This document shows positions 1 through 64,000 of a DNA stretch of 64,000 nucleotides, piece after piece; the stretch's first letter is position 1; each line of letters starts with the position of its first letter. Source of the DNA: Planctomycetes bacterium MalM25 (lineage in GTDB: Bacteria > Planctomycetota > Planctomycetia > Pirellulales > Lacipirellulaceae); contig CP036424.1 in assembly GCA_007745835.1 (NCBI GenBank), positions 558,001 to 622,000 on the forward strand. The letters are read 5' to 3'. The notes beneath the pieces were generated by a model, which did no database searches, was not told the origin of the DNA, and saw only the letters and a program-made list of their open reading frames with translations. Made by a program: the position numbers and the translations under genes.

Positions 1-137
1 CCGACGCCCACGGGCGTGTTGTTGCGGGCGCTGTCGCCACCCCACTGGGTCCACTCTTTGGTGACCGTGGGCGCCGAGTCGGCGGCGTAGGCGGGGGCGA
101 CTAACAGAGCGAGAGCGATCAGCTGTGCGAACTTCAT
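1..137 (-). CDS. Secreted PQQ-like propeller protein, N-terminal fragment
   Basis: Only the first 45 or so codons lie in the window; the gene continues past the left edge. It opens with a signal peptide (MKFAQLIALALLVAPAYA, cleavage probably after AYA) followed by EWTQWGGDSARNNTPVG, the N-terminal pattern seen in PQQ-like outer-membrane beta-propeller proteins (W-x-x-x-G-x-x-x-R-N). It lies 117 nt downstream of another propeller gene on the same strand, so the two may be co-expressed. The ATG at 137 was chosen because the signal peptide begins there. The propeller assignment rests on a short stretch and is moderate. Confidence 0.7.
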   Translation of the reverse strand, partial: MKFAQLIALALLVAPAYAADSAPTVTKEWTQWGGDSARNNTPVGV

Positions 138-144
138 CGTGCGG

Positions 145-245
145 GTTGGCCTTGTTGAGAAATCGCCAAGACGCCAAGAGCGCCGAGGTTCGCCAAGACA
201 CCCCTGGCGCGGCTGGGCGCTGCGGGCGGCTTGGCGGTTACAAAG
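145..245. repeat. CGCCAAG-type short repeat cluster
   Basis: The intergenic gap contains CGCCAAG three times at short spacing (around 163-200) and its reverse complement CTTGGCGG near 232-239, so the array can fold back on itself. Similar purine-rich periodic arrays occur near 8591, 20585 and 38204 in this window. No transposase or ORF is associated with it. Confidence 0.5.
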
Positions 246-254
246 TGTAGGTCG

Positions 255-2867
255 TCAGTTGGGAGTGACCGTCAGGTTATCGACGTAGAACTCGGCCTCT
301 TTGGCGTCGCCGAACAGGCCGGGGCTGCCTTGGAGGTTGGGCGCTTTGTCGACGAACTCGAGTGTCCACGCGCCCGGCTCCGCCTCGCCGCGCGGCCAGA
401 CCTTGGCCTGGACCGTGGCGGTCCCCTCGTCGGGGTTGGGGACGACCGTGAGTTTCATCCGATACCAGACGCCCGACTCCAGCTCCATCGCCTTCACGGC
501 TTGGGTGCGGCGGTCGTGGGTGCACCAGCTGTAGAGCCGCGCCTCCTGGCTGGGGCCGAACAGGGCGAACGTGTAGCGGCTGTTCAGCAGGCCGGCAGTC
601 GGCAGCTTGATGGCGCTCGCCACGGTGGGGGGGCCTTCGGGATCGCCGCCGTCGGTCGATGCCTCGCCGCCGACACCCTCCTGCAGTTGGATGTCGGCCT
701 GCACGGTGTAGTTGGACAGTTCGTGTGATCCCATCCACATCCGGCTGCGGGTGCCGAGCTTGGTGGTTGGCTTGCCGGGGCGGGTGGGAAGCTCGGTCGG
801 CTTGGCGAGGTAGTGGTTGCCGTCGGCTTCACGCATGACGTAGCGGACGCGGCCACCGACCCAGGTGAGCGGGACGTCCTCGGCGCCGTCCTCGAAGTCG
901 AACTTCCAAGGGAGGGGCGGCGTCACCCGCACGCGAGCTTCGGCCGCCAGGCCTTGGCATTCGCACAGGACCAGGGCGGTTTCGTGCCCGCTCTTTTCGG
1001 GCGTCGTGTAGACGCCGTTGGGCGTGATCTGGCCCGCACCCGAAACGACGAACTGCGCTTCCTCGGCCTTCGCGACTCTCAGGAACTTGCCCGCGGCGTT
1101 GTAGAGCCTCGCTTTGAAACGGACCTCCTCGCCCGGCGCCAAGAGCGAATCCCACGGGGCGAGCTGGACTTGGGCGACGGTTTGGTCCACGATCCGCACC
1201 TGGCTTTCACACGAGAAGCCGTTGTGCTCGCAGAGCACCAACGCGGTCTGCGATCCGTTCTTCGGCGCCGTGTAGACGCCCTCTCGTGTGATGTCGCCGG
1301 TCCCGGAGATCCCGAAGGAGATTTTGCTCGGATCGGCGTCTCCCAGGGACTGTCCCGTCGCGTTGTAGCGAGCTACGCGGTACTGCTGCGTTTGCCCCGG
1401 CAGGAGGGTCGTCTTCGCTGGCAGGAGCTCGACGCGGGCGACCCGCTTGTCCTTGATCTCGTCGGCCGGTTTCGCGGGTTTAGGCGGCTGCTTCTTCCCC
1501 TCCGGGGCTTCCGACGGCTTCCCGAGGCAGTAGGTCGCTTCGCTCGTCGTCAGGTAGACCCGGCCGCCAGCGACGATCGGCGAGGCGTCGACCTGCTCAC
1601 GGCGGAGGGTCGTGCGGCTGACGAGCTCCACGCCCGTTTCGGTTGGCTTGTAGATCGCGAACCGCCCGCCCCGGCTGCAAGCGTAGATCTTGCCGTCGGC
1701 GTAGACCGGGCTTCCGCGCATCACGCGGCCGAGGGTGGCGCGGTCGATCTGCTCGCCGGTCTTCGAGTCGAGCACCAGGAGCTTCGCCGAGTCGTTGACC
1801 GCGTAGACGCGGTCTTCGATGAAGAGAGGCGAGCTCTTGCCGACCATCTGTTGGTAGTTCTTCCATAGTTCTTTAGACGTCAGGTCGGTCGGCTCTTTAC
1901 CGCCAACCTGTGTGCCGTCCAGGGCGGCAAAGGCGCCCATCGCGTTGCCCTTCAGGTTTTCCTCGCTGTGGCCCGTAAAGACGCGTCCGTCCGGCGCCAC
2001 CACGGGCGAGACGTTGAGCCCGCGACGTGAGAGGTTGCACTTCCAGAGCGGCTTGCCGGTGCCGGGCTGCATCGCCCACACGGCGCCGTCGCCCGAGCCG
2101 AAGACCATCGCCCGCTGGTCGGCCAACTTCACCAGCGACGGGGTGCTGTAGGTGGTGTCGTAAGGAATCAGACGAGTCCCGCTGAGCCAACGCAGCTCGC
2201 CGGTCGCTTTGTCGAAGCCCATAAGGCGGTGGGCCGGCTTCGCGAGCAGGCCCCACTTCTTCGAGTCGCCCCAGCCGATCACCACGGCGCTGGTGATGAC
2301 CGTGTCCTCGTAGATCAGCGGGAAGTTGGTTCGGCCGCCGTAAGTCGAGAGCAGGCCGAGCTCTTCGTGGAGGCTGCGTTCCCAGACCACCTGACCCGAC
2401 TCGCCGTCGAGGCAGCAGAAGTAGCCGCACACGCCCTGGGCGTAAACGCGGCCCGTCGCCGGGTCGCCGGAGACGCTCGACCAGCCGACACGCGTGTCGG
2501 GCACGTCCGAGAGGTACACATTGAAGCGATGCTCCCACAGGACCTCGCCGGTCGCCGCGTCGGCGCAGACGATCTTCTCACCCTCCAGCTCCGTTTCGGG
2601 CTGGTCACGCATCATGCTGTAGAGCCGGCCGTCCATGACGACCGGCGTCGACCGCCCGCGAATCGCCTCGGAACGCCAGAGCACGTTGCTCCCCTCGCCC
2701 CCCTTCGGGTCCCAGGACTCGATCAGGCCGGTCTCGTCCGACACCCCGTTGTGGTGCGGGCCCCGCCAGTTGGCCCAATCGGCGGCGAACGCCGCTCCGG
2801 CGGGGGCCAGCAGGAGTGCTAGCAGAGTCAGGGGGGCAGACGCGTTGCGCAGAGGTAGGCGAACCAA
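255..2867 (-). CDS. Secreted PQQ-like beta-propeller protein with Ig-like and LamG-like C-terminus
   Basis: Large exported protein of about 870 residues. A signal peptide (LTLLALLLAPAGAAFA) is followed by DWANWRGPHHNG, the usual opening of planctomycete PQQ_2 propellers. Residues about 30-460 carry repeated blade motifs such as DAATGEVLWE, DGESGQVVWE, DKATGELRW and DSKTGEQI. A proline/lysine linker leads to two similar Ig-like repeats (about 480-640, each ending in TALVLCE) and a C-terminal concanavalin-like region. Whether it binds PQQ is unknown; many relatives are only structural propellers. The open frame extends to 3098, but the upstream codons read as low-quality Pro/Arg-rich sequence. 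I prefer the TTG at 2867, just before the signal peptide, which has a GAGG Shine-Dalgarno-like motif. Confidence 0.85.
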   Translation of the reverse strand: MVRLPLRNASAPLTLLALLLAPAGAAFAADWANWRGPHHNGVSDETGLIESWDPKGGEGSNVLWRSEAIRGRSTPVVMDGRLYSMMRDQPETELEGEKIVCADAATGEVLWEHRFNVYLSDVPDTRVGWSSVSGDPATGRVYAQGVCGYFCCLDGESGQVVWERSLHEELGLLSTYGGRTNFPLIYEDTVITSAVVIGWGDSKKWGLLAKPAHRLMGFDKATGELRWLSGTRLIPYDTTYSTPSLVKLADQRAMVFGSGDGAVWAMQPGTGKPLWKCNLSRRGLNVSPVVAPDGRVFTGHSEENLKGNAMGAFAALDGTQVGGKEPTDLTSKELWKNYQQMVGKSSPLFIEDRVYAVNDSAKLLVLDSKTGEQIDRATLGRVMRGSPVYADGKIYACSRGGRFAIYKPTETGVELVSRTTLRREQVDASPIVAGGRVYLTTSEATYCLGKPSEAPEGKKQPPKPAKPADEIKDKRVARVELLPAKTTLLPGQTQQYRVARYNATGQSLGDADPSKISFGISGTGDITREGVYTAPKNGSQTALVLCEHNGFSCESQVRIVDQTVAQVQLAPWDSLLAPGEEVRFKARLYNAAGKFLRVAKAEEAQFVVSGAGQITPNGVYTTPEKSGHETALVLCECQGLAAEARVRVTPPLPWKFDFEDGAEDVPLTWVGGRVRYVMREADGNHYLAKPTELPTRPGKPTTKLGTRSRMWMGSHELSNYTVQADIQLQEGVGGEASTDGGDPEGPPTVASAIKLPTAGLLNSRYTFALFGPSQEARLYSWCTHDRRTQAVKAMELESGVWYRMKLTVVPNPDEGTATVQAKVWPRGEAEPGAWTLEFVDKAPNLQGSPGLFGDAKEAEFYVDNLTVTPN

Positions 2868-3447
2868 AGCGGCCTCGGTCGGTGGTGTGGGGGCGTGTCC
2901 GTGATTGTGTGGGGTACCCAGAATACCAGCGTGGCCGTGGTCGGGCCATGATCCAGCCCCGCTCAGGGCCGGCCGAGCATCCCTGGAGAGGGGCCGGTCG
3001 GCAGGCGGCATAACCCTCCCAAGCCGACCCACCGTCACCACCGCGAGATCCCTCACAACAGTTGCTCTAAACCAAATGACGGCTAGGGCTTGCGGCATCT
3101 CAAGGGGCGTTCTGCCGCCGCCGATAGCTACCCCTGCTGAGGTTCCTTTCCCGCATTGGTTCCCCAGCCCGGCGTCGCTAGCTGGCCCAACTGTTTCGAG
3201 TCAAGGAGTGGCTCGACTGGCTGCGACGCTCCCCCCCGCAGGATCCCTCCAAGACACGGTTGAGTTGGCCCCGACGGACTCCCGGCACTTTAAGTGCCAA
3301 TTCCTCGGCTAACGCAGCCCGCCCGCAATCGGGCCGCACGCGAAAGGTTAGCCGCTGAGAAGCGGTATCGCGCGCTGCCGGAAGTCGGCCGGGTGACCGA
3401 CGCTTCCCGTGATGGGATGGATCCCGCAGAAGTTAGGAGAGTCTTCG
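2868..3447. other. Intergenic region between divergent genes
   Basis: About 580 bases without a convincing gene. The upstream extension of the minus-strand frame to 3098 is possible but has no coding character. A perfect 7-bp inverted repeat with a one-base loop (GGCACTT/AAGTGCC, 3284-3298) lies about 150 bases before the cysteine-rich gene and could be an operator or a terminator stem. Promoters for the two divergent genes should lie here; none is clear enough to call. Confidence 0.4.
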
Positions 3448-4503
3448 ATGAAGTTTCACGTGCTGGGAGCGCTGATGCTGTGCGCCTCGCTGGCTGGCCA
3501 AAGCTACGGCGGCGGTCTGCTCGACGGGTTGTGTGGCGGTGGTTGTGGCTCCGCTTGTTGCTCGGACGATTGCTGCGAGCCGAGCTGTGGTTGCGAGCCC
3601 TCGTGCGGCTGCGAGCCGTCGTGTGGTTGTGATTCGGGTTGCTGCGAGCCGTCCTGCGGCTGCGAGCCCTCGTGCGGTTGCGACACGGGCTGCTGTGGCT
3701 CGACGTGCTGCAAGAAGCCGTGCCTGCTGGAGAAGCTGTTCGGCAAGCTGAAGTGCAAGAAGTCTTGCTGCAGCAGCTGCTGCGATGAGCCGAGCTGCTG
3801 CTGCGAGCCGAGCTGCGGCTGCGACTCGGGCTGCTGCGAGCCTTCGTGCGGATGCGACTCGGGTTGCTGCGAGCCGTCCTGCGGCTGCGAGCCCTCGTGC
3901 GGTTGCGACACGGGCTGTTGCGGCTCGACGTGCTGCAAGAAGCCGTGCCTGCTGGAGAAGCTGTTCGGCAAGCTGAAGTGCAAGAAGTCTTGCTGCAGCA
4001 GCTGCTGCGATGAGCCGAGCTGCTGCTGCGAGCCGAGCTGTGGCTGCGACTCGGGCTGCTGCGAGCCTTCGTGCGGTTGCGATTCGGGTTGCTGCGAGCC
4101 GTCCTGCGGCTGCGAGCCCTCGTGCGGTTGCGACACGGGCTGCTCGTCTTGCTGCAGCCGTAAGCCGTGCCTGCTCGACAAGCTCTTCGGCGGATGCTGC
4201 AAGAAGTCTTGCTGCAGCAGCTGCTGCGATGAGCCGAGCTGCTGCTGCGAGCCGAGCTGCGGTTGCGACTCGGGTTGCTGCGAGCCGAGCTGCGGCTGCG
4301 AGCCGTCCTGCGGTTGCGAGCCGGCCTGTGCCGCTCCGGCCCCTTGCGGTTGCTCGCCGGCCGCTCCCGCGGCTGCCCCCGCTCCGGCTCCGGTTGAGGT
4401 CTCCGAAGAGGAAGCCGCCCCGATGCCGCCCGCCCCGATGGCGGACCCCAACGCCGCGATCGGTCGTCAGCGTGACGTCGTCCGCGTCAGCTTCGCTCGC
4501 TGA
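3448..4503 (+). CDS. Exported cysteine-rich modular repeat protein
   Basis: A 351-residue protein with a signal peptide (MKFHVLGALMLCASLAGQSYG) followed by extreme cysteine richness, about one residue in three, built from CEPSCGC, CDSGCCEPSC and CCKKPCLLEKLFGK units. A block of about 75 residues is repeated three times: at DNA level TGCCTGCTGGAGAAG recurs at 3721 and 3946 (225-bp period) and a diverged copy starts at 4168. After about residue 300 it becomes an Ala/Pro-rich linker with a charged tail ending VVRVSFAR. A good ribosome site, AGGAGA, sits 7 nt before ATG 3448, so this start is preferred over 3409. A strong terminator follows. Function is unknown; metal binding or a disulfide-cross-linked surface layer would both fit. 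A smaller protein of similar style is at 27366-27782. Confidence 0.85.
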   Translation: MKFHVLGALMLCASLAGQSYGGGLLDGLCGGGCGSACCSDDCCEPSCGCEPSCGCEPSCGCDSGCCEPSCGCEPSCGCDTGCCGSTCCKKPCLLEKLFGKLKCKKSCCSSCCDEPSCCCEPSCGCDSGCCEPSCGCDSGCCEPSCGCEPSCGCDTGCCGSTCCKKPCLLEKLFGKLKCKKSCCSSCCDEPSCCCEPSCGCDSGCCEPSCGCDSGCCEPSCGCEPSCGCDTGCSSCCSRKPCLLDKLFGGCCKKSCCSSCCDEPSCCCEPSCGCDSGCCEPSCGCEPSCGCEPACAAPAPCGCSPAAPAAAPAPAPVEVSEEEAAPMPPAPMADPNAAIGRQRDVVRVSFAR

Positions 4504-4532
4504 GCCTGGCTGAACAACTGAGCTGAAACGAC

Positions 4533-4575
4533 AAACCGGCCCGTGCGATTCGTTCGCACGGGCCGGTTTTCTTTG
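4533..4575 (+). terminator. Rho-independent terminator of the cysteine-rich gene
   Basis: A perfect 16-bp stem (4533-4548 pairing with 4554-4569, core CCGGCCCGTGCGA) with a five-base loop is followed by TTTTCTTTG. It starts 30 bases after the stop codon at 4503. Because the next gene converges on it, it may also end transcription from the minus strand. Confidence 0.9.
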
Positions 4576-4600
4576 TTGGCTGGTCTGGGAACCGCGAGGC

Positions 4601-5509
4601 TCACGCGCTCTCGGGCGGGAGCATCGGACGGAAACGCTCGTCCGGCAGGATCATCTCCGTGATCCGTACTCCGAACCGTTCGCCGACTTTTACGGCGTCG
4701 CCTTTGGCGATTGCTTGGCCGCCGAGTTCAATCTCCAACGGATCGTGGCACACCTTGTCGAAGGTGATGATCGACCCCGGGCCGATCTCCACCACCTCGC
4801 CAAGCGGCATCTTCTTGCCCGCCAGGTTGACCGCCAAGTCGGCCTTCACCTGCAGCGCGCTCACGGCGTTCGGCGGCAAGTCGCGGTAGTCGCGGGGCGA
4901 GGGGCCTTTCCAACGCAGCACGCGCGAGCGCGGCTTCGAATCTTCCGTCGGCGCCGTGTCGGCTTGTTCGGTGGGTTCTTCCGCCGTTTCGTCCGCGGGC
5001 TGTTCGGCGTCGGGGGCCTTGAGCGCCGCCGGCGCGTCCGCAACCGCCCAGACGAGCGTCAGCTGGCCGAGCTTCTCGCCACAGGCGACCTCGATCGGCA
5101 GGGCGGTCGCGTCCTCGGCCGGCGCGGCTTGCCCGAGCGCGGCGGCCAGGTCATTGACCCAGGCCGCTTCGAACACGTCCGCCATCAGCGTGTCGGGCAC
5201 GAGCAGCATGCTCAGCTCTTGCGACAGCGTGCTCAGCTTGCTCGCCCCGGTCGGGTCCGGCTCGCGGACCCACTCGGGCACGAGCCCCTCGCCCGCCGGC
5301 AGGGCGGCGAAGAGGCTCTCCTCGCCGAACTTGAAAGCCAAAGCCAGCCCGGGCCCTTCGAGCGTCAGCCCGGCGGCGGGCGACGCCTCGCCCGGCTTGA
5401 GGACGTACTCGCCGTCGAAGGCGCGTCCGATCGCCCCGGCCGCCTCCTCACCGTTCGTGGTGCAGGCGGCGAGCACTTGGTCGGCGAGTTCGGGCGTCAG
5501 TTCGGCCAC
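4601..5509 (-). CDS. FliM/FliN-type (SpoA domain) flagellar switch-like protein
   Basis: A 302-residue protein. The last 85 or so residues form a SpoA (surface presentation of antigens) domain of the FliN/FliM C-ring type: alternating hydrophobic residues, L-x-x-G-x-V-V-E-I-G-P-G (LGEVVEIGPGSIITFD) and the terminal VKVGERFGVRITEM. The first 170 residues are weakly FliM-like, joined by an acidic low-complexity linker (EQPADETAEEPTEQADTAPTE). In flagellated bacteria such proteins build the rotor switch that binds phospho-CheY. No other flagellar gene is in the window, so its partner is not evident. It converges on the cysteine-rich gene. Confidence 0.8.
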   Translation of the reverse strand: MAELTPELADQVLAACTTNGEEAAGAIGRAFDGEYVLKPGEASPAAGLTLEGPGLALAFKFGEESLFAALPAGEGLVPEWVREPDPTGASKLSTLSQELSMLLVPDTLMADVFEAAWVNDLAAALGQAAPAEDATALPIEVACGEKLGQLTLVWAVADAPAALKAPDAEQPADETAEEPTEQADTAPTEDSKPRSRVLRWKGPSPRDYRDLPPNAVSALQVKADLAVNLAGKKMPLGEVVEIGPGSIITFDKVCHDPLEIELGGQAIAKGDAVKVGERFGVRITEMILPDERFRPMLPPESA

Positions 5510-5666
5510 GGCTTGGGCGTGCTAGCTGGAGGAGGCGGATCGCTTCTCCTTCGTTATCGGCCGCGTAACCGGCAAACTTTGCCAAACGGTGGGCCCGCCC
5601 CAGCCGGCCCGCCACTTCGTATAATCCCCTTCCGCGATCCCCTCCCTGCTAGCACGCGATCCCCCG

Positions 5667-6824
5667 ATGTCGATCCTCGCCGTTCAACCGCCGCTCGACG
5701 GCGTGAAACCGTACAAGTCGCTCCCCAACGACGAGCTCCAGGCCCGCATCCAGGCGGTCCGCGACGAGCTGGGGCCCCGGCTCCTGATCCTGGGCCACCA
5801 CTACCAGCAGGACGAGGTCATCGAGCTGGCCGACCTGCGGGGCGACAGCTACCAGCTCAGCCAGATGGCCGCCGACAGCAGCGAGTGCGAGATGATCGCC
5901 TTCTGTGGCGTCCACTTCATGGCCGAAACCGCCGACATCCTCGCCAACCGGCCCGAGAAGCTCGCCGAGCGCGACGGCCGCCGCGTGAGCGTCACGCTCC
6001 CCGACCTCGCCGCCGGCTGCAGCATGGCCGACATGGCGGGCATCGCGCAGATCGAGGACGCGTGGGATCAGCTCTCCGAGGTGATCGACACCGAGCGCCT
6101 CATCCCGGTCACCTACATCAACTCCGCCGCGAGCCTCAAGGCGTTCGTCGGCCGGCACGGCGGGATCGTCTGCACGAGCAGCAACGCGCGGGCGGCGATC
6201 GAATGGGCCTTCGACAAGTCCAATGGAGGGAAGGGGGGCGACCGCGTGATGTTCTTCCCCGACCAGCACCTCGGCCGCAACACGGCGATGGGGATGGGCA
6301 TCGACGAGGATCTCATGCCGGTCTGGAACCCGCACGAGGACGACCTGGGCGGCAACACGGAGGAGGCGCTGCAGAAGTCGAAGGTCATCCTGTGGCGCGG
6401 CTGGTGCAGCGTTCATCAAATGTTCAAGGCGGAGCACGTCGAGCTGTTCCGCAAGAACCACGAGGGGATCAAGATCCTCGTGCACCCCGAGTGCCCGCGC
6501 GAGGTCTTCGAGCTGGCCGACGAGTCGGGCAGCACCGGCGCCATCATCAAGGCGGTACGCAACGCGCCCGCCGGCACGAAGTGGGCGATCGGAACCGAGC
6601 TGCACCTGGTGAACCGGCTGAAGCAGGAGCACCCGGAGCAGGAGATCCACTTCCTGAGTCCCGTCGTCTGCATGTGCGCGACGATGTACCGCATCGACCT
6701 GGCGCACCTCTGCTGGACCCTAGAGAACTTCGCCGCCGGCACGCCGATTAACACGATCGAGGTCGACGAGGGGACCGCGAAATGGAGCCTCGTGGCGCTC
6801 GAGCGGATGCTCGAGGTGAAGTGA
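5667..6824 (+). CDS. nadA: Quinolinate synthase NadA
   Basis: Condenses iminoaspartate with dihydroxyacetone phosphate to quinolinate in de novo NAD synthesis, using a [4Fe-4S] cluster. The 385-residue sequence has the family hallmarks: ILGHHYQQDEVIELAD near the N-terminus, FCGVHFMAETADIL (Cys80, probable cluster ligand), the AGCSMADM loop, TSSNARAAIEWAF, FFPDQHLGRNTA, GWCSVHQMF, HPECPREV and the C-terminal VVCMCATMY. Length is typical of the longer NadA form. It is a single gene here; nadB and nadC are not in the window. A 28-bp inverted repeat follows the stop codon directly and may act as its terminator. Confidence 0.97.
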   Translation: MSILAVQPPLDGVKPYKSLPNDELQARIQAVRDELGPRLLILGHHYQQDEVIELADLRGDSYQLSQMAADSSECEMIAFCGVHFMAETADILANRPEKLAERDGRRVSVTLPDLAAGCSMADMAGIAQIEDAWDQLSEVIDTERLIPVTYINSAASLKAFVGRHGGIVCTSSNARAAIEWAFDKSNGGKGGDRVMFFPDQHLGRNTAMGMGIDEDLMPVWNPHEDDLGGNTEEALQKSKVILWRGWCSVHQMFKAEHVELFRKNHEGIKILVHPECPREVFELADESGSTGAIIKAVRNAPAGTKWAIGTELHLVNRLKQEHPEQEIHFLSPVVCMCATMYRIDLAHLCWTLENFAAGTPINTIEVDEGTAKWSLVALERMLEVK

Positions 6825-6827
6825 GAC

Positions 6828-6903
6828 GGCGAGCCGGCCACGTCAGTGGTCGGTGCGAAGCGGGTACCCGGCGCCCACCGACCACTGACGTGGCCGGCTC
6901 GCC
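6828..6903. repeat. 28-bp perfect inverted repeat downstream of nadA (family C)
   Basis: Arms 6828-6855 and 6876-6903 are perfect reverse complements (GGCGAGCCGGCCACGTCAGT at the outer end) around a 20-base loop. It begins 3 bases after the nadA stop codon. The element at 30512-30586 has the same architecture (28-bp arms, ~20-base loop, outer GGYGAGCCG). There is no T-tract, so any role as terminator is inference. Confidence 0.85.
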
Positions 6904-7223
6904 GACTTCCCCGAGGAGCAAGCCCTGGCAAATGGGGTGGCTGGCATTGGAGCCGAAGGCGTAGCTCCCAGACGCTTAGCAAGGCGGCGCTGCCCTACTC
7001 ATTCGCGGGTGGCTCCGCTTCGCTGCGACCCCGGCCACCCGTCGCTAATCGCTAGGTTTGACACTTGCACAGACTGCTGAGATGCTAATTGCTTCTCTAT
7101 CTAACTTCATGTGATACGGGTAGGCCTGTGCAATTCGACGAGAGAGCTGCCGTATTGGCGATTGAAGATCGGCTTGGTAAACCTCGTCTCCTTTTAGGCC
7201 GTAAACCCCTATCGCATCGACGG

Positions 7224-8174
7224 ATGGATAAGCCTGCATGGGCAGATAAAGACAAGCTAGGGAGGGCTATCGCAGCAGAGGAACGCCTGTTGAAGCACGG
7301 CGTCGTGACATGGGGTGCTGTAGTACAAGCGAACAACGCTTTGTTTCAGCCGGGAGTCGAGAACGCTCCTTTGCAGATACTATATGCGATCAAGAGTGAC
7401 GTTGAGGTTTCTGATCTATCTTCGTACGCCTCTCGTATCTATGACCTCAAAGAAGGGTCGGCAACCAATAGCGAGGAAGCCAAAATTGGTGAAGTCTTAG
7501 CCGACGAGTTCATCACAATCTACGGGAAGAAGTTGCCACAGAGTCTCTCAGGCGACGCCGCATTGGCGACTTCAGCTATGTACCTCTGTCGACATCATTT
7601 GCCCTGCGGCTATCTGCTGCATGGCTGGTTTCCGATTTTGGTTGAGAAACGGTCGGGCTTGGCTATCGTTGTGCCGTTTGATTATTGGCCTGAAGAGTTG
7701 TTGGCGCTTTGGCAAAGACCAATCAACGAGCAAGCTTCTGAGCTAGAAGATTGGCTGAATCAAGTGGCCGTAGCCAACGCCGGATCAGTCAAACGATTCC
7801 TTGAGTTTTGGTTGAAAGTCTGTCGTGGCGAGCCAATTGGCAAAGAGGAAGTTCCATTGCTGCCGGTCGTTTTGACCGAATCGTCAGCTAACTACTTGAG
7901 AGACCTATGCGCACAACCAGGGGGAGATGGTAAAGACGGCATGCTGCCGATACGTGTTTCCGTAGCGGGATCTGCAGTCGGAGCAATGCACACATCGGTT
8001 GACTACGAGAGCGAGCCGATCGATCGCAAAAGAGACGTGACCTACAAGCATCACGGAGTGCAACTCGTGATATCTAGAAAGGCATTGCCTTATGTCATGG
8101 GGACGAAGGTGGATTATCCGCAGGCAGATGGGTCGCATCCCGTTTTGGAGATCAACAATCCTAACTTCGACTAA
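7224..8174 (+). CDS. Unknown protein with Cys-less HesB/IscA-like C-terminal domain
   Basis: A 316-residue protein from ATG 7224; the frame is open back to TTG 7089, so the start is uncertain. The first 210 residues match no family I recognise (motifs HGVVTWGAVVQANNALF, CRHHLPCGYLLHGWFP, VPFDYWPEELLALW). The last 100 residues follow the A-type Fe-S carrier pattern: VVLTESSANYLRDLC, then LPIRVSVAG, the tail VQLVISRKALPYVMGTKVDY and EINNPNF, which mirrors the hesB/iscA ending. The expected cysteines (one in the G-G-C-S-G loop, two in C-G-C at the end) are absent, so cluster binding as in IscA is unlikely. Base composition is clearly lower in GC than its neighbours and codon choice differs, which suggests acquisition. 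Confidence 0.7.
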   Translation: MDKPAWADKDKLGRAIAAEERLLKHGVVTWGAVVQANNALFQPGVENAPLQILYAIKSDVEVSDLSSYASRIYDLKEGSATNSEEAKIGEVLADEFITIYGKKLPQSLSGDAALATSAMYLCRHHLPCGYLLHGWFPILVEKRSGLAIVVPFDYWPEELLALWQRPINEQASELEDWLNQVAVANAGSVKRFLEFWLKVCRGEPIGKEEVPLLPVVLTESSANYLRDLCAQPGGDGKDGMLPIRVSVAGSAVGAMHTSVDYESEPIDRKRDVTYKHHGVQLVISRKALPYVMGTKVDYPQADGSHPVLEINNPNFD

Positions 8175-8186
8175 GACATAAGAGAG

Positions 8187-8579
8187 CTAGAACGCCGCCT
8201 CGATATGCTCAACCCGCTCCGGCGTCCGCGCCCCCACCGGCCAGACGATGCCGACCACGTCGAAGCGGATCGGGTGGTCTTCCAGGTCGTGTGTCTTCAG
8301 GAACGACGCGGCGGCGCGGGTCAGGCGGCGCTGCTTCTCTCGGGTGACCGCCTCGGCGGGGGCGCCGGCGCGCTCGTTGCGGCGGGTCTTCACCTCGACG
8401 AACACCAGCCGGCGTTCGGGCGTGCGCTCGTCGATCGTGACGAGGTCGAACTCGCCGAACCGGTTCCGCTCGCCCCGCAGGAGGACGCGGTGCCCCTTCC
8501 GCCGGAGGAGCCGGGCGGCGTAGCGCTCGCCCCGCTCGCCGAGCGGGCGGGGACGCGTTTGAGGGATGGGCCAGAGCAT
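8187..8579 (-). CDS. yraN: YraN/UPF0102 family protein
   Basis: A 130-residue predicted endonuclease-fold protein. It shows the UPF0102 core: GERYAARLLRRKGHRVLLRGE, N-R-F-G-E-F-D-L-V-T-I-D, then LVFVEVKTRR, the E-x-K nuclease-like motif. The biochemical role is unsettled. It closes the ffh-rpsP-trmD-rplS cluster, a common place for yraN near rplS/rnhB. ATG 8579 is preferred over the open frame to 8615, whose extra codons fall in a repeat. Confidence 0.9.
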   Translation of the reverse strand: MLWPIPQTRPRPLGERGERYAARLLRRKGHRVLLRGERNRFGEFDLVTIDERTPERRLVFVEVKTRRNERAGAPAEAVTREKQRRLTRAAASFLKTHDLEDHPIRFDVVGIVWPVGARTPERVEHIEAAF

Positions 8580-8590
8580 GCCCTCATTGG

Positions 8591-8651
8591 AACCACAAAG
8601 GCACGAAGGACACAAAGAAATAATCTTCGTGCCCTTCGTGCCTTAGTGGTT
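8591..8651. repeat. Imperfect inverted repeat of AGGCACGAAGG type (family G)
   Basis: Arms of 28 bases (8591-8618 and 8624-8651) pair with a few mismatches; the common motif is AAGGCACGAAGG. It fills most of the gap between rplS and yraN. A single arm-like copy (CCACCAAGGCACGAAGGACA) occurs at 38210-38229. Confidence 0.75.
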
Positions 8652-8677
8652 TGCTACTAGAAGCGTGAGCGGTCGGC

Positions 8678-9046
8678 TCAGCCCTTCTTCACGTCGCGGC
8701 GGCGTTCCTTGAGGCGGGTCGCCTTGCCGACGCGGTCGCGGAGGTAGTACAGCTTGGCCCGGCGGACGTCGGCCGAGCGGGTCACCTCGACCTTCGCGAT
8801 CTTCGGCGAGTGGATCGGGAACTTCCGCTCGACGCCCTCGTTGTTGACGATCCGGCGGACCGTGAACATCTCCTTGCAGCCGCTGCCGCTGCGGGCGATC
8901 ACCACGCCGGAGAAGACCTGGATCCGCTCCTTGTTCCCTTCGAGGATGCGGGTGTGCACGTCGACCGTGTCACCGATCTCAAACTCGGGCGCGTCCTCGG
9001 TCTTGAGGGCGGTCTTTTCGACGAGGTCGAGGAGGGAATCGGACAT
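8678..9046 (-). CDS. rplS: 50S ribosomal protein L19
   Basis: A 122-residue basic protein with the L19 sequence pattern: [56 protein letters not shown], and [20 protein letters not shown]. It sits at the 30S-50S interface. Length is normal. It follows trmD by 75 bases in the conserved rpsP-trmD-rplS order. Confidence 0.98.
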
Positions 9047-9097
9047 GGTAGTGAGTTCGGTTGGGGGCCGGTGTGGGTTCTGGCCGCGGGTCGTTGG

Positions 9098-9142
9098 TTG
9101 GTGGCTGTCAGCGGTCGGCTGTCAGCTATCGGCTTTTCTCGC
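9098..9142. repeat. CTGTCAGC short tandem motif at the trmD 3' end
   Basis: Sequence GGCTGTCAGC occurs twice at 16-base spacing (GCTGTCAGCGGTCGGCTGTC and onward). The last trmD codons (KADS and the stop) lie within it. This resembles dispersed short repeats of the CGGTCAGC kind; no function is known. Confidence 0.45.
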
Positions 9143-9817
9143 CGCGGTGCGGCGTGCCGCGTCGGCCTCGCGCCACGCGGCGATCTTCTCGTGATCCCCG
9201 CTCAGCAGCACTTCCGGGACGCTTCGGCCGCGGTACTCGCGGGGGCGCGTGTACTGGGCGTATTCGAGCGTCCGGCCGGCACGGCTGAACGAATCTTCTT
9301 GGTTGCTGGTCTCATCGCCAAGGACGCCCGGCACAAGCCGCACGACCGTGTCGATGATCGTCATCGCGGCGACCTCGCCCCCGTTGAGGACGTAGTCACC
9401 GATCGAAACCTCTTCGGGCCGCAGGAGGTCGACGACCCGTTGGTCGAAGCCCTCGTAGCGTCCGCACAGCAGGACCAGGCGGCCGGAGGTCGCCAGGTCC
9501 TCGGCGAGCGGCTGGTCGAGCCGCCTGCCTTGGGGTGTCATCATCAAGAGCCTTCCTGGCTCAAGATCTGACCCGTCGGGGCCGTCAATCGCTTGGACCG
9601 CCTCGACCGCTTCGACGACCGGCTCGGCCATCAGCAGCATGCCGGGGCCGCCCCCGAAGGGCTTGTCGTCAACGTTCTTGTGTTTCCCTTTCGCCCAGTC
9701 GCGGAGGTTGTGCGTGTGGACCGAGGTGAGGCCCCGGTCGATCGCCAGCTTGAGCAGGCTCTGCGTGAGGTAGCCCGAGAAGATCTCGGGGAAGAGCGTG
9801 AGCACGTCGAAACGCAT
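9122..9817 (-). CDS. trmD: tRNA (guanine-37-N1)-methyltransferase
   Basis: Methylates G37 next to the anticodon using S-adenosylmethionine, preventing frameshifts. The 231 residues contain all TrmD marks: MRFDVLTLFPEIFSGYL, the DDKPFGGGPGMLL loop, LLCGRYEGFDQRV and the trefoil-knot motif SIGDYVLNGGEVAAM. The C-terminus runs into a short repeat and ends KADS. Neighbours rpsP (44 bases upstream) and rplS are the standard partners. Confidence 0.98.
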   Translation of the reverse strand: MRFDVLTLFPEIFSGYLTQSLLKLAIDRGLTSVHTHNLRDWAKGKHKNVDDKPFGGGPGMLLMAEPVVEAVEAVQAIDGPDGSDLEPGRLLMMTPQGRRLDQPLAEDLATSGRLVLLCGRYEGFDQRVVDLLRPEEVSIGDYVLNGGEVAAMTIIDTVVRLVPGVLGDETSNQEDSFSRAGRTLEYAQYTRPREYRGRSVPEVLLSGDHEKIAAWREADAARRTAARKADS

Positions 9818-9861
9818 GTCGCCCTCGCTCTAACGCATCCGCCGGCTCGCCGGGCGGCCGA

Positions 9862-10389
9862 TCACTCGCTCTTGGCCTCTTCTTCGGCGGGCTTCTCTTC
9901 GGTCTTTTCCTCTTCGGCCGGCTTCTCCTCCGAGGCGGCTTCGGCGGACGCCTCTTCCGCGGCGGGCTCTTCGGCGGCCTTGGCTTCCTCGGCGGCCTTC
10001 GCTTCGGCGGCCTTGGCGGCCTCCTCTTCGGCCTTGATCTCTTCCTCGGTCTTCACCTTCTTGACCGGCTCACCCGCGTCGGGGATCACGGTCGGTTGGG
10101 CGAGCTTCTCGAGGGCGGCCCGTTGGGCTTCGGCGTGGGTGCCGTTGGTGCCGTACTTCTTGATCAGGATCGCGACCTTCTCCGACGGCTGGGCGCCGAC
10201 GCTGAGCCAGTAGTCGATCCGCTCGTTGTTGAGCTTCGCGCGGGCATCGACGTCCCGGAGCATCGGGTCGTAGGTGCCGAGCTCCTCGAGCACGCGGCCG
10301 TCGCGCGGGTTCTTCTGGTCGGCGGCGCAGATGCGGAAGAAGTGCCGGTGGGCGCGGCCCATCTTCTTCATGCGGATACGTACTGCCAC
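9862..10389 (-). CDS. rpsP: 30S ribosomal protein S16 with long acidic tail
   Basis: The first 80 residues are S16 (AVRIRMKKMGRAHRHFFRI, RDGRVLEELGTYDPM, NERIDYWLSVGAQPSEKVA). Normal S16 has about 80-90 residues; here about 95 more follow, made almost entirely of Ala, Glu and Lys and predicted to be helical or disordered. The start is GTG 10389, with AGGAG 13 bases upstream; the open frame continuing to 11682 overlaps ffh and is not coding. The tail could contact the ribosome surface, but that is inference. Confidence 0.95.
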   Translation of the reverse strand: MAVRIRMKKMGRAHRHFFRICAADQKNPRDGRVLEELGTYDPMLRDVDARAKLNNERIDYWLSVGAQPSEKVAILIKKYGTNGTHAEAQRAALEKLAQPTVIPDAGEPVKKVKTEEEIKAEEEAAKAAEAKAAEEAKAAEEPAAEEASAEAASEEKPAEEEKTEEKPAEEEAKSE

Positions 10390-10517
10390 GGTCGCTAATC
10401 TCCTGGGGGGCCCCGTGTTGGGCCTTGGATTGGTCGGAAGCCCCGGAGTATGGCGAATCGGCCCCCCGGTACGCAACCCCTGAGCCCCGATTGGCGAAAT
10501 GGACCGATTGGGCCGGA

Positions 10518-11999
10518 TCAGCGGCCTTTCTTCGCCTTTTTCAGCTGTTTCAGCTTCTTCTGACGCTCTTTCAGGGCCCGCGCCTTGTCCTTCGCGGAGA
10601 GCCGCTTGCCGGTCCCCTGCTTCTTCTTGGCGAGCTGGCCGGTCGGGTTGCCCGACATCTCCGCCTGGACCTGCTTCATCATCTTCATCCGGTCGCCGAC
10701 GCCCTTGCCCGCCATCGAGGTCATGATCGGGGCGATCGTGTCGAACTGCTTGACCAGCTCGTTCACCTCGTGCGGCTCGACACCCGACCCCTTCGCGATC
10801 CGGCGGCGGCGGCTCTGGTCGATCGTCTTCGGCTTGCGGCGTTCGTCGGGCGTCATCGAGTGGATGATGCCCTGAAGCCGGCGGAGGTCGCCCTCGGCGT
10901 CGATGTCGTCCAGCTGGCCCATCATCGAGCCCATGCCCGGGATCATGCCCAGGACCTTCTTCATCGGGCCCAGGCGTTTGATCTGCTGCATTTGCTTGAG
11001 GAAGTCGTCGAGGCCGAATTCCCCCTTCGTCAGCTGCTCTTCGAGGCGTTTCGCCTCGTCCTGGTCGAACTCCTGCTGCGCCTTCTCGACGAGCGACATC
11101 ATGTCGCCCTGCCCGAGGATGCGGCCCGCCATCCGCTCCGGGTGGAACGGCTCGAGGTTCTCCAGGTGCTCGCCGGTCCCCATGAACTTGAGCGGGACGC
11201 CGGTCACCTCTTTGACACTGATCGCCGCGCCGCCCCGGGCGTCGCCGTCGAGCTTGGTCATGATGACGCCGTCGAGCTCGAGCGCCTCGTTGAACGCCTT
11301 CGCGCTGTTCACGGCGTCCTGGCCCGTCATGCCGTCGACGACCAGGTAAACCTGGTCGGGATGGCAGCGGGTATCGACCCGCTTGAGCTGCTCCATCAGC
11401 TCGTCGTCGATGTGCAGCCGGCCCGCCGTGTCGAGGATAACGACATCGGCGCCGAGCTTCTTCGCCTGCTCGACCGCGGCGCCGGTCACCTTCACGGGGT
11501 CCAGCGACTCGCGGTCGCTGAAGACCGGGATGTCGAGCTGCTCGCCCAGCACGTGCAGTTGGTCGATGGCGGCGGGGCGCTGGAGGTCGGCGGCGACGAG
11601 CAGTGGCTTGCGGCCGTTCGCCTTCAGCATGCGACCGAGCTTGCCGCAGGTGGTCGTTTTGCCCGAGCCCTGCAGGCCGCACATCATCAGGACCGTGACG
11701 TCCCCCTTCCCCTTCAGGTGGAGGGAGTGGTCGACGGGGCCCATCAGGTTGACGAGCTCCTGGTAGACGATGCCGATGACCTGCTCGGACGGCTTGAGCG
11801 CGTTGAGCACCTTGTCGCCGAGCGCCTGCTCGGAGACCCGCTTCATGAAGGCGGTCGCCACGTCGTACGAGACGTCGGCCTCCAGCAGCGACTTCTCGAC
11901 GAGCTTCAGCCCGTCGCGCATGTTCGCTTCGCTCAGCTTCCCCTGGCCGCGGAGCGTCTTGAACGCGGAGCCGAGGTTCTCTTGAAGGGCGTCGAACAT
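10518..11999 (-). CDS. ffh: Signal recognition particle protein Ffh
   Basis: SRP54 GTPase that, with 4.5S RNA, targets nascent membrane proteins to FtsY and the Sec translocon. The 493 residues show the NG domain (four-helix N part, [16 protein letters not shown]-loop, [19 protein letters not shown]) and a methionine-rich M domain from about residue 300 ([20 protein letters not shown]) with the RNA-binding RRRIAKGSG segment. A basic Lys-rich tail ends the protein. It lies 128 bases upstream of rpsP, so the group may be transcribed together. Confidence 0.98.
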
Positions 12000-12189
12000 G
12001 CGGGGGCGAAAGGGGTTACGGCGTCACGGGGGCGAGCAGAGCAATCCCGTATCGTACGAGATAGCCCCCGCGGCAGGCAAACGGGGTGGACCCAACGGCA
12101 TGGGGGACGCGACGGCGGGCGGTATGGAGTCCCAGCCGTCGAACACCGAGCCGCGACCGCCAGGGAGCTCACGCTGCCCCATCACACGA

Positions 12190-13407
12190 TCAGAACGCCG
12201 CTTCGATCTCTTCGAGCGAAACCCCCAACACACCTCGGGTGATCCGGTCGATCGCCTCTCGCGGGCCCTGGAAGTGGTAAGTCTCCTGGGCATGCTGACC
12301 CGTGTCGCCCGGGCCGAGCGCCTGGGCGGGGCTGGAGGTCTCCAGTTCGTAGAAGGTCGCGGGGCGATCCGGATCGTCCGCGGGGGGGCCGTCGTTGTAC
12401 GAGTGGATCGCGTCGCCGACGTAGGGCTCGTCTTGCAGCTCGAGCATCGAGTTCACGTATGCCGCGTCCGGGTCGGAGGGCGGTTCGTACTTCGTGATGG
12501 TGAGCGTCCCGCGCTCGGCGTCCCACGCCCCGCAGACGCCCCGCGAGCGGGCGGCCGACACGCCGATCTTGGTGACTTGGCGCGCGTCGCCGCGGAAGTA
12601 GATCGCCCGGTAGATCACCTTGAGGCGGTCGTCCGGCACGTCGCCCAGGTAGCGATCATTCACGATCGGCCCGAGGGCTTTCTCGTCGCCCTCTCGGTAT
12701 GGGACGACGACCGTCGCCTCCGGCCCGCCCGGGTACATGCCGAGCAGCCAGATCGAGGGCTGTCCGCCCTGGCGTGTCCAGGCGTTGGCGCCCGTGTTGG
12801 TGAGCCGGTTGGTGCTCCGGTAGCCGACAGCGCTCGCGCCGTCGAAAGCCACCCCCAGCGACTCCTCACCCGCCTCGGTCGACAGGATCGCGATCTCGCG
12901 GTCGATCTGGAACTCGAACGTCGTCAGCGAGTAGTTAATCGCGCTGGAGCGATGGCGGATGGCGACGCGCTCGGCGGACTTCTCGACGACCGAGTAGGGC
13001 TCGCTGTCGATCGCCGCGGGCACCTGCCAGTTGTCGGGCGTGAACTCGGCGCCGCGCGGGTAGAAGCAGGTGAACTGCCCCCCGTCCGGCCCGAGCCAGA
13101 AGCGTTCCTCGCCCCCGTAGTGGTTGATGTGCGGCGTCAGCACGCCGGCGCGGATGTGGTCGTAGTTGATCCACCCGTGGCTCGCGCCCGTACCGCCACT
13201 GCCGGTGGAGGTCATGACCCGCCCCTGATACGCCGGCGCGACGGCGACCCGCGCAGCCCCGTCCGCCGAGCGGAGGACGACTACCTCGGTGTGCTCCGCG
13301 AGGAAGGTCGCGTCCTCCTCAAAGGTCCAATCTTGAGCCGCGGCGAAGGGGGAAGCCAACATCGCGATAGCCGCGAGCGTACCGAATGTTTTGAAGGGCG
13401 AGGCCAT
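12190..13407 (-). CDS. Secreted DUF6786-like protein
   Basis: About 405 residues with a signal peptide (FKTFGTLAAIAMLASPFAAA). The mature part begins DWTFEEDATFLAEHTEVVVL and contains GRVMTSTGSGGTGASHGWIN, GGEERFWLGPDGGQF and TNTGANAW. It resembles the DUF6786 family of secreted proteins in Planctomycetes and Bacteroidetes, which has a carbohydrate-mutarotase-like look; the name is from memory and moderate. ATG 13407 places the start at the signal peptide; an in-frame start at 13449 would add 14 residues. Confidence 0.8.
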   Translation of the reverse strand: MASPFKTFGTLAAIAMLASPFAAAQDWTFEEDATFLAEHTEVVVLRSADGAARVAVAPAYQGRVMTSTGSGGTGASHGWINYDHIRAGVLTPHINHYGGEERFWLGPDGGQFTCFYPRGAEFTPDNWQVPAAIDSEPYSVVEKSAERVAIRHRSSAINYSLTTFEFQIDREIAILSTEAGEESLGVAFDGASAVGYRSTNRLTNTGANAWTRQGGQPSIWLLGMYPGGPEATVVVPYREGDEKALGPIVNDRYLGDVPDDRLKVIYRAIYFRGDARQVTKIGVSAARSRGVCGAWDAERGTLTITKYEPPSDPDAAYVNSMLELQDEPYVGDAIHSYNDGPPADDPDRPATFYELETSSPAQALGPGDTGQHAQETYHFQGPREAIDRITRGVLGVSLEEIEAAF

Positions 13408-13530
13408 GGGAGCGATCCACGAGCGGGCTGTGAGAAGAGTCCGCATCATGATCGAGCGACGCGAGTCCGGCTAGCTGGTCTCGGAAAGAGGGAGCCACTG
13501 GCCGATACCTGCAGAGATTCCCCTCGCACG

Positions 13531-13860
13531 TCAAAGATCATCAACGGTGAGCCGACGTTGCGACCCGTGTCGGATTCGTAAGACCTCAACAACTCCCTCT
13601 CGGATCCCGATGATGATTCGATGGCTAGGTCGCTTACCGAGCCCGAAAGCGAGCTGCCGGAGGTCCCCTTGATAGAGGTGGCTCTCCTCGATCCGCGAGC
13701 AACGCTCGGGCATCTCGGAAAGGGAAGCGAAGGCGGGGTAGATCGAATCGAGCCATCGCTCTGCCTGGTCGGCGGAGCGGTTGTCACGCCACCAAACGAA
13801 CGCCGCTTCGATGTCACGTTCGGCAAGATCGGTGATGACGACTTCGTACGACGCCATCAT
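13531..13860 (-). CDS. RelE/ParE-type toxin
   Basis: A 109-residue protein with the RelE/ParE fold pattern: YEVVITDLAERDIEAAFVWW at the start, a central WLDSIYPAFASLSEMPERC and C-terminal HRIIIGIREGVVEVLRIRHG. Toxins of this family cleave mRNA on ribosomes or poison gyrase; which one applies cannot be told. Its start codons (ATG ATG) overlap the TGA of the antitoxin gene, giving translational coupling. It forms a type II module with the gene at 13860-14078. Confidence 0.9.
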   Translation of the reverse strand: MMASYEVVITDLAERDIEAAFVWWRDNRSADQAERWLDSIYPAFASLSEMPERCSRIEESHLYQGDLRQLAFGLGKRPSHRIIIGIREGVVEVLRIRHGSQRRLTVDDL

Positions 13861-14078
13861 CAGTCTCGGGGCGTCAGGCCGTGCTTTGCGCGAAACTCTC
13901 GGTCGAACTCCTCAAAGGGCCGCGTGCGTCCCCCACCTGCCGCGTCGAGGCCCGCTTGGATCGCCAAACGCTCGGCGTCCTGCTCGATGAGGCTCTGGAC
14001 ATACTGCTCAATACTGGCGTACCCCGCTGCGGCGGCTTGGGTAGCCAGCGACTCGTCTTCGAGGTTTAAGGTCACCAT
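13860..14078 (-). CDS. Antitoxin of the RelE/ParE module
   Basis: A 72-residue protein: an N-terminal ribbon-helix-helix-like DNA-binding part (VTLNLEDESLATQAAAAGYA) and a charged C-terminal tail that would bind the toxin (RPFEEFDREFRAKHGLTP). It begins only 17 bases after the argS stop codon, with AAAGGGA as a possible ribosome site, so it may be co-transcribed with argS. ATG 14078 is chosen; the open frame to 14222 overlaps argS. Confidence 0.88.
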   Translation of the reverse strand: MVTLNLEDESLATQAAAAGYASIEQYVQSLIEQDAERLAIQAGLDAAGGGRTRPFEEFDREFRAKHGLTPRD

Positions 14079-14095
14079 CGCCAGTCCCTTTAGGT

Positions 14096-16066
14096 TTACA
14101 TCCGTTCGACGGTTTCTATACCCAACAATTCTAACCCACGCTCCAGCGTCCGGGCCACCAAATCGCACAGCAGCAACCGGCTGTTCTTCGTCGCCTCGTC
14201 GTCGGCTTTGAGCACGGGGCACTGCTCGAAGAACTCGGCGAAGCGCTGGGCGAGGTCGAAGAGGTAGGACGTCAGGTGGTTCGGCTTGTACTCGGCCGCG
14301 ACGCGGTCGAGCGCCTCGCTGAAGCGGAGCAGTTCGAGCCCGAGAGCCCGCTCGGCCGGAGCGTCGAGCCCAAGCTGCGAGTCGGAAGACCGCAGATCAT
14401 CCACCGAAACGTCCCCCTTCCCGAAGATGCTCTTCACCCGCGCCACGCTGTACTGCATGTACGCGGCCGTGTTGCCGCTCATCGCGAGCATCTTGTCGTA
14501 GCTAAACGTGTAGTCGCTGGTGCGGTTATGGGCGAGGTCGGCGTACTTGATCGCGCCGATGCCGATCCGCTCCGCGACCTCGCGGCGTTCGTCGTCGGAG
14601 GTGAGGATCGGGCTCTTCTCGGCGATCGCCATCGCGCGGTCGACCGCTTCGTCCAAGAGGCCCATGAGCCCGACCGCCGAACCGCTGCGCGTCTTGTAGG
14701 GCTTGCCGTCCTCGCCCAGGACCGTGCCGAAGGCGACATGCGTCATTTCGAGGTCTTTGAAACCCCACCGCTTGGCCGTCTCGAACAGCTGCTCGAAGTG
14801 GAGCGACTGCCGGTGGTCGACGACGTACAGCATCGCGTCGGGTTTCCACTCCTCCATTCGGTACTGGATGGTCGCCAGGTCGGTGGTCGCGTAGAGGAAG
14901 GCGCCGTCCTTCTTTTGCACGAGGAACGGGGCGTCGTGCCCTTCGAGGAAGACGCACTGCGCGCCGTCCGACTCGCGGGCGAGGCCCTTCGCCTTCAGGT
15001 CCTCAACAACCGGGCCGAGGCGGTCGTGATAGAAGCTCTCGCCGAGCGTGTGGTCGAACGAGACGTGGAGCCGGTCGTACGTCTTCTGCAATTCGTCGAG
15101 GCACGCCGGCAGGAAACGCTCCCACAGGGCCGTGTTCTCGGGGTCGCCCGCGTGCAGCTTGGCCGTCTCGGCGAGGGCGGACGCGCCGATCGTCGGGTGC
15201 TCGTTGCTGATGGCGGCGAGCTTCGGGTCGGCCTCGAACGCGGCGACCTTCTCTTTGGTGACGGCGAGCTCCTTCCGCAAGTCGGCCAGACCGCCCTCGG
15301 CTTGGCGGAGCTTCTTTGCGGCCTGCTTGTCCTTTTTGGCGTCGCCGGTCGGCTCGATCGCCTTCAGCTCTTCGACCCGCTCTTCGGCGGCGGCGATCTT
15401 CTCGGCGAGGGCGGGCAGCTTGTCGGCGACCGTCGCCTGGTGGTCGCCGATCTGGTTCACCAGCTTGTAGAGCCGGCCGAGCTCGGTCACCTCCGACTCG
15501 GCGAGCGCCGCGTCGTCGCGCAGGTGCTTGTAGCCGTAGAGGATCATCCCGAACTGGGTGCCCCAGTCGCCGAGGTGGTTGTCGGTGAGGACGTCGTGGC
15601 CGAGGAATCCGAGCACCTGGGCGAGCGCGTCGCCGATGACGGTCGAGCGGATGTGCCCCACGTGCATCGGCTTCGCCACGTTCGGCGAGGAGTAGTCGAG
15701 CACGTAGCGGCGTTTAGGCTCGGTTGGCGTGACGCCCAACCGGTCATCGCCGATCGCCCCGGTTAGCGCGGCGGTGAGCCAGCCGTCGCGGAGGCGGAGG
15801 TTGATGAACCCCGGGCCGGCGATCTCGGGCGGCTCGCAGAGGGCGTCGAAGCCCTCCTGGGCAGAGAGCGACGCGACCAGCTCCGCTGCGATGTCGCGCG
15901 GCGGCTTGCCGAGGCGTTTGCCCAGCGGCATCGCGCAGTTGGCCTGGTAGTCGCCGAACTTGGCGTCCTGGCTGGGCAGGACCATGTCGGCCAGGCCGGC
16001 GGCGTCGTCGGCGAGGAGGGTCAGAGCGGCCGCGAAGCGGCGACGGAGTTCGGCGAGGGCGTTCAT
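14096..16066 (-). CDS. argS: Arginine--tRNA ligase
   Basis: Class I synthetase charging tRNA-Arg. The HIGH-type motif is MHVGHIRS (135-138) and the KMSKS region is the degenerate KTRSGSAVGL typical of ArgS. The C-terminal DALR anticodon-binding domain ends in LELLGIETVERM. At about 656 residues it is longer than the common 550-590 form, chiefly because of a Lys/Glu/Ala coiled-coil-like stretch at about residues 215-280 in the connective region. ATG 16066 begins MNALAELRR; the frame extends to 16102 without coding character. Confidence 0.97.
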   Translation of the reverse strand: MNALAELRRRFAAALTLLADDAAGLADMVLPSQDAKFGDYQANCAMPLGKRLGKPPRDIAAELVASLSAQEGFDALCEPPEIAGPGFINLRLRDGWLTAALTGAIGDDRLGVTPTEPKRRYVLDYSSPNVAKPMHVGHIRSTVIGDALAQVLGFLGHDVLTDNHLGDWGTQFGMILYGYKHLRDDAALAESEVTELGRLYKLVNQIGDHQATVADKLPALAEKIAAAEERVEELKAIEPTGDAKKDKQAAKKLRQAEGGLADLRKELAVTKEKVAAFEADPKLAAISNEHPTIGASALAETAKLHAGDPENTALWERFLPACLDELQKTYDRLHVSFDHTLGESFYHDRLGPVVEDLKAKGLARESDGAQCVFLEGHDAPFLVQKKDGAFLYATTDLATIQYRMEEWKPDAMLYVVDHRQSLHFEQLFETAKRWGFKDLEMTHVAFGTVLGEDGKPYKTRSGSAVGLMGLLDEAVDRAMAIAEKSPILTSDDERREVAERIGIGAIKYADLAHNRTSDYTFSYDKMLAMSGNTAAYMQYSVARVKSIFGKGDVSVDDLRSSDSQLGLDAPAERALGLELLRFSEALDRVAAEYKPNHLTSYLFDLAQRFAEFFEQCPVLKADDEATKNSRLLLCDLVARTLERGLELLGIETVERM

Positions 16067-16118
16067 CCGGGAAAGGATGAGGCCTAGAGCGAGGGGCAGC
16101 AAGGCGCGAGTTCTTTGT

Positions 16119-16214
16119 CTCCCCTCCCCCTTCGTGGGGAGGGGCTGGGGGAGGGGGCGTCCCGGGTCCCCGGTTTCATCATCCCTCCCCGACCCTCCCC
16201 ATCGAGGGGAGGGA
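16119..16214. repeat. Short G/C-tract palindromic repeat (family A relative)
   Basis: Two adjacent hairpins of C-tract/G-tract type: CCCCTCCCCCTTCGTGGGGA with a following GGGGGAGGGGG, then CCCTCCCC with GAGGGGAGGGAG. The outer arms pair across a core of about 25 bases. It resembles the ends of the repeats at 39756 and 47197 but lacks their core. It lies between rsfS and argS. Confidence 0.65.
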
Positions 16215-16226
16215 GCTAAGCGACTC

Positions 16227-16673
16227 TCAACTCGCCTCTTCTTCGTCCCAAGGCAGGGCGACGCGGGCGGCGTCGGTCCACAGGTCCTCGAGCGCGTAGA
16301 ACTCGCGGGTTTCGGTGTCGAAGATGTGGATCACGATCGAACCGTAGTCGAGCAGGATCCACTGGTTCTCGCGGTACCCCTCGATCCCCATCCGCGGTTC
16401 GCCGAGGTCGTCCTCGAGGCGGTGGTCGATGTCTTCGCTGATCGCGTGCAGCTGCCGGCGGCTGTTGCCGGTGCAGACCACGAAAAAGTCGAACACCGGG
16501 GTGAGCTCGCGCAGGTCGAGCACGACGATCTCTTCGCCGCGGTTGTCGTGGGCCACCTGGGCGGCGGCGAGGGCCAATTCGAGGCTGGACGCCTCGCCCG
16601 GCTTGGGGACGCTTTGGCCGGATTGGGTTTCGATCTTGTCGGCGATCGTGGCCTCCAGAGCGCTGGCTGGCAT
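16227..16673 (-). CDS. rsfS: Ribosomal silencing factor RsfS
   Basis: Binds L14 on the 50S subunit and blocks subunit joining under starvation. The RsfS domain occupies residues 30-140: ALAAAQVAHDNRGEEIVVLD, FDFFVVCTGNSRRQLHAI, GYRENQWILLDYGSIVIHIF, and ETREFYALEDLW. ATG 16673 gives a 148-residue protein with a normal N-terminus; the longer open frame is not coding. It lies directly upstream of argS on the same strand. Confidence 0.95.
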   Translation of the reverse strand: MPASALEATIADKIETQSGQSVPKPGEASSLELALAAAQVAHDNRGEEIVVLDLRELTPVFDFFVVCTGNSRRQLHAISEDIDHRLEDDLGEPRMGIEGYRENQWILLDYGSIVIHIFDTETREFYALEDLWTDAARVALPWDEEEAS

Positions 16674-16980
16674 CGTGGAATCGACTCCTCTATCAGTGTT
16701 CGATTGTACTCGGCCCGCTGGCGGGGGGCGAGCGGAGCCCGAAGGGGGGCGCCGGGGCCCGGCCCTGCAGGGCCAAGATCGACCCACGGGGCGGCTCCTG
16801 TCGACGCCAACCGGCGGCCGGGTAGCGATTCTCGGGCGGTTTCCTACACTCTTCACGCCCGCCGCGCCCGGTCCTTAACGACTCGGCCGCGTCTTGAGCC
16901 TCGTGGGGCGCCAGCATAGACGCCCCCGCCGGCGTCCGACAGCCACCGCCACCAAGCTAACCCGCAACCGACCGCAAGCC

Positions 16981-17469
16981 ATGCCCACGACCGATAGCGA
17001 CTGGATCGAGCCCGGCGCGAAAGCGCCCGCCTTCACCCTGACCGCCGACGATGGTCAGAAGGTTCGCCTCAGCGAGCTAAAAGGCGCCCCCGTGGTGCTT
17101 TATTTTTATCCGAAGGACGACACGCCCGGCTGCACGAAGGAGGCCTGCGCCTTCCGCGACGCCGAGTCGAAGCTCGCCAAGGCGGGCGCCACGGTGCTGG
17201 GCGTGAGCCCCGACGACGTGGCGAGCCACGTGAAGTTCCGCGACAAGTACTCGCTCAATTTCCCGCTGTTGGCCGACCCGGACCACAAGATCGCCGTGAA
17301 GTACGGCGCCTGGCGGGAGAAGAATATGTACGGCAAGAAGTCGATGGGCATCCAGCGGAGCACCTTCGTGATCGACGCCGCCGGCAAGGTGGCCAAGGTG
17401 TGGAAGCGGGTGAAGGTCGATGGTCACGACCAACAGGTGCTCGACGCCCTGGCGGAGTTGGAGGGCTAG
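16981..17469 (+). CDS. bcp: Peroxiredoxin, Bcp type
   Basis: A 162-residue thioredoxin-dependent peroxidase. The peroxidatic cysteine is Cys51 in [16 protein letters not shown], with the resolving cysteine Cys56 five residues on, the atypical two-Cys arrangement of BCP/Prx[25 protein letters not shown] and [11 protein letters not shown] are all typical. ATG 16981 is chosen; the 29 in-frame codons before it are Arg-rich noise. Confidence 0.96.
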
Positions 17470-17696
17470 CATCCCGGGCGAGCCGCCACCCCTGGCTGGG
17501 GGGCGTCTGTGGGGTTTGCCGCAAAGTGGCGCCGGATTGCACTAGTCGGGCCCGGCGGCCTCGAACTAACTTCCGGATAGCTCCCTCGACTTTGACTCTC
17601 GTCTGACCATTTCATCCTCTGCTGTGATGGCGGAACTTCGAGGCTCCAGGCCGTTTCGGACTGGATCGCCCGGTCGTTTGCCATCAGGAGACCGCG

Positions 17697-18149
17697 ATGG
17701 ATTGCGATCGGGTATTCGCCGCCTTAACTGCGGGCCCTTTCCCGACCGGGGCGCCGACCGACGACGAGGTCCAGCAACACCTCCACAGTTGTCCGAGCTG
17801 CCGACGGATCGCCGAAGCGCTGCGCCCCGATGACGATTTAGCCCACGAAGCGCTCGTTGCGCACGAACGCCAATCGCTGCCCCGTTACCGCAACGCCCTG
17901 AGTCCCGTAGCGGCCAGCGGCACGCCGACCGCTCAGGTCGGAGCCGCGTCGGCATGGCGTCAGCCCGCCGCGGGGACCAGCGGGTGGGACTCGCATTTCG
18001 GCCTCGCCGCCGCCACGCAGCAGGTCGCCGCGTTCACGCTCGCCCCCCGGCGTCGCGTCGGTAGGTGGGGCGAACTGGCGTTGCTTGTCGCGCTGAGCGC
18101 CGCCGTGGGGCTGAGCGGATGGGGCCTCGGCTCGATCCTCTTCTTCTAG
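17697..18149 (+). CDS. Anti-sigma-like zinc-finger membrane protein
   Basis: A 150-residue protein with an N-terminal HxxxCxxC motif (HLHSCPSCRR, residues about 28-37) like the zf-HC2 domain of anti-sigma factors, a Pro/Ala-rich middle and one C-terminal membrane helix (LALLVALSAAVGLSGWGLGSIL). AGGAG precedes ATG 17697 closely. No ECF sigma gene is adjacent, so an anti-sigma role is only an inference; membrane proteins with this finger can also be structural. Confidence 0.75.
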   Translation: MDCDRVFAALTAGPFPTGAPTDDEVQQHLHSCPSCRRIAEALRPDDDLAHEALVAHERQSLPRYRNALSPVAASGTPTAQVGAASAWRQPAAGTSGWDSHFGLAAATQQVAAFTLAPRRRVGRWGELALLVALSAAVGLSGWGLGSILFF

Positions 18150-18375
18150 TCTCTTTTTCCGGGGCTGCCTCTCTCGATGACGGCCGGATCGTAACGATTG
18201 TGCAAGGAGACAACCCTCGGGAATCGGGGCTCCGCCGCCACACCGTGCCGAATCGCGTTCTATCTTTCAAATGGCGGTTCGCTGACCGCTCACGCTCTTC
18301 GTCTGTTCTGGCGACCCCTTGCTGAAGGGCCGCCACGTTGGGTCGTTCGACCCCTACTCGACGCGAGGGAAGCGC

Positions 18376-18774
18376 ATGTTGCTTTCGGCGCCCGATGTCG
18401 GCATCGCCCCCGGTGACAGCCCCGTGCTACGCACGGTCTTCGATCGGCTGAAACCGGAGCCTCAGGAACGCCGCCGCGAGCGGCGCGACCCGTTCCGCTA
18501 CGTGATGCGGCTGACGCCGTTGGAAGGGGCGGCGCCCGTTGGCGAGCCGATGTACGTGGTGGGGCGCGACCTGACGCCCTTCGGCATCGGGTTCGAGCAC
18601 CCGGCACCCCTCCCGCACCGCCGGGTCCGGCTGACTGCGGCGGACGCGGCGCTCGAGGATTTGGGCCTGGGCGATCTGGAGATCGAGGTGGTGCTCCGCT
18701 GGTGCCGCTTCCTGGAGGCGGCTCGCTACGAGTCGGGCGGCCGGATCACGCAGACGTCGCACCCGTTGAAGTGA
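18376..18774 (+). CDS. PilZ-like domain protein
   Basis: A 132-residue protein. Residues 33-105 show the PilZ outline: an Arg-rich start (ERRRERRDPFRY), a beta strand (YVMRLTPL), then VVGRDLTPFGIGFEHP, which resembles the D/N-x-S-x-x-G motif with Thr for Ser, followed by PHRRVRLT. PilZ proteins bind cyclic di-GMP through those Arg and D-x-S-x-x-G residues. The match is by eye and imperfect. ATG 18376 has GAGGGA five bases upstream. Confidence 0.65.
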   Translation: MLLSAPDVGIAPGDSPVLRTVFDRLKPEPQERRRERRDPFRYVMRLTPLEGAAPVGEPMYVVGRDLTPFGIGFEHPAPLPHRRVRLTAADAALEDLGLGDLEIEVVLRWCRFLEAARYESGGRITQTSHPLK

Positions 18775-18909
18775 GCGCCCCGGGTCGCGTTTTTTGACAA
18801 GCAGCCCCGATCCGTGGCAGACTCCCCGTCGGAACAGACAGGGAGCGCGGCACGTCGGGCTCGGCCCCGACGGTTCTCGCAGCGCCCCGCCACCCCAGCG
18901 GAGGCGACC

Positions 18910-19707
18910 ATGCACCGGACGATTCTTGCGGCGGGTTTCTTGGCGGCGTCGGCGTTGTTCAGCTTCGCAGACGATCCTACGAAACGGATCTGGGTCACCC
19001 TCGACCCCGAGGCGACCGAGCGGATGTACGAGGTGCTGCGCGAGGAGACCGTCTCACGCATCGACTTCGACGGGGCGCCACTCGAGGAAGTGCTCGACTA
19101 CTTGAGTGGTTTGATCGGCCACGAGATCCAGTTGGACAATTTGGCGTTGGATGAGTTGGGCCTTGGCCCGGATGAACCGGTTGTGATCAAGGCCCAGAGT
19201 TTGAAGCTCGGCGCCGTACTGAAGCTCTTGCTCGACCCCTTGGAGCTAACCTGTATCGTCCAGAATGGGGCGTTGATTATCACCACCGAAGACGAGGCGC
19301 TCTGTCGGCTGACAACGGCCGTTTATCCGGTAGGTGATCTGCTGCTCTACGATGAGCATGGTCCCAATTACGACTCGCTAGTGAACGTCGTCACGATGAC
19401 GATCGCCGCCGACACCTGGGCCGAGAACGGTGGCGGCGAAGCCGAGATCCGCCCGTACCCGCAGCGGGCTTCGATCGTGGTCTCGCAGATGACGTCGGTC
19501 CACGAATCGATCGCCAGCTTGCTCAATGCGCTGCGACGTCCTGAGGTCGACTCCAAGGCCAAACTGACGCCTGCCCCGAACGGCCACGGCTATGAGCCGG
19601 GAGGTGGAGGCCGCCCGCTAGAGGGTTCTACCGGAGGCGGTACTTTCAGCCTCGAACGGGGCGCAGATGATAGCGTTCAAATAATCCCTTCGGCAGTTGA
19701 GCGATGA
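18910..19707 (+). CDS. Exported STN/secretin N-domain-like protein
   Basis: A 265-residue protein with a signal peptide (MHRTILAAGFLAASALFSFA). The region about 40-125 has the STN pattern of secretins and TonB receptors: ISR-like IDFDGAPLEEVLDYLSGLIG, LDNLALDELGL, LGAVLKLLLDPLELTCIVQNGALIITT. The later part reads VVSQMTSVHESIASLLNALRR, as in planctomycete secretin-like proteins, and ends in a Gly-rich tail. GGAGGC precedes ATG 18910. Its stop overlaps the ftr start (ATGA), so both are translated together. Confidence 0.75.
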   Translation: MHRTILAAGFLAASALFSFADDPTKRIWVTLDPEATERMYEVLREETVSRIDFDGAPLEEVLDYLSGLIGHEIQLDNLALDELGLGPDEPVVIKAQSLKLGAVLKLLLDPLELTCIVQNGALIITTEDEALCRLTTAVYPVGDLLLYDEHGPNYDSLVNVVTMTIAADTWAENGGGEAEIRPYPQRASIVVSQMTSVHESIASLLNALRRPEVDSKAKLTPAPNGHGYEPGGGGRPLEGSTGGGTFSLERGADDSVQIIPSAVER

Positions 19708-20582
19708 AACCGGCGGACTCCTCGTTCGACACCAGCGCCCACGCCGAAGCGTTCGCCGCACGCTACGCGCGGCTGATCGTCACCGCGGCGGACACGCACT
19801 GGCTCACGGCTGTCAGTCAGGCGCTGTGCGGGTACGGGTCGAGCGTTATCGGGTGTGACGCGGAGATCGCCGTCGAGCGCCCGCTCGCCCCGAGCGAGAC
19901 GCCCGACGGACGCGCCGGCGTGGCGGTGCTCGCCTTCGCGTTCCGCGGCGCGGCGCTCGGCCGGGCGGTCGCCAACCGGGTTGGACAGACCGTGCTGACC
20001 TGCCCAACCGCCGCCGTGTTCGATGGCCTGCCCGAAGCGTCCGACCGTGCTCCGCTGGGCGATTACCTCCGCTGCTTCGGCGACGGCCACGAGCGGCAGG
20101 CAGCCGACAGGTGGACGCTCCCCATCATGGAGGGGGAGGTCAGTTTCCCGGCGACAATCGGCCTCGGCCGAGGCGTCGCGGGTGGCAACCTCCTCTTCTG
20201 CGGCCGCGATCAGCCGACCGCCTTAGCCCCGGCCCAGCGGGCCGCGGAGTCCTTGCGCGAACTGCCCGGAATCATCACCCCGTTCCCGGGCGGCGTCTGC
20301 CGCAGCGGCAGCAAGGTCGGCTCCCGGTACCGCAAACTCATCGCCTCGACGAACGAGGCGTACTGCCCCACGCTGCAAGATTCGGTCGCGTCGAAGCTTC
20401 CCAAAGGGACCGCGTGTGTCTATGAGTTGATCATCAACGGCGTCGATGAGGCCGCGGTCCGCACCGCGATGCGGACCGCCCTCGCAGTCGCCCGCGATTA
20501 CGACCTGCTCACCGTCACCGCCGCTGATTATGGTGGACGCCTCGGCGGTGTCCGCATCCCACTCTCTGAGTTGTTGAGTTGA
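19704..20582 (+). CDS. ftr: Formylmethanofuran--tetrahydromethanopterin formyltransferase
   Basis: Moves the formyl group between methanofuran and tetrahydromethanopterin in C1 metabolism; in methylotrophs and planctomycetes it works in the FhcABCD complex for formaldehyde oxidation. The 292 residues match archaeal Ftr closely: DTSAHAEAFAARYARLIVTAA, SETPDGRAGVAVL, GQTVLTCPTAAVFDGLPEA, FGDGHE, GVAGGNLLF, PFPGGVCRSGSKVGSRY, STNEAYCPTL and CVYELIINGVDEAAV. It overlaps the preceding gene by ATGA and the next by TTGA. fhcA, fhcB, fhcC and mch are not in the window. Confidence 0.93.
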   Translation: MKPADSSFDTSAHAEAFAARYARLIVTAADTHWLTAVSQALCGYGSSVIGCDAEIAVERPLAPSETPDGRAGVAVLAFAFRGAALGRAVANRVGQTVLTCPTAAVFDGLPEASDRAPLGDYLRCFGDGHERQAADRWTLPIMEGEVSFPATIGLGRGVAGGNLLFCGRDQPTALAPAQRAAESLRELPGIITPFPGGVCRSGSKVGSRYRKLIASTNEAYCPTLQDSVASKLPKGTACVYELIINGVDEAAVRTAMRTALAVARDYDLLTVTAADYGGRLGGVRIPLSELLS

Positions 20583-21787
20583 AGAATCTCACGCAAAGGC
20601 GCGAAGCAGTTTTCGTCCTGCTGCTCGCGAGCGCGTCGGCGTTGGCGCAGGAGCCGGTTGAAAGCGACAGCCGGCAGCTCCTGCTCAAGGACTTTCGCCC
20701 CGAGTCGCAACTCGCCACACCACGGACGCCGATCGAGCACGCGAGCTTCCCGGTGGTCGACGTCCACACGCACCCGAAGCGCCGGCTGCGGCACGACCCG
20801 GCGCGGCTTGATGAGTTTATCGGCGTCATGGACGCGCACCGCGTGGCGCTCTGTGTCAGTCTCGACGGCGGGTTGGGGGATGACCTAGAGGAGCACCTCG
20901 CGTACCTGCGCCCCCACTCAGGTCGGTTCCTCGTCTTCGCAAACGTCGACTGGATCGGCGGAGGCCAGCGCGACGACCCGGCGACCTGGGACTGCCACCG
21001 CCCCGGCTTCGCGCGCCGCACCGCCCAGCGTTTGGCGGAAGCCAAACGATCAGGCGTCGTCGGCCTCAAGGTCTTCAAGCAACTCGGCCTCGGTTACCGC
21101 AACCCGGACGGCTCGCTCGTGGCGATCGACGACCCGCGGTGGGACCCGATTTGGGCGGCGTGCGGCGAGCTCGGTCTGCCGGTCATTATCCACTCGGCCG
21201 ACCCGGTCGCCTTCTTCGAGCCGATCGACGAGACCAACGAACGCTGGGAAGAACTCAGCCGCCACCCCGATTGGAGCTTCCACGGCGTCGATCCGACGGG
21301 GCGGCCGTGGCCGACGCACGAGAAGCTGCTCGCCGCCCGCAACCGGGTGATCGAACGCCATCCGCGGACGACCTTCCTGGGCGCCCACCTGGCGAACCAC
21401 CCCGAGAATCTCGCCGAGGTGGGGGAGTGGCTGGAGCGGTTCCCCAATTTGGTGGTCGAGATCTCGTCGCGCATCGCCGAGCTGGGCCGCCAGCCGTACA
21501 CGGCGCGAGAATTCTTCATCGAGTGGCAAGATCGCATCCTCTTCGGCACCGACGGCCCCCGACCCGCGGCCCGCCTGAGCCCTCACTGGCGGTTCTTTGA
21601 GACCCGCGACGAGTACTTTGCCTACGCCGAAAACCCCTTCCCTCCGCAGGGGCTGTGGCGGATTCACGGGATCGATCTGCCCGAATCGGTGCTGAAGAAG
21701 CTGTATCACGAGAACGCCGCCCGGGTGATTCCGGGCGTGCGAGAGAAGCTCCAGCGGGTGACAAAATCGAAAGCCTGGGGGCCTTAG
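20579..21787 (+). CDS. Secreted amidohydrolase-family (TIM barrel) protein
   Basis: A 402-residue protein of the amidohydrolase_2 type. It has the metal-binding V-D-V-H-T-H near residue 62, a central VGLKVFKQLG (where Lys or carboxylated Lys is often found), LPVIIHSAD, TTFLGAHLANHPE and the C-terminal LFGTDGPRP with the catalytic Asp. A signal peptide (AVFVLLLASASALA) makes it exported. The start TTG 20579 overlaps the ftr stop codon (TTGA). The first codons come from a CACGCAAAGGCGCGAAG-type repeat. The substrate is unknown. Confidence 0.85.
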   Translation: MKNLTQRREAVFVLLLASASALAQEPVESDSRQLLLKDFRPESQLATPRTPIEHASFPVVDVHTHPKRRLRHDPARLDEFIGVMDAHRVALCVSLDGGLGDDLEEHLAYLRPHSGRFLVFANVDWIGGGQRDDPATWDCHRPGFARRTAQRLAEAKRSGVVGLKVFKQLGLGYRNPDGSLVAIDDPRWDPIWAACGELGLPVIIHSADPVAFFEPIDETNERWEELSRHPDWSFHGVDPTGRPWPTHEKLLAARNRVIERHPRTTFLGAHLANHPENLAEVGEWLERFPNLVVEISSRIAELGRQPYTAREFFIEWQDRILFGTDGPRPAARLSPHWRFFETRDEYFAYAENPFPPQGLWRIHGIDLPESVLKKLYHENAARVIPGVREKLQRVTKSKAWGP

Positions 21788-21959
21788 GCCATCGCTGGGA
21801 AACGGACGTTTCTTCTGGGAAAGGCGGCCGAACGTTGCAACCGCCTCGTCGCAACGATTACACTCCTGCGAATAAGAGCGTCGGCGATTGGGCCGGCGCG
21901 TAACCAATCTGCGGGACACGCCGTTCGTGCGTGTCCAGACTGCCGAGGCCGCGAGCGGG

Positions 21960-23642
21960 ATGAACCAAGAGACCGACGTGGCGACTCATAAGGTTGAGTC
22001 GTCCGAAGAGTCTTCGCCGGAAGCGACGACCGAAACCCCCACCGCGAAGGAATCCTCCAGCCCCGCCGCGACAGCGCCAGCCGCTGAGGCAGCGCCCGCT
22101 GAAGCCGCGCCCGCGCCCCCTGCGGGTGAGGCGCCGGCAGCCGAGTCCGCCGCGGGCGAACGCCCCAGCGATCGCCTCCAGGTCGGGGCGAAGCGTGAGG
22201 AGGGCGCCCGGCCCGACGCCGCGTTGAAGCCCAAGCCGGTGAACCCGGTCACCGAGGGCGAGGGCGTGCCGATCGACACCAAAAGCTATCCGCCCCCCAA
22301 CGCGCGCACCGCGCCGACCGACGAGGAAGAGGCGGAGCTCGCCAAGCTGATGGAGGGCGCCTCGGCCGCCGAGGTGCTCGACACCGAGGCCGCCGCCGCG
22401 CCGAAGGAGCTCGAGTCGGGCTCGAAGCAGAAGGGCAAGGTGATCAAGGTCACCGGCGACTCGGTCTTCGTCGATCTCGGCACGCACCTGCAGGGCGTCG
22501 TGCCGCTCAAGCAGTTCGAGCCGAAGAAGACCGTCGACCCCAAGCCGGCCGCTCCTGCTGAAGCCGAAGCCACCGAAGCCGCCAAGGCCGAGACGCCCGC
22601 CGCCGAGGGCGACGCGCCCGCCGAAGCGGATCCCGAATCGCACGCCCCCGACGAGGGAGCGGAGATCGAGGTCGTCGTCTCGGGTCTGAACGCGGACGAG
22701 GGTCTCTACGAGCTGAGGCTCCCCGCCGCGGCGCAAGAGATCGGCGATTGGGACGAGGTCGAATCGGGCAAGGTCGTCGAGGTGACGATCACCGGCAAGA
22801 ACAAGGGTGGCCTCGAGTGCAAGGTCTCCGGCATCCGCGGCTTCATGCCGATGGGGCAGATCTCGATCTTCCGTGTTGAGAACCCGGAGGAGTACGTCGG
22901 TCAGCGGCTGACGGCCGTCATCACCGAGGCGAACCGCGCCCGCAAGAACGTGATCCTCAGCCACCGCGCCGTGATGGAGCGTGAGCGGGCCGAGAACCGC
23001 GACAAGCTGATCGCGGAGCTGGCGCCCGGTCAGATGCGCGACGGCGTCGTCCGGTCGCTGCGCGACTTCGGCGCCTTTGTCGACCTAGGCGGCGTCGATG
23101 GCTTGGTCCACGTGAGCAAGCTGTCGTGGGACCGCATCAGCCACCCGAAGGAGGTCCTCACCGAGGGCCAGACGATCCAGGTCAAGATCGAGAAGATCGA
23201 CAAGGAGACCGGCAAGATCGCCCTCTCCTACCGCGAGGCGGCCGCCAATCCGTGGGACTCGGCCGAGGCCGATTTCCCGGTCAACTCGTCCGTGACGGGC
23301 AAGATCACCAAGACGATGGACTTCGGCGCCTTCGTGCGGCTGGGGCCGGGCGTCGAGGGGCTGATCCACATCTCGGAGCTCGACCACAAGCGGGTCCACC
23401 GCGTGACGGATGTCGTCAGCGAGGGCCAGGAGGTCGAGGCGAAGGTCCTGTCGGTCGATCGCGGCAAGCAGCGGATCGCCCTCTCGCTCAAGGCGCTGAT
23501 GGCCGCCCCGGCGAAGCCCGAGCGGCAGAAGCGTGAGGACGAGCCCGATGAACCCAAACGCGAACGCCCCAAGTTCAAGAACCTCAAGGGCGGCACCGGC
23601 AGCGGCGGTGGCGACGGCGAGAAATTCGGGCTGAAGTGGTGA
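21960..23642 (+). CDS. S1 RNA-binding domain protein, rpsA-like
   Basis: A 560-residue protein with an Ala/Glu/Pro-rich N-terminus (1-135) and four S1-type domains. The first (from SKQKGKVIKVTGDSVFVDLG) is interrupted after KQFEPKK by an acidic insertion of about 50 residues. The second begins ESGKVVEVTITGKNKGGL; the third contains MRDGVVRSLRDFGAFVDLGG; the fourth VTGKITKTMDFGAFVRLGPG. The last two are the most canonical. This matches ribosomal protein S1 organisation, with fewer domains than the six of E. coli. ATG 21960 is chosen over the frame from 21888. Confidence 0.88.
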   Translation: MNQETDVATHKVESSEESSPEATTETPTAKESSSPAATAPAAEAAPAEAAPAPPAGEAPAAESAAGERPSDRLQVGAKREEGARPDAALKPKPVNPVTEGEGVPIDTKSYPPPNARTAPTDEEEAELAKLMEGASAAEVLDTEAAAAPKELESGSKQKGKVIKVTGDSVFVDLGTHLQGVVPLKQFEPKKTVDPKPAAPAEAEATEAAKAETPAAEGDAPAEADPESHAPDEGAEIEVVVSGLNADEGLYELRLPAAAQEIGDWDEVESGKVVEVTITGKNKGGLECKVSGIRGFMPMGQISIFRVENPEEYVGQRLTAVITEANRARKNVILSHRAVMERERAENRDKLIAELAPGQMRDGVVRSLRDFGAFVDLGGVDGLVHVSKLSWDRISHPKEVLTEGQTIQVKIEKIDKETGKIALSYREAAANPWDSAEADFPVNSSVTGKITKTMDFGAFVRLGPGVEGLIHISELDHKRVHRVTDVVSEGQEVEAKVLSVDRGKQRIALSLKALMAAPAKPERQKREDEPDEPKRERPKFKNLKGGTGSGGGDGEKFGLKW

Positions 23643-23767
23643 GCGACCTCGGCTGGCGCCGGCGGATGCCGCCCGGCCCTTGGTGGTCCATTGTGCTCGT
23701 GTCGCCGTTTCTCGTCGGGATCGTTGTCGCTGGCTCCATCTGGTTCTTGAAGTGGCTCGCCAGCTGA
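23639..23767 (+). CDS. Small single-span membrane protein
   Basis: A 42-residue ORF whose GTG start overlaps the TGA of the S1 gene (GTGA). It reads VSDLGWRRRMPPGPWWSIVL then VSPFLVGIVVAGSIWFLKWL with AS at the end: a basic N-terminus, a Pro/Trp boundary and one clear membrane helix. Gene coupling, positive-inside charge and a terminator directly after it all support a real gene, although it is below usual size limits. Function unknown. Confidence 0.6.
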   Translation: MSDLGWRRRMPPGPWWSIVLVSPFLVGIVVAGSIWFLKWLAS

Positions 23768-23783
23768 CGCCACGACTAAACAA

Positions 23784-23815
23784 CCGAGGCCTTCGCCCGC
23801 AAGCGAAGGCCTCGG
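23784..23815. terminator. Bidirectional terminator between convergent genes
   Basis: A perfect 13-bp stem (CCGAGGCCTTCGC, 23784-23796, with 23803-23815) and six-base loop. On the minus strand it is followed by TTGTTT, so it best fits the end of the gene at 23837-24499; it also lies 17 bases after the small ORF on the plus strand. Confidence 0.88.
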
Positions 23816-23836
23816 CCCGTTCGAGGCTTATCGGGC

Positions 23837-24499
23837 TCAGTGCGCCTTGCGCTTCAGCTCACGCGACACCTCTTCGACGACCTCCTCGAGCGCGTCTTCG
23901 AGGCCGAAATCGAAGGCGATCTTCGTCGCCGTCCGGGTGAGCTCCTGCACCCGCTCGGGGGACAGGTCGCAGTCGGCGTCGATGGAGACCGTTTCATTCC
24001 CTCCGCCGGCGAGGATCCGCACGCCCCGCACGGCGCCCTCATCGTTCCGCAGGGCGATGCGGACCTGCTCGCGCTGGTCGTTGACCTCGACCACCTGCTC
24101 CCAGCCCTCGTCGGTGAGCTGGGAGTTGTGCGCCGCGACCAGCGACTGGTAGGCGGCCGGTTCGAGCTTCTCGTAGACCCGCAGGCGGACCCCGGTGATC
24201 GAGTCGGTCGCAAGCCCGAGCACTTGCTTGACGCTCCGGATCTGTTCGGCGGTCATCTTCACGGCCTCGCCGCCCCCCTGGTGCTCTTGCAGCGCTTCGG
24301 CGACGCCTGTGAGGGCCGCGTTGGTGACGCCGAACACGTCGTGAATGAGCCCGCCGGACAGGGTGATGCTCACTTTCGGCTTGGGCAACGAGGCGTCCGC
24401 CGAGTCGGCGGCCAGCGACGGCGAGGCGCCGATCAGGCAGGCCAACACGAGGCAAGCGGGCAGACCGGCACGGCGGAGGGACAAGGGCTTGGCGGACAT
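23837..24499 (-). CDS. Exported protein, possibly DUF4252-like
   Basis: A 220-residue protein with a signal peptide (LPACLVLACLIGASPSLA). The mature region contains AVKMTAEQIRSVKQVLGLA, GVRLRVYEKLEP, GWEQVVEVNDQREQVRIALR and VSIDADCDLSPERVQELTR. The alternating regulatory-like layout (strand-helix, then a two-strand segment about response to a value) recalls DUF4252, but I am not sure. AGGA precedes ATG 24499; a GTG at 24502 is one codon earlier. Confidence 0.7.
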   Translation of the reverse strand: MSAKPLSLRRAGLPACLVLACLIGASPSLAADSADASLPKPKVSITLSGGLIHDVFGVTNAALTGVAEALQEHQGGGEAVKMTAEQIRSVKQVLGLATDSITGVRLRVYEKLEPAAYQSLVAAHNSQLTDEGWEQVVEVNDQREQVRIALRNDEGAVRGVRILAGGGNETVSIDADCDLSPERVQELTRTATKIAFDFGLEDALEEVVEEVSRELKRKAH

Positions 24500-24666
24500 C
24501 ACGCGATCCTGCGGAGTGTGGAGAAGGGAGATGGGTCGGGGGTTCCCCCGACCGCCTAGTTAGGCCTTCGCTCGCCCCGACGGCATGTTGCCGACTCACC
24601 CCAATAAACCTCGTTTTTCTTCCGCCTAGTCCGCAACAGGTTACCTGCCACGCCTAAACTGGCCTC

Positions 24667-24906
24667 ATGAGAAGCGCTCTGCTCTGGCTTGCCGTCGTCA
24701 TCACCCTGGTGGCCGTTGTCATCGAGGCGTTCGCGCTGAACGCCATCGCCTACCATCTGTGGGCCGGCAGTTTCGCTGAGGCGGAGCGGCAGTCTCACCA
24801 CCAATCGGCCGCCCTTGAGCTGGCGCTCATCTCGGTCCTGGTCCCCTGTGTTCTCGCTTGGGTGTGGGTGGCGACGCTACTGATCCGCCGAAACCCCTCG
24901 GCATGA
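24667..24906 (+). CDS. Small two-span membrane protein
   Basis: A 79-residue protein with two hydrophobic helices, ALLWLAVVITLVAVVIEAFA (4-23) and LALISVLVPCVLAWVWVATL (51-71), separated by a polar segment (AEAERQSHHQS). Ends with basic residues. No ribosome site is obvious upstream of ATG 24667. Unrecognised; supported mainly by membrane-protein composition and start near the last conserved sequence. Confidence 0.55.
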   Translation: MRSALLWLAVVITLVAVVIEAFALNAIAYHLWAGSFAEAERQSHHQSAALELALISVLVPCVLAWVWVATLLIRRNPSA

Positions 24907-24909
24907 CGG

Positions 24910-25491
24910 CTACCAGACGAACGGGATCAGCCGGCAGGTGCGGCGCTGATAGTCCCGGTAGTCGTCGCCGAACCAATCCGTGAGGGCGGCCTCTTCACGG
25001 TGGATTCGATACGCCAGGGCGGGGAAGCCGACAACCGCTGCGATCGCCAGGCTCAGCAGGCTGCCAAAGCAGAGCGGGTAGCCGACCAGCATGCCCACGA
25101 AGCCGCTGTACGCCGGGTGCCGCACCCAGGCGTAGACGCCGCCGGTCTCCAGGTGGTGGGCGTCACACGTCTGGACGAAGCCGCTGAAGTTCCGCCCCAG
25201 GGTCGCTCGTGCGACCAGCCGGATCGCCAGCCCCGCCAGCACCAACGCCGCTCCGGCCGCGTGAATCCAGGCTGAGCCGAAGTCGCTCAGATGGAAGGTG
25301 ACCGCGTCGAGCCAACCGACCAGCACCGAGCCGATGAAGGCGGTCTGCAACCAAGTGAGCCCCGCTCGCTGGCGCTTCGGGCTCTCGGGCTGGAACCACC
25401 CGAGCGCGTGGATCGCTCCCTCGGCGACCGCCCATAGAACGAACAGCCCCGCGGCCGCCAGGGCGTGCAGCGGGGCGTCGGTGAGATTCAT
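24910..25491 (-). CDS. Isoprenylcysteine-type methyltransferase family membrane protein
   Basis: A 193-residue integral membrane protein with about five helices. The C-terminal half carries the ICMT/PEMT-type motifs: [40 protein letters not shown] (the R-H-P-x-Y signature) and the ending [20 protein letters not shown]. These bind S-adenosylmethionine. The natural substrate in bacteria is generally unknown. Its ATG overlaps the stop of the upstream metallo-hydrolase gene (ATGA), so the two are translationally coupled. Confidence 0.88.
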
Positions 25492-26327
25492 AGCCACAGG
25501 TGCAGCCGGCCGCCGAGCAGGTCGGGCAGCTTCTGCTTGACCATCTTCTCGACCTGCCGCGGGTGGTAGCGCGTGCTCAGGTGCCCGGCGATGATCAGTT
25601 CGTTCTCGAACCTCGCTGCGCGGTCGACCCAGTCGTCCAAGTGCATGTGGCCGTGCTTGTGGATCTTCTCTTTGCGGTGCTCGGGCGAGACGAACGTCAT
25701 CTCGGCGATGAGCACCTCGGCGCGGTACATGTCGGGCGAGGCGTCCAGGCCCTTCGGCGAGCTGTCCCCCAGGTAGGCGACCGCGGGCGTGCGGATCTCG
25801 GCGCTGACTTCGGCGCCCGCTTTGCGCAGGTCACGGATCTGCTCGCCACTCAGCTCGGCGTACTCGGGTTTTAGCTTCTTCTTCCGCTTCCACACGATGT
25901 AGCCGATCGAGGGGACCGTGTGCGTGGTCGCCGTGGTGGTGACAACCAGCTCGCGCGACAGCTCGATCTCCTCGCCCGGCGTGACGCCGATCAGCTCGCA
26001 GGGGAGGCGTCCCCGATCGAGCCGCTGGAACGCGGCGAGCAGCTGCTTGACGCCGTCGAGGCACTCCTCGGGCAGGTAGATGGTGGGTGGCTCCATCTTC
26101 ATCATCCGTCGCCGCGCGACGTAGACCGGCAGCGCCGCGATGTGGTCGAGGTGGCCGTGCGAGACGAACCAAGTCTCCGTCCCCATGAAGCTCCACGGCT
26201 GCACGCCGAGGTCGAAGCCGAGGCTCATCTCGGGCAGGCGCCAGTAGCTTTGGACGGCCGCGCGGCTGTAACCCTCGATCGTGAGGTCGCCGTGCTTGAG
26301 CGTTTTAACGGGGGCGTTGTTCGGCAA
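25488..26327 (-). CDS. Metallo-beta-lactamase-fold hydrolase, RNase Z-like
   Basis: About 279 residues. The metal site begins with [15 protein letters not shown] (H-x-H-x-D-H) and continues with [20 protein letters not shown], ...LIAEMTF and [12 protein letters not shown], the order seen in RNase Z/ElaC-like proteins. It could process tRNA 3' ends, but the close PhnP/RNase Z relatives make this uncertain. Start is unclear: the frame runs to TTG 26378, through Pro-rich sequence; I place it at TTG 26327. It is coupled to the methyltransferase gene downstream. Confidence 0.82.
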
Positions 26328-26408
26328 CGGTCGCGGGGGAGGGCTGAGAGGTCGGGTAGGGGGCGGAGGGCCCCACAAACTAGCGGGTCCGAAGGTGGGC
26401 CGTAAGCG

Positions 26409-27170
26409 TCAGCTCACGGAGTAAACCACCGCGCCCGGCTGCAACACGATCGGCCCATAGCGCTCCGTTTGCAGCGCGAGGGCGTGGCGGTAGCGGACCA
26501 GCTCGAGCACCGCCAGGAACACGCCCACGAGCGTCGTCTTGTGGACCCGGTCGTCGGCGAAGAGGTCCTCGAAGGGAGTCGGCCCGCCCGCTTCGCGGAG
26601 CTGCCGGTCGATCCGTTCCATGTGGACGTGGACGGGCGTTTCGTCGTTGTAGAGCGTGGTCTCCGGTTCGGGCTCGAGCCGCTCGCGCATGACGCGGGCG
26701 AAGGCGCTGACGAGGTCCCACAGCTCGACCCCTTCGATCGGCCGCTCGGACGGGTCGATCGCCTCGCGGCGGGGGGCGACCGCGGCGCGGGCGTAACGCT
26801 TCGACCAATCGACCCGGAGCGATTCCAGCTGGTTCGCCGCGTCGCGGTATTCCTTGAATTCGAGCAGCCGCTGCACGAGGTCGCTGGGCGACTCGATGGC
26901 GGCGTCGTCGATCGGCTCACCGATCTCCTCCGCCTCGGCGGCGGGGAGCACCTCGCGGGATTTGATCTCCAGGAGCAGGCTCGCCACGTCGAGGAAATCG
27001 CCCACCGCGTCCGGATCGAGCTTCTCAAGCACCGCGACATGCTCGAGGTACTGCATGGTCACGTCCGCCAGCGGCAGCTCAGCGATCGGCAGCTCCGCCT
27101 TCTTGACGAGGTAGAGCAGCAGGTCGAGCGGGCCGTGGTAGGCGTCGAGTTGGACCTGAAACGCTTGCAT
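26409..27170 (-). CDS. scpA: Segregation and condensation protein A
   Basis: The kleisin subunit that bridges SMC heads with ScpB during chromosome condensation. The 253 residues start QVQLDAYHGPLDLLLYLVKK (kleisin N-terminal domain), continue with DFLDVASLLLEIKSREVLP and end in a winged-helix-like C-terminus (FLAVLELVRYRHALALQTE). ATG 27170 is chosen; codons upstream are not coding. smc and scpB are not adjacent. Confidence 0.93.
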   Translation of the reverse strand: MQAFQVQLDAYHGPLDLLLYLVKKAELPIAELPLADVTMQYLEHVAVLEKLDPDAVGDFLDVASLLLEIKSREVLPAAEAEEIGEPIDDAAIESPSDLVQRLLEFKEYRDAANQLESLRVDWSKRYARAAVAPRREAIDPSERPIEGVELWDLVSAFARVMRERLEPEPETTLYNDETPVHVHMERIDRQLREAGGPTPFEDLFADDRVHKTTLVGVFLAVLELVRYRHALALQTERYGPIVLQPGAVVYSVS

Positions 27171-27269
27171 GGCCGCCGGCGGGAGTGGGGGAGACGCCCG
27201 GCAGCGTAGCAGTTCGGCCTGCTGCTCACGAGGCGAGTGCCTGCCCGCTAGCTCGCTGGCGATAAAAAT

Positions 27270-27304
27270 AAGCCCGCCGCCCTCCAAAGGAGAGCGGCGG
27301 GCTT
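27270..27304 (-). terminator. Rho-independent terminator of the second cysteine-rich gene
   Basis: Stem of 11 bp (AAGCCCGCCGC, 27270-27280, with 27294-27304) and an inner part pairing CTCC with GGAG. Read on the minus strand it is followed by ATTTTTATC, a good U-tract. It lies about 60 bases after the stop codon at 27366. Confidence 0.88.
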
Positions 27305-27365
27305 CGCCAGATGCATCTCAGAGTTGTCGTTCAGCTGGCTCGAAAGCCCAGCTCGTCAGCAGGCC

Positions 27366-27782
27366 TCAGCGGCAGCAGCAACGAGCGGCACGGCGAGCGG
27401 CGCACTTGGCCTTGAGGCGAGCGAACAGACCGCAGCGCTTCGGCTTGCAGCACGGGTCGCACGGATCGCAGCACGGCTCGGGAGCGCAGCAGGTCGGGGC
27501 GGGCTCGCAGCAGGGAGCGGGCTCGCAAACGGGGGCCGGAGCTTCGCAGCAAGGGGCCGGGGCGGGCTCGCAGCAAGGGGCGGGAGCGGGCTCACAAACG
27601 GGAGCGGGAGCTTCGCAGCAAACCGGGGCGGGCTCGCAGCAGGTCGGCTCGGGCTCGCAGCAAGTGGGGGCCGGCTCGCAGCAGGCGTTCTTCTTGCACT
27701 TGAACAGACCGGCCTCGGCCTCAACGCCAGCCGACAGGACGACGGCCACAGCAGCAGCAACAGCAAGGTGGGCGAACTTCAT
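27366..27782 (-). CDS. Exported cysteine-rich repeat protein
   Basis: A 138-residue protein with a signal peptide (MKFAHLAVAAAVAVVLSAGVEA) and then CEPAPTCCEP/CEPAPVCCEAPA-type repeats, Cys-Cys pairs every six to ten residues separated by Glu-Pro-Ala. The tail is basic with Cys (FARLKAKCAARRAARCCCR). GGAGAAA lies 8 bases before ATG 27782. Its N-terminus (MKFA) and the K-C-K-K segment recall the 3448-4503 protein, suggesting two members of a small paralogous family. Role unknown; the terminal Cys/Arg cluster could be for cross-linking or metal. Confidence 0.85.
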   Translation of the reverse strand: MKFAHLAVAAAVAVVLSAGVEAEAGLFKCKKNACCEPAPTCCEPEPTCCEPAPVCCEAPAPVCEPAPAPCCEPAPAPCCEAPAPVCEPAPCCEPAPTCCAPEPCCDPCDPCCKPKRCGLFARLKAKCAARRAARCCCR

Positions 27783-28146
27783 CGTGTGTTTCTCCGAATA
27801 CGCTCGGTGACCCGAGGGGCCAAGCTCCGACAGCGTGTCGGACGGCCCTCTCCGGGAGGGGGGAGGGGCGCTGGTCTGCGTGCGGCATCCCGCCTCGCTA
27901 CGCCTGACCAACAGGTGGGTTCCGCGTCGCCACCCGTGGCGAGCGCGCTAGGCCAGCTGGGGTGAATGCGGCAAATGGACCGAATGCACCGACCTTGCGG
28001 CCAAGGGGGATGAAGTTAGCAAGACCGGGTGGGGTGTAAAGGGGCCCCCGCGAGAAACCCGCAAAAAGAGCCCATCTGCGACGTGATGTCGCAGTAAACG
28101 GCCCCTAAGAGATTGCCCAAATCCCCAGCTGAGGAGTTGGGGAGAC
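27783..28146. other. Intergenic region with two small hairpins
   Basis: About 360 bases without a gene. A 7-bp hairpin (CTGCGAC/GTCGCAG, 28076-28094) and a weaker stem (CCCCA/TGGGG, 28123-28142) lie just 3' of the lipoprotein gene and may help end its transcript. A G-rich stretch near 27849-27870 resembles fragments of the family A repeats. Confidence 0.45.
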
Positions 28147-28722
28147 TCAGCGGTACTCGTTGGGACGAGGCTCAGCCGCCGTCCGGGGGGCCTTGGAGGG
28201 AGCCTTCGATCCCTCGACAAATTGCACCGGGGCCCGCTGCGAGGCGGGCTCGGGCGACTCCTCGAAGCTGATGACCGTTGGCTCATCCGCGCCCGAGTCG
28301 CAAGCCAGCCCGCACACACGCCAGCCGGCCGGTTCGAGTTTCAGCAGGCAGCAAAGCTCTTGTGGTTCGCTGGCGCCCGGCTCGGTCACCAGGCACTGCA
28401 CGGCCGCTTCGTCCTCGTCCAGCAGGCGGATCTGACCGACCTCGAAGCGCTCGACCGCCATGCCCATCGGCGTCAGGACACTCGGGTCGGCGGCGTAACG
28501 CGTGGCGGCCCGGTTGGTCAGCAACTCGGCCGCGCCGGCGGTGTCGCCCGACAGGATCGCCCGCATGAAGGTCTCCGCCGAAGCGGCGACCGGCTCGTTG
28601 CTCGGGGCGGGGACGGCTTTGGCGGCGGGCTTGGCCGCGGCCGATCGGGGCGCCGAGGAATCGGAGCATCCGGCGGCGAGGATCGTGGCGGCGGACAGGA
28701 CCAGAGCGATGCGAGCGGACAC
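28147..28722 (-). CDS. Putative lipoprotein
   Basis: A 191-residue lipoprotein: signal peptide VSARIALVLSAATILAAGC with lipobox L-A-A-G-C. A Pro/Ala linker follows, then a conserved-looking domain (AETFMRAILSGDTAGAAELL...GWRVCGLACDSGADEP), reminiscent of NTF2-like or Lumazine-like small folds, and a disordered tail. GTG 28722 is the start, with GGAG nine bases before. The earlier ATG-like start at 28794 precedes no signal peptide. Family not recognised. Confidence 0.8.
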   Translation of the reverse strand: MSARIALVLSAATILAAGCSDSSAPRSAAAKPAAKAVPAPSNEPVAASAETFMRAILSGDTAGAAELLTNRAATRYAADPSVLTPMGMAVERFEVGQIRLLDEDEAAVQCLVTEPGASEPQELCCLLKLEPAGWRVCGLACDSGADEPTVISFEESPEPASQRAPVQFVEGSKAPSKAPRTAAEPRPNEYR

Positions 28723-28839
28723 GGCGTGACTCCATTCAAGCGATCGGCACGCCAAAGGGGCGAACCGGAGGGGCCGCGGAGGTTGGCAAACCACGGAGGT
28801 CTGGTCAACGCCGTTTAAGGTGGTGTGCTGCCGCTTGCC

Positions 28840-28925
28840 TGTAGGAGGCGTCTCCGACGCCGATACCGGTTTTTCAGCCTGACTCAGCTAGCAGCGCGTA
28901 ATCGGCGTCGGAGACGCCTCCTACA
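28840..28925. repeat. 25-bp perfect inverted repeat (family B)
   Basis: Arms 28840-28864 and 28901-28925 are perfect reverse complements around a 36-base loop; the core is GGAGGCGTCTCCGACGCCGA. The same core makes the repeat at 56987-57070. It lies between the KAP-like ATPase gene and the lipoprotein gene, both on the minus strand. Confidence 0.9.
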
Positions 28926-28943
28926 GAGAGCGGTCCGTACTTT

Positions 28944-30419
28944 CTACGTCGCCCCGGACAACCCGCGGTCGATTGACGCCTGCTCCCGCGCGTAGACCGC
29001 TAGCACCGCCTCGAAGGTCGGCTGCTCGATCTGCCAGGTGGGGTTCTGCTCGGTGTGCTCGTTGCAGTGCGTGGAGATCAAGCGGAAGAGGAACTTGAAC
29101 AGATGCCGTGGTGTACGGAGCGAACGGAGCGCGTCGGCGAGCCGCTGGTCGCTGACCGCCGGGTCGATCAGCTCGCGGACGGTCGGCGCCGTATCCCCTC
29201 CGGCGCAAGCGGCGAGCCGGGCGTTGGCCAGGTCGGTGAGCGAGTCGGCCGTCCAGTCGAGCGTGGGGACGACGTTCTGCTTATCGAGCCGCGCCCGCTG
29301 GTGGAAGTCGCGTCCCTCTCGGTTCAGGTGCTCTTGCAGCTCCGCGGGGAGCAGCAGCTTGAAGCCGAGGCCGGGCTGGCGGAGGAACTTGTTGTCGAGC
29401 ATCGACCAGACGAAGTCGCGGATCGCCTCGACGCGGCCCTCCAGCAGGTGCGGCTCGTCGACGCGATCGACCAGCACCATCACGCCGCCGTAGCCGAGCG
29501 TCTGCAGGATGCCGAGCAGCTTGCCGAGTAGCTCGTAGCGGTCGTCGGTCCGTCGGCGGTTGGGGATCGGTTGGTTGTCGAGGTCGCGGGCGCGGACCCG
29601 CATGAGCGAGCCGGTGAGCGCGCCCCGGTCGCGGCGGAGGACGCGGACGTTGGCGCCGACGCCCCGCGCGAGGAGCTTGCGGGCGACCCACTTGCTGATC
29701 CAGGGGACCCAGCCCGCGGCCGCGGCGACGTACGTCCACGGCCAGCTCAGCCACTCCCAAGCCTGCTGATAGATGATCGCGCCGAAGATCGCCGTTGTGA
29801 CCGCGAGCCCGATCAGGAACCAGCCGGTCGCGCGCCAAGAGGGATAGCCGACGACGCGGCGGAGCCGCTTCCAGCGCTCGCTCTGCGGCGCGCCGGTCGA
29901 GTCGTCGTAGAACGCGGCGAGCAGCATGAGGTCGCGCCGCTGCGACGGGTCGAGCTTCTTCACCGCCCGGCGATCGAGGCGGGTCTTGTCGATCAGCCGG
30001 TCGATCAGGTCGGTCACGGCGATCGACAGCACGCCGTCCATGTGGTCCCACAGCTTCCACTCGGCCAGCACGTGCTCGGCGTCGCGCCCCTTGCGCGCGG
30101 GGAGGCGGTCGGCGAAGCGGTCGAGCAGCGGGTTGAAGTCGTCGTACTCGACGAGCCAGATCGCCTCGCCCTCGGCGGCCGTGTCGTTGTGCCGGCGGAT
30201 CGTGTCGGCGATCTGCAGGCGCATGGCGGTCTTGCCCGCCCCCTTCTCGCCGAACACGAGCGAGGTCGCCGGGTCGGCCGGGTCGCCGTAAACCTTGTCC
30301 CACGCCGGGTGGTGGACCTCGACGCACAACGCCTTGAAGACCTGGTCGGTCTGCGCGTCCTCTTCGGCGAACGGGTTGCGCGAGACGCCGTGGTGGGCGA
30401 GGAATTGATCGGTGCGCAT
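28944..30419 (-). CDS. KAP-like P-loop ATPase with internal membrane helices
   Basis: A 491-residue protein. The P-loop FGEKGAGKTAMR (57-68) opens the ATPase core; a Walker B-like GGVMVLVDRVDE lies at about 328-339. Between them at about 198-245 there are two hydrophobic helices (FLIGLAVTTAIFGAIIYQQA and WPWTYVAAAAGWVPWI), the layout of KAP-family NTPases, in which membrane segments are inserted into the nucleotide-binding fold. The N-terminus MRTDQFLAHHGVSRNPFAEEDA is reminiscent of MoxR/ATP-binding adaptors. KAP relatives are linked to signalling and phage defence, but no partner is beside it. ATG 30419 is used. Confidence 0.75.
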   Translation of the reverse strand: MRTDQFLAHHGVSRNPFAEEDAQTDQVFKALCVEVHHPAWDKVYGDPADPATSLVFGEKGAGKTAMRLQIADTIRRHNDTAAEGEAIWLVEYDDFNPLLDRFADRLPARKGRDAEHVLAEWKLWDHMDGVLSIAVTDLIDRLIDKTRLDRRAVKKLDPSQRRDLMLLAAFYDDSTGAPQSERWKRLRRVVGYPSWRATGWFLIGLAVTTAIFGAIIYQQAWEWLSWPWTYVAAAAGWVPWISKWVARKLLARGVGANVRVLRRDRGALTGSLMRVRARDLDNQPIPNRRRTDDRYELLGKLLGILQTLGYGGVMVLVDRVDEPHLLEGRVEAIRDFVWSMLDNKFLRQPGLGFKLLLPAELQEHLNREGRDFHQRARLDKQNVVPTLDWTADSLTDLANARLAACAGGDTAPTVRELIDPAVSDQRLADALRSLRTPRHLFKFLFRLISTHCNEHTEQNPTWQIEQPTFEAVLAVYAREQASIDRGLSGAT

Positions 30420-30511
30420 AGCGGCAGCGGGGTATTGCGGGTGGATGATGCTTTTCGGCAACAAAGGTTACGTCACGAGAAGCGGCGAGGCGCTGCCCCT
30501 TTCAGTCTAAA

Positions 30512-30586
30512 GGTGAGCCGACGAGGCCAGTCGTCGGAGTGAATCACGCGAGGGTGTCCTCCGACGACTGGCCTCGTCGGCTCGCC
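30512..30586. repeat. 28-bp inverted repeat upstream of 30628 (family C)
   Basis: Arms 30512-30539 and 30559-30586 pair with one wobble position (GGTGAGCCG against GGCGAGCCG); 25 bases of perfect complementarity surround a 19-base loop. Its size and outer sequence match the element at 6828-6903, while the inner sequences differ. It lies between divergent genes at 30419 and 30628. Confidence 0.85.
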
Positions 30587-30627
30587 GTTCGATCCCCTGG
30601 GGCCGTGTATGGCCGTACAATCGGACT

Positions 30628-31122
30628 ATGCCGCTCGACCCGCTCGCACCGCTGAAGACCGACCCGAAGCACGGACACTTCCCGTGGTGGCCCGAGGAGG
30701 GCGACGACTGGGTTCACCCCGAGGACGTGGCGACCGCGCGGGCGATGCTGCCCAGCCCGCGCGTCTGGCGCCGCGACGGGGAGACCTCCGCCGGACTAGT
30801 CGTCATGCGGTATGGCGAAACGCGGATCCGTGTCCGCCGCACGCTGTGGATCACGGTCGAGTGGGAGGGCTACGACCTGGGCGACCTGGTCGAAGTCCGC
30901 CCCCGCGGCATGACGAACGAGCCGCACACGGGCGCCATCCGCGAGATGCACTGGGACGCCCACGCCGGCGCGATCCGCTACCAACTCACCCTGGCCGACG
31001 GGACGCCGCTGGAACGCTGGTTCGGGGCGGATGACCTGAAGCACGTTGAGCCGCCGGTGGTCGAAGCGGAGGTCCGCCGCGAACCGCCGGCGGAATCGGG
31101 CGAGGAACTGGGACTCGCTTAG
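30628..31122 (+). CDS. Conserved hypothetical protein
   Basis: A 164-residue soluble protein with no signal or membrane segment. It starts MPLDPLAPLKTDPKHGHFPWWPEEGDDWVH then VWRRDGE, a strand-rich middle (VVMRYGETRIRVRRTLWITVEWEGYDLGDLVEV) and a polar tail. The high-aromatic conserved look and steady GC make it a convincing gene. I do not recognise a family; it resembles hypothetical proteins of planctomycetes. Confidence 0.78.
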   Translation: MPLDPLAPLKTDPKHGHFPWWPEEGDDWVHPEDVATARAMLPSPRVWRRDGETSAGLVVMRYGETRIRVRRTLWITVEWEGYDLGDLVEVRPRGMTNEPHTGAIREMHWDAHAGAIRYQLTLADGTPLERWFGADDLKHVEPPVVEAEVRREPPAESGEELGLA

Positions 31123-31134
31123 TCCCCGTGGCCA

Positions 31135-32109
31135 TCACCACCAAAGCCGGAGCCCGACCATCGGGCCGTGCAGGTTGACGTCGCCGATGCGGCGGTAGTC
31201 GTAGCCGCCGTACAGCTCGCAGGGGCCGAATCGCCGCCCGATCGTGCCGCTGACGTGTTGCGTCTCCGCGTCGCCGATCACGCCGAAGTCGAGATCCGCC
31301 GACACGATCCAGTCCTCGCTCGGCAGCCAGTCCGCCTGGACGGTCAGGTTGAGCCCCGCTTCCGTGCCGACCGCGTCGCCGAGCCAGCCGACCCCCAGGC
31401 CGGCGCGAACCAGCGTGTCGTTGGACTCGAGGATCCGGTAGGTCAGGTTCACCTGCCCGAGGTGCAGTTCGTCGTGCCCGCCGCCGGGGAGCTGTTCGGC
31501 GTAGCTGTCCCAGTCGAAGTCGATCCCGAGCCCGCTCTCGCCCTCGAGGAGGATAGCGAGCCCGGTCCGCGTGACTTCTTCGGAGCCATCGCCGAACTCG
31601 AACTGAACCTTGCCGAGCCAAGGTTTGCCATCGCCACGCGTGGTGAAGAAGCCGTCGGCTCCGTTGGCGAAGGGGTGGCTAGCGAACTGCTTGCCGAGGC
31701 GGCGTTCGACGGCGGGCGCGACCTCATAAACCACCGGGTCCGGGTTCGCGTACGCGATCGGGCGTTGCTCGACCAGAACCGTCGAGGGCGCGAGAACAAT
31801 CGGTGGCGTGCAGGGCCTGCACGCGAACGGATCGTGACGCCAAGCGAACGACCCGTTCCACCCGGAGCAACGCGGGCGATGGCGGTTTCCGTATCGGGGC
31901 TCTTCCTCACGAGTGACGCGCCGCGTTGCTTGGCTCGCCCGTCCGAGCTTGCCCCCGCTGCGGGGCTCGTCGTTCACGGCCGCCGGCGCTGCGGGCGCGG
32001 GGCGACGGACCTGCTCACGGGCGCGAGAGAGCTTGCCCGCCACGGCGTTTGCCGACGCCAATGTGGCAAGGCATAGACAGCCGAGAGTCATAAACCGGCG
32101 AGCGTTCAT
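31135..32109 (-). CDS. Exported protein, probable outer-membrane beta-barrel
   Basis: A 324-residue protein with a signal peptide (FMTLGCLCLATLASANAVAG). The N-terminal part is Pro/Arg-rich with a small Cys-containing segment (CSGWNGSFAWRHDPFACRPC). From about residue 150 the sequence alternates polar and hydrophobic residues in beta-strand style (TGLAILLEGESGLGIDFDW, LGQVNLTYRILESNDTLVRAGLGVGWLG, WIVSADLDFGVIG) and ends in Trp (GLRLWW), as outer-membrane barrels do with an aromatic last residue. Assignment is by composition. Confidence 0.7.
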   Translation of the reverse strand: MNARRFMTLGCLCLATLASANAVAGKLSRAREQVRRPAPAAPAAVNDEPRSGGKLGRASQATRRVTREEEPRYGNRHRPRCSGWNGSFAWRHDPFACRPCTPPIVLAPSTVLVEQRPIAYANPDPVVYEVAPAVERRLGKQFASHPFANGADGFFTTRGDGKPWLGKVQFEFGDGSEEVTRTGLAILLEGESGLGIDFDWDSYAEQLPGGGHDELHLGQVNLTYRILESNDTLVRAGLGVGWLGDAVGTEAGLNLTVQADWLPSEDWIVSADLDFGVIGDAETQHVSGTIGRRFGPCELYGGYDYRRIGDVNLHGPMVGLRLWW

Positions 32110-32295
32110 CGGGGCGATCCTTCGCGTGGGGAGCCTGAGCGGGCTCCGATCGCCCGCGTCTCCTCAGGAAGGACGCAAGCAGCGCGCCAACACGCGGTTG
32201 TGCGATAACACCGGGGAAAACCGAGGATGCCGAGGGCAGGCAGTCCAACCCGAAGTCAATCGGAGGACGCTAGCAGTCGCGAAAGCGCGACAGGG

Positions 32296-33705
<1,410 letters not shown>

Positions 33706-33903
33706 GGCGAGGGGGCTCACGAGAGGGGAGGGCACGCAGCGCAGGTGTCGCCAAATACCTACGTCACCCCCGGCGTGTGTCAAAAAAGGGACGAGAACCC
33801 TGCCGGTGGCGCCGCTTGTACGCAAGAACGACCGGCGCGATCGTGTTAACCTGTGTGACCCCAACCCGCGCCGCCCGGGGCTCCCTTGCTTCTCTTTAGG
33901 CAC

Positions 33904-35526
33904 ATGATGCAACGCCGCTTGATGATCGCCACGATCCTCTTGGCCACCCCTTTAGCGTGGGCAGACCGCCCGAACCTCGTGCTCGCCTTCGCGGATGACC
34001 TGGGCCGGTATGCCAGCGCGTACCGCGACCCCGACCGCCCCGGCCTGAACGACCTGATCGACACGCCGAACTTCGACCGGGTCGCCCGCGAGGGGGCGCT
34101 GTTCGACTGCGCGCTGGTCAGCGCCCCGAGCTGCACGCCGTCGCGGGCGGCGGTCCTGTCGGGGCGGAACTTCTTCCGCAACGGCAGCCACGCCCAGCTC
34201 CACCACCCCTGGTGGGACGACGAGGCGACCGATCCGTGGGACGGCGTGAGGGGCTTCCCGCTCACGCTTCAGGGGACCGGCTACCACATTGGGTGGACCT
34301 ACAAGTTGCACGTCGACGTGGACAGGATGGGCGGGGCGGATCACAACTACCAATCGGCCGGACGCCGGTTCAATCAGTTCTCTCAGAACGCTTCGCGGGC
34401 GGACGATCCCGAAGCGGAGAAGCTCGCGTTGCTCGACGAGGTCCGTCAGAACTTCCGCTCGTTCCTCGCCGACCGCGAAGGCGAGCAGCCCTTCTTCTAC
34501 TGGTTCAACCCGACCAACACCCATCGCGGATGGGAACGGGGATCGGGCAAGAAGCTGTGGGGCCTCGATCCCGACGAACTGCGCGGCCGCCTGCCGGCGT
34601 TCCTCACCGACGACCCGGTCGTGCGTGAAGACTTCGCCGACTACCTGGGCGAGGCGCTCGCGTTCGACGCGGCGGTTGGGGTGCTGCTGGCGGAATTGGA
34701 AGAGCGGGGCGAGCTCGACAACACCCTGCTGGTCGTCAGCGGCGACCACGGAGCGCCCGGTTTTCCGCGCGGCAAGACGAACCTGTACGACTTCGGGACC
34801 CAGGTCCCGCTCGCGATTCGCTGGCCCGCGCGGATTGCCAGTGGCAAACGGATCGGGGCGCCGGTGAGCCTCGTTGACTTGGCGCCCACCTTCCTCGCCG
34901 CGGCGGACGTCGGCTCAGAGGATCAGCCGGACGGCGAGAACCTGTTGCCCTACCTGCGGCCAGACCGGCCCGAGCCCGAGTCGGCGATGCGTGGTTGGGC
35001 GCTGGTCGGACGGGAGAACCACGTGCAGGGTTCTCGCGCGGGAGCCAAGCCCTACCCGATGCGCGCGATCCGCACGGGGGAGTACCTCTACATCCGCAAC
35101 TTCGCCCCGGATCGCTGGCCGGTCACCGAGCCGCCGTTGGCGGGCGTTTGGGAGACCAACGGCGAGGGGCGCCGCAAGCTCACGCCGCGGCACAACGACC
35201 TCGATGGCGGCCCGACGAGAACGTTCTATGAAAGCAAAGAGGGCGACCCGTCGATCGCCGGAGAGTGGCGCCTGTTCTTCGATCGCCGACCCGCCGAGGA
35301 ACTGTACTACGTCCCGGACGATCCCGATCAGATGCGGAACGTGGCGGAGGATCCTCGGTACGCCTCGGCGCTTGCGGATCTGCGTCAGCGGCTCGACAGC
35401 GAGTTGAACCGCGACGTCGATCCGCGGGTCGTGGGTGACGGGACCGCCTTCGATCGCCCTCCCTACGCCCCCGTGCCGGGCGTCATCGACGAGCACGGCC
35501 GCGTCCCAAGGCGCAAGCGTCGCTAG
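33904..35526 (+). CDS. Secreted sulfatase
   Basis: A 540-residue arylsulfatase-type enzyme with a signal peptide ([14 protein letters not shown]). The catalytic signature S-C-T-P-S-R-A-A is present at Cys77, which would be converted to formylglycine; [11 protein letters not shown] provides the metal Asp pair and [25 protein letters not shown] the late metal-binding motif. It should remove sulfate from algal or glycan polymers, as is common in this phylum. Double ATG at 33904/33907; an AGG precedes. It diverges from the response regulator. Confidence 0.95.
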
Positions 35527-36422
35527 CCCGCCCGGGGGTGCGCCTTCTCGTACGCCTCGCGGAGGCTGCGGGTGCTGACGTGCGTGTAGACCTGCGTGGT
35601 GACCAGGCTGCTGTGGCCGAGCAGTTCCTGCACGCTGCGGATGTCGGCGCCCCGGTCCAGCAGGTGCGTCGCGAAACTGTGCCGCAGCGTGTGCGGCGAG
35701 GTCCGCGGGTCGAGCCCCGCGGTCGCCAGGTGCTTCTCGAGCAGCCGGGCGACGCTCCGTGTCGTGAGCCGACGGCCGAACCGGTTGGTGAACAGCGGCG
35801 TCTCCTCGCCACGCGACTCGCCCTTCGCGAGCTTCCGATTGCCGAGCCAGTCGCGGAGCGCGCCGGTGGCGTACTTGCCGAGGGGCGTGAGCCGCTCTTT
35901 GCGTCCCTTGCCGCGGACTTGCAGCAAGCCCTGGTCGAGATCGAGGTCGCCGTCGTTCGCGCCGACCAGTTCGCTCACGCGCAGCCCGGCGGAGTAGAGC
36001 GTTTCGAGGATCGCCCGGTCGCGCAGCCCGAGCGCCGAATCCGCCGGCGGCGCCGAGAGCAGGCGCGAGACCTCATCACCCGTCAGGAACTGGGGCAGCT
36101 TCCGCGACTTCCGCGGGTTGTGGAGCGGCTCGGCCGGGTTCGCGGTGACCCAGCCCTCGCGGAGCCCGAACTTGAAGAACGAACGGACGGCGGACATCCG
36201 TCGCGAGATCGAGCTCTTCGCGTAACCCGCCTCGCCGAGGGCGGCCAGGTAGCCCCGCAGGTCGGGGACGGTGATGGCGGCTGGGTCGGGCGTGCGGCCG
36301 TCCTCGTGGGCGAGGAACTCGGCCAGCGCCGCCAGGTCCTCGCGGTACGCCTTGACCGTGTGCTCCGACGCGTTGCGCTCGCGCTGCAGGTGACGCAAGA
36401 ACTGACCGAGCTGGCGACGCAC
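35523..36422 (-). CDS. xerC: Tyrosine recombinase XerC/XerD
   Basis: A 299-residue integrase-family recombinase that resolves chromosome dimers at dif. The SAM-like N-terminal domain (FLRHLQRERNASEHTVKAY) is followed by the catalytic domain with Arg in YSAGLRVSEL, Lys in VRGKGRKERL, H-x-x-R in HTLRHSFATHLL, His in LLGHSSL and the nucleophile Tyr in TTQVYTHVS. XerC and XerD cannot be separated with confidence. Start GTG 36422. Its 3' end overlaps the sulfatase 3' end by four bases. Confidence 0.93.
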   Translation of the reverse strand: MRRQLGQFLRHLQRERNASEHTVKAYREDLAALAEFLAHEDGRTPDPAAITVPDLRGYLAALGEAGYAKSSISRRMSAVRSFFKFGLREGWVTANPAEPLHNPRKSRKLPQFLTGDEVSRLLSAPPADSALGLRDRAILETLYSAGLRVSELVGANDGDLDLDQGLLQVRGKGRKERLTPLGKYATGALRDWLGNRKLAKGESRGEETPLFTNRFGRRLTTRSVARLLEKHLATAGLDPRTSPHTLRHSFATHLLDRGADIRSVQELLGHSSLVTTQVYTHVSTRSLREAYEKAHPRAG

Positions 36423-36425
36423 AGA

Positions 36426-36514
36426 GAGGCCGTAGGCTAGAGGCCGTAGGCTGCGGGGATTGCTGGCACGCGTAGCCGTTAGCGCCTACAGCCTAAGGTC
36501 TACAGCCTGAAGCC
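36426..36514. repeat. AGGCCGTAGGCT-type inverted repeat
   Basis: AGGCCGTAGGCT occurs twice in tandem (from 36428) and CCTACAGCCT/TCTACAGCCTGAAGCCTC lies about 60 bases on as an imperfect reverse complement, so the block can form a long hairpin. It occupies the short gap upstream of xerC. The motif is of the kind found dispersed in planctomycete genomes. Confidence 0.6.
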
Positions 36515-36523
36515 TCGCCCCGC

Positions 36524-36760
36524 TCACTCGGGCAACGCGGCCCGGCGGCTGATGCGGTCGCCGAGCACTTCGCGCTCTTTGGCCTCGTTGCGGATGCGGC
36601 GGCTGAGGACCGCGGCGTCGTACCAGGTGAAGCTGAGCTCGGGGTCCGACGCGTGGCGGCCCAGCGCGCGGAGCGCGTCGGCCTGCTGCGAGTCGTCGTA
36701 CAGGAACAGGTAGCGTTCCTTGCCTTTTACAAGAGCGAGAACGTTGACGTCGTCGTTCAC
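36524..36760 (-). CDS. Small conserved hypothetical protein
   Basis: A 78-residue soluble protein starting VNDDVNVLALVKGKERYLFLYDD and ending VLGDRISRRAALPE. The phrase LVKGKERYLFLYDDSQQADALRALGRHA and the Trp-Tyr motif FTWYDAAVLSRRIRNE look conserved. GTG 36760 is the start. No family recognised; it could be a small regulator or accessory protein near xerC. Confidence 0.75.
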   Translation of the reverse strand: MNDDVNVLALVKGKERYLFLYDDSQQADALRALGRHASDPELSFTWYDAAVLSRRIRNEAKEREVLGDRISRRAALPE

Positions 36761-36924
36761 GGGTGGGTCGCCTCCGTGCGGCGCGGGCGGGGGTAGCGGC
36801 GGGGTGGGAAGCCGCGAGGCGTGGCGGCGCGGCGGGCGCGACCCGGAATCCGTCGGGTCGCCGCTCAGGCGCTGCTGTCATCGGCTGCGGGGCGCGACGA
36901 CTAAAAACTCTCGCTGCCGAGGGT

Positions 36925-38103
36925 CTATCGGCCTTCCGACCAGCGACGCACCACTCGCGTTTCATCAGCTCCGCCACGTGTGGAGAGCATTTCCACCAGG
37001 TGCAGGTGACAGCAGAAGCGGATGAAGTCCTCGCTCCGTTCGAGATAAGACTGCCAGCCGCCGAACCGCGAGTCGTCCCGGTATTCGACATAACCGGCAA
37101 GCGCCGAAGTGAACTCGGGGTCGGTGCTCCGGAAGACCCGCGTGTGCGTCATAATCGGACCCGGGTTCCGCTTCGCCGTCGGACGCATCGGGACCGGGCC
37201 GGGGGGCGAGAAACCCCGGGCGTCGGGCCAGTCGGGCGGCAGCATTCCGTTTAGCGCGTAAGCGCCGACCGCGCCGGGTGCGCCGATTGTCGGGCCCGTT
37301 TCGTTGAGCGGCGCGTCGAACACCGCGGCACGCAGGGGATTGTCGCCCGGCGGGGGCGGGATCGATTCAACGCCCTCGGGCGCCATCTCTTCGCCCTCGA
37401 TCGACGGCGCGCTGTCCTGCCTCTCCTCTTCGAACGGGTCGTAGCCTTCGGGCGCTTCCGGCGACGGCGTTGCTTGCAGCGGCGCCGGTTCGATGAGCGG
37501 CGTCAGCGTGGCCGGCTCTGCGTGGCCGGCGACGACGGGCGACTGGGTCTCCATCTGCGCGCGGGCCAGGGCCATCTCCGCCTCGAAGACGACGCTGTCC
37601 GGGATGTACTCCTCCTGCGCGGTCCCCCAGGGGAGGCCGTACCCCGCCGGGATCTCGTGGAAGCCCTCGTTGGTCGCGTACCACTCGACCCGCATGCCGC
37701 AGCGGGGCGGGTAGTAGGGGGAGAAGTCGGTCACCGTGCCGATAACCACCGCGTCGACGCCCAGCTTCTGCGCGAGCCATCGCGCCTGCTGCACCGCTTG
37801 CTCGGGCGGATCGAACGAGACGCCGTACTTGATCATCGCGGCCTCGACCACGGAGACCGGCACGACCTCGAAGCCGGGGATCGCTTGCAGCTCGGCGAAG
37901 TAGGCGTTGGCGAACTCGCGTCCATCGACGGTCGATTCTTGTGACTGGTTGAAGAAGGGGACGACCGCCACCCGCGAGAGCTGCGGGAAGGGGTTGTGCA
38001 CCACCGGGACGTGCGACACCTCGGGGAGCACCAGCGAGCACCCGTTCGCTAGCAGGGCGAGCGGCGCGAAGGCGAGCAGCGAGAATCGGGGGCCGCGAAA
38101 CAT
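36925..38103 (-). CDS. Lipoprotein with GNA1162/CsgG-like domain
   Basis: A 392-residue lipoprotein: signal peptide ending LLANGC, then a domain (PQLSRVAVVPFFNQSQESTVDGREFANAYFAELQAIPGFEVVPVSVVEAAM, ...QKLGVDAVVIGTVTDFSPY) that resembles the periplasmic nucleotide-like fold of CsgG/GNA1162 lipoproteins. A long Pro/Glu-rich middle follows and a C-terminal region (FTSALAGYVEYRDDSRFGGW...FIRFCCHLHLVEML). The start ATG 38103 begins MFRGPRFSLLAFAPLALLANG. Fold assignment is from memory. Confidence 0.78.
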   Translation of the reverse strand: MFRGPRFSLLAFAPLALLANGCSLVLPEVSHVPVVHNPFPQLSRVAVVPFFNQSQESTVDGREFANAYFAELQAIPGFEVVPVSVVEAAMIKYGVSFDPPEQAVQQARWLAQKLGVDAVVIGTVTDFSPYYPPRCGMRVEWYATNEGFHEIPAGYGLPWGTAQEEYIPDSVVFEAEMALARAQMETQSPVVAGHAEPATLTPLIEPAPLQATPSPEAPEGYDPFEEERQDSAPSIEGEEMAPEGVESIPPPPGDNPLRAAVFDAPLNETGPTIGAPGAVGAYALNGMLPPDWPDARGFSPPGPVPMRPTAKRNPGPIMTHTRVFRSTDPEFTSALAGYVEYRDDSRFGGWQSYLERSEDFIRFCCHLHLVEMLSTRGGADETRVVRRWSEGR

Positions 38104-38422
38104 CCGAGGTATCGAGTCTCTAGCAGGCCCCCCTGCTAGCAGACGAGCCGACAGGCCGTCCTCGGGATAATCGGCACAACCGGCAAAGTCGCTTGAGGGT
38201 TTTTTGAACCACCAAGGCACGAAGGACACGACGGCCGCCTACGCTGAGCGAAGCGGCCCATAAGCTCACTCAGTGGACCACGGGGACCAAGTATCGAAGC
38301 CAGCAAATCAGCAGGATGACGACTGTCATCAGGGCGAACATCTCGCGGAGCGATAGCCGCGGCATGGCGCTAGTCTGGTGGGTCAGAATCCCAATCGTTT
38401 GTACTTTCCAGCCAGTTGGCGT
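38104..38422. other. Intergenic stretch with a family G repeat arm
   Basis: About 320 bases. It includes a single AAGGCACGAAGGACAC motif (38210-38229), shared with the repeat at 8591-8651, a tiny membrane ORF (38270-38365) and the probable out-of-frame 3' end of the nucleotidyltransferase (38370-38422). Confidence 0.55.
38270..38365 (-). CDS. Tiny putative membrane peptide
   Basis: A 31-residue ORF, MPRLSLREMFALMTVVILLI then CWLRYLVPVVH. It combines a basic start and a single hydrophobic helix, like the N-terminal R-L-S-L-R-x-x-F membrane anchor seen on many planctomycete proteins. It begins 5 bases after the probable frame-shifted nucleotidyltransferase end. It may be a genuine micro-protein or a remnant of a larger one. 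No ribosome site is clear. Confidence 0.35.
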   Translation of the reverse strand: MPRLSLREMFALMTVVILLICWLRYLVPVVH

Positions 38423-38842
38423 CTAGCAAGTCTTTATCTCGGCCGCGGCTCGCTTGTTTGCGATCAAGTGCTCACGCGACAACACCCACACCGGATAGCC
38501 CCCGATCTCGCTCGCCACACGATCCTGCCATGCGGAATCAAAATCGACGCCGGTGATTGAGGTGAGAAGATCGATGCATCGCGGTGGCATGCCGATCCTG
38601 ACGACGTTATCAGGGTCCAAGAAATCACTTTCTGATAGGTCGCTGCGTGGGGTTCCGAATGCCAGCATCGCATGCCAAGCTCGTTTAGCGTTCTCTTCAC
38701 TGGGGCGTACCCAAAAGTCGATGTCGCCGGTTGCTCTTGGGTAGCCGTGCGCCCCGAGGGCATAGGCCCCAACGACCAAGTACTCAACACCCGCGTCGTT
38801 CAACGCGGATAACATGTCTTTGTAGTCGTCGTTGACAAGCAT
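38423..38842 (-). CDS. Nucleotidyltransferase-like protein, probable C-terminal frameshift
   Basis: A 139-residue protein. It starts MLVNDDYKDMLSALNDAGVEYLVVGAYALGAHGYPRATGDIDFW, the standard opening of small nucleotidyltransferases with G-x-x-A-L and the D-x-D metal pair (GDIDFW), followed by VRIGMPPRCIDLLTSI and REHLIANKRA. In relatives the C-terminus continues K-R-A-x-G-R-x-x-D-L. Here the annotated frame instead ends AAEIKTC, while the other frame reads SRGRDKDLLDANWLEST and stops near 38370. GC is lower than nearby genes. Its start overlaps the small upstream gene by 59 bases. Not placed in a named family. Confidence 0.7.
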   Translation of the reverse strand: MLVNDDYKDMLSALNDAGVEYLVVGAYALGAHGYPRATGDIDFWVRPSEENAKRAWHAMLAFGTPRSDLSESDFLDPDNVVRIGMPPRCIDLLTSITGVDFDSAWQDRVASEIGGYPVWVLSREHLIANKRAAAEIKTC

Positions 38843-38987
38843 GCGGGTCCTTTATTGACCAAGCATCAACGGTGATGGGCCACATCATGGCGAGTCGATC
38901 TGCCATGCTCACATTGCGCAAATCATCCTCGCTGCCCTGGTCTTTTAGGGACATTTTGCGAACGACGGTGCGGCTTCGATCAGGCAT
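38784..38987 (-). CDS. Small protein paired with the nucleotidyltransferase
   Basis: A 67-residue protein starting MPDRSRTVVRKMSLKDQGSED and continuing ADRLAMMWPITVDAWSIK, then RRLQRHVIRVERRGC. Such small proteins (D-R-x-A-M-M-W-P-x-T-x-D-A-W ... R-L-x-R-H-V-x-R-V) often precede nucleotidyltransferase genes of this kind. The last 59 bases overlap the next gene in another frame, and both frames look conserved. GC is below average for the window. Role unknown; an accessory or antitoxin-like role is inference. Confidence 0.68.
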   Translation of the reverse strand: MPDRSRTVVRKMSLKDQGSEDDLRNVSMADRLAMMWPITVDAWSIKDPHACQRRLQRHVIRVERRGC

Positions 38988-39020
38988 ACTTCGATTCTAG
39001 CACATCGGTATTCACTGGAT

Positions 39021-39725
39021 TCACACCAAATCGCCTAGCCTCCCGAGCCCCAGCGGCTCGCGGCTGGCGATCGGTTCGCCGTACGCCGTGCCGATCGACT
39101 TGCCCCAGTAGGCGGCCTCGTCGCGGAGCTTGTCCAAGAAGGAGGGGCTCGTTGGCCGGCCCGCGACGAACTGGCTCTGGTAGCACGCGATGGCGGCCGC
39201 CTTCTGCTCCCAGACGTCGCTGATGTCCAGGATGAACGCCGGCTGCGGCGCCAGCTTCAGGTGGACGCAGTAGTAGTAATAGACCCGCTCCGGGTGGTGC
39301 GGCTCGCCCGGCAGCGGGACTTGCCCGGGCTCTTCGGTCTTCGTCAGCTTCGACCAGAAGCGGGCGTCCTCGATCAGCTGGGTCGCCGCCCCGTGGTCGG
39401 GGTGGGCGTCCTCCCAGTAGGGGGCGAACAGCCACCGCGGCCGCTCACGCCGGAAGACGGCGGCCAGCTTCGCCCGGTTCTCGAGCGTCGGCTCGAGCTG
39501 CCGGTTCGGCAGCCCCAGGTTCTCGCGCCAGACGAGGCCGAGCGCCTCGGTCGCGGTGGCGGTCTCCTGGGCGCGGATCTCAAGGCTGCCGTGCGGCGTC
39601 GGCTCTCCCGAGGTGAGGTCGAGCACGCCGACCCGCTTGCCCTCCTGCTGGAGCTTGAGGATCAAGCCGCCGGCGCCGAGTTCGGCGTCGTCCGGGTGCG
39701 GGGCGATAACGAGGGCGTCGAGCAT
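39021..39725 (-). CDS. bshB1: Bacillithiol biosynthesis deacetylase BshB1
   Basis: A 234-residue LmbE/PIG-L zinc deacetylase, the usual BshB1 size. It contains APHPDDAELGAGGLI (zinc His and Asp pair), VGVLDLTSGEPTPHGS, RENLGLPNRQLEP, FAPYWEDAHPDHGAATQLI (second zinc site) and the ending YGEPIASREPLGL. It removes acetate from GlcNAc-malate before cysteine ligation; bshA and bshC are not in the window. ATG 39725 is preferred to the upstream in-frame start. Confidence 0.88.
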   Translation of the reverse strand: MLDALVIAPHPDDAELGAGGLILKLQQEGKRVGVLDLTSGEPTPHGSLEIRAQETATATEALGLVWRENLGLPNRQLEPTLENRAKLAAVFRRERPRWLFAPYWEDAHPDHGAATQLIEDARFWSKLTKTEEPGQVPLPGEPHHPERVYYYYCVHLKLAPQPAFILDISDVWEQKAAAIACYQSQFVAGRPTSPSFLDKLRDEAAYWGKSIGTAYGEPIASREPLGLGRLGDLV

Positions 39726-39755
39726 GATGGGGAGGGCGTTAGATGGCAGGAGACG

Positions 39756-39940
39756 CAAGGATCCCCCTCCCCCTTTGGGGGAGGGGCTAGGGGAGGGGGT
39801 TGGTTGTCCTGACCGGCGTCTCTCTCCTGTACAGAGGAAATGCCAAGCGTTTCGAAGACAAGATGCCACAGGCGAGTCGTCCGGTCCTGATCGCCTTAAC
39901 CCTCCCCTAGCCTCTCCCTTTTAAGGGAGGGGGATTCTTG
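39756..39940. repeat. Palindromic MITE-like repeat, intergenic copy (family A)
   Basis: A 185-bp element with terminal inverted CAAGRATCCCCC. Its ends fold into short hairpins (CCCCTCCCCCTTTGGGGGA then TAGGGGAGGGGG; on the other side CCCTCCCCTAGCC and CCCTTTTAAGGGAGGG). The inner core shares TCCTGTA...GA and CCACAGGCGAGTC with the copy inside oleC (47197-47378), and the outer arms match as well. It lies between bshB1 and the carboxypeptidase gene. No ORF inside. Confidence 0.85.
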
Positions 39941-40013
39941 TGGCGAGCGCTTTTCGTTAGACATCGTCTTCAAGCGATAAGCCATCTCCTGCTGCTTGGG
40001 AAACCGCAAAAAC

Positions 40014-41519
40014 ATGTCCGCCTTCGATAAACTCCGCGCCCACGCCCGTGAGACGGCGCTCCTCAACTCGGCCACGATGGTCGTTGAGTGGGACGAGCAG
40101 ACCCACATGCCGCCTGCCGCCGGCGAGTGGCGCGCCGAGCAGATGGCCTACCTGGCGGGGATGGTCCACAAGCGGAACACGGCGCCCGAGCTGGGCGAGT
40201 GGCTCGCCGAGCTGCGCGACTCGGACGACGCGGCCGACCCGGCGGGCGACGTCGGCGCCACCGTGCGCGAGATGTCGCGCAAGTACGATCGTGAGACCCG
40301 CTTGCCGCAGGAACTGGTCGAGGAGACCGCCCGCGTCGGCAGCCAGTCGCACCACGCCTGGGCCGCGGCCCGCAAGGCGGACGACTTCGCGCAGTTTCAG
40401 CCGTGGCTCGAGAAGATGGTCGATCTGCAACGCCGGCGCGCCGACGCGCTCGGCTACGAGGGCTCGCCCTACGACGCCCTGCTCGAAGAGTACGAGCCGG
40501 GCGAGACCGCCGAGTCGGTCGGCCAGGTGCTCGCCGCCCTTCGCGACGAGCTCGCGCCGCTGGTCGCGCAGATCGTCGATTCGGGCGTGAAGGCTCCGAG
40601 TGAGCTGGTCACGAAGGCGTTCCCGATCGACCGGCAGAAGGCGTTCGGACGCCGCGCCGCGGAGGCGATCGGCTACGACTTCAACGCGGGCGGGCTCGAC
40701 ATCGCGGCGCACCCCTTCTGCACGACGCTCGGCCCGCAGGACGTGCGGATGACGACTCGTTACGACGAGCACAACTTCACCGACAGCTTCTTCAGCACGC
40801 TGCATGAAACGGGCCACGGCCTCTACGAGCAGGGCCTCCCCGCCGACTGGTTCGGCCTGCCGCCGGGCGAGGCGATCTCGTTGGGCATCCACGAGTCGCA
40901 GTCGCGGCTGTGGGAGAACCTGGTGGCGCGCAGCCGCGGCTTCTGGGAGCACTTCGACGGCCCGCTGTGCGAGACCTTCCCGGAGCAGATGGCGGGCGTC
41001 GATCCGGACGCTTGGTGGTTCGCGATCAACGAAGCGAAGCCGTCGCTCATCCGCGTCGACGCGGACGAGGCGACCTACAACCTGCACATCATCGTCCGCT
41101 TCGAGCTCGAGCGGGCGATGATCGAGGGCTCGTTGAAACCGGCCGACCTGCCGGCTGCCTGGAACGAAGAGTACCGATCGATCGTCGGCGTGGCGCCCCC
41201 TTCGGATGCGGACGGCTGCCTGCAAGATGTCCACTGGAGCGCCGGGCTGTTCGGGTACTTCCCGACTTACGCGCTGGGCAACCTGTACGCGGCCCAGTTC
41301 TTCGATCAGGCCGAGGCGGACCTCGGCGATCTGGAGGCCGCCTTCGCCCGGGGCGAGTTCGGGCCGTTGCTGGCATGGCTGCGGGAGCACGTCCACGCGG
41401 TTGGCCAGCGGTACTCGGCCCGGCAGCTCGTTGAGCGGGTGACCGGCCAGCCCCTCTCGCACGACGCCCTCATGCGACAGCTGCGGACGAAGTTCGGCGG
41501 GCTGTACGGCTTCGCTTGA
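40014..41519 (+). CDS. M32 family carboxypeptidase (Taq type)
   Basis: A 501-residue zinc metallocarboxypeptidase. The HEXXH site is TLHETGHGLYEQGLP, followed by the third ligand Glu in IHESQSRLWEN. N-terminal WDEQTHMPPAAGEWRAEQMA and the late RVDADEATYNLHIIVRFELE plus FGYFPTYALGNLYAAQFF are standard M32 blocks. It removes C-terminal residues from peptides with broad specificity. ATG 40014 is preferred over 39996. Length is normal. Confidence 0.97.
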   Translation: MSAFDKLRAHARETALLNSATMVVEWDEQTHMPPAAGEWRAEQMAYLAGMVHKRNTAPELGEWLAELRDSDDAADPAGDVGATVREMSRKYDRETRLPQELVEETARVGSQSHHAWAAARKADDFAQFQPWLEKMVDLQRRRADALGYEGSPYDALLEEYEPGETAESVGQVLAALRDELAPLVAQIVDSGVKAPSELVTKAFPIDRQKAFGRRAAEAIGYDFNAGGLDIAAHPFCTTLGPQDVRMTTRYDEHNFTDSFFSTLHETGHGLYEQGLPADWFGLPPGEAISLGIHESQSRLWENLVARSRGFWEHFDGPLCETFPEQMAGVDPDAWWFAINEAKPSLIRVDADEATYNLHIIVRFELERAMIEGSLKPADLPAAWNEEYRSIVGVAPPSDADGCLQDVHWSAGLFGYFPTYALGNLYAAQFFDQAEADLGDLEAAFARGEFGPLLAWLREHVHAVGQRYSARQLVERVTGQPLSHDALMRQLRTKFGGLYGFA

Positions 41520-41684
41520 GCGGTAAACCTTGCGGGTGGCGCCGGTTGCGATGCTGGCGCCGGCCGGCCGAGTTGTGAGGAACCCACCGATTCGGGGTGT
41601 TCTGAGGCGGCGATCCGGGGAAAATAGCGGCCGACGCAGGAAGACGCGTCACCTGCCCCTATTCGGCCCGAAGGATCGCGACCC

Positions 41685-43517
41685 ATGCCGACGCCCCCCT
41701 CCAACCCGCTGCGAGTCGCCGAGTGCGGCGATTGCGGCCAGCTGTTCGCCGTCTACGAGACCTCCGGTGAGGTCGTCTGCCCGTCCTGTTCTGCGCGGGT
41801 AGCGCTCGGCGGGCTCGAAGTGGCCGAGTTGCAGGTCGCCCCGGCGGCGCCGATCGAGGTGCCCGCTCCGGCTCCGACTCCCGAGCCGAAGGCGGAAGCC
41901 GCCCCGCCTGCCCCGCCCACTGCGCCCGAGCCCGAGCCCGAACGCTCGCCGACGGTCGCCGAGTGGCTGATGCAGAGCGAGTCGCCCGCGGCCCCCGCCA
42001 CGCCAGCGCCGCCCGCCGAAGAACCGACGCCCGCCCCCTCGTTGGCGGAGTCGCTCGGGTGGCAGCCCGGTTCGTTCGAGGTCGAAACGCCGCAAGCGAC
42101 GACGCCGCCCGCTCGTGAAACCGGTACTACCCCTGCCGAGCCCATCCCCGCCGAGACGCCAGTCGCGCCGGCGGAAGAGTTCCGCTTCGACTTCGGCGCC
42201 ACGCCGCTCAGCGAGCAACCGGCCGCGACCGGGGAGACGGCGACCGGTGGCTTCGACGCTTCGGTCGAGGACGATTCGCAGCCGCAGGCGGCCGATTACG
42301 ATTGGACGCAAGCCAGCGAGCCGAAGCGACGTCGCTGGTTCGGCCCGATGACCGCCGCGGCGGGCCTGCTGGCGGTCGTGGGGCCGGCCGCCTTCTTCGT
42401 CATGAATTCGGAAGACCCGAGTGTCGCCGCCGCGGGAGAGGGCCGCGCTCTCCGCGAGACGATCACCCAGCCCGACGAGGCGAGCTACGCCTCGGACTTC
42501 GAGACGCCGCCACTGCCTTACGAGCCGAGCGAGCTGCCCGCGGCGAGCGAGGAGGAGGCGTCGCCGATCGTCGATCCGGCGACCCAGCCGGCGAGCTTCA
42601 ACCAGCCGACGCCCTCATTCGAAACGACCGAGCCGGGCAGCGAAACGCCGTCCGTTGAAGCGGCCGCAGGGGCCGCGACGCCACCGGTCGATCCGTTCAA
42701 CGCCCCGTTGCCCAAGCCCACGCCGACCGCCGAGCCGACGCCCGTTGATCGTTACGACGCGTCTCAAGAGGATCGCTACGCTTCGCTGCCCGAGGTCGCC
42801 GAGTCGATCGCCCCTCCCGCCGAGGCGCCGGTTGAGCAAGCGACCTTCACGCCACCTCCGGCCGAAGCGCCGCCGACCATCCCGGTAGAGACCGCGCCCT
42901 ATGAGGCTCCGGTCCCGCGCGTCGGCCTGGTCAACGCGCCGACGTACTCGATCGACGACCTCAACGCCGCGATCGCCACCGCCCGCCCCGCGGGCGAGGG
43001 CTTCGCGTCGGGGACGCTCACCGATCCCCAGCAGGTGCAGACCATGGGCCAACACTACGCCCGACTCTGTCACCTCGCGCAGTTGCTCACGCTCTTCGAG
43101 TCCGACCCGACCGACTCGGCGCGGCTAACGGCGGAGCTCGAAGCGACCGACGTCTTCCGTCGCCTCTTCCGTGAAGGGCGTCCTCGCGTTGAATCGAGCC
43201 AGATCGCCGGGCCGTGGATCGGCTGGACCGCCCGCCCGCACGGCGGCGTCTTCTTCACGGGCATTCCGGAGGACGTGAGCCAGCAGGGCGAGGTGGTGCA
43301 GTACCTCTTCCGCACGGGCGAGACGACAACCGCCGTGCTGGTCGAGGAGCGTCTCGACGTCGATCGTTACATCACCGCGGGCGCCCGCGAGATTGGTGTG
43401 CTCGGGGTGATTGTCGAGAATCCGCGCGAGTGGATCGCCGGCTATGAGGGGGACGCGCAGCGCATTGTCTGGGCGCGGAAGACGCTGCCGCTGCCCGCCG
43501 CGCCCCAGCAGCCGTGA
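41685..43517 (+). CDS. Zinc-ribbon membrane protein with low-complexity linker
   Basis: A 610-residue protein. The N-terminus has two CxxC pairs (CGDCG and CPSCS), a zinc ribbon. Acidic/proline linkers follow, a membrane helix at about residues 222-239 (MTAAAGLLAVVGPAAFFVMN), another linker of Pro/Glu/Thr, and a folded C-terminal region of about 190 residues (NAAIATARPAGEGFASG, GQHYARLCHLAQLLTLFE, RPHGGVFFTGI, TTAVLVEERLDV). Stop and start with mutY overlap as GTGA. I recognise no family; the layout is typical of planctomycete membrane regulators. Confidence 0.82.
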   Translation: MPTPPSNPLRVAECGDCGQLFAVYETSGEVVCPSCSARVALGGLEVAELQVAPAAPIEVPAPAPTPEPKAEAAPPAPPTAPEPEPERSPTVAEWLMQSESPAAPATPAPPAEEPTPAPSLAESLGWQPGSFEVETPQATTPPARETGTTPAEPIPAETPVAPAEEFRFDFGATPLSEQPAATGETATGGFDASVEDDSQPQAADYDWTQASEPKRRRWFGPMTAAAGLLAVVGPAAFFVMNSEDPSVAAAGEGRALRETITQPDEASYASDFETPPLPYEPSELPAASEEEASPIVDPATQPASFNQPTPSFETTEPGSETPSVEAAAGAATPPVDPFNAPLPKPTPTAEPTPVDRYDASQEDRYASLPEVAESIAPPAEAPVEQATFTPPPAEAPPTIPVETAPYEAPVPRVGLVNAPTYSIDDLNAAIATARPAGEGFASGTLTDPQQVQTMGQHYARLCHLAQLLTLFESDPTDSARLTAELEATDVFRRLFREGRPRVESSQIAGPWIGWTARPHGGVFFTGIPEDVSQQGEVVQYLFRTGETTTAVLVEERLDVDRYITAGAREIGVLGVIVENPREWIAGYEGDAQRIVWARKTLPLPAAPQQP

Positions 43518-44596
43518 GCGAAACCGCCCCGCCGCTCCCGAGCGAGTGGAAACGTGCGTTCCGCCAACGCCTGCTGAAGTGGTACGAGAAGCACGCCCGC
43601 GACATGCCGTGGCGGCGTTCGAGCGACCCGTACGGTGTGTGGGTCAGCGAGGTGATGCTGCAGCAGACGCAGGTCGAGACGGTGCGGCCCTACTTCGAGC
43701 GTTTCCTTGAAGCTTTCCCGACGGTCGCCGACTTGGCCGCCGCGAAGGAGCAACAGGTCCTGCGGCTCTGGGAGGGCCTCGGCTACTACCGCCGGGCGCG
43801 TTCGCTGCACGCCGCCGCGAAGCAGGTCGTCGCCGAGCACGGCGGCCAGATGCCGCGCGACGTGGCGACGCTGCTCACCCTGCCGGGAGTGGGGCGGTAC
43901 ACGGCGGGGGCGATCGTGTCGATCGCGTACGACGAGCCGGCCCCGATCCTCGAGGCGAACACGATCCGCCTGTTTACGCGGCTGATCGCGTACGACGGCA
44001 AGCCGACCTCCGCAGCGGGCCAGCGTCGGCTGTGGGGAGTCGCCGAGGAGCTGCTGCCGCGCAAGAACGTGGCGCGGTTCAACCAAGCGCTGATGGAACT
44101 CGGCTCGCTCGTCTGCAAGCCGGCCGCGCCCGACTGCGAGGCGTGCCCGGTCGGGAAGCTTTGCAAGGCGAACCTCGAAGGTTCCATCGACTCACTCGGG
44201 CCGACCACCACGAAGCTTAAGTTCACCGAAGTGAACGAGGCGGCCGTCGTCGTCCGCAAGGGCGACCGGGTGCTGATCCGCCAGTGCGCGGAGGGGGAGC
44301 GGTGGGCCGGCCTGTGGGACTTCCCCCGCTTCGAGGTCGAAGCCGAGGGCCCGCTCTTCGCCGCCGACGAGTTGGCGACCAAGGTCCACGCGCAAACGGG
44401 CGTCCGCTGCGAGCCGGGCGCGCTGATCACCACGCTCAAGCACGGGGTCACCCGCTTCCGCATCACGCTCGCCTGCTACGAGGCCCGCCACACGGGCGGC
44501 CGGCTACGCAGCGGCGCGCGGTGGGCGGAGCCGGCGGAGCTGGCCGACCTGCCGCTGAGCGTCACGGGACGGAAGCTGGCGAAGCGGCTCGCCTAG
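43514..44596 (+). CDS. mutY: A/G-specific adenine glycosylase
   Basis: Removes adenine opposite 8-oxoguanine. The 360 residues show the helix-hairpin-helix core (LPGVGRYTAGAI), catalytic Glu46 in VWVSEVMLQQTQVETV and a C-x6-C-x2-C-x5-C iron-sulfur loop (CKPAAPDCEACPVGKLC), then a C-terminal Nudix-like domain (VVVRKGDRVLIRQC, GLWDFPRFEVE). The other catalytic residue, Asp138 in E. coli (L-D-G-N-V), is Glu147 here: ILEANTIRLF. That is a conservative change of an otherwise invariant residue. The start GTG overlaps the upstream stop (GTGA). Confidence 0.93.
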   Translation: MSETAPPLPSEWKRAFRQRLLKWYEKHARDMPWRRSSDPYGVWVSEVMLQQTQVETVRPYFERFLEAFPTVADLAAAKEQQVLRLWEGLGYYRRARSLHAAAKQVVAEHGGQMPRDVATLLTLPGVGRYTAGAIVSIAYDEPAPILEANTIRLFTRLIAYDGKPTSAAGQRRLWGVAEELLPRKNVARFNQALMELGSLVCKPAAPDCEACPVGKLCKANLEGSIDSLGPTTTKLKFTEVNEAAVVVRKGDRVLIRQCAEGERWAGLWDFPRFEVEAEGPLFAADELATKVHAQTGVRCEPGALITTLKHGVTRFRITLACYEARHTGGRLRSGARWAEPAELADLPLSVTGRKLAKRLA

Positions 44597-45546
44597 CCCG
44601 GCTGCTGGATGTGCACATCCATCTGCGGGAAGGGGATGCCGATCTGGGCGCCGTCGAGGCTGATCTTCACGGCGCGGGTCAGCGCCTGTTTCACGTCGAG
44701 GTAGTCACCGGTTGGGGCCCAGATCTGGACCTTCCAATCGACGCTCGAGGCGCCGAGGCCGACGAGCACTACGCCCGGCTCCGGGTCGGTGAGCCCTCCC
44801 GGCGTGTCGGCGAGGGCCCGCTCGAGGGCGGAGCGCGTCGCGTCGATGTCGGCGTCGTAGGCGGCGCCCACCTCCACGTCGACCCGCCGCACTGGGTGGT
44901 GCGTGATGTTCTCGATCGTCGAGCCGAAGACCGCGCTGTTGGGGATCAGGATGCGCCGATTATCGAAGGTGTCGAGCGTGGTGGTGAAGAGTTCGATCTC
45001 GTCGACCTTGCCGAGCTGGCCGTTGAGGTTCACGACATCGCCCACCTTGAAGGGGCGGAAGAGCAGCAGCATGGCTCCCGCGGCAAAGTTGGAGAGTGTC
45101 CCTTGGAACGCGAGGCCGACGGCGAAGCCCGCGGCGCCGAGCACGGCGGCGAAGCTCGTGGTCTCCACCCCGAAGTAGCTGATGCAGCTCAAGCCCGCGA
45201 GCAAGAGCACGCCCCACCGGGCGAGCTTCGAGAGAAACTTCGAGAGGGTCGGGTCAAACTTCAGCTTCGTCAGGCTCGAGCGGACGGCCGCTCCGACCCA
45301 GCCAGCGATCGTCATCGCGACGAACAGGATGACCAGCACGAGCGCGACCCGCATGCCCGCTTGCACCGCGAGGAAGGTCCAGTCGTCTGGGGTCAGCTCA
45401 CCCCACCTGCCCGCCATGATCAGGTCGATCAGCTCCTGCAGGTGCTCGGTCGCCGTCTTCGCGGCTTCCGTGGTCTCTCCGCCGGATTCGGCGATCTGGT
45501 TGACCGGTTCGGTGGTCTCGGCGGTCGGGGTCTCTTCTGCGGGCAT
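44593..45546 (-). CDS. MscS-family mechanosensitive channel
   Basis: A 317-residue channel protein. N-terminal region (acidic, then helices FLAVQAGMRVALVLVILFVA and WGVLLLAGLSCISYFGV) leads to the pore-lining helix FAAVLGAAGFAVGLAFQGTLSNFAAGAMLLLFRPF, the family signature, then a beta domain (GKVDEIELFTTTLDTFDNRRILIPNSAVFGSTIENIT) and a cytoplasmic cage. It releases osmolytes under hypoosmotic shock. ATG 45546 is chosen. Its stop and the mutY stop overlap within CTAG. Confidence 0.93.
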   Translation of the reverse strand: MPAEETPTAETTEPVNQIAESGGETTEAAKTATEHLQELIDLIMAGRWGELTPDDWTFLAVQAGMRVALVLVILFVAMTIAGWVGAAVRSSLTKLKFDPTLSKFLSKLARWGVLLLAGLSCISYFGVETTSFAAVLGAAGFAVGLAFQGTLSNFAAGAMLLLFRPFKVGDVVNLNGQLGKVDEIELFTTTLDTFDNRRILIPNSAVFGSTIENITHHPVRRVDVEVGAAYDADIDATRSALERALADTPGGLTDPEPGVVLVGLGASSVDWKVQIWAPTGDYLDVKQALTRAVKISLDGAQIGIPFPQMDVHIQQPG

Positions 45547-45677
45547 CGGGGTCTCCTGCAAGCAATCATCGAAACAAGCCGTGCGGGCGGATAGCAGATG
45601 GCGCCGCCCGGGGGCAAGGCGAATCGCCCGGTTCGGCGTTGCCTCGTGGGGCGAAGCCCCGTACTCTCCGCCCCGCC

Positions 45678-46538
45678 ATGCGAAACGCTCGATTGCTAGC
45701 AACGATCCACGCCTGCTTGCTGGCGAGCCTCGTCGGCGGTTGCCGATCGGTGGAGCAGCGCGTCGTCGCGTCGAACCACCGGAACTGGGCGCCCGACCAG
45801 TCGGTCTTGCCCACCGCCGAATTCCAGGGCGACAAGCTGACGGTCCGCAACGTGCGGTACTGTAAGCACCTCGCCGACGGCGAGTACGTGCTCGACCACC
45901 AAGACCGCGCGTACGACCTCAAGCGTCTGCGCGGCGTCGACTTCATCACGATGCCCTTCGGCCCCGTGCCGGCGCTGGCGCACACGATGGTGAGCTTCGA
46001 GTTCGCGCCGCGCCCGCCGTTGCGGAAGCCGGAGCACCTCGCCGTGAGCGTCGAGGTCCGCAAGGAGAAGGGGGAGGAACAGTTCAACCCGGCGCTCGGG
46101 CTCGCGCAGCAGTACGAGATCATGTACGTGGTCGCGGACGAGCGCGACCTGCTCTACCGCCAAGCGGTGACCTACGACGGGCCGACGTACGTCTACCGCA
46201 CGACCGCGCCACCCCAAGCGGCCCGCGAGCTGCTCGCCAGCATGCTCGACCGCGCAAACCAGTTGGCCGAAGACCCTGAGTTCTACCACTTGTTGACGAA
46301 CAACTGCACGACGAACATCGCCGACCACGTCAACCTGATCCGTCCCAACAAGATCCGCTTCGACGCCGGCGTCCTGCTGCCCGGCCTCTCCGCGAAGAAG
46401 GCCTACGACGAGGGCTTGCTCGTGACCCGCGCCGGGGAGAGCTTCGAGCAGCTCCAGTCCCGCGCCCTCATCAACACCCGCGCCCGCATCGCGGCGAACG
46501 ACCCGTCGCTCGATTTCAGCGAGACGATCCGGCGGTAG
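45678..46538 (+). CDS. DUF4105/Lnb N-terminal domain lipoprotein
   Basis: A 286-residue lipoprotein; signal peptide LLATIHACLLASLVGGC with lipobox. The domain has DFITMPFGPVPALAHTMVSF, EIMYVVADERDLLYRQAV, TYVYRTTAPPQAARELLASM and the Cys motif FYHLLTNNCTTNIADHVN, matching the Lnb N-terminal periplasmic (DUF4105) family with its catalytic-looking NNC motif. In Enterococcus-type Lnb it helps N-terminal lipoprotein modification; a role here is inferred from family. ATG 45678 starts the signal peptide. Confidence 0.85.
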   Translation: MRNARLLATIHACLLASLVGGCRSVEQRVVASNHRNWAPDQSVLPTAEFQGDKLTVRNVRYCKHLADGEYVLDHQDRAYDLKRLRGVDFITMPFGPVPALAHTMVSFEFAPRPPLRKPEHLAVSVEVRKEKGEEQFNPALGLAQQYEIMYVVADERDLLYRQAVTYDGPTYVYRTTAPPQAARELLASMLDRANQLAEDPEFYHLLTNNCTTNIADHVNLIRPNKIRFDAGVLLPGLSAKKAYDEGLLVTRAGESFEQLQSRALINTRARIAANDPSLDFSETIRR

Positions 46539-46714
46539 CCGAGTCGGCAGACGGCAGAGAACCGAGGGGCAAAGCCGCCGGCGGAAGCCGGCCGATCGCC
46601 CCGCTAGGTCGGTCCCCTTGCATCGCATCCGTCGGCTACCGCCGACGCCTGAGGCGTCTTCTGATGGCGCGGGCCCTCCCGGTCGTTCGTGCGATCGGGG
46701 AGAATGCCCGGGCT

Positions 46715-48595
46715 ATGCCCATCCCGCCCGAACCCCGTGTGAACGTCGCCGACCGCCTGGCGGAGGCTGCGCGCGAGCGGCCCAACGCGATCGCACTCGC
46801 GGCCGCGGACGGCCAGGGCGGCTTCTCGACGGTCACCTTTGAGGCACTCAACGAAGACGCCGACACGCTCGCCCGCGGCTTCGCGGCGATGGGGATCGGC
46901 CCGGGCAAGCGGATCGCGATGCTCGTGAAGCCGGGCGTCGAGTTCGTGACGCTCGTCTTCGCGCTGCTGCGGACCGGGGCGACGATGGTCCTCGTCGACG
47001 CCGGGCTGGGCCGCAAGAACATTGTGCGGTGTTTGGCGTCGACCGATCCGGACGGCTTCGTGGCGATCCCGCTGGGGCACGCGATGCGGGTGCTCAAGCG
47101 GAAGCACTTCCCGAACGCGAAGCTCAATGTCACCGTCGGCCGCCGCTGGGGCTGGGGCGGGGAGACGCTCGACTCGGTGCGCAGGCTCGGTGAGCATGAA
47201 TTCCCCTCCCCCACGGGGGGAGGGGCGAGGGGAGGGGGTCGGTCATCATCAACGATGTCGTCTTCCTGTATCGAAGCACCACAAGAAGGATCAGCAAACG
47301 ACCAATCCACAGGCGAGTCACTCGGTACGGACACTCTCGACCCTCCCCTAGCCCCTCCCTTTCAAGGGAGGAGGATTCAGCACACGTCGGCCGACGATCC
47401 GGCAGCGATCGTCTTCACTTCGGGCAGCACCGGTCCGCCGAAGGGGGTCCTCTACACGCACCAGACGTTCGTCACGCAGTGCGATTCGATCCAGCGGCAG
47501 TACGACATCCGGCCGGGCGATGTCGACCTCGCCTGCTTCCCGCTGTTCGGCCTGTTCAACGTCGCCTGCGGCGTGACGACCGTCCTGCCGGAGATGGACT
47601 TCTCGCGGCCCGCCTCGTGCGACCCCAAGAAGGTCCTCGCGGCGGCGAACCAGTGGAAGGTGACGCAGGCGTTCGCTTCGCCCGCGGTGTGGGACCGGCT
47701 GAGCCGCCATTGCGAGGAGACCGGCGAGTCGATCCCGACGCTGAAGAAGCTTCTCTCGTGCGGCGCCCCGGTCCCCGCGAAGGTGATGCGTCGGACGCTC
47801 CCGTGCGTCCACCCCGAAGCGACGATGCACACCCCCTACGGCGCTACCGAGAGCCTGCCCGTGGCGACGATCGAAGCCCAAGAGATCCTCAACGAGACCG
47901 CCGCCAAGACCGACGAGGGCGCTGGCGTCTGCGTCGGCCGCCGGTTCGACGGCATCGAAGGCTTCCAGTGGCGCGTCATCCGCATCTCCGACGACCCGAT
48001 CCCCACGATCGACCAGACCGAAGAACTCCCGCAGGGAGAGATCGGAGAGCTGATCGTCAAAGGCCCACAGGTCAGCAAGCAGTATCTCGCCCAGCCGGGG
48101 TCGGCAGACCCCGGATCAGCTAACCAAAGCGCCCCGACTCACAACGAGCTCTCAAAGATCCAAGAGGGTGACGACGTCTGGCACCGCATCGGCGACGTCG
48201 GCTACTTCGACGACCAAGAGCGTTTCTGGTACTGCGGGCGGAAGTCGCAGCGCGTGGTGACTGAAAGCAAGACCTACTACACGGAGTGTGTTGAACAGGT
48301 TTGCAATACGGCTGTCGATGTTGAGAAGACCGCATTGGTTGGCGTTGGTAAGGCTGGCGATCCACACCCTGTTTTGGTTGTACAAACGGCTATGCAAGCT
48401 TTCCCGCACGCAACCGATTGGGATATCGAGCTGTTTGAATTGATTGAAAGCAAGGAAGCTACCCAGGGGCTAGATCACGTTTGGATCTACGACGGAGTAA
48501 CGCTCCCCACCGACATCCGCCACAACTCGAAAATCCGCCGCGAGGAACTCGCCTTTTGGGCCGAGAAGCAGCTTCGCAGGCAGGGTCGTTTGTGA
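46715..48595 (+). CDS. oleC: OleC-type acyl adenylate-forming beta-lactone synthetase
   Basis: A 626-residue AMP-binding enzyme. In the ole pathway it turns beta-hydroxy acids into beta-lactones that OleB decarboxylates to olefins. Key motifs are the P-loop FTSGSTGPPKGV, CFPLFGLFNVACG, the adenylation motif PYGATESLPVATIE, GVCVGRRF, GEIGELIVKGPQVSKQYL, WHRIGDVGYFDDQERFWYCGRKSQRV and the C-terminal hinge. oleD is next downstream. Residues about 161-222 (PSPTGGGARGGG ... PPFQGRR) come from an inserted palindromic repeat and are not part of the enzyme; see the finding. ATG 46715 begins MPIPPEPRVNVADRLAEAA. Confidence 0.82.
   Translation: MPIPPEPRVNVADRLAEAARERPNAIALAAADGQGGFSTVTFEALNEDADTLARGFAAMGIGPGKRIAMLVKPGVEFVTLVFALLRTGATMVLVDAGLGRKNIVRCLASTDPDGFVAIPLGHAMRVLKRKHFPNAKLNVTVGRRWGWGGETLDSVRRLGEHEFPSPTGGGARGGGRSSSTMSSSCIEAPQEGSANDQSTGESLGTDTLDPPLAPPFQGRRIQHTSADDPAAIVFTSGSTGPPKGVLYTHQTFVTQCDSIQRQYDIRPGDVDLACFPLFGLFNVACGVTTVLPEMDFSRPASCDPKKVLAAANQWKVTQAFASPAVWDRLSRHCEETGESIPTLKKLLSCGAPVPAKVMRRTLPCVHPEATMHTPYGATESLPVATIEAQEILNETAAKTDEGAGVCVGRRFDGIEGFQWRVIRISDDPIPTIDQTEELPQGEIGELIVKGPQVSKQYLAQPGSADPGSANQSAPTHNELSKIQEGDDVWHRIGDVGYFDDQERFWYCGRKSQRVVTESKTYYTECVEQVCNTAVDVEKTALVGVGKAGDPHPVLVVQTAMQAFPHATDWDIELFELIESKEATQGLDHVWIYDGVTLPTDIRHNSKIRREELAFWAEKQLRRQGRL
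47197..47378. repeat. Palindromic MITE-like repeat inserted inside oleC (family A)
   Basis: A ~182-bp element within the oleC reading frame with the same structure as 39756-39940: C-tract/G-tract hairpins at both ends (TTCCCCTCCCCCACGGGGGG; CCCTCCCCTAGCCCCTCC) and a shared core (TCCTGTA, CCACAGGCGAGTC). The outer ends TGAATTCC and GGATTCA are inverted. AGCA is found on both sides (47193-47196; 47379-47382), a likely target duplication. Element plus duplication is 186 bases, a multiple of three. Confidence 0.85.
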
Positions 48596-48705
48596 TTTCT
48601 CCCGGCACTGACGCTTAGGGCTCGCGGCAACTGATTCCGCCTTCCCAATTCCCACTTCCCAATTCGCCCCTCGGGCGGCCAACCACTCGCGAACCACTTA
48701 GTCCC

Positions 48706-49758
48706 ATGCGTTGCCTCGTCACCGGCGCCGGCGGCTTCTTAGGCCGTTACGTTTGCGAGCAGTTGCTCGCACGCGGCGACTCCGTGCGCGGGCTGGCGCG
48801 TAGCGAGTACCCGGAGCTGACGGCGACCGGCGTGGAGATGGTTCGCGGCGACTTGGCCGATCGTGACACGGTCGTCCGCGCGTGCGAGGGGGTCGACTGC
48901 GTCTTCCACGTCGGCGGCAAGGTCGGCGTGTGGGGGAAGTGGTTCGACTACTTCCAGGCGAACGTCCACGGCACGCTCAACGTCCTCGGCGCCTGCCGCG
49001 AGCAGGGCGTCGGACGCCTGGTGAACACCTCCAGCCCGAGCGTCACCTTCGACGCGGCCCGCTGGGACTGCGACCAGCGCGGCGTCGACAACTCGGCGCC
49101 CTACCCGACCAACTGGCTCGCCCACTACCCGCACTCCAAGGCGATCGCCGAGAACTTTGTGCTGACCCAAGACGGCACGGCGGGGCCGGGCGGTGTCGTG
49201 CTGCGGACGACCTCGCTCCGTCCGCACCTGGTCTGGGGGCCACGCGATCACCACCTCACCCGCCGGCTTGTTGAGCGGGCGCGGGCCGGTCAGCTCAAGC
49301 GGGTCGGCGAGGGGAAGAACCGCGTCGACATGGTCTACGTCGAGAACGCGGCGGAGGCGCAGCTGCTCGCGGCCGAGGAACTCGCACAGGCCGAACCGAA
49401 GAACGCGGGCAAGGCGTACTTCATCTCGCAGGCGGAGCCGGTGGATTGCTGGGCGTGGATCGACCAGATCCTCGCGCTGGTCGACCTGCCGCCGGTGGAG
49501 AAATCGGTCTCCGCCCGCACGGCCTATTACGCCGGCGCCCTGCTGGAGACCAAGCACTGGCTGCTCCGCGATTTCAAGAACGAGCCTCGGATGACCCGCT
49601 TCGTCGCCCGCTCGCTGGCGACCGACCACTGGTTCGACAAGGAGGCGGCCGCCCAAGATTTCGGCTACCGCCCTCGGGTTTCGACCGAAGAGGGAATGCA
49701 GAGGCTCGGCGATTGGTTGCGTCAGCAACCCGAGCCCCGGAGGGGCGAAAGCGCGTAG
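48706..49758 (+). CDS. oleD: OleD-type NAD-dependent reductase
   Basis: A 350-residue extended-SDR protein, 2-alkyl-3-oxoalkanoate reductase in the ole pathway, acting before OleC. The Rossmann motif is GAGGFLGRYVCEQLLARG; the catalytic Tyr-Lys pair lies in YPHSKAIAENF; RTTSLRPHLVWGPRDHHLTRRL and VDMVYVENAAEAQLLA are typical of the 3-beta-HSD/OleD group. The last residues (PEPRRGESA) and the stop codon are encoded in a palindromic repeat. oleA and oleB are not in the window. Confidence 0.84.
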   Translation: MRCLVTGAGGFLGRYVCEQLLARGDSVRGLARSEYPELTATGVEMVRGDLADRDTVVRACEGVDCVFHVGGKVGVWGKWFDYFQANVHGTLNVLGACREQGVGRLVNTSSPSVTFDAARWDCDQRGVDNSAPYPTNWLAHYPHSKAIAENFVLTQDGTAGPGGVVLRTTSLRPHLVWGPRDHHLTRRLVERARAGQLKRVGEGKNRVDMVYVENAAEAQLLAAEELAQAEPKNAGKAYFISQAEPVDCWAWIDQILALVDLPPVEKSVSARTAYYAGALLETKHWLLRDFKNEPRMTRFVARSLATDHWFDKEAAAQDFGYRPRVSTEEGMQRLGDWLRQQPEPRRGESA

Positions 49759-49847
49759 CCGGGGGCGTGAGCCCCCGGGATGCGATCACCGTCGCCGGTT
49801 CCCAGGGGCTCACGCCCCCGGCTACGCGCCGCTGCCCCTCCGGGGCT
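49730..49847. repeat. Long inverted repeat across the oleD 3' end (family D)
   Basis: A perfect 25-bp inner arm (49751-49775 with 49805-49829; the top strand begins GCGCGTAGCCGGGGGCGTGA) is flanked by outer CCCCGGAGGGGC arms with a four-base mismatch, so the total is about 41 bases per arm. The central arm is itself partly self-complementary (GGGGGC..GCCCCC). A sister element lies at 52678-52830. It supplies the oleD stop codon region. Confidence 0.85.
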
Positions 49848-49985
49848 ACCTCGTCGGGGCGTCACCTTCTCGGGACCGCTCGGGCCAAATACACTGGCGG
49901 GTCTGTCTCGACTCGCCACCCCGCACTCACGTGCGAGGCTCGCCACGAAACCATCCGCCATCCGCCTTCCCCACTCCCCCTTCTG

Positions 49986-51785
49986 ATGCTTCGCACTCAC
50001 ACCTGTGGCGACCTCCGCAAGTCCGACGCCGGGACCCAAGCGACCCTGTGCGGCTGGGTCGATAGCTACCGCGACCACGGTGGCGGGCTGTTCGTCGACC
50101 TCCGAGACCGGTACGGCATCACCCAGGTGGTCTTCAACCCGCCCGACACGTCGGCCGACATCATCGAGGCGTCGAAGGACCTCCGTGCGGAGTACGTGAT
50201 CCAGGTCACGGGCAACGTCGAGCCGCGGCCCGAGGGGATGGCGAACCCGAAGCACGCGTCGGGCGACATCGAGCTGCGCGTCACGGAGCTGAAGGTCCTC
50301 AACAAGTCGAAGGCCCCGCCGGTCTCGCCGAGTGAGTCGGTCACGGAACTGGCGGGCGAGGACCTGCGGCTAAAGCACCGGTACCTCGACCTGCGTCGGC
50401 CCGCGATGCAGCGCGCGATGCTCTTGCGCGACAAGATCACCAAGCGGATGCGCGACTACTTCGAGGAGCACCAATTCGTCGACGTGGAGACGCCCATCCT
50501 CGGACGCAGCACGCCCGAGGGGGCGCGGGACTACCTGGTGCCGTCGCGCGTGCACCACGGCAAGTTCTACGCGCTGCCGCAGTCGCCGCAGCTGTACAAG
50601 CAGATCCTCATGATGGCGGGCTACGACCGCTACGTGCAGATCGCCCGCTGCTTCCGCGACGAGGACCTCCGCGCCGACCGGCAGCCCGAGTTCACCCAGG
50701 TCGACCTCGAGATGGCGTTCATCGACGACGACGACGTCATGACGATGATCGACGGCCTTGTCGCGAAGCTCGCCAAGGAGATCCTCGACATCGACGTCCC
50801 GCTGCCGCTGCCGCGCATGACCTACGACGAGGCGATGCGGCGTTTCGGGCATGATGCGCCCGACCTCCGCTTCGGCCTGGAGATCGTCGACCTCACCGAC
50901 CTGGCGCCCAAGTCCGACTTCGGCGTCTTCAAGAGCGTCACCGAGTCGGGCGGCCACGTGCGGGCGATCTGCGTTCCGCAAGGGACGAAGCAGTACAGCC
51001 GCCGCGGCATCGACGGCCTCACGGAGTACGTGAAGGGCCTCGGCGCGAAGGGGCTCGCCTGGTTCAAGGTTGAAGACGTTGACGGCAAGCCGACGCTCAA
51101 CTCGAACATCGCCAAGTTCTTCAGCCCCGAGCTCCTCGCCGAGATGGCCGAGCGGCTCGACGCGAAGCCGGGCGACCTTGTCCTCTTCTCCGCCGCCGAT
51201 TGGCTCAGCACGTGCAAGGTGCTGCACGGCCTGCGGACCAAGGTCGCCGCCGAGATGAAGCTGTACGACGAGAAGGACATGAACTTCTCGTGGGTCGTCG
51301 AGTTCCCGATGTTCGAGAAGACCGAGGACGCCGACAACCCGCAGGCGACCGGCGCCTGGTCGGCGATGCACCACCCGTTCACCGCCCCTTTGGATGAGCA
51401 TGTCGAGTACCTCGACTCGGACCCGGCCAAGTGCCGCGCGAAGGCGTACGACCTCGTCATCAACGGCAGCGAGGCGGGCGGCGGCACGATCCGGATCCAC
51501 GACCCCGAGGTCCAGTCGAAGGTCTTCACGCTGCTGGGCATCGACGAGGAGACCGCCAACGACCGCTTCGGCTTCCTGCTCGAGGCCCTCGCCTACGGCG
51601 CCCCGCCGCACGGCGGTCTCGCCCTCGGCCTCGACCGCGTGGTGATGCTCTTCGGCGGCTACGACAACATCCGCGACGTGATCGCCTTCCCGAAGACGCA
51701 GAAGGCGTCCGACATGATGACCGAGGCGCCAGGGGCGGTCGACGCGAAGCAGCTCAAGGAGCTGGCGGTGAAGCTGGATTTGTAG
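49986..51785 (+). CDS. aspS: Aspartate--tRNA ligase
   Basis: Class II synthetase for tRNA-Asp (and perhaps Asn). The 599 residues run MLRTHTCGDLRKSDAGTQATLCGWVDSYRDHGG (OB-fold), motif 2 region FRDEDLRADRQPEFTQVD, the bacterial GAD insertion (GTKQYSRRGIDGLTEYVK..), and motif 3 GLALGLDRVVMLFGG with DVIAFPKTQKASDMMTEAP at the end. ATG 49986 begins the protein. Start and length are normal for bacterial AspRS. Confidence 0.97.
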   Translation: MLRTHTCGDLRKSDAGTQATLCGWVDSYRDHGGGLFVDLRDRYGITQVVFNPPDTSADIIEASKDLRAEYVIQVTGNVEPRPEGMANPKHASGDIELRVTELKVLNKSKAPPVSPSESVTELAGEDLRLKHRYLDLRRPAMQRAMLLRDKITKRMRDYFEEHQFVDVETPILGRSTPEGARDYLVPSRVHHGKFYALPQSPQLYKQILMMAGYDRYVQIARCFRDEDLRADRQPEFTQVDLEMAFIDDDDVMTMIDGLVAKLAKEILDIDVPLPLPRMTYDEAMRRFGHDAPDLRFGLEIVDLTDLAPKSDFGVFKSVTESGGHVRAICVPQGTKQYSRRGIDGLTEYVKGLGAKGLAWFKVEDVDGKPTLNSNIAKFFSPELLAEMAERLDAKPGDLVLFSAADWLSTCKVLHGLRTKVAAEMKLYDEKDMNFSWVVEFPMFEKTEDADNPQATGAWSAMHHPFTAPLDEHVEYLDSDPAKCRAKAYDLVINGSEAGGGTIRIHDPEVQSKVFTLLGIDEETANDRFGFLLEALAYGAPPHGGLALGLDRVVMLFGGYDNIRDVIAFPKTQKASDMMTEAPGAVDAKQLKELAVKLDL

Positions 51786-51855
51786 AGGAGTCGATGTGCT
51801 TCGTCGAGAGATGCGATAACGCCTGCTTATTGAATCAAGAGTGATCGGATATTCG

Positions 51856-52581
51856 ATGAAAGGCCAAGAGTTTATCGATCTAAAAAACCGCATCAAGGAG
51901 AACTTCACGGACTCTGATTGGCGTGAACTGGCAGTGCTGGTTGATGCGGAGCGTTTGATTACTGCCGATGATCGCCTACTTAGAAGCCTCCGATTCGGAG
52001 ATGATGACTACGAAGGATGTATATTGAAAGTTCTGCGTCGAGTATTCGACGCGGATGAAGCGAATGTTGAGATCGTGCTGAACTTTCTGGAGGAGAGGTG
52101 TGGACCTGAAGGTGAGTGCATCTCTAGTGTGGAGCCGGCAGGCCGCACTGTTGTCTTCTCACCATCGGTTTTCCGCTTACCCGACGTTGAAGTAGACACA
52201 AGTCTGGTGTCAGTGATGATGCCATTCGATGCTGAGTTCGCGCCGGTCTACGAGGCGATTGCGGAAGCTGCAAGTGCAGCCGATTACAGGTGCCTTCGAG
52301 CGGATGACATATGGGATGACTCGACTGTCATTCAAGACATTTTCGCGCTGATCTTTGAGTCGAATGTGGTGGTTTGCGATTTCTCAACCAAGAACCCGAA
52401 CGTCTTCTACGAAGCAGGTATCGCCCATACTCTCGGTAAGCACGTCGTGCCGATTACACAGCACGAATCCGATATTCCATTCGATGTTCGACATCATCGT
52501 TACATCAAGTATCTGAGCAATGCGGAGGGGCTGTCAGCGCTAAGACAGAAGTTGTCTTCTCGATTAGCTACGTTGCGATGA
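51856..52581 (+). CDS. Low-GC protein with TIR/deoxyribosyltransferase-like domain
   Basis: A 241-residue protein of clearly lower GC than its surroundings. Residues 1-80 form a helical N-terminus (LKNRIKENFTDSDWRELAVLVDAERLI, LKVLRRVFDADEANVEIVLNFLEE), recalling effector-associated death-like domains. Residues 117-200 show VSVMMPFDAEFAPVYEAI, DIWDDSTVIQDIFALIFESNVVVCDFS and NPNVFYEAGIAHTLGKHVVPI, the pattern of TIR-like or 2-deoxyribosyltransferase-like nucleotide enzymes, with Glu186 a candidate catalytic residue. ATG 51856 is preferred to GTG 51841. It is flanked downstream by repeats. A role in phage or stress signalling is only an inference. Confidence 0.72.
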   Translation: MKGQEFIDLKNRIKENFTDSDWRELAVLVDAERLITADDRLLRSLRFGDDDYEGCILKVLRRVFDADEANVEIVLNFLEERCGPEGECISSVEPAGRTVVFSPSVFRLPDVEVDTSLVSVMMPFDAEFAPVYEAIAEAASAADYRCLRADDIWDDSTVIQDIFALIFESNVVVCDFSTKNPNVFYEAGIAHTLGKHVVPITQHESDIPFDVRHHRYIKYLSNAEGLSALRQKLSSRLATLR

Positions 52582-52586
52582 CCGCC

Positions 52587-52652
52587 GGGTGCCACTGGCG
52601 TGAAGCGGAGACCCGGTTAGTCCATCGCACTGGCGTGCCGCCAGTGGCGCCC
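52587..52652. repeat. GCCACTGGCG-type inverted repeat
   Basis: GGGTGCCACTGGCG (52587-52600) pairs with CGCCAGTGGCGCCC (52639-52652) with one wobble, and CACTGGCG/CGCCAGTG forms a tight 8-bp hairpin at 52628-52646. It lies just after the low-GC TIR-like gene. Confidence 0.7.
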
Positions 52653-52677
52653 GTGCTGGGCGTTTCTTGAGAGAGTC

Positions 52678-52830
52678 CCGGAGGGACGACGGCGCGTAGC
52701 CAGGGGCGTGAGCCCCTGGTTCTCGGGGGCGTCTTCGCCGAGCCCCGGAGGGGCGGCAGCGATTCGTCCGGCGTGGTTTCCAGGGGCTTGCGCCCCTGGC
52801 TACGCGCTGTCGCCCCCGACGGGGCTGTTT
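52678..52830. repeat. Inverted repeat, sister of the 49730 element (family D)
   Basis: Arms 52692-52719 and 52780-52807 pair with two mismatches and include CCAGGGGC/GCCCCTGG, each also self-complementary. The intervening piece includes GCCCCGGAGGGGC, which matches the outer arm of the family D repeat at 49730-49847. Confidence 0.82.
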
Positions 52831-52947
52831 TTCTTCTGCGAACCTTCTCTGTCGGGTTCTGTGCGGGGCCGTTGATTAGCGGGGACGACGCGTGGGTTTT
52901 CTGCTCCGCGGCGCCGCTTCAACGCTTGGAACACGAGGAAAGGCCCG

Positions 52948-53796
52948 ATGAACGCACGACTCCGCCCGCTCGGGGCGACGCTGATGATGTTGCTGGCAGC
53001 CACCCCGTTGTGGGCCGATGGGCCCGGCGGGTTCACGACCGAGCCGCTCGCCTCCGACGGCGTGCTCTACAGCGTGAACCAGATCACCGGCGAGCTGATC
53101 ACGATCGACCCGAACACGGCGGCGATCGGCGTGGTCGGGCCGACCGGGTTCAACTTCGTGGAGGGCCTCACCTACCACGCGCCAAGCGATTCGCTGCTGG
53201 CGGTCGACAACGACAGCGATCAGTTGATCGCGATCAACCGCCACACGGGGGCGGGCGTGGCGGTCGGGCCGATCGGTCACGACTTCGTGTTCGGCCTCAC
53301 CTACAGCGAGCACGACGACACCCTCTACGCGGTCGATACCCTAGCGAACGACCTGCTCACGCTCGACCCGGGCACAGGCGAGGCGAGCTTCTTCGGGCCG
53401 GCCGTTTACGACTTTGTCGGCGGGCTGACCGACAACCCCGAGACCGGCACGCTTTACGGAGTCGATTACGGGAACGATCGCGTCTTCACCGTCGCCTTCA
53501 ACGACATGGGCATGATCTTCATCGCCCCGATCCTTGATGTGCCTGACACGTCGATGCAGGGGATCGCTTTTGATTCCACGACGGGCGATCTGTTCGCCAT
53601 CAGCGAGGAGGTCGGCCCCGAGGATCTGCTGCGGATCGACCCGCTCACCGACGCGGTGGGCGTGGTGGGGCAGCTCGAGTCGGTCTCGCTCGCCTCGCTG
53701 GCGTTCGTGCCGCACACGGTCCCCGAACCAGCCGCGGGCATGCTCGCCTTGCTCGGCCTGTTCGCCGGCGCGACACGCACGGGCCGGACGCGATAG
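52948..53796 (+). CDS. Exported beta-propeller-like PEP-CTERM protein
   Basis: A 282-residue secreted protein with signal peptide (LRPLGATLMMLLAATPLWA). The body repeats YSVNQITGELITIDPNTA, LLAVDNDSDQLIAINRHTG, LYAVDTLANDLLTLDPGTG, suggesting a small propeller of about six blades. It ends in a sorting tail VPEPAAGMLALLGLFAGATRTGRTR: Pro-Glu-Pro, membrane helix, basic end, the PEP-CTERM architecture that the exosortase system recognises. GAGGAAAGG precedes ATG 52948. Its tail DNA is nearly identical to that of the next gene. Confidence 0.85.
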   Translation: MNARLRPLGATLMMLLAATPLWADGPGGFTTEPLASDGVLYSVNQITGELITIDPNTAAIGVVGPTGFNFVEGLTYHAPSDSLLAVDNDSDQLIAINRHTGAGVAVGPIGHDFVFGLTYSEHDDTLYAVDTLANDLLTLDPGTGEASFFGPAVYDFVGGLTDNPETGTLYGVDYGNDRVFTVAFNDMGMIFIAPILDVPDTSMQGIAFDSTTGDLFAISEEVGPEDLLRIDPLTDAVGVVGQLESVSLASLAFVPHTVPEPAAGMLALLGLFAGATRTGRTR

Positions 53797-53914
53797 GGAT
53801 GGCGTCCGTTCCGCCAGGGGGCGAAAGACGGCCGCGGGGGCGCATTTTTTTGACACGGCCTCGCCGGGTGGCTACGCTTCGGGGCGTGTCGGTTGCCCGC
53901 AAGCCTCTTCTCGG

Positions 53915-54451
53915 ATGCGCCTCATGATCCGCACTCTCTCGCGACTCTCTCTGTTGACGGCATTGGCCGTCGCGTGCCCCTCGATGGGCATGACGATCTA
54001 CAGCCAGACCCAATCGGGAGGCGTCGGCTTCCCCGACTCGACCCCCGTCGTGCTGACCTTCACCGATGCACCCGCCGCGGCGTCGGACGCGACGCTCGAG
54101 CTGATCGCGACCGGCGGTGAGCTCGCGAACAACAACAAGCGACTCGAACAGCTCAAGGTCGAGGGGGACACGTTCCAGACCCCGGGCCAGCCCGCCGGCT
54201 GGATCCTGCCGGTGAACTTCCTCGACGGCGCGGGCGCCACGCCACCGCCGGTCACGATCCCGTTGGCCAACCTCAGCGGCTATGTCGCCGACGGCCAAGT
54301 CGAAGTGTCGGTCGTCCGCCCGGGCTTCATCTCGGGGGGGACGTTCGATGTCGTGCTGAGTTACACCACCGCGGTCCCCGAACCGACCGGGGCTCTGCTG
54401 ACCTTGCTCGGCCTGTTCGCCGGCGCGACACGCCCGGGCCGAACGCGGTAG
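53915..54451 (+). CDS. Small exported PEP-CTERM protein
   Basis: A 178-residue protein with a signal peptide (LSRLSLLTALAVACPSMG) and a beta-rich body (VVLTFTDAPAAASDATLELIATGG, VEVSVVRPGFISGGTFDVVLSYTT). It ends VPEPTGALLTLLGLFAGATRPGRTR, the same PEP-CTERM tail as the previous gene. Start could be ATG 53915 or 53924. Function unknown; likely surface-anchored or released via the sorting system. Confidence 0.8.
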   Translation: MRLMIRTLSRLSLLTALAVACPSMGMTIYSQTQSGGVGFPDSTPVVLTFTDAPAAASDATLELIATGGELANNNKRLEQLKVEGDTFQTPGQPAGWILPVNFLDGAGATPPPVTIPLANLSGYVADGQVEVSVVRPGFISGGTFDVVLSYTTAVPEPTGALLTLLGLFAGATRPGRTR

Positions 54452-54783
54452 CGTCGGGGCGCCGCGAACCATCTTTCGGGATTCCCGGCCGATCGTTCGG
54501 CGGGAAGGGGTGGCATGCGGGTTGGCGAGCAGGCATGATGCTTGCTGCGGGCCGGCCCCTTTGGGCGGGTCCTCTCTCGACTCTTCCCCAGGCCGATCTA
54601 CTGCCCTCCCCCGCCAATCTGGCGTCGCTCTGACGGCGAGGGCCTGCGCGCCGAGCTTTCCGGCTCCGCGTCGCGTTCCGTGCAAGAAGCTGAGCGTCGC
54701 TGCGCGCCCGTCCTGCGAAGCGGGGGGGCGCCAATCGAGGCGAGGGGGGGCTGTTCGGCGCCCTCTGTTAAGGAACCTATTCG
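54452..54783. other. Intergenic region, no gene seen
   Basis: About 330 bases without a convincing ORF, promoter or strong hairpin. It probably contains the promoter of the next gene, but no clear -35/-10 pair is visible in this GC-rich stretch. Confidence 0.4.
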
Positions 54784-55887
54784 ATGCGTCTACCAACGCT
54801 GCCGATGGCTCTGCTCGTCTTCGCTTGCGCGGCGGTCGATAGGGCGGATGCGTACACGCCGATCTTCGACAACACGCACGTCCTGACGAATGGCCTGCTG
54901 TCGATCGAGGTGATGGACCCGGTCGCCCCGGATCGCCAGGACCGGGGGGTGCGGTTCTCGCCGATGGCGTACGTCATCCAGGCGGAGAAGGGCGACACGT
55001 CGTACTTCTACGCGCCGGCGAGTCAGACGGCGCCCCCGTGGAACAGCGACCCGAACCGTTACCCCGCGGGCACGCCGATGGAGTTCGACCTGGGCGACTT
55101 CGACATCCGCCCGCCCGGTTTCGACGACACAACGTTCGGCGGCGCGCAGGACGAGTTCATGAAGATCGGCGTCGGCCTGCTGAAGCGGACGGTCAGCGGG
55201 AACTACCACCAGAACAACGCCTACCAGCTCCTCGGCGCCAACACGACGGCGAACTGGAACGACGCGAGCGCCGTCTTCACGCAGACGCTGCCGCGCGAGA
55301 CCGACACGGGCTACCGCTACGAGCTGGAGACGACGATGCGTCTGGTGCGGAACCAGCTGCAGTTCGACTACGAGCTGACGAACAACGGGACGAACGCGTT
55401 CGAGACCGCGCAGTACCTGCACAACTTCACCTACATCGGCGGTGAGTCACCCAGCTCGGGGTCGGAGATCGAGGTCCCGTGGGACTTCAGCGTGCAGGGC
55501 AACCTCAACGGCGTGCTGCAGCAGGACGGGCGGAAGCTGGTGTACAACGACAACGTCAACCGCGGCGCGAAGCCGGTCATCCCGGTCGATCAGATCGGCG
55601 ACGCCCCCTACGAGATGCTCGTCCGCCAGAAGAACATCGACGAGCAGTACCGGGAGCAAGTCCTGCTGCCCGACTCCACGCGGACGACCTCCGCGGAGCC
55701 GCTCGGCATCGCGACCTGGAACGACAGCTCGGGCGTGCAGTTCTCGCCGGAGGTCTTCGTGAAGCTCTCGGTCGCCCCGGGGGCGACGATCGCGTGGTCG
55801 CGGACGTTCACGTTCGGCGTGATCCCCGAGCCGTCCGCCTTCGTCCTCGCCCTCACCGCGGCGGCCTGCTTCGCGCGGCGTCGCTAA
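54784..55887 (+). CDS. Exported PEP-CTERM protein of unknown function
   Basis: A 367-residue protein with signal peptide (LPMALLVFACAAVDRADA). The body begins YTPIFDNTHVLTNGLLSIEV and has FSPMAYVIQAEKGDTSYFY, RYELETTMRLVRNQLQFDYELTNNGTN and EPLGIATWNDSSGVQFSPEVFVKLSVAPGATIAW, which resembles mutarotase-like carbohydrate-binding folds. Tail IPEPSAFVLALTAAACFARRR is PEP-CTERM-like. The 3' end overlaps the convergent alcohol dehydrogenase stop. Confidence 0.8.
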   Translation: MRLPTLPMALLVFACAAVDRADAYTPIFDNTHVLTNGLLSIEVMDPVAPDRQDRGVRFSPMAYVIQAEKGDTSYFYAPASQTAPPWNSDPNRYPAGTPMEFDLGDFDIRPPGFDDTTFGGAQDEFMKIGVGLLKRTVSGNYHQNNAYQLLGANTTANWNDASAVFTQTLPRETDTGYRYELETTMRLVRNQLQFDYELTNNGTNAFETAQYLHNFTYIGGESPSSGSEIEVPWDFSVQGNLNGVLQQDGRKLVYNDNVNRGAKPVIPVDQIGDAPYEMLVRQKNIDEQYREQVLLPDSTRTTSAEPLGIATWNDSSGVQFSPEVFVKLSVAPGATIAWSRTFTFGVIPEPSAFVLALTAAACFARRR

Positions 55888-56933
55888 GCCTTCGGCGGTT
55901 CGATGACCGTTACCCCAGCTCCCTCGTAGTCGCCCAACGCCGCGAGCGCGGCGGGCGCTTCGGACAGCGGGATCGTCCGATCGAGCAGCCGCGTGGGGTC
56001 GATCTTGCCGGCGGTGATCAGCCCGAAGAGCTCCGGGTAGGCGTGCGCTTGCAGGCCGTGGCTGCCGACGATCTCCAGCTCGTGGGCGATCACCGGGCCC
56101 ATCGCGACGCGCGGGTCGGCGTCGTCGCCGGCGAGCAGGCCGACCTGCACGTGCCGGCCCCGTCGAGCGAGGCAAGCGAGTGAGTTGGCGAAGGCGTGCC
56201 GCGATCCGATCGCGTCGAGCGAGGCGCTCGCCCCGCCCCGGCTCAGGTCGCGGACGGCGGCGGCGACATCCGGCGTGTCGCGGGCGTTGAGCGTTTGCTC
56301 GGCGCCGAGCTCCTTCGCTAACGCTAGGGGTTCGTCGCGGATGTCGATCGCAATCACTCGCATCCCGAGTGCCCGGGCGACCATCACCGCCGACAGGCCG
56401 ACCCCGCCGCAGCCGTGCACCGCGATCCACTCGCCCGGGTCGGTCGCCGCCTGGACGGCAACGGCGCGGTAGGCGGTCGCCAAACGGCAGCCGAGGCTCG
56501 CGGCGGTGACGCTGGTCATGCCGTCGGGGATCGCGACGAGGTTCTGATCCGCGTACGGCAACGCGACCAGCTCGGCGTACGATCCCCAGCCGTGGAAGCC
56601 GGGTTGGAACTGGTCGGGACAGACCTGCTGATCGCCGTGGTCGCAGGTGTCGCAGCGCCCGCACCCGAGCACGAAGGGCGTGGTCACCCGGTCGCCGACG
56701 CGCCAGCGGGTGACGCCCGAGCCGACCGCGACGATCTGTCCCGCTAGCTCGTGGCCCGGCACATGGGGAAGCTGGGTGATGTCCGCGTCGTGCCCCTGCC
56801 AGCCGTGCCAGTCGCTGCGGCAGAGGCCGGTCGCCTCGACCCGGACGACCACACCGCCGTCGGGCGGGGAGGGGTCGGCCACGCTGGCCAACTCGGGCCG
56901 TTCGCCAAAGGCGTGGTAGAGGACCGCTTGCAT
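55884..56933 (-). CDS. Zinc-dependent alcohol dehydrogenase
   Basis: A 349-residue medium-chain dehydrogenase. Catalytic zinc ligands lie in GLCRSDWHGW and the G-H-E motif VPGHELAGQI; structural zinc cysteines in GCGRCDTCDHGDQQVC; the NAD site is GCGGVGLSAVMVARALG. It likely oxidises a small alcohol or sorbitol-like substrate; exact specificity is not readable. Its ATG 56933 is clear. It converges with the PEP-CTERM gene and a family B repeat lies upstream. Confidence 0.92.
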   Translation of the reverse strand: MQAVLYHAFGERPELASVADPSPPDGGVVVRVEATGLCRSDWHGWQGHDADITQLPHVPGHELAGQIVAVGSGVTRWRVGDRVTTPFVLGCGRCDTCDHGDQQVCPDQFQPGFHGWGSYAELVALPYADQNLVAIPDGMTSVTAASLGCRLATAYRAVAVQAATDPGEWIAVHGCGGVGLSAVMVARALGMRVIAIDIRDEPLALAKELGAEQTLNARDTPDVAAAVRDLSRGGASASLDAIGSRHAFANSLACLARRGRHVQVGLLAGDDADPRVAMGPVIAHELEIVGSHGLQAHAYPELFGLITAGKIDPTRLLDRTIPLSEAPAALAALGDYEGAGVTVIEPPKA

Positions 56934-56986
56934 GGTCGTTGGCCGGAAGGAGATCGCCTAAGATGGATGCGATCGAGGCGGTGGTT

Positions 56987-57070
56987 GTGGGAGGCGTCTC
57001 CGACGCCGATAACGTACCGCGAGCCAGATGCGGCTGACAACGCGTCCTCGGCGTCGGAGACGCCTCCCAC
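56987..57070. repeat. 22-bp perfect inverted repeat (family B)
   Basis: Arms 56987-57008 and 57049-57070 are perfect reverse complements with a 40-base loop; the core GGAGGCGTCTCCGACGCCGA is shared with the element at 28840-28925. It lies between the divergent alcohol dehydrogenase and 57104 genes. Confidence 0.9.
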
Positions 57071-57103
57071 CGATCAATCGACACCCCGAGCCGAGCCCGC
57101 CCG

Positions 57104-57304
57104 ATGAAAGGCCTCCGCAACTTCCTCGCCGACACCTGGTGGGTCTTCACGCTCGCGTTGGTGGCGTCGGTCCTGGCGGGCTACTTCACGGGCGTCTGGC
57201 TTTACTACGTCTTCCCGCCGATGCTCATCCCGGTGGTGCTGTACATGGCGTCCGTCCGCTACGACGCGGACGGCAACCTGCGCGAAGACCAGCGGATGCG
57301 GTGA
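57104..57304 (+). CDS. Small two-span membrane protein
   Basis: A 66-residue protein starting MKGLRNFLADTWWVFTLALVASVLAGYFTG with two helices, the second VWLYYVFPPMLIPVVLYMASV, and a charged C-terminus (RYDADGNLREDQRMR). Composition and the conserved-looking W-W-V-F-T start support a real membrane protein. It ends 4 bases before the convergent CorA-like gene. Function unknown. Confidence 0.72.
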   Translation: MKGLRNFLADTWWVFTLALVASVLAGYFTGVWLYYVFPPMLIPVVLYMASVRYDADGNLREDQRMR

Positions 57305-57308
57305 CGTG

Positions 57309-58079
57309 TCACTTCCGCCCGATGAACGCCGCGAGGATCGCGCCGAGCACCAGGCCGACGGCGATCAGGGCGAGGAACGGCATCGGGGCGTTGGCCGCGT
57401 CGAACGACTCCAGCCCGTGGGCGAACTGCACGCCGAACAACGACGTGAGCGTCGCCAGCGGGAAGAACAGCGCCGCCAGCAGGTTCAGCCGGTGCGCCGC
57501 CCGCGCCTGTCGGCGTGCCGAGTCGGCCTGTTCTTCGGCCCGCCGAGCGATGACGAAGTCGAGCGTGCTCTTGGAGTCCTGCTGCAACAGCTCGATCCGT
57601 CGGGTGAGCGAGTAGGCGCGGTCGCGCAGCAGGATCAGCTTGCGATCCTCGGGCGCGGCCTGGCGGGCCTCTTGGACCACGGCGTGCAGGTTGTGCGCCG
57701 CACGGACCAGCGGGTTGAGGGACGTGAGGATGGCGAAGTAGTCCTCCGCGGTGGAGGAATCGTGGTCTTGCTGCTCGATCTCGTCGGCGAGGGCCTCGTA
57801 CTCGTCGATCAGCTCGCCGATGGCGTGCTTCTCGTGCGTGAGCGACTGCGGCTTCCACAGCCCCTCGTCGCTCCGCCAGAAGAGCCGGCCGCGTCGGTAG
57901 GGGTCGCCCGTGCGGGGCGGGGCGTGGAGCACCAGCAGCAGGTGACCGTCGGCCTCCATGAGCCGCTGCCGGCCCGCCTCGTCCCCCAGCCGATCGCGGA
58001 AGACCTGCGGCACCCCCCAGCCGGCCGGCAGCATGGGCTCGGCGACGGGTTGTTTCTTCTTATCGGTCGGTGTCGGCAT
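57309..58079 (-). CDS. CorA-like magnesium/cobalt transporter family protein
   Basis: A 256-residue protein. The middle is strongly helical (NLHAVVQEARQAAPEDRKLILLRDRAYSLTRRIELLQQDSKSTLD) and the end has two membrane helices (LNLLAALFFPLATLTSLFGVQF and FLALIAVGLVLGAILAAFIG), the CorA plan. The usual G-M-N loop is G-V-Q here (LFGVQFAHG), as in divergent CorA/ZntB-type members. The cytoplasmic domain is also shorter than in classical CorA (about 320 residues). Ion specificity therefore uncertain. ATG 58079 is used. Confidence 0.78.
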   Translation of the reverse strand: MPTPTDKKKQPVAEPMLPAGWGVPQVFRDRLGDEAGRQRLMEADGHLLLVLHAPPRTGDPYRRGRLFWRSDEGLWKPQSLTHEKHAIGELIDEYEALADEIEQQDHDSSTAEDYFAILTSLNPLVRAAHNLHAVVQEARQAAPEDRKLILLRDRAYSLTRRIELLQQDSKSTLDFVIARRAEEQADSARRQARAAHRLNLLAALFFPLATLTSLFGVQFAHGLESFDAANAPMPFLALIAVGLVLGAILAAFIGRK

Positions 58080-58152
58080 GGCTCCCGCCTGGAGGTGCGT
58101 AGCTCGTTTGCGTGCGTTACGATTTTGACTCCCCGATCTTGGAGAAGAAACC

Positions 58153-58623
58153 ATGAAACTCGCCGATTTTCGTTCCGCGCTCGAAGCCAACCCCGACTGC
58201 TCGCTGAGGGTCGCTTTTGGCCAGGACGCTCTCGCGGCCCATTTCCATGTGACCGAGGTCGGCCGTGTCACCAAGGACTTCGTCGATTGCGGCGGTGTGA
58301 GGCGGAGTGAGACGCGTTGCGTGCTGCAGACGCTCGTCGCCGGCGACACGGACCACCGTCTGAACTCGACGAAGCTCGCGAAGATCGTCGCTCTGGCGGA
58401 CGTGCTCGACCTGCCGGGCGAGGCGTCGGTTGAGGTCGAGCACCAAGAGCGGAGCGTGTCGACCGACCTGCTGGACGCCGTCGAGCGCGAGGGCGACACC
58501 CTCACGCTGCGACTCGCCCCGAAGCAGACCGCCTGCCTCGCGGAGGACGCCTGCGGCATCGGCGTTGGCTTGCCAACGTTGCCGCTCGCCGACGGCTGCT
58601 GCGGCGGGGGCTCTTGCGACTAG
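58153..58623 (+). CDS. DUF6428-like protein
   Basis: A 156-residue soluble protein: MKLADFRSALEANPDCSLRVAF, HFHVTEVGRVTKDFVDCGGVRR, HRLNSTKLAKIVALADVLDLPG, with a cysteine-rich tail (CCGGGSC). The same layout is known as DUF6428 in many bacteria. GGAGAA lies six bases before ATG 58153, a good ribosome site. Molecular role unknown; the cysteines may bind metal. Confidence 0.82.
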   Translation: MKLADFRSALEANPDCSLRVAFGQDALAAHFHVTEVGRVTKDFVDCGGVRRSETRCVLQTLVAGDTDHRLNSTKLAKIVALADVLDLPGEASVEVEHQERSVSTDLLDAVEREGDTLTLRLAPKQTACLAEDACGIGVGLPTLPLADGCCGGGSCD

Positions 58624-58998
58624 CCAGAGACCGGGGTCCCTGAAGCGCGGTGCGGCGCCTTGCGATGCGTACGCCCCTGGCGGCGGTCCGCAGACGCTGC
58701 TGCGCTGCGCGTTGCTTCTTGTTGCCGAGAGGCGTTAGGAGAGTTAATCGAGACGATTGTCTCGCGGCAAGAATCAGTTACTTGCCTCAGGGCGTCGGGT
58801 AACCGCCGGTCGAAAAATTGCGACTAGGTAATTGGTCGCCTAGAATGACGCAATCGCCGAGTCGGTGAGCCGGGACCGTATCGATGGCCCGCGCCCGCGG
58901 CGAACTCTTCAGGATCCGAGATGTTGGGCTTTCAGTTGAACAGTTACCGGGTGTGCCAAGCCGTCATCGGCAAGAACCTCCCGCCCCGTCTAACGACG
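58624..58998. other. AT-richer intergenic region upstream of the glucanase gene
   Basis: About 375 bases. It holds a short hairpin (CGAGAC/GTCTCG, 58749-58764) and a plausible promoter (next entry). An in-frame ATG at 58921 is preceded by GATCCGAG and could start a longer glucanase precursor. Confidence 0.5.
58818..58846 (+). promoter_or_regulatory. Candidate sigma-70-type promoter
   Basis: TTGCGA (58818-58823) and TAGAAT (58841-58846) separated by 17 bases, in a locally AT-rich stretch, about 150 bases before the glucanase ATG. The spacing is optimal and the -10 box is close to consensus. It is not tested and planctomycete promoters are little known. Confidence 0.45.
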
Positions 58999-60507
58999 AT
59001 GAGCGTTGTTCCTAATCGGCGGTGGGGGGTCGTGGCCTTGTGGGCGTTGCTCGCCTGGCCGGCGTTGGGTTTGGACCCCAACATCTCGGGCTGGGATCGT
59101 GTCTGGGTCGACCCTTTCAACGGGTCGTCCGTCAACACCGGCCGGTGGGAGGTCGCCGATCGTGAGTTCAGCCCGAACAACGAACTCCAGTACTACCACC
59201 CGGATCAGGTCTCGGTCGGAAACGGCCAGCTGACCATCACCGCGTCGAACCAGCCCCTGGGCGCTCAGCCCTATCGCTCTGGCTTGATCCGCACGTGGCA
59301 AGAGCACCGCTACGGTCGTTGGGAAGTCCGCGCCGACCTGCCCTTTGGCAAGGGGATGTGGCCGGCGATTTGGCTGCTGCCACGCGACCTGGGAACGGCT
59401 CCGTGGCCGACCGGGGGCGAGATCGACATCATGGAGAACGTCGGCAACGACACGTTCTTCGTGAAGGGCTCGTACCACTACAACTGGACTCCCGGCTCGC
59501 CGATCACGAGCAACGCGGACTACCGGACCGGCGAGGACTTCGCCGCGGGGATGCACGACTACGCGGTGGAGTGGGACCCGGACCAGCTCCGCTTCTACGT
59601 CGATGACAATCTCTACCACGTGGTCGACAACCCGATCCAGCCGCAAGAACAGCCGATGAGCCTCATCATCAACCTCGCCGTCGGCGGGGATTGGCCCGGT
59701 TCGCCGGACGGATCAACTCAGTTCCCGCAGACGTTCGACATCGACCACGCTATCTACTGGACGCGCGACGAGACCGAGCTGATCAACCCCGACTTCGACC
59801 GATCGGGGTGGGGGCTCAACGGGTGGGACGTCTTCGGCAACGAGATCGATAACGTCACGGCTCAAACCGAGGCGGCGCTCGACGGGACGCACGCGCTGAA
59901 GCTGTTTGGACAATTTAACGGCTCTCAGAACTATTCGGGCGTCGCCCAGGGCATCGCGGTCACCCCGGGGCAGGACATCGTCGCGGAGGCCAACGCCTTC
60001 GTGCGCAGCGAGGACTCGATCTTCGCCACCGACAACGAAGTCCTCATGAAACTGGAGTACTACCGCGTCTTCGACGGCTTGCACGGCGGCGCCGACTTCC
60101 TCGGCGAGGAGGTGTTGCCGATCGCGGATGGGAGCACGGTCGAGGACGTCTGGGCTTCGCACCAAATCATCGGTGTGGTCCCGGATGACGCGGTCGAAGC
60201 CCGGGTCAGTTTCCTGTTCAACCAGCCGGGTACCGCCGGCGGCGCCGTTCACGTCGACGCCGTCTCGCTGCTGGCGACCGACCCCATCCCGCTCTCGGGC
60301 GACTACAACGGCGACGGCGTTGTCGACGCGGCCGACTACACCACCTGGCGGGACGGTGACTCTGTCGATGGCAGCCCGGCCGGCTACACCCGCTGGGCAA
60401 GCAACTACGGCGCCGTGGACGACGCCCCCTTGGCCGTTCCGGAGCCGGCGGGCGCGGTGCTGTTGACCCTTGGCTTGCTAGGCCCGGTCTCGCGCCGTCG
60501 CCGCTAA
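58999..60507 (+). CDS. Secreted GH16 beta-glucanase with dockerin-like repeat and PEP-CTERM tail
   Basis: A 502-residue secreted glycoside hydrolase of family 16 (laminarinase type). Signal peptide WGVVALWALLAWPALG; catalytic motif GGEIDIMENVG around residue 140 (E-x-D-x-x-E with nucleophile and acid/base); Trp-rich substrate cleft (GMWPAIWLLPRD). A jelly-roll carbohydrate-binding-like region follows (about 260-425), then a dockerin-like repeat GDYNGDGVVDAADYTTWRDG and a PEP-CTERM end VPEPAGAVLLTLGLLGPVSRRRR. ATG 58999 is preferred, at the signal peptide; 58921 is possible. Confidence 0.92.
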   Translation: MSVVPNRRWGVVALWALLAWPALGLDPNISGWDRVWVDPFNGSSVNTGRWEVADREFSPNNELQYYHPDQVSVGNGQLTITASNQPLGAQPYRSGLIRTWQEHRYGRWEVRADLPFGKGMWPAIWLLPRDLGTAPWPTGGEIDIMENVGNDTFFVKGSYHYNWTPGSPITSNADYRTGEDFAAGMHDYAVEWDPDQLRFYVDDNLYHVVDNPIQPQEQPMSLIINLAVGGDWPGSPDGSTQFPQTFDIDHAIYWTRDETELINPDFDRSGWGLNGWDVFGNEIDNVTAQTEAALDGTHALKLFGQFNGSQNYSGVAQGIAVTPGQDIVAEANAFVRSEDSIFATDNEVLMKLEYYRVFDGLHGGADFLGEEVLPIADGSTVEDVWASHQIIGVVPDDAVEARVSFLFNQPGTAGGAVHVDAVSLLATDPIPLSGDYNGDGVVDAADYTTWRDGDSVDGSPAGYTRWASNYGAVDDAPLAVPEPAGAVLLTLGLLGPVSRRRR

Positions 60508-60510
60508 GCC

Positions 60511-61788
60511 TCAGCCACCGTTCGTCGCGCGGACGCAGAACAACTCGGTCTGGCTGCGCAACACGAGCGAACCGTCCGACACGGCGGGCGTCGACCAGAA
60601 GCGGCCGGGCAGCTCGTTCTGGCGGAGCACCTCGTACTCGGCGCCCGGGGCGAGGACGTGCGTCTGGCCCCGCTCGTCCAGGATGTGGACAGCGCCGTTC
60701 ACGCCGAAGGGCGAAGCCCAGATGACCGCGGCGCCGGGCAGGCGTTTGCGGTAGCTCTCCTCGCCGGTCGCGGCGTCGTGAACACGGATCACCCCGCCGC
60801 GCCGCTCGGGCACGTAGATCTGGCCCTCGTAGACCAAAGGCGAGGAGATGCCGACCGCGCCGCGGACGTTCATCCAGACGAGGCCGTTGGCCTTCGCCGA
60901 GTCGGCGTCGCCCGGGTCGATCGTCCCCGCCGCGCCGGCGCGGACGGCGAACAGCCCGCCCGGTGTGCCGCCCCGGCTGACGCGGTTCTCGCTGCCGAGG
61001 TAGAGCGTGTCCCCCACAGCGGTGGCGGTCGCCGAGCTCCGCCCGCCGATCGGCAGGTTCCACAGCTCGTCGCCGGTCGCCGGGTCGTAGGAACGGACCG
61101 TCTTGCCGCCGAGGACGACCTCGGTTCTTTGCGAGTTGCGCCAGACGGTGGGCGTCGACCAGTTGGACTGCTCGTCGGGCCGCTCGGCGCGCCAAGCCTC
61201 GTCGCCGGTGGCGGCGTCCAGCGCCACGACAAACGACGCCTCCCGGTTGTCGATCTGCAAGACGAGCTTGCCGTCGACCAGGACGGGGCTGCTCGAGGCG
61301 CCCCAGTCGTTGTTCATCGGGTAGACGCCCAGGTCCTTAGACCAGACCGGTTCGCCGCTCAGGTCGTAGCAGAACAGGCCGTTCATGCCGAAGTAGGCGT
61401 AGACGCGCTCGCCGTCGGTGACCGGGGTCTCGCTGGCGTAGGTGTTGTCGCGGTGGGTCGGTTCGGAGGGGGGGCCGGTCTTGGCGACCCGCTTCCAGAG
61501 GCGAGCGCCGCTCGCCAAGTCGTAGCAGTGCACCTCGAAGGTCAGATCGTCCCCGTCCGCAGGGACGGTGGTGGTGAGCAGCACCTTGCCGGCGACGACG
61601 ATCGGCGCCGACCAGCCGTCGCCCGGGACGTCGATCCGCCAGGCGAGGTTGGAGTCCTCGTCCCACGTGGCGGGGACCGCTTCACCGAGCGCCAGGCCGT
61701 TGCCCGCGGGTCCGCGGAACTGGGGCCAGTCGGCGGCGGCCGACAGAGGAGTAAGGGTCAGCAGGGCGGCCAAGAGGCGTGTCGTCAT
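60511..61788 (-). CDS. Secreted PQQ-like beta-propeller protein
   Basis: A 425-residue exported protein with signal peptide (LLAALLTLTPLSAAA) then DWPQFRGPAGNGLALGE, the family opening. Blade motifs recur (DLASGARLWKRV, DAATGDEAWRAE, DPATGDELWNL, DAATGEESYRKR). It is similar in style to 255-2867 but lacks its Ig-like and LamG-like parts. Its exact role is unknown. ATG 61788 is preferred over 61830. Confidence 0.88.
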   Translation of the reverse strand: MTTRLLAALLTLTPLSAAADWPQFRGPAGNGLALGEAVPATWDEDSNLAWRIDVPGDGWSAPIVVAGKVLLTTTVPADGDDLTFEVHCYDLASGARLWKRVAKTGPPSEPTHRDNTYASETPVTDGERVYAYFGMNGLFCYDLSGEPVWSKDLGVYPMNNDWGASSSPVLVDGKLVLQIDNREASFVVALDAATGDEAWRAERPDEQSNWSTPTVWRNSQRTEVVLGGKTVRSYDPATGDELWNLPIGGRSSATATAVGDTLYLGSENRVSRGGTPGGLFAVRAGAAGTIDPGDADSAKANGLVWMNVRGAVGISSPLVYEGQIYVPERRGGVIRVHDAATGEESYRKRLPGAAVIWASPFGVNGAVHILDERGQTHVLAPGAEYEVLRQNELPGRFWSTPAVSDGSLVLRSQTELFCVRATNGG

Positions 61789-61951
61789 CGCGTTCGCTTC
61801 CCGTTGCTTGTTGGAGATGGCTGCTCGCACCGGACGAGCCTACCGCGGATCGACCCAGGCGTCGAACAACGGTCCAGGCGCGGCGGGGCGGGGCGGCTAA
61901 GATGACGCCCTCCTTCTGTTATTCAACCGGCCGACGGCGCCCGAGGCCCCG

Positions 61952-63391
61952 ATGTTTTCCCTCACGCTCTGGCTCGGCCCCGTCGCCGCCCTGTTGGTTG
62001 GTTCGGCGGTCGGCACGACGGAGCTCGGATCGGCCGCCGCGGTGACGGCCGGCGTGGCGACCCTCTGCGCCGTCTGGTGGGTCACCGAGCCGATCCCGAT
62101 CCCGGCGACCTCGCTCATCCCGTTGGCGATGTTCCCCGTCACGGGAGTCGTCTCTTCCGGCGACGTCGGCAAGGCGTACGGCCACCCGCTCATCCTGCTG
62201 CTGCTCGGCGGGTTCATCCTCTCCACCGCGTTGGAACGCTGCGGCGTCCACCGGCGGCTCGCGTTGGCGATGGTGCGGCTCTGCACGCACGGCCCGGGCG
62301 CGCTGTTCGGCGTGAGCGACCGAACGTTGCCAGAGAAGCCCGTCACGGGACGGCGACTCGTGATCGGCTTCATGGCGGCTTCGGCCGCTATCAGCATGTG
62401 GGTCTCGAACGCGGCGACCACGCTGATGCTGTTGCCGATCGCCGCCGCCACGCTCGAGAAGAGCCGTGACTCGCGCCTCCGCGTGGCGCTCCTGTTGGGC
62501 ATCGCTTACGCGGCAAGCGTCGGCGGCGTCGGCACACCGATTGGCACCCCGCCGAACGTGATCTGCATGCAAGAGTACCAGGCGCTCACCGGCGAGGAGC
62601 CGACCTTCGCCCAGTGGATGACCTGGGGCGTGCCGGTCGCGGCGACCATGATCCCGGTCATCGCGCTGTGGCTCACCCGCAACCTGGGCGGCGCCGCCGA
62701 GATCGACCTGCCCGAGAGCGGCCCCTGGCGCCCCGCCGAGTGGCGCACGCTCGCGGTGTTCGGCGTGACGGCGCTGCTGTGGGTCACGCGCAAGGAACCG
62801 TTCGGGGGGTGGAGCGGCTACTGGGAACTGCCCGGAGCGACCGACGCCACGGTCGCGTTGCTGGCGGTCGTGGTCCTGTTCATGATCCCCAACGGCGAAC
62901 CGCCCGAGACGCCCGACGGCCCCCTGCCTCGGTTGCTCGACTGGGAGACCGCCGCGCGCATCCCTTGGGGCATGCTCCTGCTGTTCAGCGGCGGCATGGT
63001 GCTCGCCGCGGCGTTCAAGGCGTCGGGGCTCAGCACGGCGCTGGGTGAGGCGATGGGCGGGCTCGCCGCGTTGCCCACGCCCGTGCTGATCGCCGGGCTC
63101 TGCCTGATGGTCACGTTCATGACCGAGGTCACCAGCAACACGGCGACCACCGCCCTGCTGATGCCGCTGCTGGGCGCCACGGCCCAAGCGAGCGACCTCG
63201 ACCCGCGGCTGCTGATGTTCCCCGCGGCGGTCAGCGCGAGCTTCGCCTTTATGCTGCCGGTTGCTACGGTGCCCAACGCCGCGGTCTACGGAGCCGGTGT
63301 CGCCACGCGCGACATGGCCCGCGAGGGCTTCGTGCTGAACCTCCTGGGCGTGGTGGTGGTGACAGTCTTGGGGAGTCTGTTGCTGTCGTGA
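61952..63391 (+). CDS. SLC13/DASS-family sodium/dicarboxylate-type transporter
   Basis: A 479-residue membrane protein with about 11-12 helices. The paired hairpin motifs of the DASS family are MWVSNAATTLMLLPIA and TEVTSNTATTALLMPLLG (S-N-x-x-T), and ...TPIGTPPNVICM is the substrate-loop. It likely imports dicarboxylates or sulfate with sodium. Substrate cannot be read from the sequence. ATG 61952 starts the protein. Confidence 0.9.
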   Translation: MFSLTLWLGPVAALLVGSAVGTTELGSAAAVTAGVATLCAVWWVTEPIPIPATSLIPLAMFPVTGVVSSGDVGKAYGHPLILLLLGGFILSTALERCGVHRRLALAMVRLCTHGPGALFGVSDRTLPEKPVTGRRLVIGFMAASAAISMWVSNAATTLMLLPIAAATLEKSRDSRLRVALLLGIAYAASVGGVGTPIGTPPNVICMQEYQALTGEEPTFAQWMTWGVPVAATMIPVIALWLTRNLGGAAEIDLPESGPWRPAEWRTLAVFGVTALLWVTRKEPFGGWSGYWELPGATDATVALLAVVVLFMIPNGEPPETPDGPLPRLLDWETAARIPWGMLLLFSGGMVLAAAFKASGLSTALGEAMGGLAALPTPVLIAGLCLMVTFMTEVTSNTATTALLMPLLGATAQASDLDPRLLMFPAAVSASFAFMLPVATVPNAAVYGAGVATRDMAREGFVLNLLGVVVVTVLGSLLLS

Positions 63392-63403
63392 GGCCGTTCG
63401 TAG

Positions 63404-63476
63404 GGGCGCCCGAGGCTAGCGCCTGCGGCTCACTCAATCCCTTGCCTTGAGCCGCAGGCGCTAGCCTCGGGCGCCC
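63404..63476. repeat. 29-bp perfect inverted repeat
   Basis: Arms 63404-63432 and 63448-63476 are perfect reverse complements with a 15-base loop (GGGCGCCCGAGGCTAGCGCC at the outer end). It is a different sequence family from B, C and D. It follows the transporter stop codon by about 12 bases and may terminate its transcript or be a dispersed repeat. Confidence 0.88.
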
Positions 63477-63542
63477 ACGCTATACTGAGCCTTCACCACC
63501 CGTTCCCCGCAGCCTCACCTCCCGCCGACAGGAGCCCCCGCC

Positions 63543-63959
63543 ATGCCGGTCCCGATGGAACTCTCGCGGATCATCATCAGCGAGATCAACGACCAGCAGG
63601 TGGTCTACCTGAAGGAGATCGACGGCGAGCGGACGTTCCCGATCCTGATCGGCTACTACGAGGCGAAGAGCATCGAGCGGCACGTGAAGCAGGAGGAGAC
63701 CGCCCGGCCGCTCACGCACGACCTGCTGGTCTCCGCGATCGAGGAGCTGGGGGGCGAGCCGCAGGACGTGCTGATCACCGAGCTGCGCGAGCACGTCTAC
63801 TACGCGCGCCTGCGGATCCGCCAGGAGGGCGAGCTGGTCGAGGTCGACGCCCGCCCGAGCGACGCCCTCGCCGTCGCCGTCACGTGCGACCCGCCGCTGC
63901 CGGTCTTCGTGAGCGAGGACGTGCTGAACGACGTGATGCGCGAGCAGGACGGGGAGTGA
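63543..63959 (+). CDS. Bifunctional nuclease-family (DUF151) protein
   Basis: A 138-residue protein of the BFN/DUF151 family: RIIISEINDQQVVYLKEIDGERTFPILIGYYEAKSIERHV, LTHDLLVSAIEELGGEPQDVLI, FYA-like VYYARLRIRQEGELVEVDARPSDALAVAV and a short acidic tail. Some members have RNase/DNase activity; the natural role is uncertain. Start ATG 63543 is preceded by ACAGGAGCC; length is normal. Confidence 0.92.
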   Translation: MPVPMELSRIIISEINDQQVVYLKEIDGERTFPILIGYYEAKSIERHVKQEETARPLTHDLLVSAIEELGGEPQDVLITELREHVYYARLRIRQEGELVEVDARPSDALAVAVTCDPPLPVFVSEDVLNDVMREQDGE

Positions 63960-64000
63960 GAACGCCCAAGGGGCGATTTACTCCGTCACGGCCGCTCCGT

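Follow-up and report, generated by a model that had tools for sequence, protein, structure and literature searches.

When a short palindromic repeat is found within the reading frame of a conserved enzyme, two questions arise: how did a non-coding sequence come to be translated, and what brought it there? Both are posed by an oleC-like gene of Planctomycetes bacterium MalM25, a bacterium with a genome of 4.72 Mb in a single contig (G000 below). The gene lies within the stretch of 64,000 nucleotides that was analysed here (the window), to which all coordinates refer unless they are given as genome positions. It extends over 46664..48595 of the + strand, its start codon, at 46664 or 46715, being uncertain, and encodes an AMP-binding protein of the olefin beta-lactone synthetase family: the open reading frame matches PF00501 with an E value of 5.4e-53 and covers positions 2-384 of the 384 in the Pfam AMP-binding profile. 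As judged by NCBIfam, the protein scores below the cut-offs of the OlefBLtnSyn models and above that of PRK09274.

An inverted pair of triplex-type units within oleC

The insert at 47197..47378 (+ strand) is a two-ended palindromic element of 182 bp, bounded by one AGCA at 47193-47196 and another at 47379-47382; together with one AGCA it amounts to 186 bp, or 62 codons, and the reading frame is open all the way through. These data bear out the proposal, made from the letters of this stretch (the sequence-only reading), that oleC was entered by a non-coding repeat which is read there in frame. The element consists of two inverted units that flank a core of about 100 bp (47239..47339, + strand), and each unit is built of a pyrimidine/purine hairpin, CCCCTCCC/GGGAGGGG, and a third purine block behind it. 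The left unit (47203..47238, + strand; pattern match G000:605205) comprises the CCCCTCCCCC arm, a loop, the GGGGGGAGGGG arm, the spacer CGA and the third block GGGGAGGGGG. The right unit (47340..47375, - strand; pattern match G000:605344) is inverted and, as written on the + strand, comprises the third block ACCCTCCCC, the spacer TAG, the CCCCTCCC arm, a loop and the GGGAGGAGG arm. DNA folding predicts hairpins for both units, GC-matched shuffles folding about as well, and in an Rfam search of the window and seven loci the units matched no family at the gathering score.

The closest core found belongs to a second, intergenic copy of the element in the same window (39756..39940, + strand; pattern matches G000:597761-597937). 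The likeness between the two copies, already noticed in the sequence-only reading, is confirmed by 72% identity across 177 bp and by a core score of z 5.3-5.4 (against 39761-39937). In its layout, the oleC element fits the G/C-rich intrastrand triplex motif (TM), which was described in 2015 as a hairpin with a third purine block and a spacer such as TTA or CCG, present in many copies and in some inverted pairs (PMC4666352, in its available part). The oleC-type units resemble TM in all these respects, and the order of pyrimidine arm, loop, purine arm, short spacer and third purine block is found in both oleC units and in the 54 units of the genome.

The linker before the P-loop in related genomes

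The element lies in the linker that precedes the P-loop, which was measured from NVTVG to the GS of GSTG. Among 43 genomes of the family, 42 contain a strong oleC match and 41 a readable linker. Its length is 46 residues in 30 of these 41 members (in 23 as determined by script and in 7 by alignment or eye) and 44 residues in one, with longer linkers in 10 and as many as 101 residues in the window genome; nowhere among these relatives do the 62 residues form a conserved loop. The count of 62 codons proposed earlier for the insert stands, but the net gain as judged from the relatives is 55 residues and not 62. Similarly, excision of 186 bp, which was supposed to yield the exact empty site, would leave a linker of 39 residues, 7 fewer than usual and 5 below the shortest linker seen in the family.

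Relative to the common length, the linker is longer by 55 residues in the window genome, 54 in its congener G001, 19 in G002, 6 in G003, 17 in G005, 12 in G018, 14 each in G007 and G014, 12 in G010 and 4 in G046. The DNA of nine of these ten linkers was inspected by eye: G000 and G001 have elements of the oleC type, G005 and G018 single hairpins of this kind, G014 and G010 palindromes of other sorts, and G002 a heptamer repeat; nothing clear was seen in G003 and G007. On a quick gene tree (44 rows, linker columns removed), the longer-linker state requires five changes, at least three of them as judged from well supported branches.

The element of the congener G001 occupies the same oleC codon in the same frame. 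Simple common descent was not assumed for this shared position, and the core test points to two events in oleC and to one in uvrA. Specifically, the oleC cores of G000 and G001 score z 1.4-1.7 against each other and z 4.6-5.6 against other copies of their own genomes; because each core matches the copies of its own genome better than it matches the other, separate events at oleC are favoured by this sequence comparison. The uvrA element, in turn, is orthologous in the two genomes (core z 7.8-8.7) and absent from G002 and G003; hence, inserts can also be inherited and lost. This precedent, along with the identity of codon and frame, speaks for the alternative under which the oleC copies of G000 and G001 descend from one ancestral insertion, the core having later diverged or been converted. 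The core scores stand against it, even if their weight is reduced by the random core pairs (120 examined), of which 95% fall at or below z 5.1, and so does the finding that the units have remained near consensus in both genomes despite the divergence of the gene; accordingly, we regard a single insertion as possible, with the odds somewhat against it.

A bioA element was recognised by eye in both G000 and G002, and split matches suggest that G001 and G003 are without this insert. The MutS loop before Walker A is enlarged in G000, where it holds an element, as well as in G001 and G002, where no clear units are seen (L266-L269).

Copies of the units and the nuclease gene between them

A search of the whole genome for the repeat showed that its ends recur: there are 47 matches, mostly to one end only, and the unit pattern itself detects 54 units versus 0 for the reversed pattern. 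Upon merging of close pairs, these units make up 51 elements. For 34 of them an inverted partner was found by script, the distance between the outer C and G runs being 84-171 bp; by eye, a weaker partner is visible in most of the remaining 17, and about five lack one. At G000:413496 and G000:2904792, the outer flanks are common to both element copies, so that a longer stretch must have been duplicated there.

The AGCA copies at the two sides of the oleC element had been taken for a target duplication. In a set of 45 elements (33 of G000 and 12 of G001), direct repeats of at least 4 at the flanks were observed 14 times as compared to a mean of 14.3 with randomly re-paired flanks, and the observed mean repeat length was reached by 102 of 300 re-pairings, the test being coarse, since a script placed the element ends and cut some of them too short on the right. 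Flanking direct repeats being no commoner than chance, the interpretation of AGCA as a target duplication was rejected, and a DDE transposon or MITE with target-site duplication was set aside owing to the lack of a direct-repeat excess across the same elements.

Units that face one another at a distance of about 400 bp were found in some genomes, and one such pair encloses a DUF559 reading frame. With a strong match defined as PF04480 at E <=1e-15, which leaves weaker matches in G001, G003 and G007 uncounted, the nine first genomes contain 11 DUF559 copies, all 11 of which adjoin units, 9 of them on both sides (by eye). G023 has neither units nor DUF559, and in G007 the 14 units, which belong to the other subtype, are accompanied by weak DUF559 matches only. 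The window genome possesses a single DUF559 gene, with a doublet on one side only. Throughout the order, the distribution is patchy, strong DUF559 matches being present in 51 of 196 genomes (72 copies in all).

When the strict motif was applied to 69 copies across the order, inward units were found on both sides of 29, on one side of 13 and on neither side of 27, with a unit in the other orientation at 12. The corresponding numbers are 0, 6 and 132 for 138 displaced windows of the same loci, and 0, 5 and 277 for 282 random windows of oleC loci. By an inverted-repeat score that does not depend on the motif, 50 of 68 copies surpass the 95th percentile, and 28 the highest value, of 139 displaced windows. 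A second control, consisting of 937 cross-genome pairs and inflated by the units that genomes have in common, has a 99th percentile that 27 of the 68 surpass; 18 of the 68 have no notable inverted repeat. One unit subtype occurs in 34 of the 196 genomes, 16 of which also have a strong DUF559 match (odds ratio 3.2, P 0.004); both the odds ratio and the flank counts include copies of shared ancestry, so that P values overstate independence. The other 18 of these 34 genomes, e.g. G168 with 50 units and G119 with 30, show no DUF559 at 1e-15. Two individual loci are worth recording: in L173 (G003), a dihydroorotate dehydrogenase gene (pyrD by eye) has a full nuclease element joined in frame to its end, and contig 5 of G164 carries, at about 330-339 kb, five DUF559 copies with near-equal scores within 9 kb.

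Of 39 plasmid records with DUF559 matches, 16 loci were picked by hand. At 11 of these 16, the inverted-repeat flanks exceed all 64 displaced controls, those of Sinorhizobium K101, A. brasilense, Shinella, Synechocystis and Methylobacterium falling below the controls' top; the strict unit test yielded inward units on both sides at 3 loci and on one side at one, several loci having units that face outward. Some DUF559 genes in the plasmid records sit between genes of an operon, such as sufB/sufC or paaD/paaZ. In E. coli, ycjD is located between sapF and fabI, a single place covers at least 80% of the ycjD region in 3332 of 5426 genomes, and the units at the flanks of ycjD are either partial or oppositely oriented. 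Three E. coli genomes that lack ycjD have transporter genes at the site, hence no empty site. In S. meliloti plasmids an empty site was not found either, most of the listed matches, the source record aside, representing the neighbouring transposase end only. Overall, the searches returned no clean empty site for the full nuclease element, and the genome comparisons caught no movement or insertion event. PADLOC returned one weak DpdF match.

The product of the DUF559 gene of the window genome scores 147.1 bits against PF04480 (cut-off 20.6). Thirteen columns, including E22, D51, E62, D64, H68 and D77, are invariant in 35 DUF559 proteins, and the structural model (28 sequences, pLDDT 89.7) matches 3hrl and the homing endonuclease I-Bth0305I (3r3p) and, more weakly, Vsr (1vsr); the sequence profile also matches I-Bth0305I. 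As far as the available parts of the respective papers go, YcjD has already been grouped with Vsr (PMC1189080), ycjD has been annotated in E. coli K-12 (PMC12817139), a DUF559 gene has been placed in the EDxHD homing endonuclease family (PMC9403480), and a DUF559 protein of Caulobacter has been studied under the name VsrA and proposed to be a VSP repair enzyme (PMC12907096). The catalytic domain of the EDxHD homing endonucleases is related to DUF559 by both profile and fold. Unlike I-Bth0305I, the DUF559 elements have a single short domain, structured inverted ends and many dispersed sites, and no intron or intein was recognised around DUF559.

What may spread the triplex units

Here we argue, with a probability of roughly 0.6, that a small mobile element with inverted triplex-motif ends, moved by the DUF559 nuclease, gave rise to the oleC insert as one of its non-autonomous copies. 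Full-length members of this element would carry one gene between the units, that of the DUF559 (YcjD/Vsr-like, PD-(D/E)XK) nuclease. The nuclease most likely would recognise the structured ends or the target and cut or nick the DNA, whereupon the element could be copied or joined in during repair, without target duplication. Copies that land in genes would survive only if they are in frame, free of stops and situated in a tolerant surface loop, and the surviving ones, e.g. that in the linker before the OleC P-loop, would be read as a disordered peptide.

A broader form of this proposal, to which we would assign slightly less than even odds, is that triplex repeats in general, namely, TM/BoxC of E. 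coli and their relatives in many phyla, are the ends or non-autonomous remnants of a hitherto undescribed class of minimal elements that contain only DUF559/YcjD, spread through repair set off by the nuclease and have more than once supplied essential proteins with additional translated peptide. We take the BoxC repeat of E. coli to be the TM motif, which is partly our own reading of the 2015 description, and RIME1 repeats of rhizobia may be members of the unit family.

The gene between the inverted units is placed as mobile cargo would be, on both sides in the 29 copies counted above, and in some records it lies between operon genes, on the background of a patchy distribution. These observations render unlikely a different reading, under which the units are not mobile and result from replication slippage, recombination and gene conversion, the DUF559 protein being a VSP-like repair nuclease that acts near unstable DNA. 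Such a reading could draw on the function proposed for Caulobacter VsrA in the available part of PMC12907096, on the existence of genomes with many units and no strong DUF559, and on the description of the motif itself: in the available part of PMC4666352, TM is tied to instability, TM_ECO is always intergenic with no mobility genes nearby, and no transposase or integrase remnants surround the E. coli copies. The words 'ycjD' and 'endonuclease' do not appear in the main text of that paper (PMC4666352). The units studied here differ from TM_ECO as described there: copies of the window genome are read in frame within genes, and a gene for a nuclease stands between units.

The notion that the units are mobilised by RAYT (Y1 HUH) transposases, in the manner of REP/REPIN, with DUF559 as a passenger or frequent neighbour, appears improbable. 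The window genome has six PF01797 matches, its doublets resemble REPINs, and a distance of 377 bp separates one unit from a RAYT gene; however, inspection by eye showed other palindromes at the six loci and, at the three clearest genes, flanks formed by CCAGGG/CCCTGG-type palindromes (in L117 with a GTAG tag) and not by unit pairs, and the gene that is enclosed by inverted units is DUF559, not RAYT. The single unit at 377 bp was, for this reason, rejected as a sign of partnership with RAYT. A GTAG-type tag was not seen in the units by eye, the third block being preceded by spacers such as CTA, TTA, CGA and similar ones. As a separate observation, Rfam matches to Acido-Lenti-1 (RF01687) at 49733-49778 and 52674-52719 of the window lie in paired GTAG-tagged palindromes, and a third is found about 100 bp from a RAYT gene in L119, which raises the possibility that the 'sRNA' family is a REP linked to RAYT.

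The proposed nuclease-borne element resembles REPtrons and REPINs in that palindromic units surround one small DNA-processing gene and non-autonomous doublets are scattered elsewhere; unlike the Y1 HUH transposase of REPtrons, the enzyme here is a PD-(D/E)XK Vsr-like nuclease. CGTC repeats, for their part, are reported to have no associated transposase gene (both points after the available part of PMC3733652).

In-frame copies and the host proteins

Nine of the 51 elements of the window genome are in frame and stop-free inside coding sequence, by a coarse call that is based on the codon scores of both flanks, and thus have the property that defines in-frame palindromic inserts of the Rickettsia palindromic element type. 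In addition to oleC, the hosts as identified by Pfam domain are MutS, a class I tRNA synthetase (IleS by eye), a GlcF-like Fe-S protein, in which the copy has one unit only, a class III aminotransferase (BioA by eye), MetH, an RNB (RNase R type) protein, UvrA and an N6/N4 DNA methylase. The 34 script-paired doublets have, on average, 1.6 of 6 frames open; hence, most landings in genes would break them. Insertions of this general type have been described: according to the available part of PMC3733652, palindromic repeats and their dimers, including Rickettsia palindromic elements and GTAG/CGTC REPs, are read in frame in genes, notably in repair genes, uvrA among them, and in tRNA synthetases, and different REPs occupy about the same recB site in two species. 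The units discussed here differ from these in having the triplex block and no GTAG or CGTC tag that could be seen.

As for OleC itself, the AlphaFold model (30 sequences, 626 residues) has a mean pLDDT of 82.9, with 338 residues at 90 or more, 168 at 70-90 and 65 below 50; runs below 50 are confined to residues 166-217, within the insert, and 461-466. Of the 106 columns that are identical in the other 29 relatives, the window protein differs in 2 (residues 69 and 538), both differences being mild; the same-column count for other members ranges from 0 to 6. The model suggests that the insert is likely a tolerated disordered loop, and the peptide would presumably be made and be harmless. Between the two fates envisaged in the sequence-only reading, tolerance and decay of the gene, the former fits better with the model and the sequence comparison, the rest of the gene looking functional. 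That the copy damaged a gene which is now decaying, as 55 residues added just before the P-loop could suggest, seems highly improbable, given the open frame, the near-complete set of otherwise invariant columns, the confident predicted fold outside the insert and the like inserts in eight other conserved genes.

Two further features of the gene can be mentioned. Its GC content dips to 0.49 at 48264-48463, with 0.535 in the adjoining window and 0.58-0.72 elsewhere in the gene, and this stretch is a possible recombined or foreign segment. A second OleC loop contains the palindrome CCGGGGTC..GACCCCGG at 48095-48114, and varied inserts are found in this loop in relatives, e.g. a repeat-like insert of 45 residues in G056.

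Intragenic palindromic repeats (PMC3733652) and triplex units (PMC4666352) are already known, and the oleC insert is one case of a wider phenomenon. What we believe to be new is the existence of longer, patchily distributed versions of the element in which flanking units enclose the gene of a DUF559/YcjD (Vsr-like) nuclease; no paper linking DUF559 to triplex-motif repeats was found in the literature searched, which comprised few subscription papers. The unit-enclosed nuclease gene is a concrete candidate for the agent that spreads triplex repeats, so that the question of what spreads them becomes amenable to experiments at the bench. For the bacteria concerned, the in-frame copies clearly exemplify the conversion of non-coding DNA into reading frame within housekeeping enzymes, with sister genomes that are free of the insert available for comparison.
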